A stretch of 41,413 nucleotides of DNA, taken from the NCBI GenBank assembly GCA_003241875.1, contig QBLU01000031.1, positions 1 to 41,413 on the forward strand. Reading direction: 5' to 3'. The DNA comes from Alphaproteobacteria bacterium (GTDB taxonomy: Bacteria > Pseudomonadota > Alphaproteobacteria > Sphingomonadales > Sphingomonadaceae). Under the pieces are notes generated by a model. That model ran no database searches. It saw only the letters and a program-made list of their open reading frames with translations, and was not told where the DNA came from. Positions 1 to 41,413 of this stretch are shown here, piece by piece (within the stretch, counting starts at the first letter, position 1; the number at the start of each line of letters is the position of its first letter). The position numbers were made by a program, and so were the translations under genes.

Positions 1-436
1 GGTCGACGCCGAGCAGTTGCGCCGACCGCCGCGACAGGTCGATGATCCGCCCAGCCACGAAAGGCCCGCGATCGTTGATCCGCACCGTCAGCTTGCGGCC
101 GTTGTCGAAATTCTCGACCTCGACATAGCTCGGCATCGGCAGCGTCTTGTGCGCCGCGGTCACGTCATCCTGATCATAACGTTCGCCATTGGCGGTGCTG
201 AGGGCGTGAAAACCGGGGCCATACCAGCTGGCGATGCCCTTTTCGTCATAGGCGCGATCGTCGGCGGGGTAATACCAGACGCCGAACACCTGATAGGGCT
301 TGCCGATCTTGGGAGCGCCGGGAACGCTGGCCGGGGCACGCGCCGCGGGGCCATGGGCCGGCGGCCGATTGCTCGATGCGCAGGCGGCCAGCAGCAGGGC
401 CAGGACCAGCTCAACGCGTGGCCGTTGCAACCGCAT
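1..436 (-). CDS. rlpA: RlpA-type septal ring lytic transglycosylase/lipoprotein, 3' part outside window
   Basis: The reading frame enters from the left edge of the window, so only the N-terminal 145 codons are present. The ATG at 436 begins a signal sequence ending in a lipobox (LLLAAC, Cys19), so the mature protein is predicted to be an outer-membrane or periplasmic lipoprotein. A proline/alanine-rich linker follows, then KPYQVFGVWYYP, GIASWYG, TANGERYD and TVRINDRGPF, the hallmark double-psi beta-barrel motifs of RlpA, which cleaves denuded glycan strands at the septum. Any C-terminal SPOR domain would lie outside the window. The start overlaps the end of the upstream lytic transglycosylase gene by 26 bp, which suggests translational coupling and a shared cell-wall role. 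I chose this ATG because it places the lipobox at the expected distance. Confidence 0.88.
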   Translation of the reverse strand, partial: MRLQRPRVELVLALLLAACASSNRPPAHGPAARAPASVPGAPKIGKPYQVFGVWYYPADDRAYDEKGIASWYGPGFHALSTANGERYDQDDVTAAHKTLPMPSYVEVENFDNGRKLTVRINDRGPFVAGRIIDLSRRSAQLLGVD

Positions 437-1436
437 CCCCCAGCAGCGCCACCGACAGCGCATAAAAATTCGAACAATTATAATCCATGATCGCCCGATA
501 GTTGCTGGTGACGAGAAAGGCCCCTTCGCCCGGGCCATCCGGCTCGACCAGCGTCATCGGCACGTCATCGGCCGGCCAGAGCGCGTTCATCGGCTGGAGC
601 CCCTGTGCGCGCCAGTCGCGCGCCGGCAGCGGCAGGCTGTGACGCAACAGCGGCTTTATGCAGCTTGTCGGCGCCACCGGGTTGGCAACGGTGGCGCGGT
701 CGAAGCCCGGCGGCACCAGGGCGCGAAAGCCCCAGGTCAGCCCCGGTTTCCAGCCGGCATCGGCGAGGTAGCGGCCGATCGAGGTGAAGGTGTCGGGCAC
801 ATTGGACCAGATATCGATGCGGCCGTCGCCATCGCCGTCGGCGGCATGGGCAAGATAGCTCGACGGCAGGAACTGCGCCTGGCCAAAGGCGCCGGCCCAG
901 CTGCCGCGCATCTGGTCGCGGCGCGCCCGGCCTTCCCCGACCATCTGGACAGCGGCGTCGAGTTCCTTGGTGAACAGGGCCGCGCGGCGACCGTCATAGG
1001 CAAGCGTCGCCAGCGCCGAGGGCAGGTCGAAATTGCCGGTGACGGCGCCATAGCTGGTTTCCATGCCCCAGATGGCGATGATGATTTCGGGTGCCACGCC
1101 CGTCAGCGCCGCGGCCGCCTGCAGCGCGGCAAGGTTCTCGCCTGCGCGCGCCCGGCCCTGGGTGATGCGCGCATCGGTGAGTTGCCGTGTCAGATAATCG
1201 GCGAAGATGTTGCGCTTGCCGCTGTCGTCGGGCTGGGCACGGTCGAGAGACACGACGCGCGGCAGATACACGGCGTTGGCCAGGCCCGCATCGAGCCATT
1301 CGCGCTTCAATCCGCGCGCTTCGGCGGCGTTGCGGTAATTGTCGAGCCAGATCCGAAAGCCGAGGGCCTGGTCGGATTCGTCGGCAAGGGCCGGCACCAT
1401 GGCCAACAGGGCCAGAACAAGAAAACGGATACGCAT
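411..1436 (-). CDS. Lytic murein transglycosylase, MltB family
   Basis: The product is 341 aa with an N-terminal signal peptide (MRIRFLVLALLAMVPALADE). The body carries the MltB/SLT family-3 pattern: IIIAIWGMETSYG around residues 115-130 with the catalytic Glu in GMETSYG, SWAGAFGQAQFLPSSYL, and a DGDGRIDIW metal-loop-like stretch. Such enzymes cleave the MurNAc-GlcNAc bond of peptidoglycan to give 1,6-anhydro ends in the periplasm. A longer in-frame reading starts at 1583, but it would run through the oppositely oriented tRNA-Ser gene. The ATG at 1436 gives a clean signal peptide, so it is preferred. There is no lipobox, so the protein is probably soluble or membrane-anchored rather than a lipoprotein. 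It overlaps the downstream rlpA start and likely forms an operon with it. Confidence 0.9.
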   Translation of the reverse strand: MRIRFLVLALLAMVPALADESDQALGFRIWLDNYRNAAEARGLKREWLDAGLANAVYLPRVVSLDRAQPDDSGKRNIFADYLTRQLTDARITQGRARAGENLAALQAAAALTGVAPEIIIAIWGMETSYGAVTGNFDLPSALATLAYDGRRAALFTKELDAAVQMVGEGRARRDQMRGSWAGAFGQAQFLPSSYLAHAADGDGDGRIDIWSNVPDTFTSIGRYLADAGWKPGLTWGFRALVPPGFDRATVANPVAPTSCIKPLLRHSLPLPARDWRAQGLQPMNALWPADDVPMTLVEPDGPGEGAFLVTSNYRAIMDYNCSNFYALSVALLGDAVATATR

Positions 1437-1529
1437 ACCAGATGTTGTGCCACACCCGGACGCCGATACAAACGCCATTTCGCCTCGCCGCTTGCATCGA
1501 CGCGACGGCTTGGGCAAGGCAACCCCCAC

Positions 1530-1617
1530 GGAAGGGTGGCAGAGTGGTCGATTGCAGCGGTCTTGAAAACCGCCGATGTGCAAGCATCCGTGGGTTCGAA
1601 TCCCACCCCTTCCGCCA
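1530..1617 (+). tRNA. tRNA-Ser (anticodon UGA)
   Basis: The acceptor stem GGAAGGG (1530-1536) pairs with CCCTTCC (1607-1613), followed by the discriminator G and an encoded CCA (1615-1617). The anticodon stem GCGGT/ACCGC encloses the loop CTTGAAA, giving anticodon TGA. The T-arm is GTGGG-TTCGAAT-CCCAC. A long variable arm marks it as a class II serine tRNA. It lies between divergently read genes. No clear intrinsic terminator follows. Confidence 0.95.
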
Positions 1618-1632
1618 GAACCAGGTCGCGAG

Positions 1633-2090
1633 CTAGGCGAAGCGCCGCTGCAGCGGGCGAAAATCGGTGCGGCGCCACAGTGGGTCGGCGGGCTCCTCGG
1701 GATTGACCGGCGCGTTCTTCAGATAGCCGAAATACGATGCGATCAGCCGGCCGTCGTTGCCGATGACCGCGGTGCGGTCGTGGAAGACGCGGCTGTTGTC
1801 GAGCATGAGCATGTCGCCCGCCTGCCAATCGATGGCAGCAGTCAGCCTGTCGCCGGTCGCCTGCACGATCTCCAGCCATGCGTCCGCAGCAGCGGCGCGC
1901 CATGGTGGCGAAACACCGCCATCAGCGCCTCGGCCGGGATGTACAGCGGCGAACGCTGGCCGGTCGCCTGCAAGACGACATGGGGCCGACCGGCCACCGG
2001 CGCGATCACGTCCATTTGCAGCGTCTCCGTCCCGATTGCACGGTGCTGCACAGCGCCCGGAACGCCGCGCGCGATAGGGCGTCGGTGCCG
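1633..2090 (-). pseudogene. Remnant of a TauD/TfdA-family Fe(II)/2-oxoglutarate dioxygenase (C-terminal half)
   Basis: The last 77 or so codons read openly and contain WQAGDMLMLDNSRVFHDRTA, the distal iron-binding His region of TauD/TfdA enzymes, and end at TAG (1633-1635). Reading upstream, the homologous text continues only by changing frame. One switch lies near 1880-1905, where EALMAVFRHHGAP passes to AAADAWLEIVQ. Another lies near 2030, where DALSRAAFRALCSTVQSG passes to TETLQMDVIAPV. The N-terminal half, including the HxD iron motif, is absent. I therefore call it a decayed, truncated gene. Sequencing indels could explain the frameshifts but not the missing half. It ends 15 bp from the tRNA-Ser gene, a common integration and rearrangement site. 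Confidence 0.65.
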
Positions 2091-2493
2091 CCGTCCCCCG
2101 CCCCCGCCGCGCTGTCGCCGTCCGACCGGTATTTGCTCGGCTTCGAAGGTGACACGGCGATCGTGCTCTACTTTCCGCTGGCCGATTATCTGGCCGCCGA
2201 TCCCTTGCCGGTCCTGATGGCGGTCGCGACGCTGCTCGAGCAGCCCGTGGCGGCAGCCGAAGCGCAAGCCATTGTAGGCGGCCGCCGATCGCGGCCTATG
2301 CCAAGAACCCGATTGCGGCGTTCGACAACGGCAACCGCCTACCGCGCCGCGCCGCGCCGCGTCACTGTCGGTGCTCGGCAGCGAGATGGTGGCTGCGCGC
2401 CACTGGCTGTCGGCGCGACTGGTGAACAATCCCCTGCCCCGGCGCCGCGACCGACCGCTGCCCGGCGCCGTATCGCGCAACCGCCTCGCCTGA
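2086..2493 (+). pseudogene. Frameshifted gene remnant of uncertain identity, possibly sulfotransferase-like
   Basis: Three blocks with gene-like codon use follow each other on the plus strand in different frames. The first begins PSDRYLLGFEGDTAIVLYFP and runs to about 2280, the second reads AAYAKNPIAAFDNGNRLPRR, and the third begins SLSVLGSEMVAARHWLSARL and runs to a TGA at 2491-2493. The last frame change falls in a short run of repeated CGCCG units (about 2342-2362), a plausible slippage site. No start codon or N-terminus can be seen. The layout (an ADPLPVL stretch, then an AYAKNP block, then a terminal helix) recalls the end of some sulfotransferases, but that is a weak guess. Its stop codon directly abuts the stop codon of the convergent dehydrogenase gene. 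Confidence 0.4.
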
Positions 2494-3450
2494 TCAGATC
2501 TTGACGATGGCCTTGCCCGAGAGGGTCGCGGCCGCCATCGCGTCGAAGGCCTTGGTGGCATCCTCCAGTGGCACTGTGACACCGATCTGGGGCCGCAGCG
2601 CCGCGGCCCGGGCATCGATCGCCGCGATATGGCGGCGGCCGGCAGCGGGATCCTGGCGCCCGAACTCGCCGGCGCGGACGCCCAGCACCTCGATTTCCTT
2701 CAGCAACGCATGGTTGAGCGGAAACGGCGCCGGCCGGCCGCCGGTAAAGCCGATGATCAGATAGCGGCCGTTGCGTCGCAGCGTGCGGACCGCCTGAGGC
2801 ACCAGCGGTCCTCCCACCGGATCGAAGACAATATCGATATCGCGCGCCTCGATCGCCGGCGCCGCGCGGTCGACGAGTATCGTGTCGTGTGCCCCCGCCG
2901 CCCGCGCCAGCGCCAGGCGTTCCGCCGTGGAGGCAACCGCCACGACATGGGCGCCCTCGTGGGCGGCAAGCGCCACCGCGGCCAGGCCCATGCCGCCGCC
3001 GGCGCCGGTTACCAGCACGCTCTCCCCCGGTTGCAGGCGGCCGCGGGTCATCAGCCCGACCCAGGCCGTCAACGCCCCGACGGTGAAGCTCGCCGCCTCG
3101 GCATCATCAAGCCCCTCCGGCACCGGGCGTACCGACGTGACGGGCAAGGTCAGCCGCTCGGCGAAACAGCCGCCACGCCCGCCGACTATGACCCGCGCCC
3201 CGGCCAGTGCCTCAGCCCCGTCCCCACAAGCGATGACAGTGCCACAGCCCTCGGTGCCGGGGATGAACGGCAACTCGGGGCGAAATTGATAGCCGCCCGA
3301 AAGCATCAGCAAATCGGGAAAGTTGAGGCTCGCCGTTCGCAACGCGACGGTCACTTCGCCGGGTCCGGGCGGTGCCGGCTCGGGCCATTCGGCCTCGAAG
3401 CGCAATCCCGAGCGGTCGTCGCTCAATGCATGGCAAACCAGTGCCCGCAT
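2494..3450 (-). CDS. Zinc-independent quinone oxidoreductase-like MDR-family dehydrogenase
   Basis: The product is 318 aa. The N-terminal GroES-like domain has TASLNFPDLLMLSGGYQF and PFIPGTEGCG, as in NADPH:quinone oxidoreductases. The Rossmann part has VLVTGAGGGMGLAAVALA (around residues 145-162), the NADP-binding glycine motif. The catalytic-zinc Cys/His set of classical alcohol dehydrogenases is not seen. It therefore belongs to the medium-chain reductases that use NADPH to reduce quinones or enoyl substrates; the natural substrate cannot be read from sequence. It is tightly followed upstream by the rhomboid gene (stop at 3451), so rhomboid and this gene may be cotranscribed. Confidence 0.85.
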   Translation of the reverse strand: MRALVCHALSDDRSGLRFEAEWPEPAPPGPGEVTVALRTASLNFPDLLMLSGGYQFRPELPFIPGTEGCGTVIACGDGAEALAGARVIVGGRGGCFAERLTLPVTSVRPVPEGLDDAEAASFTVGALTAWVGLMTRGRLQPGESVLVTGAGGGMGLAAVALAAHEGAHVVAVASTAERLALARAAGAHDTILVDRAAPAIEARDIDIVFDPVGGPLVPQAVRTLRRNGRYLIIGFTGGRPAPFPLNHALLKEIEVLGVRAGEFGRQDPAAGRRHIAAIDARAAALRPQIGVTVPLEDATKAFDAMAAATLSGKAIVKI

Positions 3451-4107
3451 TCAGAGCGGCTGCGGCCCGCGGCCCCATATCCGCGCGATCAGCAGCCCGG
3501 CGATGAAGCCGCCGATATGCGCCCAGATCGCCACCTGCATGCCGCCGCCTTGAAACGCGACCGCCGTCAGCAATTGCAGCGCGATCCAGGTCGCGGCATA
3601 CCAGAGTGCGGTCAGCGTCTCGCCCGATATCGTCAGGCCAAGCACACGACGCGCCGACACCCGGCTTTGCGCGAACAGCACGGCATAGGCGCCGAACACC
3701 GCCGCAATGGCACCGCTGGCGCCGACCACCGGCAGCGTATCCGCCGTTCCGGCAAGGACCTGCACGATGCCGCCGATGATGCCGCCGGCCAGAAAGATCC
3801 CGACCACGGCCCAGCGCCCGGTAACCCATTCCACATAGCGGCCGACCCAAGCCAGGAACAGGACGTTGAGGCCCAGGTGCAGCCAGCCGCCATGGAGAAA
3901 GATGTGGGTGAACAAGGTCGCAAATGCCGATACGGCATCGGCACGCCCGGCGATGGCCGCGGTGATCCGCGCCGGGATCAACCCGAAGTTGAAATGCACT
4001 GCATCGGCAAAACCGGCACCGGCAATCGCCGTCGCGACCTGTACGACAACGCACAGGCCGATCAGCGAATTGGTGGCGATCGGTGTCGGCGGTTTGAAGG
4101 GTTTCAC
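3451..4107 (-). CDS. Rhomboid-family intramembrane serine protease
   Basis: This is a polytopic membrane protein of about 218 aa. It shows HIFLHGGWLHLGLNVLFLAWVG (the conserved HxxxxHxxxN-type helix), GASGAIAAVFGAY with the GxSG catalytic serine, and AHIGGFIAGLL with the catalytic His in a later helix. The family cleaves transmembrane segments within the bilayer. Two GTG starts are possible. One at 4161 overlaps the end of greA by 41 bp and adds a polar, serine-rich leader. The other, at 4107, lies 13 bp behind the greA stop and puts the first membrane helix close to the N-terminus; I prefer it, but without a clear Shine-Dalgarno the choice is uncertain. It is probably transcribed with greA. 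Confidence 0.85.
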   Translation of the reverse strand: MKPFKPPTPIATNSLIGLCVVVQVATAIAGAGFADAVHFNFGLIPARITAAIAGRADAVSAFATLFTHIFLHGGWLHLGLNVLFLAWVGRYVEWVTGRWAVVGIFLAGGIIGGIVQVLAGTADTLPVVGASGAIAAVFGAYAVLFAQSRVSARRVLGLTISGETLTALWYAATWIALQLLTAVAFQGGGMQVAIWAHIGGFIAGLLIARIWGRGPQPL

Positions 4108-4120
4108 CGCGTCGTCACGG

Positions 4121-4600
4121 TCAGATGAACTCGACGCTTTCGATGGTGTAGTAGCGATCACCTGACGGCGTCGTCACTTCGACCTCCTCGCCGATGCGAC
4201 GGCCGATAAGCGCCCGGCCGAGCGGGCTGTTGTAGCTGATCCGGCCACGGCGCGCGTCGGCTTCGGTGTGGCCGACGATCTGATAGACGATCTTCTTGTC
4301 GTCCTCATCGAGCAGATGGACAGTGGCGCCGAACACGACCTTGTCGCCCGACAGCGTCGTCGGGTCGATGATGACAGCCCGCGCAAGCTGGTCCTCGAGC
4401 TCTATCACCTGGGCTTCGATCTGGCCCTGGCGCTCTTTGGCAGCGTGATACTCGGCGTTTTCGGAAAGGTCGCCATGCGCGCGCGCGACTTCGATCTGCT
4501 CGACGACCTCCGGCCGCTCGATTTCCTTCAGGCGCTTCAATGTGGTCGCCAGGACCGCATGACCTTCTGCCAGCATAGGCAGTTTCTCGACCGTTGCCAT
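4121..4600 (-). CDS. greA: Transcription elongation factor GreA
   Basis: The product is 159 aa, close to the usual 158. The N-terminal antiparallel coiled coil spans residues 1-75 and includes [17 protein letters not shown] and [17 protein letters not shown], where the acidic tip residues (D and E of GDLSENAEY) sit. The C-terminal FKBP-like domain ends in [21 protein letters not shown] and the YTIESVEF tail. GreA binds the secondary channel of RNA polymerase and stimulates transcript cleavage in backtracked complexes. The ATG at 4600 was preferred over an in-frame GTG three codons earlier because of its fit to family length. The carB terminator lies just upstream, so greA should have its own promoter, though none was convincing. 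Confidence 0.95.
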
Positions 4601-4635
4601 TCTCGTCACTCAACCTTCTGATCGCTCAAAGACGC

Positions 4636-4675
4636 GCCCCTGCGGTGATAGTTCCACCGCAGGGGCTTCGCTGTC
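4636..4675 (-). terminator. Intrinsic terminator of the car operon
   Basis: A perfect 12-bp stem (4636-4647 with 4655-4666) encloses a 7-nt loop. Read on the minus strand, it lies 20 bp after the carB stop. A short T-rich stretch (GCGTCTTT) follows. It separates carB from greA. Confidence 0.8.
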
Positions 4676-4685
4676 CGTGGGGGTC

Positions 4686-7933
<3,248 letters not shown>

Positions 7934-7934
<1 letters not shown>

Positions 7935-8290
7935 TATTCTTCGGATCCGGTTTCGGCGGCGCAGCCCCAGCCATCGAACTCGACGCCATGGCTGATCTCG
8001 ATTTGGAGTGCGCGGGTGATGAGTGCTTTCAGGGCGTCGCGCGTGACCGGGCCATCGACCTGCAGGTCCGCTGCCCAGTCGCCATCCTCGAACTCGCCGA
8101 AGTCGATGAAGCGAAAGCCGAGGCCCTGCGCGTCTTCCGCGAGGCTCTCGATATCGTCCTGCGGCCCTTTGAAATGCACGTCGATGGTGCGCGACTGTTC
8201 GGCGATATCGCCATTGGCGGCGAGTGCGAGCAAGACCTCTTCGTTGGCATCAAGTTCGTCGGCCAAACGTTTGGGATCAATGGCGCTCAT
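7934..8290 (-). CDS. RraB-domain protein (regulator of RNase E activity B family)
   Basis: The product is an acidic protein of 118 aa. The C-terminal [13 protein letters not shown] closely matches the EYDGWG signature of RraB, and the body ([20 protein letters not shown], then [16 protein letters not shown]) follows the family's layout. E. coli RraB binds the RNase E degradosome scaffold and modulates mRNA decay; whether this protein does so is unknown. The gene is locked between carA (4-bp ATGA overlap) and carB (1-bp overlap), so it is made with the two CPSase subunits. It is about 20 residues shorter than the E. coli protein, lacking its long acidic tail. The family call rests on motif recognition only. 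Confidence 0.8.
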
Positions 8291-9459
8291 GCCGACTTCT
8301 CCAGCGAAGCCACGAACTTTTCGAACAGATATTTGCTGTCCTGCGGCCCCGGGCTCGCCTCTGGGTGATACTGCACCGAAAACGCCGGTGTGTCGGTCAG
8401 CTCCAGCCCCGCCAGCGAGCCGTCGAACAGGGAGATATGCGTCGGCCGGGCGTTGGCGGGCAGCGTCTCGGTCTCGACCGCAAAACCATGGTTCATCGAG
8501 GTAATCTCGACCCGGCCATCATCGAGACGCTTGACCGGGTGGTTGGCGCCGCGGTGCCCCTGCTGCATCTTCACGGTCTTGGCGCCCACCGCCAACCCGA
8601 GCAACTGGTGGCCGAGGCAGATACCGAACAGCGGCAGGTTGTCATTGAGGAACTTCTGGATCGTCGGCACGGCATAGACGCCGGTTGCCGCGGGATCGCC
8701 GGGGCCGTTCGACAGGAAAATCCCGTCGGGCTTCAGCGTCATGATCTCGTCATAGCTTGCCGTCGCCGGCACCACCGTCACCCGCGCGCCCGCGGCGACG
8801 AGGTTGCGCAGGATATTCCGCTTCATCCCGTAGTCTATCGCGACAACGTGCGGGCCGTCCGGATTGCCACTGTGCAATGCATAGCCGTCCTGCAGCGTCC
8901 ACAGGCCATCGTCCCAAGTGTAATTCTGCGTCGTGCTGATGACCGACGCCAGGTCCATTCCGAGCAGCCCGGGCCAGCCCTTGGCCTGGCGCATCAGGTC
9001 CTTCAGATCGAAGCTGCCGGCGCGGTTATGCGCGATCACGGCATTGGGGGCGCCGCCCATACGGATGCGTCTGGTCAACGCGCGGGTGTCGACGCCCGAA
9101 ATGCCGATCCGGCCCCAGGCGCGCATCCAGTCGTCGAAATTGCGGGTGGAGCGAAACGAAGCGGCCGGCGTGATCGCCTCGCGTACGACACAGCCCAGCG
9201 CGTGCGGATTAGGCGATTCGATATCGTCGGGATTGGAACCGACATTGCCGATATGCGGGAAGGTAAAGGTGATGATCTGACCGGCGTATGAAGGGTCGGA
9301 GATCACCTCCTGATAGCCTGTCATTGCGGTGTTGAAACAAACCTCGCCAACGGCGGCCCCTTCGGCACCAAAGCCCTTGCCCCAGATAACGGATCCGTCG
9401 GCCAGAACCAGAACGCCAGTCGCACCTTTTGGTTGTGCGGGTGCGGGCGCCAAGGCCAT
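8287..9459 (-). CDS. carA: Carbamoyl-phosphate synthase small (glutaminase) subunit
   Basis: The product is 390 aa. The N-terminal CPSase_sm domain (residues 15-150) includes GEVCFNTAMTGYQEVISDPS and the conserved NPHALGCVVRE region. The class I glutamine amidotransferase domain has the nucleophile Cys281 in FGICLGHQLLGLA and the His365/Glu367 pair in SVQYHPEASPGP. It releases ammonia from glutamine and passes it to CarB. It is the first gene of the operon, followed with 4-bp overlap by the rraB-like gene. A good promoter lies about 60-85 bp upstream of the ATG, and a weak AGGA ribosome site is present. No attenuator-like leader peptide was found. Confidence 0.98.
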   Translation of the reverse strand: MALAPAPAQPKGATGVLVLADGSVIWGKGFGAEGAAVGEVCFNTAMTGYQEVISDPSYAGQIITFTFPHIGNVGSNPDDIESPNPHALGCVVREAITPAASFRSTRNFDDWMRAWGRIGISGVDTRALTRRIRMGGAPNAVIAHNRAGSFDLKDLMRQAKGWPGLLGMDLASVISTTQNYTWDDGLWTLQDGYALHSGNPDGPHVVAIDYGMKRNILRNLVAAGARVTVVPATASYDEIMTLKPDGIFLSNGPGDPAATGVYAVPTIQKFLNDNLPLFGICLGHQLLGLAVGAKTVKMQQGHRGANHPVKRLDDGRVEITSMNHGFAVETETLPANARPTHISLFDGSLAGLELTDTPAFSVQYHPEASPGPQDSKYLFEKFVASLEKSA

Positions 9460-9516
9460 GGGGAATCCTTTAGGGTTGGGCTTCTCGCCTGCTGTTTGGG
9501 GCTCAAACGGCTGGCG

Positions 9517-9545
9517 AGTTAGGGGCGGCTTTCCCCGCCGTCAAT
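9517..9545 (-). promoter_or_regulatory. Predicted promoter of the carA operon
   Basis: Read on the minus strand, ATTGAC (9545-9540) is separated by exactly 17 bp from CTAACT (9522-9517). This is close to the alphaproteobacterial housekeeping consensus CTTGAC-N17-CTATAT. The spacer contains a GGCGG/CCGCC inverted repeat that could be an operator. The transcript would have a leader of about 50 nt. Confidence 0.55.
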
Positions 9546-9603
9546 CTATTCTTTCTCAGCTACAGCCGCTAGGTTCGACGATTGCAGAAACGGGACGACA
9601 GAC

Positions 9604-10059
9604 ATGATCCGCGACGACATCAAGGCCGCCACCATCGCATCCATGAAGGCAGGGGATTCGGTGCGCACCGGCACGTTGCGCCTTATCTCGGCGGCCATCA
9701 AGAACCGCGATATCGAGCTGCGCACTGGCACGCCCCCGGCCGATGACGATGTGCTCGTCGCCGATGTCCTGTCGAAGATGGCCAAGCAGCGCCGCGAATC
9801 GATCGAGATGTACGTCCAGGGCAACCGCCCTGAGCTCGCCGACGCCGAGCGCGCCGAACTGGGCGTGATCGAAGGCTTCATGCCGGCCCAGATGTCGTCG
9901 GGCGAGGCGCAGGCGAAGATCCGCGAGATCGTCACCGAAGTCGGCGCGACGTCGGTGAAGGACATGGGCAAGGTGATGGCGCTGGTGAAGGAGCGCTTTG
10001 CCGGGCAGATCGACATGGGGACCGCGGGGGCGATGGTGAAGGTGGCACTGGCGGGTTGA
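9604..10059 (+). CDS. GatB/YqeY domain-containing protein
   Basis: The product is 151 aa and full length for the small stand-alone YqeY family. The start MIRDDIKAATIASMKAGDSV, the central AIKNRDIELRTG and the end ATSVKDMGKVMALVKERFAG are typical. The fold matches the tRNA-binding tail of GatB in the amidotransferase that makes Gln-tRNA or Asn-tRNA. The stand-alone proteins have no proven reaction. The gene is divergent from carA across a 144-bp gap. Its stop overlaps the dnaG start, an arrangement seen in many alphaproteobacteria, which suggests cotranscription with dnaG and rpoD. Confidence 0.9.
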   Translation: MIRDDIKAATIASMKAGDSVRTGTLRLISAAIKNRDIELRTGTPPADDDVLVADVLSKMAKQRRESIEMYVQGNRPELADAERAELGVIEGFMPAQMSSGEAQAKIREIVTEVGATSVKDMGKVMALVKERFAGQIDMGTAGAMVKVALAG

Positions 10060-11897
10060 GCCTACCTCCGGCCTTCCTCGACGAACTGCGCGCCCGCGTG
10101 CCGCTGGCGCCGGTCGTCGGGCGGCGGGTGAAGCTGGTGCGCGCAGGGCGCGAATGGAAAGGCTGCTGCCCCTTCCACAACGAGAAAACGCCAAGCTTTT
10201 ACGTCAACGATGACAAGGGCTTCTATCACTGCTTTGGTTGTGGCGCGCACGGTGATGTCATCCGTTTCCTGACCGAGCAGGAGGGCATGGGCTTCATCGA
10301 CGCCGTCAAGCAACTCGCCGCCCAGGCGGGCATGGAGGTGCCCAGCGAAAGCCCCGAGGCGCGGGCGCGGGCCGAGGTTGCCGACACGCTGCAATCGCTG
10401 GCCGGGCGCGCCGCCGAGTGGTTCCAGACGCAGCTGCGATCGACTGCGGGTGCCGAAGCGCGGGCCTATCTCGATCGCCGCGGTGTGTCAGCGGCGATGA
10501 TCAAGGATTTCGCGCTGGGGTTCTCGCCCGATAGCCGCACCGCGCTGAAGACCGCGTTGAAGGACGCCGGCGAGGACAAGCTGGTCGAGGCCGGGCTGCT
10601 TGGTCGCAGCGACGATGGCCAGACCTATGACCGGTTTCGCGGCCGGCTGATGTTTCCGATCCGCGATCGCCGCGGGCGAGTCGTCGGCTTCGGCGGCCGC
10701 GCTCTGGGAGACATCCAGCCCAAGTATTTGAATTCGGCCGACGGACCGCTCTTCGACAAGGGGCGCCTGCTCTACAATCTCGACCGCGCCGGGCCGGTGG
10801 CACACAAGTCCGGGCGCCTTGTTGTCGTCGAGGGCTATATGGATGTTATCGGCGTTGCCCAGGCCAGCATCGCCGAACTGGTGGCGCCGCTCGGCACCGC
10901 GATGACCGAAACCCAGCTGGCGCTGGCGTGGCGGCAGGTCGATGAGCCGATCCTGTGCTTCGATGGCGACGGCGCCGGTCAACGCGCGGCGTTGCGGGCC
11001 TGCCTGCGCGCCCTGCCCCTGCTGGCGCCGGCCAAGTCGCTGCGCATCGCCACGCTGCCGCCGGGCGAGGATCCCGACGACCTCGTCAAGCGCGGCGGCG
11101 CGCCGGCGTTCGAGGCCGTCCTGGCGGCGGCTTTGCCGCTGAGCGAATATCTGTGGCGCAGCGAGACCGAAGGCCAGGACACAGCGACGCCCGAACGCCG
11201 CGCGGCCGTGCGGCAGCGGTTGAAGGTTCACGCCGATGCCATCGCCGATCCGTCGGTCCGGGCGCTTTATGCCGCCGACTTCAACGCCCGTTTCGATGCG
11301 CTCTATTTTGCCCGCCCCGAACGGCCGCCACGCCAGCCCTTCGTGCGCGGCGCACGTTATGTGGCACCATTGGCCGGCGCATCACCGGCACTGCGCTCGC
11401 GCGGGCTTGGCAACCAGACCGCAAGCGGCGAGGTCACGGCGCTGCTCGTCGGCCTGCTGACCCATCCTGGGCTGGCCGATCGTCACGGCGAGGCCTTGGC
11501 GGCGTTGCCGCTGTCCGACCCGCGCCAGGCCGAACTGCGCGATGCGATCCTATCGGCGCTGGCGGTCCGTCCCGACCTTGAAAGTGACGCGCTGAATGCC
11601 GACCTTGTGAGTAGAGGCGTCGGCGGGCTGGCCGACGTTACATTGAAATCCAATCGCTTGCGCTTTTCCTTTACCAGGAAAGATGCGCCGGCTGAGGCAA
11701 CGGCCCGGGACTTTGGCATGATGGTCGACACCATTGCAGCCCGTACCCGGATCGAGCTGGAGCTGGAAACCGCCACGGCGCGGTTTCGTTCGAGCCTGGA
11801 AGACAGTGATTTCGAGCGTCAGCAGGCCCTGCTTGCCGAACGCGTCGAGATTGATTCGGCGATGATGCGACTGGCGGAATCCCTGCGCGACGATTAA
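10056..11897 (+). CDS. dnaG: DNA primase
   Basis: The product is 613 aa. The N-terminal CHC2 zinc finger uses Cys38, His41, Cys59 and Cys62 (CPFH...YHCFGCG). The TOPRIM catalytic core has Glu259 in [12 protein letters not shown] and Asp303/Asp305 in [11 protein letters not shown], where metal ions for primer synthesis bind. The C-terminal part should be the DnaB-helicase-binding domain. The start is TTG at 10056, overlapping the yqeY stop (TTGA). This start gives the expected short N-terminus before the zinc finger, and no other start fits. Coupling to yqeY would control output. rpoD follows 70 bp later, so this is a macromolecular-synthesis-type operon without rpsU. Confidence 0.97.
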
Positions 11898-11967
11898 AGG
11901 CGATATGATTCGCCGGAAAGCGCCCCGGGAAACTGGAAGTTCGCTGGACGGACAAGGGAAGCAACGA

Positions 11968-14016
<2,049 letters not shown>

Positions 14017-14024
14017 TCGTTCGC

Positions 14025-14052
14025 CTGCCGCATCCCTCGCGGGGTGCGGCAG
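14025..14052 (+). terminator. Possible terminator after rpoD
   Basis: A 12-bp stem (14025-14036 with 14041-14052, one T-G pair) with a TCGC tetraloop starts 9 bp past the rpoD stop. There is no T-run, so it may act as a pause site or mRNA-stabilising hairpin instead of a terminator. Confidence 0.45.
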
Positions 14053-14098
14053 CGCAACGACATTGCCAGATCGGGGCGGACGGGCGATAAACTCGGGC

Positions 14099-14773
14099 AT
14101 GCGCGCCATCCCCTTTCTCGCCCTGCTTGCCCTTACCGCGGCGGGCCCGCCTCCCGCCGATCCCATGCTGGCGCAGATCGTCGCCGGGGCGCGGGCGGTG
14201 CCACCGTCGAGCATCGCGTTCGAGCGATCGGTACGGACGGTAGCCCAGGAAGGCACGGCCGCCCCCGAAACGCAGGTGCGCACCGACCGCTGGGACGGCA
14301 AGCAGCTGACGCCGCTGACCATCGGCGGCAAGCCGGCAACACCCGAAGACGTCGCGCGCATCCGCAAGGCCGCAGCAACCCGGCCGCTCGCCGGCTACCA
14401 TCGCATCGCCGACTATCTTGGCCGTGGAGCCCGGCGCAGCACGAATGCCCAAGGCCGCATCGTCTATCGCGTCGAGGGTTTGCCCAAGGGCAGCATCGAC
14501 GTCGGCAAGGACATTTCGGCCAACGTGGTGGCAGAAGCGCTGGTCGATACCAGCGGCGCCGTGCCCTTCGTGTCACGCCTGCGCATGGTGCTTTCCAAGC
14601 CGCTTTCCTTCTTCCTGGTCGCCAAGCTCGACACATTCGAGGTAATCAACGACTACAGGCTCGGCCCCGGTGGCCGCCCGGCCCTTGTTCGCCAGACGCA
14701 GTCGTTGGCCGGCGCCCAGATGGGCAAGGCCGGGTCGACGCGCACTGAAACGACCTATTCGCCGATACGGTAA
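14099..14773 (+). CDS. Secreted protein of unknown function, paralog A of a tandem pair
   Basis: The product is 224 aa with a signal peptide (MRAIPFLALLALTAAGPPPA), so it is probably periplasmic. I do not recognise a named domain. Conserved points shared with the next gene are ARAVPPSSIAFER (FER at 41-43), DRWDGK (RWDGK at 64-68), AGYHRIA (GYHR at 99-102), a GRIVYRV strand, an FEVINDYRLGPGGRP block and a terminal TETTYSPIR. Regular alternation of short strands suggests a beta-rich fold. A longer frame opens at 14006 inside rpoD, but the ATG at 14099 provides the signal peptide. The pair could be a periplasmic sensor, lipid-binding or assembly protein; nothing in the sequence decides this. Confidence 0.8.
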   Translation: MRAIPFLALLALTAAGPPPADPMLAQIVAGARAVPPSSIAFERSVRTVAQEGTAAPETQVRTDRWDGKQLTPLTIGGKPATPEDVARIRKAAATRPLAGYHRIADYLGRGARRSTNAQGRIVYRVEGLPKGSIDVGKDISANVVAEALVDTSGAVPFVSRLRMVLSKPLSFFLVAKLDTFEVINDYRLGPGGRPALVRQTQSLAGAQMGKAGSTRTETTYSPIR

Positions 14774-14876
14774 CCGTTGGGATCGACCGTTGCCGCCGCG
14801 TGACACCGCGCCGCATTCGTTGACCGTGCATATCCTTCACTTGTGGCGGACGCCGGTGACCGGTAAGCGCCATCGC

Positions 14877-15560
14877 ATGACCTCAGCCGCCCTGCAGATG
14901 CTGCCTTTGGCGCTTGCGCTGATAGCGTCCGCCCCCCTCCCCGTTCCTGACACCCTGCGCGATCGCGTCATCGCCGATGCCCGGGCGATGCCGCCGGCCA
15001 GCCTGGTGTTCGAGCGCACGACGCGTTCGGTCCGGACCGGCGGCGGCACCACGACAACGCTGCTGAAGGTCGAGCGTTGGGACGGCAAGCGCTGGCAACT
15101 GGTGTCGATCAACGGCAAGAAACCGACTTCGGGCCAGCGTGACGAGGCGCAGAAGCTGGCAGCGTCTTCGCCGGTGCCCGGCTATCATCGCATGGCGGTG
15201 CTACTGTCCGGCGCGACCGAGCGGACGGTCGACGGCGAAGGGCGCACCGTGCTCAGGATTCCGGTGCTCCCGGCGGGGTCGGTACGGACGGACAGCGCGG
15301 ATATATCGACGCATCTGCAGGCGGAGGCGACCCTCGCGACCCGGGCCGGCCAGCCCTGGGTCGAACGCGTCAAGGTCACGGCGCGCGAGCCGTTCCGCAT
15401 GAACATGCTGATCAAGGTGATGACGTTCGAGCAGACCAGCGAATATCGGCTCGACGACAAGGGACGTCCGCGGTTGGCGAGCCAGGTCGCCGACAGCGCC
15501 GGCACGATGTTCGGCTTTGCCGGCGGCGAAAAGAGCGAAGTCACATACGCGTATCGCTAG
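14877..15560 (+). CDS. Secreted protein of unknown function, paralog B of a tandem pair
   Basis: The product is 227 aa with a signal peptide (MTSAALQMLPLALALIASAP). It lines up along its whole length with the preceding gene: ARAMPPASLVFER (FER at 45-47), ERWDGK (RWDGK at 67-71), PGYHRMA (GYHR at 102-105), GRTVLRIPVLPAGSV, MTFEQTSEYRLDDKGRPRL and a terminal SEVTYAYR. The two proteins are clearly related but diverged, so the duplication is not recent. The gap between the genes (103 bp) holds no gene or strong signal. The start was chosen for its signal peptide; an open frame upstream from 14670 overlaps paralog A. Function is unknown. Confidence 0.8.
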   Translation: MTSAALQMLPLALALIASAPLPVPDTLRDRVIADARAMPPASLVFERTTRSVRTGGGTTTTLLKVERWDGKRWQLVSINGKKPTSGQRDEAQKLAASSPVPGYHRMAVLLSGATERTVDGEGRTVLRIPVLPAGSVRTDSADISTHLQAEATLATRAGQPWVERVKVTAREPFRMNMLIKVMTFEQTSEYRLDDKGRPRLASQVADSAGTMFGFAGGEKSEVTYAYR

Positions 15561-15616
15561 TTGCGGCGATGGCGTCGGGCCTTTAGCCTGACCCAAACCT
15601 AAGGCAAGGGCTGTTC

Positions 15617-16471
15617 ATGACATCGATGCGTTTCCAAGGCACCTCGGGCTATGTCGCGACCGACGACCTGAAGGTTGCGGTCAATGCCGCAGTCACGCTG
15701 CGTCGGCCGCTGCTCGTCAAGGGCGAGCCCGGCACCGGCAAGACCGTGCTGGCCCAGCAGATCGCCGATGCGTTCGATGCGCCGCTAATCGAATGGAACG
15801 TCAAGTCGACGACCAAGGCCCAGCAGGGCCTGTATGAATATGATGCCGTCAGCCGGCTGCGCGACAGCCAGCTCGGCGATGCCCGCGTCCACGACATTTC
15901 CAATTACATCCGCAAGGGCAAGATGTGGGAGGCGTTTACCGCCCCCAAGCTGCCCGTGCTGCTGATCGACGAGATCGACAAGGCCGACATCGAGTTTCCC
16001 AACGACTTGCTGACCGAGCTCGATCGCATGGAATTCGACGTTTATGAAACCGGCGAGCGGGTGAAGGCGGAGGCGAGGCCGATCGTCATCATCACGTCGA
16101 ACAATGAAAAGGAACTGCCTGACGCTTTCCTGCGCCGCTGTTTCTTCCATTACATCAAGTTCCCCGATCGCGAGACGATGGAGGCGATCGTCCGCGTCCA
16201 CTATCCCGATATCCAGAAGACTCTGGTCGCCGAGGCGATGAACATCTTCTTCGACATCCGCGAAGTGCCGGGCATGAAGAAGAAGCCATCGACGTCGGAG
16301 CTGCTCGACTGGCTGAAGCTGTTGATGCACGAAGACCTGCCGATCGAGGTGCTGCGCAATCGCGACACCAAGTCGCTGATCCCGCCGCTGCACGGGGCGC
16401 TGCTGAAGAACGAGGCGGACGTGATGCTGTTCGAGCGCCTGGCGTTCATGAGCCGTCGCCAGGGCGGCTGA
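15617..16471 (+). CDS. MoxR-family AAA+ ATPase
   Basis: The product is 284 aa. Walker A is GEPGTGKT (36-43) and Walker B is LLIDEIDKAD with Asp118/Glu119. Sensor-1 TSNNEKELPDAFLRRCFFHY follows, with the Arg finger region at FLRR. The protein belongs to the MoxR branch, whose members act with VWA-domain proteins as chaperones that insert metals or mature enzyme complexes. Its expected partner (CoxE-like VWA protein) lies 4.6 kb downstream at 21053, separated by five unrelated genes. Two ATGs, at codons 1 and 4, are both plausible starts. A weak AAGG motif precedes the first. Confidence 0.9.
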   Translation: MTSMRFQGTSGYVATDDLKVAVNAAVTLRRPLLVKGEPGTGKTVLAQQIADAFDAPLIEWNVKSTTKAQQGLYEYDAVSRLRDSQLGDARVHDISNYIRKGKMWEAFTAPKLPVLLIDEIDKADIEFPNDLLTELDRMEFDVYETGERVKAEARPIVIITSNNEKELPDAFLRRCFFHYIKFPDRETMEAIVRVHYPDIQKTLVAEAMNIFFDIREVPGMKKKPSTSELLDWLKLLMHEDLPIEVLRNRDTKSLIPPLHGALLKNEADVMLFERLAFMSRRQGG

Positions 16472-16508
16472 CGCCCCACCGGGGGTTGCTGCCGGGGGGC
16501 GGCACAGG

Positions 16509-17747
16509 ATGGCTATTGCAGAGCAAGGGCTCGCAGCTGCGCCAACCATCATCGAGCCTGCCGAAGCCGCTTTGCCGGGTGCCAAGGTGCGCCTGCAGCG
16601 GCTGGACGGCTTGCGCGGTTACCTGCTGGCGATGATGTACCTCGTGCATTTCACCGCCCTGTCCCAGATGTTCGGCGCGGACTTCGTTCTGGCCCGCTTC
16701 CATCATTCGGTTTTGCTGCCGGTGTTCGATGCCGAATATCTGGTGCCGCTGTCGGGCTTTGTCTCGGCGCTCGCCTATATGGGCCAGTATCGCAGCCAGG
16801 GCTTCGGGGGCGCCCAGCGCGCCGTGCTTCGCCGCGTCCGCGCACTTTACGGCTATCAGGTGTCGACCAGCGTTGCCGTGCTGTTGCTGCCGGTCCTGGT
16901 CTTCGGCCGGGCCGGGATGCCGCTCGATGCCGCCGGCGCCCCCGCCCTGTTGTCCACCATCGGCGCCGTTTTCACCTTCGTCTACCAGCCCGACAACCTT
17001 CAGATCCTGCTCCTGTTCATGGGCGCGATGATCTTCATCCCGACGGCAATCCGGTTGCTCGATAGCCTCGGACCCATCGTTTTTGTCGCCATCCTCGTCG
17101 ATGCCTGGCTGATCGCCGATGCCGGCTTCGATGCCGCCCTTGCCGACTGGGTCTCGGTCAACATCCTGCCCTGGCGCGACTATCTGCGGATAAGCGGCGT
17201 GTTCAACCTGCTGTCCTGGGGGGCCTTCTTCTACTTCGGATTCACGATCGGCTGGCTCTTCAAGACCCGGCCGGCATCGCTGCTGGCGATGGACCGCAAG
17301 TTGATGGATCGGCTTCTCGTCGTGTCCCTGGTGATTTGCGCGTTCTTCTATATCGGACGGGTGCTCGACGATCCCGATCTGCTGGCCGACGACAGCCTGT
17401 TCTTCCCGGCGCGCAACCTGCTGTCGTTCCAGGCGATGCTGTGCGTTACCGCGACCAGCTACATCCCGTTCTATCTGTTCAATCGGCCAGACCGCGCCGC
17501 CGTATATCCTCTGTTGATGCGGTGCCTCGATGCCGTCTGCAAGGCGCCCCGGCTGGTGCTGCTCGGTCGCAACAGCCTGTTCGTGTACAGCGCCCATGTC
17601 ATCATCGTCGCGGCGCTCGCCAGCGCCTTGCAGTTCGCCGACCGCCAGGTCGGGCAAGGCACGTTGTTGGCGCTGTTCACCTTCGGCTTTGCGACGCTGC
17701 TCGCCCTGACCGCCGCAAAGCAGCGCTGGCTGCCGATGCTGCCGTGA
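16509..17747 (+). CDS. OpgC-like multi-pass membrane protein (acyltransferase-like)
   Basis: The product is 412 aa with about ten predicted membrane helices. Near the N-terminus it has RLDGLRGYLLAMMYLVHF, the helix that opens OpgC and related acyltransferase-3-fold proteins. Near the C-terminus it has LLGRNSLFVYSAHVIIVAAL, the other typical block. In Rhodobacter OpgC succinylates osmoregulated periplasmic glucans. No glucan synthase genes lie nearby, so the substrate here is unknown. It starts 38 bp behind the MoxR ATPase gene on the same strand and may be cotranscribed with it. Assignment between OpgC and a general acyltransferase-3 protein is uncertain. Confidence 0.75.
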   Translation: MAIAEQGLAAAPTIIEPAEAALPGAKVRLQRLDGLRGYLLAMMYLVHFTALSQMFGADFVLARFHHSVLLPVFDAEYLVPLSGFVSALAYMGQYRSQGFGGAQRAVLRRVRALYGYQVSTSVAVLLLPVLVFGRAGMPLDAAGAPALLSTIGAVFTFVYQPDNLQILLLFMGAMIFIPTAIRLLDSLGPIVFVAILVDAWLIADAGFDAALADWVSVNILPWRDYLRISGVFNLLSWGAFFYFGFTIGWLFKTRPASLLAMDRKLMDRLLVVSLVICAFFYIGRVLDDPDLLADDSLFFPARNLLSFQAMLCVTATSYIPFYLFNRPDRAAVYPLLMRCLDAVCKAPRLVLLGRNSLFVYSAHVIIVAALASALQFADRQVGQGTLLALFTFGFATLLALTAAKQRWLPMLP

Positions 17748-17757
17748 CCGCCTTGCC

Positions 17758-18471
17758 TCAGCGCAGCATGAGCCCGCCGTCGATCGCGATGCTCTGCCCG
17801 GTGATGTAGCTGGCAGCCGGCGACGCCAGGAACAGGATGGCATCGGCAATTTCACGCGGTTCGCCCCAGCGCCGCATCGGCACCGCCTTCAGCAGGCGCT
17901 TTTCGAACGCCGGGTCGACGCGCATGCGCTCGGTCATGCGCGTGGCGATGAAGCCCGGCGCCACCAGGTTCACGCGCACGCCCTCGGTTGCCCATTTGTC
18001 GCCGAGCGCCCGGGTCAGCCCGAGCAGCCCGGCCTTGGACGCCGTATAGGCCGGGGTCTCCTTCAGCGCGAGAAACGACGCCAGCGAGCCGACGTTGACG
18101 ATGGCGCCGCCGCCGTCCTTGAGCAGCGGAAACAGCCGGACGCTGAGGTCCATGACGGCGTTGAGGTTGAGGTCGATGACGCTTTCGAACTGGTTCTGAT
18201 CATATTCGTTGGCGCTGCCGCCGCCGGCATTGTTGACCAGCACATCCAGCGCCGTGAAACGCCCCGCCAGTTCTGCCCTGGCCGCCGGATCACCCAGATC
18301 GGCCTGGAGATAGGCGACACGCGACAACGGATCGTCATAGTCGGTAAAGCTGGCGCGCGTGCCCGTGACCGTGACGTCGGCGCCCAAGTCGCGGAGCGCC
18401 GCCGCCGTCGCATGCCCGATGCCCTGGCTGCCGCCGGTGACCAGCGTCGTCTTGCCCGTTGCCCAGCTCAT
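17758..18471 (-). CDS. Short-chain dehydrogenase/reductase
   Basis: The product is 237 aa, the normal length for a classical SDR. It has the cofactor motif TLVTGGSQGIGHA (10-22), the structural LVNNAGG motif, a Ser in VNVGSLASF and the catalytic YTASK. The C-terminal SPAASYITGQSIAIDGGLML is typical. The preferred coenzyme and substrate cannot be told from sequence. Its ATG overlaps the stop of the upstream SDR by 4 bp (ATGA), so the two are translated from one message. It converges with the OpgC-like gene, 10 bp apart. Confidence 0.9.
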   Translation of the reverse strand: MSWATGKTTLVTGGSQGIGHATAAALRDLGADVTVTGTRASFTDYDDPLSRVAYLQADLGDPAARAELAGRFTALDVLVNNAGGGSANEYDQNQFESVIDLNLNAVMDLSVRLFPLLKDGGGAIVNVGSLASFLALKETPAYTASKAGLLGLTRALGDKWATEGVRVNLVAPGFIATRMTERMRVDPAFEKRLLKAVPMRRWGEPREIADAILFLASPAASYITGQSIAIDGGLMLR

Positions 18472-19199
18472 GCGCTCAATCCTCCATCGATGGTCAGTGA
18501 CGTGCCGGTGACATAGGCCGCCAGCGGCGACGACAGGAACAGGATCGGCCCGGCGATGTCGTCGGGCTCGCCGATGCGGCCGAGCGGTACCTGGCGTTCG
18601 GTGGCGGCGAGCCGGTCGGCGTCGGTCCAGGTGATCGCCGTCATCTTGCTGCGGACGAGGCCCGGCGCCACCAGATTGACGCGGATGCCCTCCCGCGCCA
18701 GCGCCTGGGCGAGCGTCTTCGTCAGGGTCAGCAGCCCACCCTTCGACGCCGAATAGGCCGGCTGGCCGATGGTGCCGCGAAAGCTGGCGACCGAGCCGAT
18801 GAAGGTGATGCTGCCTCGCGCCGCCGCCAATGCGCTGCGGAACTTCATCGCCAGCTGCATCGGCCCGATCAGGTTGGTGGCCAGCACATCGGCAAAGGTG
18901 TCGATCTCGAATTCCTGCCGGCGATACGCGACCTTGGCGCCGGCCACGACCAGCGCGTCGAGGCTGGCGATGCCAAGGTCGAACGCCGCGACAGCCGCGC
19001 GGTCGCCCTGGTCGAGCCGATGATAGTCCATGCCCGACAGGTCGCCATCGCTGTCGGCATAGTCGGCGGCGCTGGCGCGAGTGCCCGTCACCACAACGCG
19101 CGCGCCGCCATCGCGAAAGCCGCGCGCCGCGGCGTTGCCGATCCCGGTGCTGCCCCCTGTCACAAGCACGGTCTTGCCGGCAAAATCGAACACGCCCAA
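18468..19199 (-). CDS. Short-chain dehydrogenase/reductase with atypical NNAG motif
   Basis: The product is 243 aa. The cofactor loop VLVTGGSTGIGNAA, the catalytic Ser in FIGSVASF, the YSASKGG motif and the C-terminal YVTGTSLTIDGGLSA are all classical. The otherwise near-universal LVNNAG strand is replaced by ALVVAGAKVAY, so the Asn that shapes the active site is missing; this may reduce or alter activity. The start is TTG at 19199, eight bases behind a GGAGG ribosome site; a GTG two codons later is an alternative. It is the first gene of a two-SDR operon and is divergent from a third SDR across only 35 bp. Confidence 0.85.
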   Translation of the reverse strand: MGVFDFAGKTVLVTGGSTGIGNAAARGFRDGGARVVVTGTRASAADYADSDGDLSGMDYHRLDQGDRAAVAAFDLGIASLDALVVAGAKVAYRRQEFEIDTFADVLATNLIGPMQLAMKFRSALAAARGSITFIGSVASFRGTIGQPAYSASKGGLLTLTKTLAQALAREGIRVNLVAPGLVRSKMTAITWTDADRLAATERQVPLGRIGEPDDIAGPILFLSSPLAAYVTGTSLTIDGGLSA

Positions 19200-19234
19200 G
19201 CCTTCACCCTCCTGAATTCAGCGGAGTGTTGGCG

Positions 19235-20182
19235 ATGGGTATGCTCGACGGCAAGGTGGCGGTTGTGACAGGCGGCGGTCGCGGGCTGGGGCGCTGCCAT
19301 GCCCTCGCGCTGGCGGCGGCGGGCGCGCGGGTGGTCGTTAACGATCTCGGCGGTAGTGTGCTCGGCGACGGCAGCAGCGACGCCGCGGCGGACGTGGTCA
19401 CCGAAATCCAAGATGCCGGCGGCCAGGCGGTCGCCAACTTGGCCAGCGTTGCCGACTGGGCGGGTGCCGAAACGATCATCGCCCAGGCCGTGGCGACGTT
19501 CGGCGGGCTCGACATCGTCGTGAACAATGCCGGCATCAACCGTCCGGCGTCGGTGCTCGTGATGACCGAAGCCGATTTCGACCTCGAAATCGGCGTGCAC
19601 CTCAAGGGCACTGCCGCGGTCAGCCATCACGCCGCCTGCTTCTGGGCGGAGCGTGGCCCCGCGGCGGGACGCGCCATCGTCAACACAACCTCGCCTGTCG
19701 GCGTCCACCCGATGCCCAATGGCGGCGCCTATGGCGCGGCCAAGGCCGGCATCGCGGCGCTGACCCAGGTCCATGCGCAGGAGCTGGCGGCGCTCGGGGT
19801 GCGGGTCAACGCCATCGCGCCCTGCGCCCGCACCCGCATGGTGATGGCATCGCCCAGCGTCGAAGAGCTGATGCCGCGCGGCACCGGCTTCGACCGTCAT
19901 GCGCCCGAGCATGTCTCGCCGCTGGTCGTGTACCTCGCCTCGCCGGCGTGCCGCTTCACCGGGCGGGTCTTCGGCGTCGAAGGGCCCGACGTGGCGCTGT
20001 ACACCCCCTGGAATGCCGAGCGGCTGTTCACGCACGACAGCGGCTGGACGCCTGAGGCCCTGGCGCTGGCGTTCGCCGACGAACCCGAGCAAGCTGCGAT
20101 CCGCGCCTTTTACCCCGGCGGCAGGATCGAGACCGTGTCACCACCCAATCGCACCCTGAAGGCGCTCAAGCAGGCCGGATGA
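19235..20182 (+). CDS. Short-chain dehydrogenase/reductase, long form (315 aa)
   Basis: It begins MGMLDGKVAVVTGGGRGLGR, with the glycine cofactor motif at 12-20, and contains IVVNNAGIN, the catalytic Ser in VNTTSPVG and YGAAKAG. The C-terminal 60 residues (from about LYTPWNAERLF) extend beyond a normal SDR and resemble the tails of enzymes related to the dehydrogenase part of multifunctional beta-oxidation proteins. That link is inferred from the GRGLGRCHALALAAAGARVV and VVNDLGG patterns. A GGAG ribosome site lies upstream of ATG 19235. A longer frame opens at 18830 but is antisense to the neighbouring SDR. The stop overlaps the DUF817 gene start by 4 bp. Confidence 0.88.
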   Translation: MGMLDGKVAVVTGGGRGLGRCHALALAAAGARVVVNDLGGSVLGDGSSDAAADVVTEIQDAGGQAVANLASVADWAGAETIIAQAVATFGGLDIVVNNAGINRPASVLVMTEADFDLEIGVHLKGTAAVSHHAACFWAERGPAAGRAIVNTTSPVGVHPMPNGGAYGAAKAGIAALTQVHAQELAALGVRVNAIAPCARTRMVMASPSVEELMPRGTGFDRHAPEHVSPLVVYLASPACRFTGRVFGVEGPDVALYTPWNAERLFTHDSGWTPEALALAFADEPEQAAIRAFYPGGRIETVSPPNRTLKALKQAG

Positions 20183-21036
20183 CGACGCCGCGCACCCGCT
20201 TTGCCGGAGTCCGCGATCGGCTCGAATCGCTCGAGTTCGGCACGCGCTGGCAGGCCTGGGGCTTCGAGTTCCTGCTGTTCGGCTTCAAACAGGCCTGGGC
20301 CTGCCTGTTCGGCGGGCTGATGCTGGCGCTGCTGCTGGCGACCCACCTGTTCTACCCTGCCGACGCGCCGCTCGCGCGCTACGATTTTCTCACCCTGGCG
20401 GCGCTGTCGATCCAGCTCGCCATGTTGGCCTTGCGGCTCGAAACGCTTGCCGAGGCCCGCGTCATCCTCGCCTTCCACGTCGTCGGCACGATCATGGAGC
20501 TGTTCAAGACCACCATGGGGTCGTGGACCTATCCCGAGCCGAGCCTGCTGCGCATCGGCGACGTGCCGCTGTTCTCAGGCTTCATGTATGCCGCGGTCGG
20601 TAGCTACATCGCTCGCACCTGGCGCGGCTTCGACATCGGCTTTCGTCGCTATCCGCCACGTTGGCAGCCAATCCTGCTGGCGACCGCCATCTATGCCAAT
20701 TTCTTCACCCACCACTTCGTCCCCGACCTGCGCTGGGGGCTGTTTGCCGCCACGGCCTGGATCTTTCGCAGCACCTGGGTCGCGTTCACGGTGTTCCGGG
20801 CGCGCCGCGCCATGCCGCTCCTGCTCGGCTTCCTGCTGGTCTCGCTGTTCATCTGGTTCGCCGAGAACATCGCCACCTTCGCCAATGCCTGGCGCTATCC
20901 GGCGCAGGCGCATGGCTGGTCGATGGTGCCGCTGGCAAAGCTGGGCGCGTGGTACCTGCTGATGATCATTTCCTTCGTGCTGGTGTCGCGGTTGCACGAC
21001 CCCTCTCCAAAGCGGGCTTTGCAGCCGGCGCAATGA
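20179..21036 (+). CDS. DUF817 (YoaT-like) membrane protein
   Basis: The product is 285 aa with about eight predicted membrane helices. Recognisable family stretches are EFLLFGFKQAWACLFGGLML, TMGSWTYPEPSLLRIGDVP and FSGFMYAAVGSYIARTW. No function is established for the family. Its ATG overlaps the SDR stop (ATGA), so the two are made together. The VWA gene starts 17 bp after the stop. Conserved polar residues (YPEP, HH in NFFTHHFVPDLRWG) inside membrane segments hint at a metal or substrate site, which is speculation. Confidence 0.82.
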   Translation: MTTPRTRFAGVRDRLESLEFGTRWQAWGFEFLLFGFKQAWACLFGGLMLALLLATHLFYPADAPLARYDFLTLAALSIQLAMLALRLETLAEARVILAFHVVGTIMELFKTTMGSWTYPEPSLLRIGDVPLFSGFMYAAVGSYIARTWRGFDIGFRRYPPRWQPILLATAIYANFFTHHFVPDLRWGLFAATAWIFRSTWVAFTVFRARRAMPLLLGFLLVSLFIWFAENIATFANAWRYPAQAHGWSMVPLAKLGAWYLLMIISFVLVSRLHDPSPKRALQPAQ

Positions 21037-21052
21037 TGATAGTGTCGCGCCC

Positions 21053-22231
21053 ATGTTCCTGACCTTTCTCGAAGAGCTGCGTGCAGCCAAGATCCCGGCC
21101 TCGCTGAAGGAGCACCTGCTGCTGCTGGAAGCGCTGAAGGCCGATGTCATCGATTGGTCGATCACCGATTTCTATTATCTGGCCCGCGCGACCTACGTGA
21201 AGGACGAGGGGCTGCTCGACCGGTTCGACATGGTGTTCGCCAAGGTCTTCAAGGGGCTGGAGCCGTCGGTCGAGACGGGAACTGCGGAAATCCCGGAAGA
21301 CTGGCTGCGCGCCGTCGCCGAACTCAACCTGTCGGCGGAAGAGATGGCCGAGCTCGAGAAGCTGGGCTGGGACAAGCTGATGGAGTCGCTGAAGGAGCGC
21401 CTCGATGAGCAGAAGAAGCGCCACGAAGGCGGCAACAAGTGGATCGGCACCGCCGGCAAGTCGCCGTTCGGCGCGCAAGGCTCGCACCCCGAAGGGGTCC
21501 GCATCGGCCAGGACAAGAGCCGCAACCAGAAGGCGGTCAAGGTCTGGGACAAGCGCGAGTTCAAGAACCTCGACAATTCGGTCGAGCTCGGCACCCGCAA
21601 CATCAAGGTGGCGCTGCGCCGCCTGCGCCGTTTTGCCCGCGACGGCGCCGCCGACGAGCTCGATCTCGCCGAAACCATCTCGGGCACTGCGAAAAAGGCC
21701 TATCTCGACATCGTGATGCGGCCGGAGCGGCACAATGCGGTGAAGCTGCTGCTGATGCTCGACGTCGGCGGATCGATGGACCCGCATGTGAAGGTCTGCG
21801 AGGAGCTGTTCTCGGCAGCGCGCAGCGAATTCAAGCACCTCGAATTCTTCTACTTCCACAATTGCCCCTATGAGGCCTTGTGGAAGGACAACAAGCGGCG
21901 CTGGTCCGAACGCACGCCGGTCATGGAGCTGCTTCACAAATTCCCGCACGATTACAAGCTGGTGTTCGTCGGCGACGCGTCCATGTCACCCTATGAAATC
22001 AACTATCCCGGCGGCTCGGTCGAGCATTGGAACGAGGAAGCCGGCGACGTCTGGATGCAGCGGATGCTCGACGTCTATCATTCGGCGGCCTGGCTGAATC
22101 CCATCCCTGAAAAAAGCTGGGGCCACAGCCAGTCGATCCAGATGATCAAGACGATCATGGAGAACCGCATGTACCCGCTGTCGCTGGAGGGCCTCGATCG
22201 GGCCATGCGCGCGCTGACACGGACGCATTAG
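21053..22231 (+). CDS. VWA domain-containing CoxE-like protein
   Basis: The product is 392 aa. The N-terminal region (1-125) is helical and charged. The C-terminal half is a von Willebrand A domain with the MIDAS start LLLMLDVGGSMD (Asp237, Gly239, Ser241), followed by FYFHNCPYEALW and KLVFVGDASMSPYE, which supply further MIDAS positions. Proteins of this type pair with MoxR ATPases, for example CoxE with CoxD in maturation of CO dehydrogenase. The cognate ATPase is most likely the one at 15617. The gene lies 17 bp behind the DUF817 gene on the same strand and could be read with it. Target enzyme unknown. Confidence 0.88.
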   Translation: MFLTFLEELRAAKIPASLKEHLLLLEALKADVIDWSITDFYYLARATYVKDEGLLDRFDMVFAKVFKGLEPSVETGTAEIPEDWLRAVAELNLSAEEMAELEKLGWDKLMESLKERLDEQKKRHEGGNKWIGTAGKSPFGAQGSHPEGVRIGQDKSRNQKAVKVWDKREFKNLDNSVELGTRNIKVALRRLRRFARDGAADELDLAETISGTAKKAYLDIVMRPERHNAVKLLLMLDVGGSMDPHVKVCEELFSAARSEFKHLEFFYFHNCPYEALWKDNKRRWSERTPVMELLHKFPHDYKLVFVGDASMSPYEINYPGGSVEHWNEEAGDVWMQRMLDVYHSAAWLNPIPEKSWGHSQSIQMIKTIMENRMYPLSLEGLDRAMRALTRTH

Positions 22232-22239
22232 AACGATCG

Positions 22240-22329
22240 TCAGGCGTTGTAGCCCAGCGGCTCGAGCCATGGCGCCAGTACCGGCAGCAACGGGGCCATC
22301 TCCGCCGCGAAACGCCGCCACTGGCCGCC
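22240..22329 (-). pseudogene. C-terminal remnant of a gene, sulfotransferase-like tail
   Basis: A minus-strand frame of 29 codons ends at TGA (22240-22242) and reads QWRRFAAEMAPLLPVLAPWL, then EPLGYNA. This resembles the last helix of sulfotransferase-family proteins (GRWRxYxxxLxPLL-type ending). There is no start codon, and an in-frame stop lies directly upstream at 22330-22332. About 10 bp further on begins the palindromic element. I interpret it as the tail of a gene whose body was lost when the element or a rearrangement arrived. The family call is tentative because so little remains. Confidence 0.4.
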
Positions 22330-22341
22330 TCAGGACCAGGG

Positions 22342-22499
22342 CCTGTCAGATCCACGGTCCGTCATGAGGCAGAGCGGCAAAATGGCCAGGAGAGCGCGCG
22401 CAGGCGGTTCTTCGCCCCCGGCAAGCGGGTTCGACGACGCCATTTCGCCGCTCTGCCTCACCCGGAGGGCGCTTCGTGCCGGGCCATGGATCTGACAGG
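22342..22499. repeat. Palindromic 158-bp element (MITE/REP-like)
   Basis: The ends are inverted repeats: CCTGTCAGATCCACGG (22342-22357) and the complement of CCTGTCAGATCCATGG (22484-22499), with one mismatch in 16. Inside them is a second inverted pair, 22365-22386 with 22439-22460, matching in 21 of 22 positions. The centre (22387-22438) is not paired. A small CCCGG/CCGGG hairpin sits in the right spacer (22461-22483). No reading frame fits. It sits between a gene remnant and the 3' end of the PQQ dehydrogenase gene. It could be a non-autonomous mobile element, a REP-type repeat or, less likely, a bidirectional terminator. Confidence 0.7.
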
Positions 22500-22508
22500 T
22501 CTTGACGC

Positions 22509-24668
22509 TTATTTGCTGTCGGCCCCCTTGGCGGCCAGCTGCGCGCCCTCGTCGCTGGCGAGGAACTTTGCCTGCTCGCCGACATAGGCCCGCACCGCCT
22601 CGATCTCCGCGGGCTTGAACCATTTGGCGAAGCTGACCATGCCGCGATCCTTGAGGATGCCGCCATGGACGACGGCGGCCCAGGCTTCGCGATCGCTCAG
22701 CGCGCCGGAGCGACGCAGGTCGGGCACCAGCCCGCTCGAACGCGCGCCGGCACCATGGCACAGGCCGCAATTGCCCTCGAAGATGTCGGCGCCCTGGGCG
22801 ATCTGCTGCGGCGTGAACTTGTCGGACGGCGGGTTGGCGGGGGCCAGCGCCGGCGCGTCATAGGGCGGCAGCTTCGCCGTGCCCCCCAGCTTGAACACCA
22901 GCATGCGGCCATTGGGCTGGATGCGCTGCGGCCCGTCGACATAGCCCGTCGACAGCGGATAGGCGCCGCCATAGCCAGCCGACACAGCGATATACTGGGT
23001 GCCGTCGACGGTATAGCTGACAGGGCCGGCCATCACGCCGGTCTGCGCGTCGAAGCTCCACACGGTCTTGCCGGTGGTGGCATCGAACGCCTGGAACTTG
23101 CCCTTGGCATTGCCCTGGAACACCAGGTTGCCGGCAGTGGCGAGCGCGCCGCCGTTCCATGGCCCGTCGTACTGGACGCGCCAGACTTCCCTTTGCTTGA
23201 CGGGATCCCAGGCCAGCAACTGCCCCTTCAGGATGGCGCGGGTGGCGCGGGTCTGCGCGGCGTTGTTCGGCGGCGCATTCAGTGCGGCGACGACGGCGAT
23301 GTTCCAGGCGCCCTGCTTGTGCTTGTAGCCGGCGTCGTTCTGATAGGCGAAGGGCACTTCCTGCGCCGGCAGGTAGACAAGGCCGGTTTTGGGACTGAAC
23401 GCCATCGGGTGCCAGTTGTGCGCGCCCAGCGCCGACGGCGTGACCAGCGCCGTCCCGGTGCGATAGCGCGCCTCCGGCACCTCGATCGGCCGTCCGGTTG
23501 CCGGGTCGACGCCGGTTGTCCAGCTTTGCGGTACGAAACCCTTGGCGCTGATCAGCTTTCCCGTTTCGCGGTCGATGACATAGAAAAACCCGTTCTTGGG
23601 TGCCTGCATCAGCACCTTGCGCGGCTGCCCGTCGATCGGAAGCGTCGCCAGGATGATCGGCTGGGTCTGGGTAAAGTCCCAGGTTTCGCCGGGTGTGCCC
23701 TGGTAATGCCAGATGTACTTGCCGGTGTCGGGGTTGAGCGCGACGACCGACGACAGGAAAAGATTGTCGCCCTTCCCGTCCGACCGCACCTGATGGTTCC
23801 ACGGCGAGCCGTTGCCGACGCCGATGTACAGGCGATCGAGCTCCGCATCATAGACGATGGCATCCCAGACGGTGCCGCCGCCGCCGGCCTGCCAGTACTT
23901 GCCCGACCAGCTGTCGCCGGCCTTGGCCTTCAGCACGTCGTCGGACGCCTCGCCGTCGGGGCCCTTCGCCGGGTCGCCGGGGATCGTGTAGAACCGCCAC
24001 GCCTTCTTGCCGGTCATCGCGTCATAGGCGGTGACATAGCCGCGGACGCCGAGTTCGGCGCCGCCGTTGCCGATCAGCACCTTGCCCTTCACCACGCGCG
24101 GCGCACCGGTGATCGTATAAGGCTGTTTCTGGTCGAAGGTGATGACCGACCATTTCACCTTGCCGGTCGCCTCATCGAGCGCAATCAGCCGGCCATCGAG
24201 CGCGCCGACAAAGATCATCCCGCCCCATGCCGCCACGCCGCGGTTGACGACATCGCAGCACGCCGAATGGCCCCGATCCTTCGACACTTCGGGGTCATAG
24301 GACCATTTGACCGCGCCTGTTGCCGCATCGAGCGCCATCACCTTCGACCAGGCGCTGGTCGTGTACATGACGCCGTCGATGACCAGCGGCGTCGCCTCCT
24401 GGCCGCGGTTGCTGTCGAAATCATGCGACCAGGCGAGCCCCAACTGGCCCGCATTGCCGGCGTTCACCTGCTCGAGATTGGCAAAACGCTGCTCGGCATA
24501 GCTGCCGCCATGGGTCATCCAGTTGCCGGGCTCTGCCGCGGCGTTCAGCAACCGCTGCGCATCGACACTGGCAGCGCGGGTCGGCATCGCGGCATCGCCC
24601 TGCCCCACCGGCACCAGCCACATCGCCGCTGCCATCGCCATGACGCTGGCGCCCGCCACAATCCGCAT
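22509..24668 (-). CDS. PQQ-dependent alcohol dehydrogenase, quinohemoprotein type
   Basis: The product is 719 aa with a signal peptide (MRIVAGASVMAMAAAMW...), so periplasmic. An eight-blade PQQ propeller is followed by a fused cytochrome c. The adjacent-cysteine ring Cys137-Cys138 (HSACCDV), the metal ligand region GNGGAELGVRG and the catalytic Asp331 in ETWDFTQTQ are all present. Position +2 from the catalytic Asp is Thr, not the Asp of lanthanide enzymes, so a calcium form is expected. The haem site is CGLCH (634-638), with a likely distal Met677 in GMVSF. It oxidises alcohols and passes electrons to its own haem. No pqq synthesis genes are in the window. Confidence 0.93.
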   Translation of the reverse strand: MRIVAGASVMAMAAAMWLVPVGQGDAAMPTRAASVDAQRLLNAAAEPGNWMTHGGSYAEQRFANLEQVNAGNAGQLGLAWSHDFDSNRGQEATPLVIDGVMYTTSAWSKVMALDAATGAVKWSYDPEVSKDRGHSACCDVVNRGVAAWGGMIFVGALDGRLIALDEATGKVKWSVITFDQKQPYTITGAPRVVKGKVLIGNGGAELGVRGYVTAYDAMTGKKAWRFYTIPGDPAKGPDGEASDDVLKAKAGDSWSGKYWQAGGGGTVWDAIVYDAELDRLYIGVGNGSPWNHQVRSDGKGDNLFLSSVVALNPDTGKYIWHYQGTPGETWDFTQTQPIILATLPIDGQPRKVLMQAPKNGFFYVIDRETGKLISAKGFVPQSWTTGVDPATGRPIEVPEARYRTGTALVTPSALGAHNWHPMAFSPKTGLVYLPAQEVPFAYQNDAGYKHKQGAWNIAVVAALNAPPNNAAQTRATRAILKGQLLAWDPVKQREVWRVQYDGPWNGGALATAGNLVFQGNAKGKFQAFDATTGKTVWSFDAQTGVMAGPVSYTVDGTQYIAVSAGYGGAYPLSTGYVDGPQRIQPNGRMLVFKLGGTAKLPPYDAPALAPANPPSDKFTPQQIAQGADIFEGNCGLCHGAGARSSGLVPDLRRSGALSDREAWAAVVHGGILKDRGMVSFAKWFKPAEIEAVRAYVGEQAKFLASDEGAQLAAKGADSK

Positions 24669-24781
24669 ATCCCATCCCCGTCGCTTTTATTGTTGGCAAC
24701 GAGACTATCAGCGTTCATCGCCACCGCAAGCAAACGAAAGTCGCAGGCCCATCCGCGGCCCGAGGCCGGGAGAAACACGCC

Positions 24782-25579
24782 ATGACCAACGCCTTTTCCG
24801 CGCGCGCCGCCCGGTTTCGCCAGCTTCACGCCGGCCCCGAGCTGCTGCGCCTCGCCAATGCCTGGGATGTCGGGACGGCGCGGTTGATCGAAAGCCTCGG
24901 CGCGCCGGCGATCGCCACCACCAGCGCCGGCCTGGCCTGGTCGCTCGGCTTTCCCGACGGCGACGCGCTGCCGCTGTTCCAGCACCTCAATACCGTCAAG
25001 GCGATCGTCGCTGCCGTGAAACTGCCCGTTACCGTCGACATCGAGGGCGGCTATTCGGATGAACCCAGGGAGGTCGGCGCCGCCGTCGGGCGCTTTGCCG
25101 CCGCCGGCGCGGTCGGCATCAACATCGAGGACGGCGCCGGCGCACCCGAATTGCTGGCCGCCAAGATCAAGGCGGCCAAGCGCCCCGACCTGTTCATCAA
25201 TGCCCGCTGCGACGTCTGGCTGCGCGCGCTGGCACCCGGCGACGAGCATGCCGAAACCATGCGCCGCGCCGTGGTCTATGCCGCTGCCGGGGCGGACTGC
25301 ATCTTTGTCCCCGGCGTTACCGACCGCGATGCCATCGCCCGCCTGGCGACCGACATCCGCGACCAGCTCGACCTGCCGCTGAACGTGCTGGCGCGCGATG
25401 GCCTGCCCGACGTGCCGACCCTGGAGGCCGCCGGCGTGCGCCGAATGAGCGCCGGGTCGGGCATCACCCAGGCGGTCTATGGCCTGACGCGCAGCCTCAC
25501 GCAGGACTTCCTGAGCGGCAGCGCCAGCAACGTGCCGGGCACCATGACCTATCCCGAAATCAACTCCCTGATGGGATGA
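24782..25579 (+). CDS. Isocitrate lyase/PEP mutase-family protein
   Basis: The product is 265 aa. The alpha/beta barrel motifs of the family are all here: LANAWDVGTARLIESLGAPA, TTSAGLAWSLGFPDGD, VTVDIEGGYSD with metal-binding acids, INIEDG and INARCDVW. Members cleave C-C or P-C bonds of 2-hydroxy or phosphono acids (isocitrate lyase, PEP mutase, oxaloacetate hydrolase). The flexible-loop KG...S sequence that separates subgroups is not obvious, so the reaction cannot be named. The gene is divergent from the PQQ dehydrogenase across 113 bp and overlaps the 3' end of a convergent small membrane-protein gene by 20 bp. Confidence 0.85.
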   Translation: MTNAFSARAARFRQLHAGPELLRLANAWDVGTARLIESLGAPAIATTSAGLAWSLGFPDGDALPLFQHLNTVKAIVAAVKLPVTVDIEGGYSDEPREVGAAVGRFAAAGAVGINIEDGAGAPELLAAKIKAAKRPDLFINARCDVWLRALAPGDEHAETMRRAVVYAAAGADCIFVPGVTDRDAIARLATDIRDQLDLPLNVLARDGLPDVPTLEAAGVRRMSAGSGITQAVYGLTRSLTQDFLSGSASNVPGTMTYPEINSLMG

Positions 25580-25757
25580 CCGGCACCGGCAGGCTGTTGA
25601 TCCACGCGTTGAACACGATGACGATGCCGGCGACGATCATCAGCGCCGCCTTGATGCGGTTGCCGCCGGGCTGGCGGACCAGCCAGATGCCGGTGATGAT
25701 CAGCGCCAGCGCCGCGGCGACCGACAGGCCGAGGATGATCTGGGGGGCTTCGTTCAT
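25560..25757 (-). CDS. Small two-helix membrane protein behind glpK
   Basis: The product is 65 aa. It has two hydrophobic segments (ILGLSVAAALALIITGIWLV and KAALMIVAGIVIVFNAWI) separated by a short positive turn, RQPGGNRIK. I do not recognise a family. The ATG lies two bases past the glpK stop, so it is probably translated with glycerol kinase. Its last 20 bp overlap the convergent PEP-mutase-family gene. It could be an accessory to glycerol transport or an unrelated passenger; no glpF is present in the window. The tight spacing and clean hydrophobic profile are the reasons for accepting it as real. Confidence 0.7.
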   Translation of the reverse strand: MNEAPQIILGLSVAAALALIITGIWLVRQPGGNRIKAALMIVAGIVIVFNAWINSLPVPVIPSGS

Positions 25758-25759
25758 GC

Positions 25760-27235
25760 TCAATCGGCCAAGGTCTGGCGGACGGCGCGTGCCCAGGCGG
25801 CACGGCGGGTCGTCCGGCGTTCGGTGTCGATGCCGGGGGTGAAGCTGCGATCCGGCGCCGACATGGCCGCGGCGGCCTCGCCAAGGTCGGCCCACAGCCC
25901 GGCGCCGACCCCGGCCAGCATCGCCGCGCCCAGCGCCGTCGTCTCGATGATTCGCGGCCGTTCGACGGGGATGCCCAGGCTGTCGGCGAGGTCCTGGCAC
26001 AGCCAGTCATTGGCAACCATGCCGCCATCGACCCGCAGCCCGGCCGCAGCGACGCCATCGGCCGCCAGCGCGTCGACCAGGTCGGCGGTCTGCTGCCCCA
26101 TGGCTTCCAGCGTGGCGCGGACGATATGGGCGCGGGTCGTGCCGCCCGACAGCCCGGTCAGCAGCCCACGCGCCCCTGGCCGCCAGTGCGGCGCGCCCAT
26201 CCCCGCCAGCGCCGGCACGAACACGACGCCGCCACTGTCGGGTACGCTCTGCGCCAGCGCCTCGGTTTCCTGGCTGTTGCCGATGATGCCCAGCCCGTCG
26301 CGTAGCCACTGGACGGCCGCACCGGCGGTGAAGATCGATCCTTCCAGCGCATAGGCCGGCACGCCGCCGAGCCGCCACGCCACTGTCGACAACAGCCGGT
26401 GCATCGATGTCGGGGGGGTCGGCCCGGCATGGGCGAGCAGGAAACAGCCGGTGCCATAGGTCGCCTTCAACTGCCCGGGTGCGAGGCACGCCTGGCCAAT
26501 CGCCGCTGCCTGCTGGTCGCCGGCGCTGCCGGTGATCGGCGTTTCCCCGCCGAGCAGCGCCGTGGTCGCCAGTGTCCCGGCGCAATCAACAATCGTCGGC
26601 AGCACCGAAGCCGGCACACCGATCAGCGCGCACAGGCCCGCGTCCCACGCACAGGCGCCCAGGTCCATCAGTAACGTCCGCGACGCATTGGTCGCATCGC
26701 TGACATGGCGCGCACCGGCGGACAGTTTCCAGATCAGCCAGCTTTCGACCGTCCCCACGAGCAACCGGCCGTCGCGTTCCGCCGCCGCCACCTGCGGCCA
26801 ATTGTCCAGCGCCCAGCGAATCTTGGTCCCCGAGAAATAGGGGTCGAGCAGCAGGCCGGTCTGTGACTGCACCGCCGGTTCGTGGCCGGCGGCCTGCAAC
26901 GCCGCGCAGGCGTCGGCGGTGCGACGATCCTGCCAGACGATGGCGTTGGCCAGCGGCTCGCCGCTCATGCGGTCCCAGAACACGATGGTTTCGCGCTGGT
27001 TGGTGATGCCGATCGCCTTGATGCGCGGCGCGCCGACCTGGTCGGAGACATCGATCAGGCAATCCCGGCTCAACCGCCAGATCTCGGCAGCATCGTGTTC
27101 GACCCACCCCGATTGCGGGTAATGCTGGGTGATCGGCCGGCCGCAGCTGGCGACGATCGCGCCCCGGGTGTCGAAGGCGATGGCGCGGGTCGAGGTGGTC
27201 CCGGCGTCGAGGACGAGGATGAGGTCAGCTGTCAT
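25760..27235 (-). CDS. glpK: Glycerol kinase
   Basis: The product is 491 aa, slightly shorter than the usual ~500. The FGGY-family phosphate motif LVLDAGTTSTRAIAFD opens the protein. IGITNQRETIVFWDRMSGEP and NAIVWQDRR form the glycerol site. GSAGDQQAAAIGQ and RVDGGMVANDWL complete the ATP-binding fold. It phosphorylates glycerol to glycerol-3-phosphate, the substrate of the divergent glpD. The 47-bp gap between them must hold both promoters. The small membrane protein gene follows directly. The N-terminal MTADLILVLDAG gives a clear start at 27235. Confidence 0.96.
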   Translation of the reverse strand: MTADLILVLDAGTTSTRAIAFDTRGAIVASCGRPITQHYPQSGWVEHDAAEIWRLSRDCLIDVSDQVGAPRIKAIGITNQRETIVFWDRMSGEPLANAIVWQDRRTADACAALQAAGHEPAVQSQTGLLLDPYFSGTKIRWALDNWPQVAAAERDGRLLVGTVESWLIWKLSAGARHVSDATNASRTLLMDLGACAWDAGLCALIGVPASVLPTIVDCAGTLATTALLGGETPITGSAGDQQAAAIGQACLAPGQLKATYGTGCFLLAHAGPTPPTSMHRLLSTVAWRLGGVPAYALEGSIFTAGAAVQWLRDGLGIIGNSQETEALAQSVPDSGGVVFVPALAGMGAPHWRPGARGLLTGLSGGTTRAHIVRATLEAMGQQTADLVDALAADGVAAAGLRVDGGMVANDWLCQDLADSLGIPVERPRIIETTALGAAMLAGVGAGLWADLGEAAAAMSAPDRSFTPGIDTERRTTRRAAWARAVRQTLAD

Positions 27236-27282
27236 GCCGCCTTCCCTAAACCGGCGCCGGCGACTAGTTAACCCCGCACAGC

Positions 27283-28809
27283 ATGACCACCGCCAGCCTC
27301 GACCGAATCCATGACCTGCTGATCATCGGCGGCGGCATCAATGGCGCCGGTATCGCCCGCGACGCCGCGGGCCGCGGGCTCACCGTGGCGCTGGTCGAGG
27401 CCGGCGATCTCGGCGGCGCCACCTCGAGCGCCTCGACGAAGCTGATCCATGGCGGCCTGCGCTATCTCGAATTCTATGCCTTCGGCCTGGTTCGCAAGGC
27501 GCTCGCCGAACGCGAGGTGCTGCTCGACATCGCGCCGCATATCAGCTGGCCGCAAAGCTTTGTCTTGCCCCAGGCCGGCACCCGGCCGGTATGGATGCTG
27601 CGCGCCGGGCTGTGGCTGTACGACAACCTCGCCCGGCGCCGCATCGTGCCTGGCTCGTCGCGTATCGACCTGCGCCGGGATCGTGCCGGCCGGGCGCTCG
27701 ACGCCCGCTACAGCACCGCCTTTCGTTATTGGGACGGTTGGGTCGACGATGCCCGCCTGGTCATCGCCAATTGCCAGGATGCCCGCAATCGCGGCGCGCT
27801 GATCCTGCCGCGCACCCGGGTCACCCGCGCCGAGTATAATGGCAATTCGTGGCAGGTGACGCTCGGCGACGGCCGCAGCTTGCAGGCGCGCCGCATCGTC
27901 AACGCCGCCGGGCCCTGGGCCTCCGAGGTCGCACGCAGCGTGCTCGGCCGCAACGACGCCCCGGCGCTGCGGCTGGTGCAAGGCTCCCACATCGTCACCC
28001 GCCGCGTCCATCTCGGCCGCGACGCCTTCATGTTCCAGCAGCCCGACGGCCGCATCATCTTCGTCATTCCGTATGAGCGCGATTTCTCGCTGATCGGCAC
28101 GACGGAGCGCGACATCGAAGCGCCTGAGGCGGCGCGGATCACCGCCGACGAGACCGATTACCTGCTCGCCGCCGCCAATCGCTATCTGGCGCGGCCGCTG
28201 ACCCATGACGATGTCGTGCACAGCTTTGCCGGCGTCCGCCCGCTGGTGCTCGAGGCCGGCAAGGGAGACCGTGAGACGACGCGCGACTATCGCCTCGTCG
28301 AACACGACGGCGTGCCGGCGATGACCGTCGTCGGCGGCAAGATCACCACCTATCGCGTGCTCGCCGAGGACGTGCTGAAGCGCATCGTCCCCAAATCAAA
28401 GCCGTGGACCCATGCCGCGGCGCTGCCCGGCGGCGATGTCGACAAGCTGCCGGGCGAAACTGGCCAGGAGGCCTTTGGGCGCTGGCTGGGGAGCCTGATC
28501 GCGGCAAACGAGAACTACGATCCCAAGCTGGTCAAGCGGCTGGCGATCACCCTCGGCACGGCGGCGGAACCACTGCTCGCCGCCGGTCTCGGCGCCAACA
28601 TCGGCGGGATCTTCGAGGCTGAACTGCAGCATTATGTCGATGCCGAATGGGCAACCAGCGCCGACGACGTGTTGTGGCGTCGCACCAAGCTGGGCCTGCA
28701 CATCGGCAGCGCCGGCCGCGCCGATATCGCGCGCTGGTTCGGCGAGGCGGCCGGCCCCGCCAGCATCGATACGCCGATCACCCACCGCTTCGCGACCCCG
28801 CCGGCCTGA
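27283..28809 (+). CDS. glpD: Glycerol-3-phosphate dehydrogenase, FAD-dependent
   Basis: The product is 508 aa. The FAD-binding dinucleotide motif LLIIGGGINGAGIARDAAGR is at residues 8-27, followed by GGATSSASTKLIHGGLRYLE, the GlpD/GlpA signature. Further blocks are RIVNAAGPWASEV, SFAGVRPLV and VVGGKITTYR near the end of the catalytic part, then the helical C-terminal cap domain. It oxidises sn-glycerol-3-phosphate to dihydroxyacetone phosphate at the inner face of the membrane and feeds electrons into the quinone pool. It is paired head to head with glpK. A glpR-type repressor is not in the window. Confidence 0.96.
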   Translation: MTTASLDRIHDLLIIGGGINGAGIARDAAGRGLTVALVEAGDLGGATSSASTKLIHGGLRYLEFYAFGLVRKALAEREVLLDIAPHISWPQSFVLPQAGTRPVWMLRAGLWLYDNLARRRIVPGSSRIDLRRDRAGRALDARYSTAFRYWDGWVDDARLVIANCQDARNRGALILPRTRVTRAEYNGNSWQVTLGDGRSLQARRIVNAAGPWASEVARSVLGRNDAPALRLVQGSHIVTRRVHLGRDAFMFQQPDGRIIFVIPYERDFSLIGTTERDIEAPEAARITADETDYLLAAANRYLARPLTHDDVVHSFAGVRPLVLEAGKGDRETTRDYRLVEHDGVPAMTVVGGKITTYRVLAEDVLKRIVPKSKPWTHAAALPGGDVDKLPGETGQEAFGRWLGSLIAANENYDPKLVKRLAITLGTAAEPLLAAGLGANIGGIFEAELQHYVDAEWATSADDVLWRRTKLGLHIGSAGRADIARWFGEAAGPASIDTPITHRFATPPA

Positions 28810-28827
28810 GCCCGAAGCCCGCGACGT

Positions 28828-29796
28828 TCAGCCCGCCTCCGCCAGGCAGGCGGCAAACACCCCCGCCTCGACGTTGCCGCCCGACAGCACCACCAGCACG
28901 GTCTTGCCGGCAAGGTCGATCCGCCCCGCCAGCGCCGCCGCCAGCGCCACCGAACCGCCGGGCTCGACCACCAGCTTCAGTTCGCGAAAGGCAAAGGCGA
29001 CCGCGCGCGCGACTTCGGCCTCGCTGACGACATGGCCAACGGCGCCATGCGAGCGCAGCGTCGCAAATGTCAGCTCCGACATCCGCAACGTCTGCAGCGC
29101 ATCGCAGCGGGTCGGCTGCGGGTCGGTGACCGGCACGATCGCGTCGCCGGCAAGACTGCGGGTGACATCGTCCCAATTCTGCGGCTCGACGGCGGTGACC
29201 GGCAGTTGCGACCCGACGGCAAAGCCGCTGGCCAGGCCGCCGCCGCCACAGCAGACCAGCGCCAGGTCGGCCGCCACGCCCATCGCCGCCAGATCGCTGA
29301 CGGCTTCCAGCCCGGCCGTCCCCTGCCCGGCGATGACGTGGCGATCGTTGAACGGCGGCACGACGACAGCGCCCCGCCCGGCGGCGATCGCCGTCGCGAT
29401 GGCGTCGCGATCCTCGGTCAGCCGGTCGTAGAACACCACCTCGGCGCCATGGCCGCGGGTCCGTTCCACCTTGATCGACGGCGCGTCGCTCGGCATCACG
29501 ATCGTCGCGGGCATGCCGAGCAGCCTTGCCGCCAGCGCCACGCCCTGGGCATGATTTCCCGATGAAAAGGCGACGACTCCCGCACCGCGCTGGTCGGCGG
29601 CGATGGCCGACAGGCGATTGTAGGCGCCGCGAAACTTGAACGAGCCGGTGCGCTGCAGATTCTCGGCCTTCAGCCACACCCGGGCGCCGGTCAGCGCGTC
29701 GAGCGCGTCGCTGCGCACCAACGGGGTTCGCACGGCCACGCCGGCAATTCGGCCCGCCGCTGCAACAACCTCGTCATGGGTTACGCTGGAAGTCAT
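28828..29796 (-). CDS. Threonine/serine dehydratase, PLP-dependent
   Basis: The product is 322 aa with no C-terminal ACT domain, so it resembles catabolic threonine dehydratase or serine racemase. The PLP lysine is Lys54 in GSFKFRGAYN. SSGNHAQGVALAA and CCGGGGLASG are the phosphate-binding loops, and the C-terminal VLSGGNVEAGVF block is typical. It deaminates threonine to 2-oxobutyrate or serine to pyruvate, or interconverts serine isomers. With ilvD at 36.5 kb it could supply isoleucine precursors, but the genes are not linked. The ATG at 29796 has a purine-rich GGGGG stretch upstream and gives the family's normal N-terminus; a longer frame from 29937 would cross the divergent promoter region. 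Confidence 0.9.
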   Translation of the reverse strand: MTSSVTHDEVVAAAGRIAGVAVRTPLVRSDALDALTGARVWLKAENLQRTGSFKFRGAYNRLSAIAADQRGAGVVAFSSGNHAQGVALAARLLGMPATIVMPSDAPSIKVERTRGHGAEVVFYDRLTEDRDAIATAIAAGRGAVVVPPFNDRHVIAGQGTAGLEAVSDLAAMGVAADLALVCCGGGGLASGFAVGSQLPVTAVEPQNWDDVTRSLAGDAIVPVTDPQPTRCDALQTLRMSELTFATLRSHGAVGHVVSEAEVARAVAFAFRELKLVVEPGGSVALAAALAGRIDLAGKTVLVVLSGGNVEAGVFAACLAEAG

Positions 29797-29889
29797 TGAA
29801 AAAGCCCCCTTTCCTGTTCGCGGGAACCTACAGACAAGCTGTTGAAAGGGCAACGAAAAACACTGTTTTTTACGCCAGCGAAAAAACGT

Positions 29890-29918
29890 CTTTACATGGG
29901 GGGTCGGCGACCCTAGAT
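29890..29918 (+). promoter_or_regulatory. Predicted promoter of the decarboxylase gene
   Basis: CTTTAC (29890-29895) and CTAGAT (29913-29918) are exactly 17 bp apart, each one or two bases from the alphaproteobacterial consensus CTTGAC/CTATAT. Transcription would start near 29925, giving a leader of about 85 nt. Confidence 0.6.
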
Positions 29919-29924
29919 ACGCCC

Positions 29925-30001
29925 TCCGCTGCCCCATGGGACTTCCACCGCAAGGCAGCTTTGGTGACGACGCAAGTCGTCACGCTTTGCCCACCCGGAG
30001 G
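29925..30001 (+). promoter_or_regulatory. Structured mRNA leader, candidate speF-type element
   Basis: The leader carries a perfect 8-bp hairpin, GTGACGAC-GCAA-GTCGTCAC (29964-29983), closed by a GNRA tetraloop. An outer GGCA/TGCC pair (29954-29957 with 29988-29991) would enclose it with an internal loop between. A strong GGAGG (29997-30001) follows at once. Rfam lists a speF motif upstream of ornithine decarboxylase genes in alphaproteobacteria. Position and gene match, but I could not compare the consensus, so identity is inferred. Confidence 0.55.
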
Positions 30002-30010
30002 TCCCTTGAA

Positions 30011-31207
30011 TTGCACGAAAACCATAACGCGCTGGGGGTAGCGCTCGGCCAGAAGCCGACCCAACCCGTCACCCTTGTCCGGCCCCACGCCGCGCATCGC
30101 GCTGCCCGTTACTTCCTCGAGAAGTTTCCGGGTACGTCGATGTATGCGGTGAAGGCCAACCCGTCGCCGGACTTGATCCGTGCGCTATGGGATGCCGGCA
30201 TCACGCATTTCGACGTCGCGTCGATCGCCGAGGTGCGCCTGGTGCGTGGCCTGCTGCCGCACGCGACCCTGTGCTTCATGCACCCGGTCAAGGGCCAGGA
30301 AGCCATTGCCGAGGCGTACAAGGTTCATGGCGTCCGCACCTTCAGCCTCGATTCTCTGATCGAACTCGAAAAGATCGTCGAGGCGACCTCTGCTGACGGT
30401 GTCGCCGCGAGCGACTTGACGCTCTGCGTCCGGCTGCGCGTGTCGTCGTCGCATTCCAAGCTCAGCTTGGCGTCGAAGTTCGGCGTCGCGGCCGAGGATT
30501 CGGCACCGCTGCTGATGGCTACCCGTCAGGCGGCCGATGCCCTGGGCATCTGCTTCCACGTCGGTTCGCAGGCAATGAGCCCGCAGGCCTATGCCGAGGC
30601 GCTAGCCCAGGTTCGTGTCGCCATCGTCGCCGCCGGTGTCACCGTCGACGTCGTCGATGTCGGCGGCGGTTTCCCGTCGATCTACCCGGGCATGGAGCCG
30701 TCGGCGCTCGATGGCTATTTCGAGGTCATCCACCGCGCCTATGAAGCGCTGCCGGTGTCCTATTCGGCGGAACTCTGGTGCGAGCCGGGCCGGGCGCTGT
30801 CGGCGGAATATGCCAGCGTCCTCGTCCGCGTCGAGGCGCGCAAGGATGACGTGCTCTACATCAACGACGGCGCCTACGGCTCGTTGTTCGATGCGGCGCA
30901 TGTCGCTTGGCGTTTCCCGGTCGCACTGGTTCGCAACACCGATTCGCGCGCCAAGACGATGGGCTTCAGCTTCTACGGGCCGACCTGCGACGACATGGAT
31001 TTCATGCACGGGCCGTTCGACCTGCCCGCCGATATCCAGGCTGGCGACTATATCGAGGTCGGCATGCTTGGCGCCTATGGCTCGGCAATGCGCACCGGTT
31101 TCAACGGCTTCACCGCCGGCGCGACGGTGATCGCCCGCGACGAGCCGATGGAAACCGCCTATGGTGTCACGGAAGAGTCCGAAGCCAAGGTTATACGACT
31201 CCGCTAG
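30011..31207 (+). CDS. Ornithine/lysine decarboxylase, fold type III PLP enzyme
   Basis: The product is 398 aa when started at TTG 30011, nine bases behind GGAGG. The PLP lysine is in SMYAVKANPSPDLI (Lys48). Other active-site blocks are HFDVASIAEV, FHVGSQAMSP, VVDVGGGFPS, CEPGRALSAEY and GPTCDDMD, whose Cys is the catalytic residue of eukaryotic-type ornithine decarboxylases. It converts ornithine to putrescine, and possibly lysine to cadaverine. The frame is open upstream to ATG 29936, but that lies within the structured leader and has no ribosome site. The deoxyhypusine-synthase-like gene follows 148 bp later on the same strand, implying a polyamine pathway. Confidence 0.92.
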   Translation: MHENHNALGVALGQKPTQPVTLVRPHAAHRAARYFLEKFPGTSMYAVKANPSPDLIRALWDAGITHFDVASIAEVRLVRGLLPHATLCFMHPVKGQEAIAEAYKVHGVRTFSLDSLIELEKIVEATSADGVAASDLTLCVRLRVSSSHSKLSLASKFGVAAEDSAPLLMATRQAADALGICFHVGSQAMSPQAYAEALAQVRVAIVAAGVTVDVVDVGGGFPSIYPGMEPSALDGYFEVIHRAYEALPVSYSAELWCEPGRALSAEYASVLVRVEARKDDVLYINDGAYGSLFDAAHVAWRFPVALVRNTDSRAKTMGFSFYGPTCDDMDFMHGPFDLPADIQAGDYIEVGMLGAYGSAMRTGFNGFTAGATVIARDEPMETAYGVTEESEAKVIRLR

Positions 31208-31247
31208 AACCCTGCCGCGGCCCTGTGCCAAGGCTATTCATCCCCTG

Positions 31248-31266
31248 CCCCGGCTTCGTGCCGGGG
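31248..31266 (+). repeat. Hairpin between the decarboxylase and DHS-like genes
   Basis: A perfect 7-bp stem CCCCGGC/GCCGGGG with loop TTCGT lies 40 bp past the decarboxylase stop. There is no T-run, so it is more likely an mRNA-processing or pause hairpin than a terminator. Confidence 0.45.
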
Positions 31267-31327
31267 TAGCTTACCCGCTCGGCGCCGGAATGATCCGGCC
31301 GCGGGCGACGCTGTTGTCGGCGTCGTG

Positions 31328-31348
31328 CCAGTGACACGCCACTGGAGG
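31328..31348 (+). promoter_or_regulatory. Hairpin masking the Shine-Dalgarno of the DHS-like gene
   Basis: CCAGTG (31328-31333) pairs with CACTGG (31340-31345). The last two bases of the right arm are the first two of GGAGG (31344-31348), the ribosome site seven bases ahead of ATG 31356. Folding would therefore reduce translation. Whether anything controls it is unknown. Confidence 0.4.
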
Positions 31349-31355
31349 CATTCAA

Positions 31356-32405
31356 ATGACCGAACAGATCAACCAGCAGCGCAAGGCCGAGCTGTTGTCC
31401 AAGGTTGTCGAGCACATCGACATCCGCAGCTTCGACGCGCGCCCGATCATCGACGGCATGGCGAACATGAGCTTCACCTCGCGTGATCTCGCCCGCGCCA
31501 CGGCCATCTACAACCAGATGCTGTCGGACCCCGACTGCACCATCTTCCTCGTCATCGCCGGTTCGACCAGCGCCGGCGGCTGCATGGACCTGTATGCCGA
31601 ACTGCTGCGCAACAACATGATCGACGGCATCGTCGCCACCGGCGCCAGCATCGTCGACATGGATTTCTTCGAAGGCCTTGGTCACAAGCACTACCAGGCG
31701 CTCGAAGTGCCCGATGACGACACGCTGCGCTCGCTGCTGATCGACCGCATCTACGACACCTATATCGACGAAGAGCAGCTGCAGGATTGCGACCACACCA
31801 TCCTCGAAATCGCCAACAGCCTGGAGCCCAAGGCCTATTCGAGCCGCGCCTTCATCCGCGAGATGGGCAAGTACCTCGTCGAGCACGGCAAGAAGGACAA
31901 CAGCCTCGTCAAGCTGGCGTACGAGCATGACGTGCCGATCTTCTGCCCGGCGTTCGTTGATTCATCGGCAGGCTTCGGCCTCGTCAAGCACCAGGTCGAT
32001 CGTGCCAAGGAAGGCAAGCCGTACATGGTGCTCGATGCCATCGCCGACTTCCGTGAACTGACCGACATCAAGATCAAGGCCGGCACCACGGGCTTGCTGA
32101 TGATCGGAGGCGGCGTGCCCAAGAACTTCATCCAGGACACCGTCGTCTGTGCCGAAATCCTCGGTCACGATGACGTCCAGGTCCACAAGTACGCCGTGCA
32201 GATCACCGTTGCCGACGTCCGCGATGGCGCCTGCTCGTCCTCGACGCTGCAGGAAGCGGCGAGCTGGGGCAAGGTCAACACCGGCATCGAGCAGATGGTC
32301 TTTGCCGAAGCCGGATCGGTGATGCCGCTGCTCGCCAGCGACGCCTATCACCGCGGCCACTGGAGGGACCGCGCCAAGCGCGCTTGGGGAAAAATGTTCG
32401 CCTGA
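31356..32405 (+). CDS. Deoxyhypusine synthase-like protein, likely homospermidine/polyamine synthase
   Basis: The product is 349 aa, the length of eukaryotic deoxyhypusine synthases. The catalytic lysine is kept: Lys306 in AASWGKVNTG, matching the SWGK motif of DHS. The NAD-site blocks LVIAGSTSAGG, GIVATGASIVDMDFFEGLG, FCPAFVDSSAGFG and LLMIGGGVPKNF are all present. DHS transfers an aminobutyl group from spermidine to eIF5A, which bacteria lack. Next to an ornithine decarboxylase, the protein more probably moves an aminobutyl or related group onto a free amine such as putrescine, giving sym-homospermidine. That step is inference; the family membership is firm. Its 3' end is tandemly duplicated. 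Confidence 0.9.
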   Translation: MTEQINQQRKAELLSKVVEHIDIRSFDARPIIDGMANMSFTSRDLARATAIYNQMLSDPDCTIFLVIAGSTSAGGCMDLYAELLRNNMIDGIVATGASIVDMDFFEGLGHKHYQALEVPDDDTLRSLLIDRIYDTYIDEEQLQDCDHTILEIANSLEPKAYSSRAFIREMGKYLVEHGKKDNSLVKLAYEHDVPIFCPAFVDSSAGFGLVKHQVDRAKEGKPYMVLDAIADFRELTDIKIKAGTTGLLMIGGGVPKNFIQDTVVCAEILGHDDVQVHKYAVQITVADVRDGACSSSTLQEAASWGKVNTGIEQMVFAEAGSVMPLLASDAYHRGHWRDRAKRAWGKMFA

Positions 32406-32469
32406 CGGCGAACACGGGGCAAAATGTTCGCCTGATCGCGAATCGACGGCCAGAGTTCGCCTGAACATT
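32386..32469 (+). repeat. Tandem repeat of the DHS-like gene's 3' end
   Basis: The 30-bp unit at 32386-32415 contains the last codons and the stop. It is copied at 32416-32445 (24 of 30 identical), and a shorter third piece lies at 32454-32469. In unit one GTTCGCC-TGAC-GGCGAAC (32396-32413) forms a perfect 7-bp hairpin with part of the stop codon in its loop. The AAATGTTC of unit two could pair with the GAACATTT of the third piece. Confidence 0.7.
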
Positions 32470-32493
32470 TGACACTTTCGCAAGGAACTCCGA

Positions 32494-32522
32494 CCCTCCG
32501 TGGCAACACGGGGGGTCTTTTT
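32494..32522 (+). terminator. Intrinsic terminator after the DHS-like gene
   Basis: The stem CCCTCCGTG/CACGGGGGG (32494-32502 with 32507-32515, one T-G pair) has a GCAA tetraloop and is followed by TCTTTTT. It is a strong classical terminator. The ATG of the next gene begins two bases after it, and the G-run of the right arm is also that gene's best ribosome site. Confidence 0.85.
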
Positions 32523-32523
32523 C

Positions 32524-32955
32524 ATGCACAGTCCGATACTCGCGCCGGTGGTGGCACTCGTCGCCTGGACGCTGGTCATGCTGGTCTGGGCCATCGCCGT
32601 TCGCATCCCCGAATTCGGCAAGGCCGGGATCGACATCAATTCGGTCCGCGGCGGGAAGCCCGGCGGCCTCGACGGCATTCTCCCCGACCAGGCGCAGTGG
32701 AAGATGCACAACTACATCCACCTGACCGAACAGCCGGTACTGTTCTATGCCATCTGCGGCGTGCTGGCGGTGACCGGGACCGGCGGCGGCTTCAATGCCA
32801 TCCTCGCTTGGTCCTATGTCGGGTTGCGCGTCGTTCACAGCTTCGTCCAATCGACGAGCAACATCATCAAGCTGCGCTTTGCCCTGTTCGCCCTCAGCAC
32901 GCTCGCACTAATGGCGCTGACCCTTCACGCCGCGTTGGCTCTGGCCTGGCATTGA
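32524..32955 (+). CDS. MAPEG-family membrane protein
   Basis: The product is 143 aa with four predicted membrane helices. It resembles the bacterial MAPEG family in the loop after helix 1 (KMHNYIHLTEQPVLFYAICG) and the RVVHSFVQSTSNIIKLRFAL segment, where family members carry an R-x-x-H...N pattern. Eukaryotic relatives include microsomal glutathione transferases and leukotriene C4 synthase; the bacterial proteins are mostly uncharacterised. ATG 32524 has GGGGGG eight bases upstream. A GTG at 32500 would add eight residues but lies inside the terminator stem. It converges with the next gene with stop codons adjacent. Confidence 0.8.
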   Translation: MHSPILAPVVALVAWTLVMLVWAIAVRIPEFGKAGIDINSVRGGKPGGLDGILPDQAQWKMHNYIHLTEQPVLFYAICGVLAVTGTGGGFNAILAWSYVGLRVVHSFVQSTSNIIKLRFALFALSTLALMALTLHAALALAWH

Positions 32956-33543
32956 TCAGCATTTCTCGTACTTCCAGTTGAGCTTCTTGCCGTCCGCCGC
33001 CTGTGCCACCGTTGTCTCGATGCGCCTGGCACGGGTCGCCGGCTGTTTCGCGCCCAGCACCCATTCGACATAGTCGCGCCGGGCCCCTGGCGGAAAACCG
33101 GCGAACGTCGCGGCCGCAGCCGGCTCCGCAGCCAGAGCCACAGCCAGGTCGTCGGGAATTGCGGCCTCGCCTTTTGGCGCCGCAGCCGGCCGTTGGCGTG
33201 CCGGGCGACCGGCCTCGGCCAGTGCCGCCGCGCTGTGTAGCCGCTCCACCAGCAGCACGTCGCCGGGCAGATCGCTGACCGACGCCAGCTTGCCGAACTG
33301 CCCCATGCCATCGCCGGTCGCCATCGCCGTGCCGTCAAAGATGCCGAGGCCGGCGTGCGCCTTGAACGCGGCCATCATCGCAACGTCGCGGCCGTTGAGC
33401 TGAAAGAACGGCATGCCCCACTTCACCGTTTCGGTCGCCGCCGGAAGCGTCGTGTGTACGAGGCCCCGGATATGGCCGAGGATCGCTTGGGCAAAGGGCA
33501 GCGCCTTGTCGATATAGGCGGTGACGCGCGGATCCCGAGGCAT
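32956..33543 (-). CDS. YdeI/OmpD-associated-family protein with DUF1801-like domain
   Basis: The product is 195 aa. The N-terminal half (DPRVTAYIDKALPFAQAILG, then ETVKWGMPFFQLNGR) is a DUF1801/YdhG-like domain. The C-terminal tail FAGFPPGARRDYVEWVLGAK plus ARRIETTVAQAADGKKLNWK is the OmdA-like helical block. Function is not established; similar proteins are widespread in soil and plant-associated bacteria. The ATG at 33543 has GGGAGG nine bases upstream and gives the usual short N-terminus; the frame is open further up to 33825 but that lies over the next gene. Confidence 0.82.
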   Translation of the reverse strand: MPRDPRVTAYIDKALPFAQAILGHIRGLVHTTLPAATETVKWGMPFFQLNGRDVAMMAAFKAHAGLGIFDGTAMATGDGMGQFGKLASVSDLPGDVLLVERLHSAAALAEAGRPARQRPAAAPKGEAAIPDDLAVALAAEPAAAATFAGFPPGARRDYVEWVLGAKQPATRARRIETTVAQAADGKKLNWKYEKC

Positions 33544-33596
33544 GGTAGCAACCTCCCAAGCCGCCAGACAACCGGCAATCCGGCTCGAATGCAAGC

Positions 33597-34805
33597 CTAA
33601 CGACGGAATTGCGCCACCAGCTCGACATGGGTCGACCAGCGGAACTGCGCCACCGGCCACAACCTGGTCAGTCGATAGCCACCTCTTACCAAAGTCTCCG
33701 CGTCGCGCGCGAAGGTATTGGGATTGCACGACACAGCCACGACCGTCTCGACCGTCGACGCCGCCAGGATAGCGGCCTGCGACTGCGCCCCGGCGCGCGG
33801 CGGATCGAAGACAACCGCGTCGCAAGCGTCGAGCTCGGTCGCCGTCAACGGTCGGCGGAACAGGTCGCGATGCGCCGTCTTCACGCGGCGGCCATGCGCT
33901 CGCGCCGCCGCGGTGAGCGCCTGGACCGCCGGCCCCGCCGCATCGACGGCAAACACCTGAGCATTTTGCGACAATGGCAAGGCAAAGGTCCCCAACCCGC
34001 AGAACAGATCCGCCACGCGACGCGCATCGCCGACAGCCTCCGCCACCGCCGCGACCAGCGCCGCCTCGCCCTCGCGGGTCGCTTGCAGGAACGGCGCCGG
34101 CGGTAGCGCGACCGGTACGCCGCCCATTGAAAGCATGGGCAGGCGCGCCTCGACGACCGTTTCCACGCCGTGCGCGCCTTCGATCGACAGCCGCGCCAGG
34201 TCATGAGCCGCGGCAAAATCGGTCAGCCGCTCGATTTCGTCGAGCCGTTCGGCGGCGATATTGGCGATCAGCACGTCGATGCCGGTGTCGCTTTCGGTCA
34301 GCGTCACCCCGGCGCCCTGCCCGTCCGCCAGCGTTGCCCGCAGCAATTGCCGCAATGGCGCCACCAGGCCGAAGAGCGCCGGCGTCAGCACCTCGCACTG
34401 GACCATGTCGATGATCTGGTGGCTGGCCTCCGCGTTGAAGCCGAGCGCCAGCTTGTTGCCGCGCTTCACCGCTCGCAGCGACGCGCGGCGGCGGCTCCGG
34501 GGCGGTGACAGGGCCACCGGAGCGACCCATGCCGGCACGATGCCGACATGGCCGAGCGCGCCGACGATGCGATCGGCGACAAAGCGCGCATAGCCGTCGT
34601 CGACGATGTGCTGCAGCTGGCAGCCGCCGCATTCGGGAAAGTGCCGACACGGCGGCGTTGCATGGCCAGGCCCGGGCTCGATCGTCACCGCATCACCGTC
34701 GAACCGCACCTGGTCGCCGATTGCAGCCCCCATCACGAAGCGACCATCGGCGGTGACGCCGTCACCGCGCGCCGCAAGCCGCACGATCGGCACGGTTTCG
34801 CTCAC
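33597..34805 (-). CDS. TrmA/RlmD-type RNA 5-methyluridine methyltransferase
   Basis: The product is 402 aa. Cys53, Cys59, Cys62 and Cys137 are placed to bind a [4Fe-4S] cluster as in RlmD. The SAM-binding Rossmann part has VADLFCGLGTFALPL and DAVVFDPPRAGAQ. The catalytic Cys360 lies in VSCNPNTFARD, and the general-base Glu395 in STHVEL. A TRAM-like beta-barrel opens the protein. It methylates uridine at C5 in rRNA or tRNA using SAM; which nucleotide cannot be told. Its ATG overlaps the stop of the NAD(P)HX repair gene by 4 bp, so the two are cotranslated. Confidence 0.9.
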   Translation of the reverse strand: MSETVPIVRLAARGDGVTADGRFVMGAAIGDQVRFDGDAVTIEPGPGHATPPCRHFPECGGCQLQHIVDDGYARFVADRIVGALGHVGIVPAWVAPVALSPPRSRRRASLRAVKRGNKLALGFNAEASHQIIDMVQCEVLTPALFGLVAPLRQLLRATLADGQGAGVTLTESDTGIDVLIANIAAERLDEIERLTDFAAAHDLARLSIEGAHGVETVVEARLPMLSMGGVPVALPPAPFLQATREGEAALVAAVAEAVGDARRVADLFCGLGTFALPLSQNAQVFAVDAAGPAVQALTAAARAHGRRVKTAHRDLFRRPLTATELDACDAVVFDPPRAGAQSQAAILAASTVETVVAVSCNPNTFARDAETLVRGGYRLTRLWPVAQFRWSTHVELVAQFRR

Positions 34806-36202
34806 AAATCCCCCAACGCGGCGGGCAACAGCGCCGGTATGTCGTCGGCCATCAAGCCCGCGCCACCGCGGATCCCGGCGTCGCCGTGTAGCCAGGCGCC
34901 GACTTGCGCGGCGTCGAACGGCGAAAGCCCGCTGGCCAGCAACGCCGCAATGATCCCCGTCAGCACATCGCCCGAGCCGGCGGTCGCCAGCCAGGGCGCC
35001 GCATGGATGTTCACCGCCACCCGGCCGTCGGGCGCGGCAATGATGGTCTCGGCACCCTTCAGCAGCACCACCGCATTGGCGACGATTGCCGCCGCCTGCA
35101 CCGCCGCAATCCGGTCCGACCCCGGCGGCCCGAACAGGCGCGTGAACTCCCCCTCATGCGGGGTCAGCACCAGCGGCGCACGGGCACCTGCGAACAGCGC
35201 GGCGGCATCCGGCGGCCCGATTGCCAGCGCCAGGGCACCGGCGTCGGCCACGACGGGAGCCTCGCCCGTCAGCGCCCGCAACAGCCAGTCGCGGCTGCGC
35301 TGGTCATCAACCAGCCCGGGACCGATCGCGATCGCGCCGAGACGCGGGTCACCGAGCAACACCAGCCCGCCGGCATCGTCCCTTTGCATGACGGCGTCGG
35401 CGGGCACCCCGGCGTTGGGGCCGACCAGTGTCACCAGCCCCGCCCCCGCGCGCAGCGCCGCCAGCGCCGCCAGTCGCGCTGCTCCGGATGCCGCGCCGCG
35501 GACGACCAGCACGGCGCCGCGACGAAACTTGTGCGTGTCCGGCGCCAGCGCCAGCCCGGGCGGCTGCACCAGCCTGGCCGTCGCCGACACCGCGATACCG
35601 ATGTCGGCGATGACCACGCGCCCTGCCAGCTGGCGCCCGGCACCCAGCGCATGGCCACGCTTCATTGCCGCAAAGGTGACGGTCAGCGCCGCCGGCAGCG
35701 GGCGCCCCAGCGCCGCCCCGGTCGCGCCGTCGACGCCGCTCGGGATGTCGAGGGCAACAACCGTTGCCCCGACATCGCGCAGCCGATCGAGCGCCGCCTG
35801 TGTCGCCGAATCGAGCGGACGGATCAGCCCGGTCCCGTAGAGCGCATCGACAATCAACGGCGCCGGCGCGGCGGTTGCCAGGTCCTCGACCGGCCCCGTC
35901 CAACGAGCCGCCACCGTCGCCGCTGGCTCGGCGAGCGTCGGCCCGCTCGCTGCCACGCGCACCCGAACGCCCGCCGCCTGCATTTGTAACGCGACACCAT
36001 AGCCGTCGCCGCCATTGTTGCCTGGCCCGCACAGCACCAGTGCTTCGCGGCCCGGTGCATAACGAAGGATCGCCAGCGCCGCCGCGGCGGCCGCGCGCTC
36101 CATGAGCCGCAGCGCCGGCACGCCGCCGGAAATCGCGGCCGCCTCGGCGGCGCGCATCTCGTCGGGGGTCAGCAGCGGCAGGCCCGGCGCCGGAATCAGC
36201 AT
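34802..36202 (-). CDS. nnrD: Bifunctional NAD(P)HX epimerase/ADP-dependent dehydratase
   Basis: The product is 466 aa. The N-terminal YjeF_N domain (about 1-205) has CGPGNNGGDGYGVAL and VDALYGTGLIRPLD and epimerises damaged NAD(P)H hydrates. The C-terminal ribokinase-like domain (about 220-466) has LTPHEGEFTRLFG and ATAGSGDVLTGIIAALLASG, and dehydrates the S-form at the cost of ATP or ADP. Both halves look intact. The ATG at 36202 gives the family start (LTPDEMRAAEAAA); a longer frame runs antisense through the lipoprotein gene and is rejected. The methyltransferase gene follows with a 4-bp overlap. Confidence 0.92.
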   Translation of the reverse strand: MLIPAPGLPLLTPDEMRAAEAAAISGGVPALRLMERAAAAAALAILRYAPGREALVLCGPGNNGGDGYGVALQMQAAGVRVRVAASGPTLAEPAATVAARWTGPVEDLATAAPAPLIVDALYGTGLIRPLDSATQAALDRLRDVGATVVALDIPSGVDGATGAALGRPLPAALTVTFAAMKRGHALGAGRQLAGRVVIADIGIAVSATARLVQPPGLALAPDTHKFRRGAVLVVRGAASGAARLAALAALRAGAGLVTLVGPNAGVPADAVMQRDDAGGLVLLGDPRLGAIAIGPGLVDDQRSRDWLLRALTGEAPVVADAGALALAIGPPDAAALFAGARAPLVLTPHEGEFTRLFGPPGSDRIAAVQAAAIVANAVVLLKGAETIIAAPDGRVAVNIHAAPWLATAGSGDVLTGIIAALLASGLSPFDAAQVGAWLHGDAGIRGGAGLMADDIPALLPAALGDL

Positions 36203-36246
36203 GAGTGGCTTGTCTTCATCGGTGCGCCGTGTATCAAGCCGCGCAC

Positions 36247-36507
36247 ATGCTGGCGCGTACCAAATTGCTGTTCCTGGGTCTTCTCGGCCTTTCCGCCTGT
36301 GCGCCGTCGCCGCTTTACGTCGGCAATTCGCGCGCCTCCAGCTTGGCCGAGGTGCCACGCGACAGCCGCGGCGAACCGTTGTGGAGCGATATCCGCCAGC
36401 CTGTCGTGCAGCCCATGATCCAGCCCTATCCGACCGGCCAGGGCATCGCCATCCAGCCGCCGCCGGGCGCGGTGCCCCTGACCCAGCCGCCGCTTCCGCC
36501 GGGCTGA
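36247..36507 (+). CDS. Small proline-rich lipoprotein
   Basis: The product is 86 aa. The signal sequence MLARTKLLFLGLLGLSAC ends in a lipobox with the lipidated Cys18. The mature part is short, rich in Pro and Gln (QPPPGAVPLTQPPLPPG at the end) and probably unfolded. No family is recognised. It is divergent from the NAD(P)HX gene across 44 bp and converges with ilvD (5 bp between stops). The clean lipobox supports it as real in spite of its size. A longer frame from 36205 adds residues without a signal-peptide shape. Confidence 0.75.
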   Translation: MLARTKLLFLGLLGLSACAPSPLYVGNSRASSLAEVPRDSRGEPLWSDIRQPVVQPMIQPYPTGQGIAIQPPPGAVPLTQPPLPPG

Positions 36508-36512
36508 CGCGG

Positions 36513-38246
36513 TCAGATATCGGCGAACATGTGCGTTTCGGCCCGCGCACCGGGATGAGTGACCGCACCGTTGCGCGCCGGGCCGACATTCTGGCCGAAT
36601 CGCCAGATCGCCCCTGACTGATAATCGTGTCGACGCGGCTGCCAGATGGCCTTGCGCGCCGCCAGCACATCGGCTGGCACATCGAGCTCGATCGTGCCGG
36701 CCGCCGCGTCGATGCTGATGATGTCGCCATTTTCGATCAGCGCGATCGGTCCCCCGTCCGCAGCCTCCGGCCCGACATGGCCGATGCAGAAACCCCGGGT
36801 GCCACCCGAAAATCGTCCATCGGTGATCAGCGCGACGTGTTCGCCGAGCCCTTGCCCGTACAGCGCCGCGGTCGTCGACAGCATCTCGCGCATCCCCGGT
36901 CCGCCCCGGGGGCCCTCGTATCGAATGACGACGACGCTGCCCGGCAGGATCTGCCGCGCCTCCACGGCAGCAAAGCAATCCTCTTCGCAATCAAAGACCT
37001 GCGCCGGACCGCTGAACTGCAATCGTGCCATGCCGGCGACCTTGACGATGGCGCCATCCGGGGCGAGCGAACCCTTCAGGCCGACGACGCCGCCAGTCGG
37101 CGACAGCGGCGCGCTGACCGGATAGATCACTTTCTGGTCGGGGTTCCAGGTGATCTCGTCGATGTTCTCGGCCAGCGTCTTGCCGCTGACGGTCATGCAC
37201 TCGCCATGCAGGAAACCGGCGTCGAACAACTGCCTCATCACCATGTAGACACCGCCGGCATCGTACATGTCGCGCGCCACATACCTGCCACCCGGCTTCA
37301 AGTCGGCGATGTAAGGCGTTGTCTTGAATATCTCGGCGACGTCGAACAGGTCGAAATCTATACCGGCTTCGTTGGCCATTGCCGGCAGATGCAGCGCGCC
37401 GTTGGTCGATCCCCCGGTGGCGGCGACGATGCGGGCGGCATTCTCGAACGCCTCGCGCGTGCAGATATCGCGCGGCCGGATGTTGCGCTCGATCAGCGTC
37501 ATGATCTGGCGCCCGGCGGCGATGGCGATGTCGGCGCGGCTGGCATAAGGCGCCGGTGCCATGTTGCTGTTCGGCAGGCTGAGGCCGATCGCTTCCCCGA
37601 CACAGGCCATGGTGTTCGCCGTGAATTGCCCCCCGCAGGCGCCATGGCCGGGACAAGCGACCTTTTCGAGTGCCGTCAGCCGCGCCAGGGGGCAACTGCC
37701 GGCGGCATAGCCCCCCACCGCTTCGAAGACATCGACGACGGTCACGTCACTGTCCTCGAAACGGCCGGGCAGGATCGAGCCGCCATAGACAAAGATGCTG
37801 GGCACATTGAGCCGCAGCATCGACATCATCATGCCGGGCAGTGACTTGTCGCAACCGGCGAAGCCGATCAGCCCATCATAACAGTGGCCTCTGACCGAGA
37901 GTTCAACCGAGTCGGCGATCACTTCGCGACTGACCAGCGACGATTTCATGCCCTGGTGGCCCATGGCGATGCCATCGGTGACGGTGATCGTGTTGAAGCG
38001 TCGCGGCATGCCGCCAGCCTCGTTGACACCCTGTCGACAAACGTCGGCCTGGGCATCGAGGGTCGTGTTGCACGGCGCCGAATCATTGCCCGCCGACGCG
38101 ATCCCGACGAACGGACGCGAAATCTCTTCCTCGGTCAGCCCCATCGCGTAATAATAGCTGCGGTGCGGCGCCCGTTCCGGACCGACCGAGACGTGGCGGC
38201 TGGGCAGGCGCGATTTGTCGAAACGAGGCGGAACTGGGTTGGACAT
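36513..38246 (-). CDS. ilvD: Dihydroxy-acid dehydratase
   Basis: The product is 577 aa. It has [13 protein letters not shown] with a cluster Cys, [20 protein letters not shown] with the second Cys, and [20 protein letters not shown] with a further Cys, the IlvD/Edd iron-sulfur and substrate signatures. [20 protein letters not shown] is the C-terminal signature. It dehydrates 2,3-dihydroxy acids in valine and isoleucine synthesis. Sugar-acid dehydratases of the same family cannot be fully excluded, but the [10 protein letters not shown] form fits IlvD. ATG 38246 was preferred over 38285, which would use codons lying in a palindrome. The 95-bp gap to the divergent VOC gene holds a candidate operator. 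Confidence 0.9.
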
Positions 38247-38272
38247 GACGACTCCGGCGACGATTGCCGGCT

Positions 38273-38288
38273 TCGTTGCGCGCAACGA
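38273..38288. promoter_or_regulatory. 16-bp palindrome upstream of ilvD
   Basis: TCGTTGCGCGCAACGA is a perfect palindrome, 27-42 bp ahead of the ilvD start. A CTTGAC (-35-like, 38302-38297, minus strand) lies nine bp further upstream, and the -10 position expected from it falls inside the palindrome. This is the position of a repressor operator. Confidence 0.5.
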
Positions 38289-38341
38289 CCGTGCGCGTCA
38301 AGGCTCTTCCGGGATATTATCTTGCGTTCAGGGGGCTTCAC

Positions 38342-38722
38342 ATGGGCGTTACCGGCTTTGGCGGCCTGTTCTTCCGATCTCGCGATCCTGATGCGCTGAG
38401 CGCCTGGTACCGCACGCATCTCGGTGTCGGCGCCGGCTGCAACGCGTCCGGCGCGGGCGATCCGGACGACTGGTACTGGCGTGCCGAAGGTGGCCCGACG
38501 GTCTTTGCGCCGTTCAAGGCCGACACCGACTATTTTGCCGCCGAAAAGGCCTTCATGATCAACCTGCGGGTCAGCGAAATCGCCGAAATGATCGTTGCGT
38601 TGCAAGCCGCCGGCATTGCTGTCGAGACGCGTGCCGAATGGGACGATCCGGCGACGGGTCGCTTTGCTTGCATCCATGACCCGAAGGGCAACGCCATCGA
38701 GCTTTGGGAGCCGCCGGCCTAG
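38342..38722 (+). CDS. VOC-family (glyoxalase-like) protein
   Basis: The product is 126 aa with a single vicinal-oxygen-chelate fold: GFGGLFFRSRDPDALSAWYR at the start, then INLRVSEIAEMIVALQAAGI and HDPKGNAIELWEP at the end, whose Glu is the usual metal ligand. Relatives include glyoxalase I, dioxygenases and resistance proteins; the substrate here is unknown. AGGGGG precedes the ATG by six bases or so. A longer frame from 38264 is rejected because it would use the divergent regulatory region. Its last 4 bp overlap the convergent amidohydrolase gene. Confidence 0.85.
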   Translation: MGVTGFGGLFFRSRDPDALSAWYRTHLGVGAGCNASGAGDPDDWYWRAEGGPTVFAPFKADTDYFAAEKAFMINLRVSEIAEMIVALQAAGIAVETRAEWDDPATGRFACIHDPKGNAIELWEPPA

Positions 38723-39438
38723 CGCAACGCGCGCAGCACGTGATGGATGGTGTCGGCAAGTACGCTCGTCCAGTGCGCAACACCTGCAGCGTCGGCGATG
38801 CCGTCGTTGCGGATCTCGAAGCCCAGATAAGGCAGCCCCGCCGCCTCGGCATGACGGTTCATCGTGTAGTTGAGATCGCGCCCCGAATAGGGCTCGTTGT
38901 CGCCGACATGAAGCCCGCGCGCCGCCAGGGCCGTGATGCCGTGGCGCGCGGCGCGATCGTCGCTGTTGTAGAGGATGCCGATCGGCCACGGCCGGGCGAG
39001 GCCGGGCGCCGTCGCCAGTTGCGGCGTGAAGCTGTGGATGCTGACCAGCATCTCCGGTCGCCGCTGTCCGATTTCCTCTGCAACTGCGACATGATAGGGT
39101 GCATGTATCGCGGCAATACGCAGGTCGCGCTCGGCCGCGCCGGCGGTGACGTTGCCGGCGATGACATGGCCATCGCTGGCGATCGGCACCAGCCCGGCGA
39201 CGTGCGGATCCCGGTTGAGATCGATGACGAGCCGCGACACGGTGGCAAGGATTGCCGGTGCCGACAGCGTCCGGGCCAGCGCCTCGGTCAGCGCGGCGGT
39301 GCCGATATCGACGGCGATATGGTCGTCCAGCAGCGCCATATCGATGCCCAGGTCGACCCCCGGCGGCACGGCGTTGGACGCATGGTCGGCGATCAGCAGC
39401 AGCGGCGCCGACCCGTCGATCACCCGCGGTGTCGTCAT
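38719..39438 (-). CDS. N-formylglutamate amidohydrolase-family protein
   Basis: The product is 239 aa. The family pattern is clear: LLLIADHASNAVPPG at residues 13-27, DDHIAVDIGTAALTEALA, RLVIDLNRDP, SIHSFTPQL and VGDNEPYSGRD. His and Asp residues in these blocks are the expected metal ligands. The best-known member hydrolyses N-formylglutamate in histidine breakdown, but no hut genes are nearby, so the true substrate is open. Its start overlaps the enoyl-CoA hydratase stop by 4 bp, suggesting a two-gene operon. Confidence 0.88.
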   Translation of the reverse strand: MTTPRVIDGSAPLLLIADHASNAVPPGVDLGIDMALLDDHIAVDIGTAALTEALARTLSAPAILATVSRLVIDLNRDPHVAGLVPIASDGHVIAGNVTAGAAERDLRIAAIHAPYHVAVAEEIGQRRPEMLVSIHSFTPQLATAPGLARPWPIGILYNSDDRAARHGITALAARGLHVGDNEPYSGRDLNYTMNRHAEAAGLPYLGFEIRNDGIADAAGVAHWTSVLADTIHHVLRALR

Positions 39439-40211
39439 GCCCCGAACACCGGCTTGCGCTTTTCGAGGAACGCCGTGACGCCTTCGTGGAAATCGGCGCC
39501 GGTAAAGGCCGCGTCGAAACCCGCGGCGGAGGTGGCGTCGTCATCATGGGCGCCTTCCGCGATGCGCTGGATGATGGCCTTGCTGGCGCGCTGGCTGGCC
39601 GGCGACACGGCGATGATGCTGTCGGCAAAGGCCGTGACAGCCGCCTCCACATCATCGGCCACCTGCTGCACCAGTCCGATGCGCAGTGCCTCGGCCGCGT
39701 CGATCAGCATCGCCGAAAACAGCAGCCGCTTGGCCTGCGCCGGGCCGACGAGATCGACGAGCAACCGCGTGTCGTGGAGCGGATAGACGAGGCCGAGCTT
39801 GGCCGGCGTGATGCCCAAGCGGGCCCGCGGCGAGGCGATGCGGATGTCGCAGGCCAGCGCGATGCCGCAGCCACCGCCCACGGCGTCGCCATCGATCATC
39901 GCCACGGTCGGCTTTGGCGCCCGCGCCAGCGTCACCTGGGTGGCACGGATGGCAGCCTGGTTGCGGGTCCGCCAAACCGGATCGGCCGAGGATGTCGCGA
40001 ATTCGCCGATGTCGGCGCCGGCGCAGAACGGGCCGGGATGCGCCGAGGCAACGACCAGCACCCGCACCGCCGGATCGGCCATTGCCGCTTCGACAAGCGT
40101 CGGAAAGGCCTCCCACATCGCCTGGTCCATGGCGTTGCGGCGCGCCGGCCGGTCGATCAGCAGGCGGGCGACACCGGCGTTGCAGTCGAGGTGGAGGTGG
40201 GGATTGGGCAT
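39435..40211 (-). CDS. Enoyl-CoA hydratase/isomerase-family protein
   Basis: The product is 258 aa, a normal crotonase-fold length. FCAGADIGEFA and the oxyanion-hole strand IDGDAVGGGCGIALACDIRI are present, followed by RLGITPAKLGLVYP. Where classical hydratases have two catalytic Glu residues, the sequence reads GVTPA/LGLVYP-type text, and one Glu position appears changed, so hydration of enoyl-CoA is not assured. The ATG at 40211 begins MPNPHLHLDCNAG; an ATG eight codons earlier is less likely. Confidence 0.85.
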   Translation of the reverse strand: MPNPHLHLDCNAGVARLLIDRPARRNAMDQAMWEAFPTLVEAAMADPAVRVLVVASAHPGPFCAGADIGEFATSSADPVWRTRNQAAIRATQVTLARAPKPTVAMIDGDAVGGGCGIALACDIRIASPRARLGITPAKLGLVYPLHDTRLLVDLVGPAQAKRLLFSAMLIDAAEALRIGLVQQVADDVEAAVTAFADSIIAVSPASQRASKAIIQRIAEGAHDDDATSAAGFDAAFTGADFHEGVTAFLEKRKPVFGA

Positions 40212-40241
40212 CGCCAATCCATAGGCGGGCACGCGCCCGAG

Positions 40242-40272
40242 AAAAAGGGGCCGGCGGGGGATCGCCGGCCCC
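40242..40272 (-). terminator. Intrinsic terminator of the small secreted protein gene
   Basis: A perfect 10-bp stem GGGGCCGGCG/CGCCGGCCCC (40247-40256 with 40263-40272) has a 6-nt loop. On the minus strand it is followed by TTTTT (40246-40242). It insulates the gene from the hydratase gene behind it. Confidence 0.88.
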
Positions 40273-40322
40273 TAAGGTATCCTGGGGTCAGGATATCGAA
40301 GGAAAATCGAAGAAACGCAGCC

Positions 40323-40625
40323 TTACTGGGCAGCGGTCGTCGTGGTCGTTAGCGCGGCCATGTCGGTGCCGAGCGCCTTGGCGGCGGCAGCAAACTTCTT
40401 GCTGGCTTCGCCACGGCCACCGGCTTCGCACAGCTTCTCGCCGGTCTGGACGAGGCTGAGCGCCTTGCGGGCCTGGTCGGGCTGCGCAGTCGCGGCGATG
40501 GTGCGGATCTGCGCCGGCGCGGTGTTGCAGGCGTTTTCAGCGGCCATGGCGGGCGAGGCAGCGGCACCGAGGAACACGGCGCTGAGAGCGAAAGCCACGG
40601 GAACGAGGAAGAAACGGTCGGTCAT
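40323..40625 (-). CDS. Small secreted protein of unknown function
   Basis: The product is 100 aa. The signal peptide MTDRFFLVPVAFALSAVFLG runs to a cleavage site after AMA (28/29), leaving a mature protein of about 72 aa, alanine-rich, mostly helical, with two cysteines (33 and 66) that may form a disulfide. The tail is a run of Thr (LTTTTTAAQ). No family is recognised. It is a stand-alone gene with its own promoter, an AGGAG ribosome site eight bases before ATG 40625 and its own terminator, a pattern typical of a highly expressed periplasmic protein. Confidence 0.8.
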   Translation of the reverse strand: MTDRFFLVPVAFALSAVFLGAAASPAMAAENACNTAPAQIRTIAATAQPDQARKALSLVQTGEKLCEAGGRGEASKKFAAAAKALGTDMAALTTTTTAAQ

Positions 40626-40709
40626 GGTACTTACTCCTGCTGGCGTGCTGGGCGGGGCTGCCCGGGTAATCTCGTCTGGTTGAGCGTTGCTCAAATCAAC
40701 TGAGTGAAG

Positions 40710-40738
40710 CTTTAAGTGGCACTCAGAACCGGGTCAAG
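40710..40738 (-). promoter_or_regulatory. Predicted promoter of the small secreted protein gene
   Basis: On the minus strand CTTGAC (40738-40733) is a perfect -35 match, 17 bp from TTAAAG (40715-40710). CACTCAG (40720-40726) and CTGAGTG (40700-40706) form an inverted repeat across the -10, and TGAGTG occurs again at 40746-40751. A TTGAGC/GCTCAA repeat lies just downstream (40679-40693). These look like operator sites. Confidence 0.65.
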
Positions 40739-40853
40739 CGGAATTTGAGTGACGATCAGCATATTTTTCGTTTTTGCAGCGCAACACGTCATTTCTGCGG
40801 CAGAATCAACCATTGGTCAACCCATTTTGCTGCAGCGCACAATCCGACAGTCG

Positions 40854-40910
40854 GCCCTCGGCGCCGGCCAAGCCGCCCGAGGGCGCCGCAAAACCGAGTC
40901 CGACTCGGTT
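40854..40910 (-). terminator. Double hairpin at the end of ispE
   Basis: The stem AACCGAGT/ACTCGGTT (40892-40899 with 40903-40910), 3-nt loop, overlaps the ispE stop codon and is followed by TT on the minus strand. A second stem GCCCTCGG/CCGAGGGC (40854-40861 with 40877-40884) lies behind. Together they probably end transcription. Confidence 0.5.
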
Positions 40911-41413
40911 AGATCAGGTGAGTCGCGATCATCCACCAGCCACGCGGCGCCAGTGCGCTCTCGGCGGCGCGACAGGCCGCCGGCGAATCATAGAGCGCGA
41001 GGCAGGTCGCCCCCGACCCGCTCATCCGCACCAGCGTCGCCCCGGCCGTCGCCGCGAGCGCCGCCAGCACGTCCGCGATCACCGGCGCAATCGCGACCGC
41101 CGCCGCGGTCATGTCGTTGCGCAGGGTCGTCAATGCCGCGCCGGGCACGATGCCGCCCTGGTCCTGCCCGTCCCAGCCGGCGAACACCGGCCCGGTCGGC
41201 ACCGCCACCCGCGGGTTGACCAGCAGCACCGATGTTCCCGAAACCGTGTCGGGCCAGGGCGCCAGCTGCTCGCCGCGCCCCGATCCGAGGCTGGTCACCG
41301 GCACGACACACGCCGGCACGTCCGACCCCAGCGGGTCGGCGATCGCACGCAGCCGCTCGGCCGGCCAGTCGAGTCCCCATAGCCGGTTGAGCAGGCGCAA
41401 CGCCGCCGCGGCG
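40909..41413 (-). CDS. ispE: 4-diphosphocytidyl-2-C-methyl-D-erythritol kinase, 5' part outside window
   Basis: The C-terminal 167 codons or so are present and the frame runs off the right edge. LGSDVPACV is the GHMP-kinase block, and RMSGSGATCLALYDS is the third glycine-rich motif of the family. The enzyme phosphorylates CDP-ME in the MEP route to isoprenoids. The frame is open to the last base (LRLLNRLWGL at the edge), so the start lies beyond 41413. The TAA stop lies within a hairpin. The apparent TTG start at 41400 is an internal Leu. Confidence 0.9.
   Translation of the reverse strand, partial: AAAALRLLNRLWGLDWPAERLRAIADPLGSDVPACVVPVTSLGSGRGEQLAPWPDTVSGTSVLLVNPRVAVPTGPVFAGWDGQDQGGIVPGAALTTLRNDMTAAAVAIAPVIADVLAALAATAGATLVRMSGSGATCLALYDSPAACRAAESALAPRGWWMIATHLI

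Follow-up and report, generated by a model that had tools for sequence, protein, structure and literature searches.

Several described systems are close to the locus of this study. In Zymomonas mobilis, the operon ZMO1020-ZMO1019 pairs a decarboxylase with a deoxyhypusine-synthase (DHS)-like protein, and the accessible part of PMC8594446 already proposes a homospermidine route for it; there, ammonium shifts lowered the decarboxylase protein 64-fold, with no significant change in its operon partner. DHS-type homospermidine enzymes are also already known (PMC10981699, PMC9992855). The agmatine-coupling CdmS lacks both acids that match Asp243 and Asp316 of human DHS (PMC10981699). Pelagibacter and Fonsibacter have a cluster of an ODC-derived arginine decarboxylase with DHS/SpeY, and these decarboxylases were active on arginine only (PMC9992855). 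SAR11 contained little homospermidine, and in the accessible part of PMC8437039 the authors doubted that homospermidine synthesis is the main role of its DHS homolog, which counts against a homospermidine route. The idea of a path from a decarboxylase to homospermidine, to which a sequence-only reading of the present locus had led, is mostly in print already and is not new. What appear to be new are the swaps of the DHS-like gene for carboxyspermidine dehydrogenase near the same decarboxylase and a conserved leader RNA before the decarboxylase.

Organization of the Locus

The window, which is the whole analysed stretch of 41,413 nucleotides from a Sphingomonadaceae bacterium, carries an alanine-racemase-fold decarboxylase gene followed by the gene of a full-length DHS homolog, both on the + strand. 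Both genes and the catalytic Lys306 in the SWGK motif, as read earlier, were confirmed in the sequence, and the span 29890-32522 assigned to them matches a unit running from a promoter-like site to a terminator:

28828..29937, - strand: divergent PLP-dependent (PALP) gene (domain match; neighbour comparison)
29891..29919, + strand: promoter-like TTTACA, 17 nt, TAGATA, in front of the leader (read from the sequence)
30011..31207, + strand: alanine-racemase-fold decarboxylase, probably an arginine decarboxylase, 398 aa, TTG start
31356..32405, + strand: DHS-like protein, 349 aa, with Lys306, member of NCBIfam NF002699
32492..32517, + strand: terminator-like hairpin and T run at the unit end (terminator scan)

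The consensus scan of the region gave no promoter, so the promoter-like site is only a lead; many of the listed leaders show, by eye, comparable TTTACA and TAT-rich boxes. Three terminator-like hairpins were found in the region against 2.4 expected from shuffles, and the one at 32492..32517 is plausible because of its position. A match to the PALP gene was present in 63 of the 80 named loci, of both DHS and CASDH types, and the gene itself probably starts downstream of where the listed ORF begins.

The expected co-occurrence with decarboxylases was found. A homologous decarboxylase was found no more than 2 kb from the DHS-like gene in 16/16 regions from the order, one of these decarboxylases being a fragment at a contig end, and in 8/10 regions elsewhere in the class. 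This pairing is not chance.

The DHS-Like Protein

Residues 31-328 of the DHS-like protein matched PF01916 (291 bits), and its SWGK motif with Lys306 aligned to the motif of solved DHS enzymes. It scored 554.1 bits against NF002699, above the curated cut-off of 500. The score was below the cut-off for TIGR00321, the model of true deoxyhypusine synthase (201.4 bits; cut-off 304.25), and for PRK00770, a homospermidine biosynthesis protein that we take to be cyanobacterial SpeY (160.4 bits; cut-off 450). The active-site residues Lys306, Glu300, Phe207 and Cys293 agree with the substrate-site pattern of CdmS (PMC10981699). The spermidine-binding Asp243 and Asp316 of human DHS are replaced by Phe and Cys, respectively, and each replacement was seen in 88 of 89 homologs. 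The window protein shares with CdmS the Lys, the Glu, the Phe that replaces Asp243 and a non-acid in place of Asp316, but this last residue is Leu in CdmS and Cys in the window protein (PMC10981699). Acids at 139 and 146 were invariant in 89/89 homologs and are spaced like Glu136/Asp143 of CdmS (PMC10981699), from which we infer that they correspond.

A family match and a catalytic lysine would also suit an enzyme that modifies protein, either as a true deoxyhypusine synthase or on an EF-P-like target. This is very improbable, because the score stays below the cut-offs of the true-DHS models (201 vs 304 for TIGR00321), the two human substrate acids are replaced in nearly all homologs, and the gene alternates with the spermidine pathway, as described below. 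The sequence features support the direction of the route read earlier, with gene 2 as the homospermidine-making kind of DHS homolog and not a true DHS, whereas the ornithine/lysine decarboxylase and the two-enzyme parts of that reading were not upheld. It had also set the route apart from the classical bacterial homospermidine synthase, and this agrees with the 0 matches in the window genome to PF16653, the saccharopine-dehydrogenase-type domain that we take to be that of the classical enzyme.

Substrate of the Decarboxylase

The decarboxylase was listed as an ORF at 29936-31207 on the + strand. It very probably starts at TTG 30011 (398 aa) and not at ATG 29936, which falls within the leader RNA; Sphingomonas parapaucimobilis is annotated with its start at the corresponding TTG. 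The Pfam matches were Orn_Arg_deC_N (123 bits) and Orn_DAP_Arg_deC (37 bits), and the closest named decarboxylases were those of alphaproteobacterium AAP81b and Sandarakinorhabdus.

As an ornithine/lysine decarboxylase, gene 1 would yield putrescine (or cadaverine) in one step, for gene 2 to couple. Among solved structures, lysine/ornithine decarboxylases are the nearest (5gjm, E 6e-43), and the conserved Cys-Asp active-site motif is present as GPTCD. However, the aspartate of the YDHW motif of the S. ruminantium enzyme, presumably the substrate aspartate in the specificity helix of lysine/ornithine decarboxylases, is replaced by V, I, L, P or F in 17/17 aligned rows, with Val in the window protein. 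Slightly upstream of the missing aspartate, Asp-Ala was found in 17/17 rows, as LFDA in 14. The aspartate is present in S. ruminantium and Vibrio. S. meliloti Odc2, an annotated ornithine/lysine decarboxylase, has Glu there, so this residue is no absolute test.

Gene content also argues against ornithine or lysine. Agmatine-processing genes were present over cut-off in all family genomes (PF04371 in 26/26, NCPAH in 26/26), whereas SpeA was found in 0/26 at E 1e-20 and a PF01276-type decarboxylase in 0/26 over cut-off. This search for an agmatine source comprised SpeA and PF01276 and leaves room for SpeD-derived or other pyruvoyl enzymes. SpeD homologs were found in 3/26 family genomes, including that of the window (an adenosylmethionine decarboxylase homolog, TIGR03330), where spermidine may be made too or this homolog may act as another arginine decarboxylase. 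In the window genome, agmatine deiminase scored below the TIGR03380 cut-off (233 vs 381.8).

The related Pelagibacter and Fonsibacter enzymes, as mentioned above, accept only arginine. A SAR11-like genome (L091; 1.2 Mb, region GC 0.29) has LFDA, the same type of cluster and an enzyme of 394 aa, as long as the Pelagibacter enzyme that acted on arginine alone in assays (PMC9992855). Motif, neighbours and gene content agree with gene 1 being an ODC-derived arginine decarboxylase of this SAR11 type; the L091 enzyme differs in being about 41% identical, in having an adjoining ureohydrolase, and in its locus giving no match to our leader model R1. We believe that gene 1 probably encodes an arginine decarboxylase rather than an ornithine/lysine decarboxylase, and the latter is unlikely. 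With arginine as the likely substrate, the route is not one of two enzymes as had been supposed, since agmatine deiminase and N-carbamoylputrescine amidase are encoded elsewhere in the genome.

Alternation of the Partner Gene

Among 26 family genomes, 12 carried the DHS-like gene and exactly the other 14 had a strong PF16653 match; in these 14, a carboxyspermidine dehydrogenase lies near the same decarboxylase. The 80 named loci comprised 53 with DHS, 19 with CASDH/CASDC, 1 with CASDC only, 7 with neither and 0 with both, and the decarboxylase tree showed at least five changes between partner types. Loci of Sphingobium, Sphingopyxis and Novosphingobium with an identified partner were of the CASDH type, one Sphingopyxis locus having CASDC only, and most Sphingomonas, the three Sphingosinicella and the Zymomonas locus were of the DHS type. 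Sphingomonas cavernae and S. yantingensis belong to the CASDH type. This alternation fits the chemotaxonomic split between homospermidine and spermidine. The exclusion is not universal, because DHS and strong PF16653 matches occur together in other families (G015, G048, G054, G082).

Leader RNA Upstream of the Decarboxylase

The leader, at about 29922-30014, has the following elements:

29928-29933 with 29954-29959 (feature 29928..29959), + strand: helix P1, GCUGCC with GGCAGC (pairing across leaders)
29934-29937 and 29947-29953, + strand: conserved loops CCAU and ACCGCAA
29938-29946 with 29997-30005, + strand: helix P2, GGGACUUCC with GGAGGUCCC (pairing across leaders; folding)
29964-29971 with 29976-29983, + strand: GCAA-loop hairpin within the variable leader region

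P1 and P2 interleave as an H-type pseudoknot, with the ribosome-binding GGAGG at 29997-30001 covered by P2; when the window leader is folded, P2 is part of the minimum-energy structure (z -3.47). All six P1 pairs were present in 77/77 distinct leaders, and in 84 of 85 parsed from a larger set of 92; the seven outside this count are G071, G091 and five leaders that carry long inserts. Two-sided changes in P1 occurred in L140, L153 and G053, and by eye P1 looks partly broken in G071. P2 was almost invariant, and the 41-row alignment A3 had no two-sided pair changes; A3 was built from 41 of the 63 A2 leaders, without the extra-G or shortened-P2 rows and some others, and the leaders with two-sided changes are rows omitted from it or found later. 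Covariation support is thin because P2 hardly varies. Judged by pairing, a pseudoknot hiding the ribosome-binding site can form in nearly all leaders. A leader peptide in place of a leader RNA was rejected, since the distance from CUUCC to ACCG varies by one or more bases, which shifts the frame, and some leaders lack the ATG.

One copy of the leader was found in each of the 26 family genomes, with the decarboxylase gene directly downstream in 26/26. The order scan gave the 26/26 family genomes and one weak match (22 bits) among 73 others, with no decarboxylase in the 3.5-kb stretch around it. Among the 190 genomes of the class scan, the leader was found in the three family members present, and there was one weak match (24 bits), in whose 3-kb locus no decarboxylase was recognised by eye. 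Both scans used stricter filters, which can lose weak matches. No Rfam 15 family matched 28800-33000 up to E 1, and none matched leaders L106, L118, L126, L145 and L146, whereas the positive control L113, the S. meliloti odc2 leader, matched RF00518 with 135 bits. The speF leader (RF00518), found with ornithine decarboxylase in alphaproteobacteria, resembles our leader in standing before a polyamine decarboxylase gene, but it does not match the window leader. The Zymomonas genome examined has both the gene pair and the leader (L146), and the accessible part of PMC8594446 mentions neither a leader RNA nor the carboxyspermidine alternation. The leader is strongly conserved over the decarboxylase start site and apparently undescribed.

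In the SAM-II class of riboswitches, the 3' strand of an H-type pseudoknot holds the Shine-Dalgarno sequence. The window leader would work in a similar way, but it has no Rfam match and precedes a different gene. By its sequence, the leader could tentatively be taken as a new riboswitch class, a pseudoknot of Sphingomonadaceae only that joins aptamer and expression platform and senses a polyamine or precursor to block translation of the arginine decarboxylase; the ligand may be homospermidine/spermidine, agmatine or arginine. We give even chances to a leader that is no metabolite switch and acts as a protein-binding or small-RNA target or as a strong structured ribosome-binding site. The near invariance of P2, the weak covariation and the lack of a known ligand or regulator speak for this, while the conserved CCAU-type and ACCGCAA loops and the two-sided changes in P1 exceed the needs of an initiation site.

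Proposed Pathway

On balance, we favor the locus as a triamine operon that would lead from arginine to homospermidine under a leader RNA. Computation establishes the genes and the families they belong to, the gene content, the exchange of partners, and how the leader is conserved and paired; substrates, product, direction of regulation and ligand are what we infer. Gene 1 would convert arginine to agmatine, agmatine deiminase and N-carbamoylputrescine amidase would give putrescine, and the NAD-dependent DHS homolog would pass an aminobutyl unit, through an imine on Lys306, to a second molecule, yielding sym-homospermidine. As the second helix of the leader pseudoknot is predicted to pair with the Shine-Dalgarno sequence of gene 1, translation of the first committed enzyme could be shut off, with feedback on the leader presumably by a polyamine or precursor. 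The 64-fold drop of the decarboxylase protein, but not of its partner, in Zymomonas (PMC8594446), a genome of which has the leader, speaks for such regulation.

The coupled molecule might instead be agmatine, as for CdmS. NF002699 bears that name, the window protein scores above its cut-off, and Phe at the Asp243 position, the lost Asp316 (PMC10981699) and the invariant acids 139/146 point the same way. A ureohydrolase adjoins the DHS-like gene in 6/16 order regions (L052-L057) and in 6/10 class regions, SAR11-like L091 included, and the two ureohydrolases examined were both above the agmatinase cut-off. However, it is adjacent in 0/7 regions from the window's own family; the window pair differs from CdmS in this respect, and its genome has the deiminase/amidase pair. 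In 9/12 DHS-bearing family genomes no ureohydrolase match was found, and the coupled product would then need to be accepted by deiminase and amidase. Putrescine in free form, at 6 to 41%, is also reported for 4 of the 5 Sphingomonas species considered. Coupling of agmatine is a serious but less likely alternative, and within the family we lean slightly towards putrescine.

Homospermidine versus spermidine is a chemotaxonomic marker in sphingomonad taxonomy, and it maps here on a single locus, where a DHS-type gene and a carboxyspermidine pair take each other's place next to a fixed decarboxylase; the polyamine type could therefore become predictable from the genome, and the swap directly testable. 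The leader, conserved and in single copy, would be a new regulatory element of polyamine synthesis. If it is a riboswitch, the same switch stayed in place while the adjoining triamine synthase was exchanged between two unrelated chemistries.

Gene Pair and Leader RNA

A decarboxylase gene (gene 1) followed by a deoxyhypusine synthase (DHS)-like gene (gene 2) had been proposed as a two-enzyme polyamine locus by the sequence-only reading, and both genes were found where it placed them. The features of the locus are as follows.

Upstream of gene 1, leader RNA: GCUGCC-CCAU-GGGACUUCC-(short A-rich stretch)ACCGCAA-GGCAGC, variable stretch, GGAGGUCCC-UUGAAUUG
Helix P1: GCUGCC with GGCAGC
Helix P2: GGGACUUCC with GGAGGUCCC, interleaved with P1
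Shine-Dalgarno GGAGG: nine bases upstream of the TTG start at 30011
29936-31207, + strand: gene 1 ORF, alanine-racemase-type barrel and sheet domains
31248-31266, between the genes: GC-rich inverted repeat CCCCGGC-TTCGT-GCCGGGG without a T run, which may be an intergenic repeat or a processing site
31356-32405, + strand: gene 2, full length, 349 aa, start preceded by a 148-base gap
32500-32955, 3' of the pair: MAPEG-family ORF, whose real start is probably later because the listed GTG lies inside a terminator-like hairpin

Among 77 distinct leaders first counted, full P1 pairing was found in all 77 and P2 in 76; after divergent leaders were added, the counts were 84/85 and 81/85, respectively, with 7 of 92 unparsed. 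The leaders were gathered by patterns fixing part of both strands. On re-examination, the core and Shine-Dalgarno pattern was present in 79/79 named loci with enough upstream DNA, which are the best-scoring relatives, so no named locus was lost to these patterns. Two-sided changes in P1 were U-A to A-U (L140 and L153) and C-G to U-A (genome G053); against this, part of P1 seems disrupted in G071, and a few leaders lack one to three of the inner P2 pairs. The support from covariation is real but thin. Thirty-four columns were invariant among 63 leaders less than 93% alike, and the leaders of G053, G068, G071, and G091 deviate at some of them. As a yardstick, none of the 51 invariant Ala/Val/Pro/Gly/Thr codons in gene 1 kept an invariant third base across 105 loci, which overlap the leader set without being identical to it. 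P2 belongs to the optimal fold of the window's leader, with a z-score of -3.47 (-1.85 to -2.05 for three other leaders). In five Sandarakinorhabdus-type loci (L118, L119, L120, L123, and L172), a long insert separates the 3' strands of P1 and P2, and the element reaches about 142 bases.

The leader search model R1 found a single copy in 26/26 sampled Sphingomonadaceae genomes (weakly in G091, 28.7 bits), with gene 1 directly 3' of it in all 26. Two weak matches alone were found in the sampled Sphingomonadales and Alphaproteobacteria genomes outside the family, neither with a linked decarboxylase. No Rfam 15 family matched the leader; as a positive control, the Rfam speF leader was detected upstream of S. 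meliloti odc2. A literature search by title or abstract start, mostly outside subscription papers, returned nothing describing this RNA.

Exchange of the Partner Gene

The DHS-like gene was present in 12 of the 26 family genomes, and exactly the remaining 14 have a PF16653 protein with a strong match of 146 bits or more; in G053, a DHS genome, such a match is weak (67 bits). The one strong protein tested, from G005, scored 434 bits against the carboxynorspermidine synthase model (cut-off 800), and its neighbour, which matched no Pfam family, scored 377 against nspC (cut-off 409). The two are read as carboxyspermidine dehydrogenase (CASDH) and decarboxylase (CASDC). DHS-like and PF16653 genes occur together in G015, G048, G054, and G082, all outside the family.

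A search with the decarboxylase alignment gave 585 confirmed loci. Among the best 80, all named, 53 carried DHS, 19 CASDH with CASDC, one CASDC alone, seven neither, and none both; five of the seven have little flank on one side. The other two, L131 and L141, have the decarboxylase and leader with full flanks, and neither a DHS-like nor a CASDH gene within 8 kb. In these best 80, the CASDH type comprised 6/6 Sphingobium loci, 6/7 Sphingopyxis loci (the seventh being CASDC alone), Rhizorhapis, five Sphingomonas loci, and one of two Novosphingobium loci (the other lies on a 3.7-kb contig), and the DHS type comprised most Sphingomonas loci together with those of Sandarakinorhabdus, Sphingosinicella, and Zymomonas. 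The divergent PLP-dependent (PALP) gene beside gene 1 in the window has a match in 63 of the 80, including 12 of the 19 CASDH loci. A quick tree of 99 decarboxylases and two outgroups (SH-aLRT support only, partial L138 scored as DHS) needs at least five partner changes, three of them forced by well-supported branches.

Sphingobium and Sphingopyxis contain spermidine. Feng et al. (2017) reportedly described, by its title, a spermidine-containing Sphingomonas and emended S. yantingensis; the S. yantingensis locus is of the CASDH type inside a mainly DHS-type clade of the tree. Published papers name homospermidine as the chief polyamine in most Sphingomonas, or in individual species, and give spermidine for Novosphingobium. 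Because none of the species whose polyamine data were consulted is named in the locus set, the link between locus type and polyamine is one of genus level.

Substrate of Gene 1

The aspartate of the S. ruminantium YDHW motif has a role in ornithine and lysine binding. This specificity aspartate is present in the Vibrio and S. ruminantium rows, and S. meliloti Odc2 has Glu there. Gene 1 has Val at the position, which is V, I, L, P, or F in 17/17 aligned rows, with Asp-Ala just upstream in all 17 (as LFDA in 14). In a SAR11-like genome (1.21 Mb; GC of the fetched region 0.29), decarboxylase, DHS-like, and agmatinase-type genes stand in a row, and the decarboxylase, 394 aa from the first Met, has LFDA. 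An assayed Pelagibacter decarboxylase of 394 aa from such a cluster is reported to have arginine as sole substrate (PMC9992855); the two agree in length and cluster type.

Neither SpeA (at E 1e-20) nor PF01276 over cut-off was found in any of the 26 family genomes, yet all 26 have both an agmatine deiminase (PF04371) and an N-carbamoylputrescine amidase scoring above its cut-off; therefore gene 1 is most likely the source of agmatine. The earlier label of ornithine/lysine decarboxylase is not supported. In the window's genome, the deiminase and amidase genes are neighbours (C14:5215-7178), and the deiminase scores below the TIGR03380 cut-off. One reserve is a SpeD homolog in 3/26 family genomes, the window's included, since arginine decarboxylase activity is described as possible among SpeD relatives (PMC10407285). 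The window genome's adenosylmethionine decarboxylase homolog (L230:5615-6169 +, G000:C56) scores 119.7 bits with TIGR03330, above the cut-off, and may be a decarboxylase derived from SpeD; the following ORF (6233-8047) is of the dihydroxy-acid dehydratase type, not spermidine synthase.

Reaction of Gene 2

The PF01916 match and Lys306 within SWGK bore out the full-length DHS homolog with its catalytic lysine, and the predicted co-occurrence with decarboxylases also held. A decarboxylase homolog was found in 16/16 Sphingomonadales regions fetched around DHS-like genes, directly adjoining in 14 (one of these being a fragment at the edge of its contig) and 1.2 to 1.8 kb downstream in two (L062 and L065); in the rest of the class it adjoins in 8/10 regions.

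Gene 2 scores 554.1 bits with NF002699, the model of CdmS-type DHS homologs, against a cut-off of 500, and matches the deoxyhypusine synthase and PRK00770 models below their cut-offs. Thermus CdmS is reported to couple two agmatines, and homospermidine was lost in the CdmS knock-out (PMC10981699). Of 14 control genomes, seven matched NF002699, Thermus composti included, three of the seven over cut-off. A plasmid-borne DHS-like gene of Trichormus variabilis (L111:5995-7038; NF002699 591.8 bits) is flanked by rocD and iron transport genes.

Among 89 distinct full-length gene 2 homologs, Lys306, Glu300, Trp304, His277, Asp202, and Asp290 were invariant, and the residues matching human Asp243 and Asp316 were Phe and Cys, respectively, each in 88. 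CdmS is likewise reported without acids at these positions (PMC10981699). By this residue comparison the site is CdmS-like, and gene 2 may couple agmatine; in the same direction, a ureohydrolase adjoins outside the family, in 6/16 order and 6/10 class regions. Alternatively, gene 2 may couple putrescine: a ureohydrolase match is absent from 9/12 DHS-bearing family genomes, and putrescine is reported in 4/5 Sphingomonas species consulted. The route from arginine through agmatine and putrescine to homospermidine is not new, having been proposed for Zymomonas ZMO1020, ZMO1369, ZMO1370, and ZMO1019 (PMC8594446). One window-genome contig (G000:C111) holds three ORFs of about 500 aa (L047:3952-5463 -, L048:4363-5850 -, and L048:5817-7316 -) with agmatinase/formimidoylglutamase-like domains, all below curated cut-offs, and N-terminal extensions.

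Proposed Regulation

We speculated that formation of the pseudoknot would pair GGAGG and leave gene 1 untranslated. In Zymomonas, the decarboxylase protein reportedly fell 64-fold upon ammonium downshift, and its operon partner showed no significant change in dynamic shifts (PMC8594446). A drop of the decarboxylase alone is what control specific to gene 1 predicts, and proteolysis would do it too. If the leader has a ligand, this ligand must be common to the DHS and CASDH locus types.
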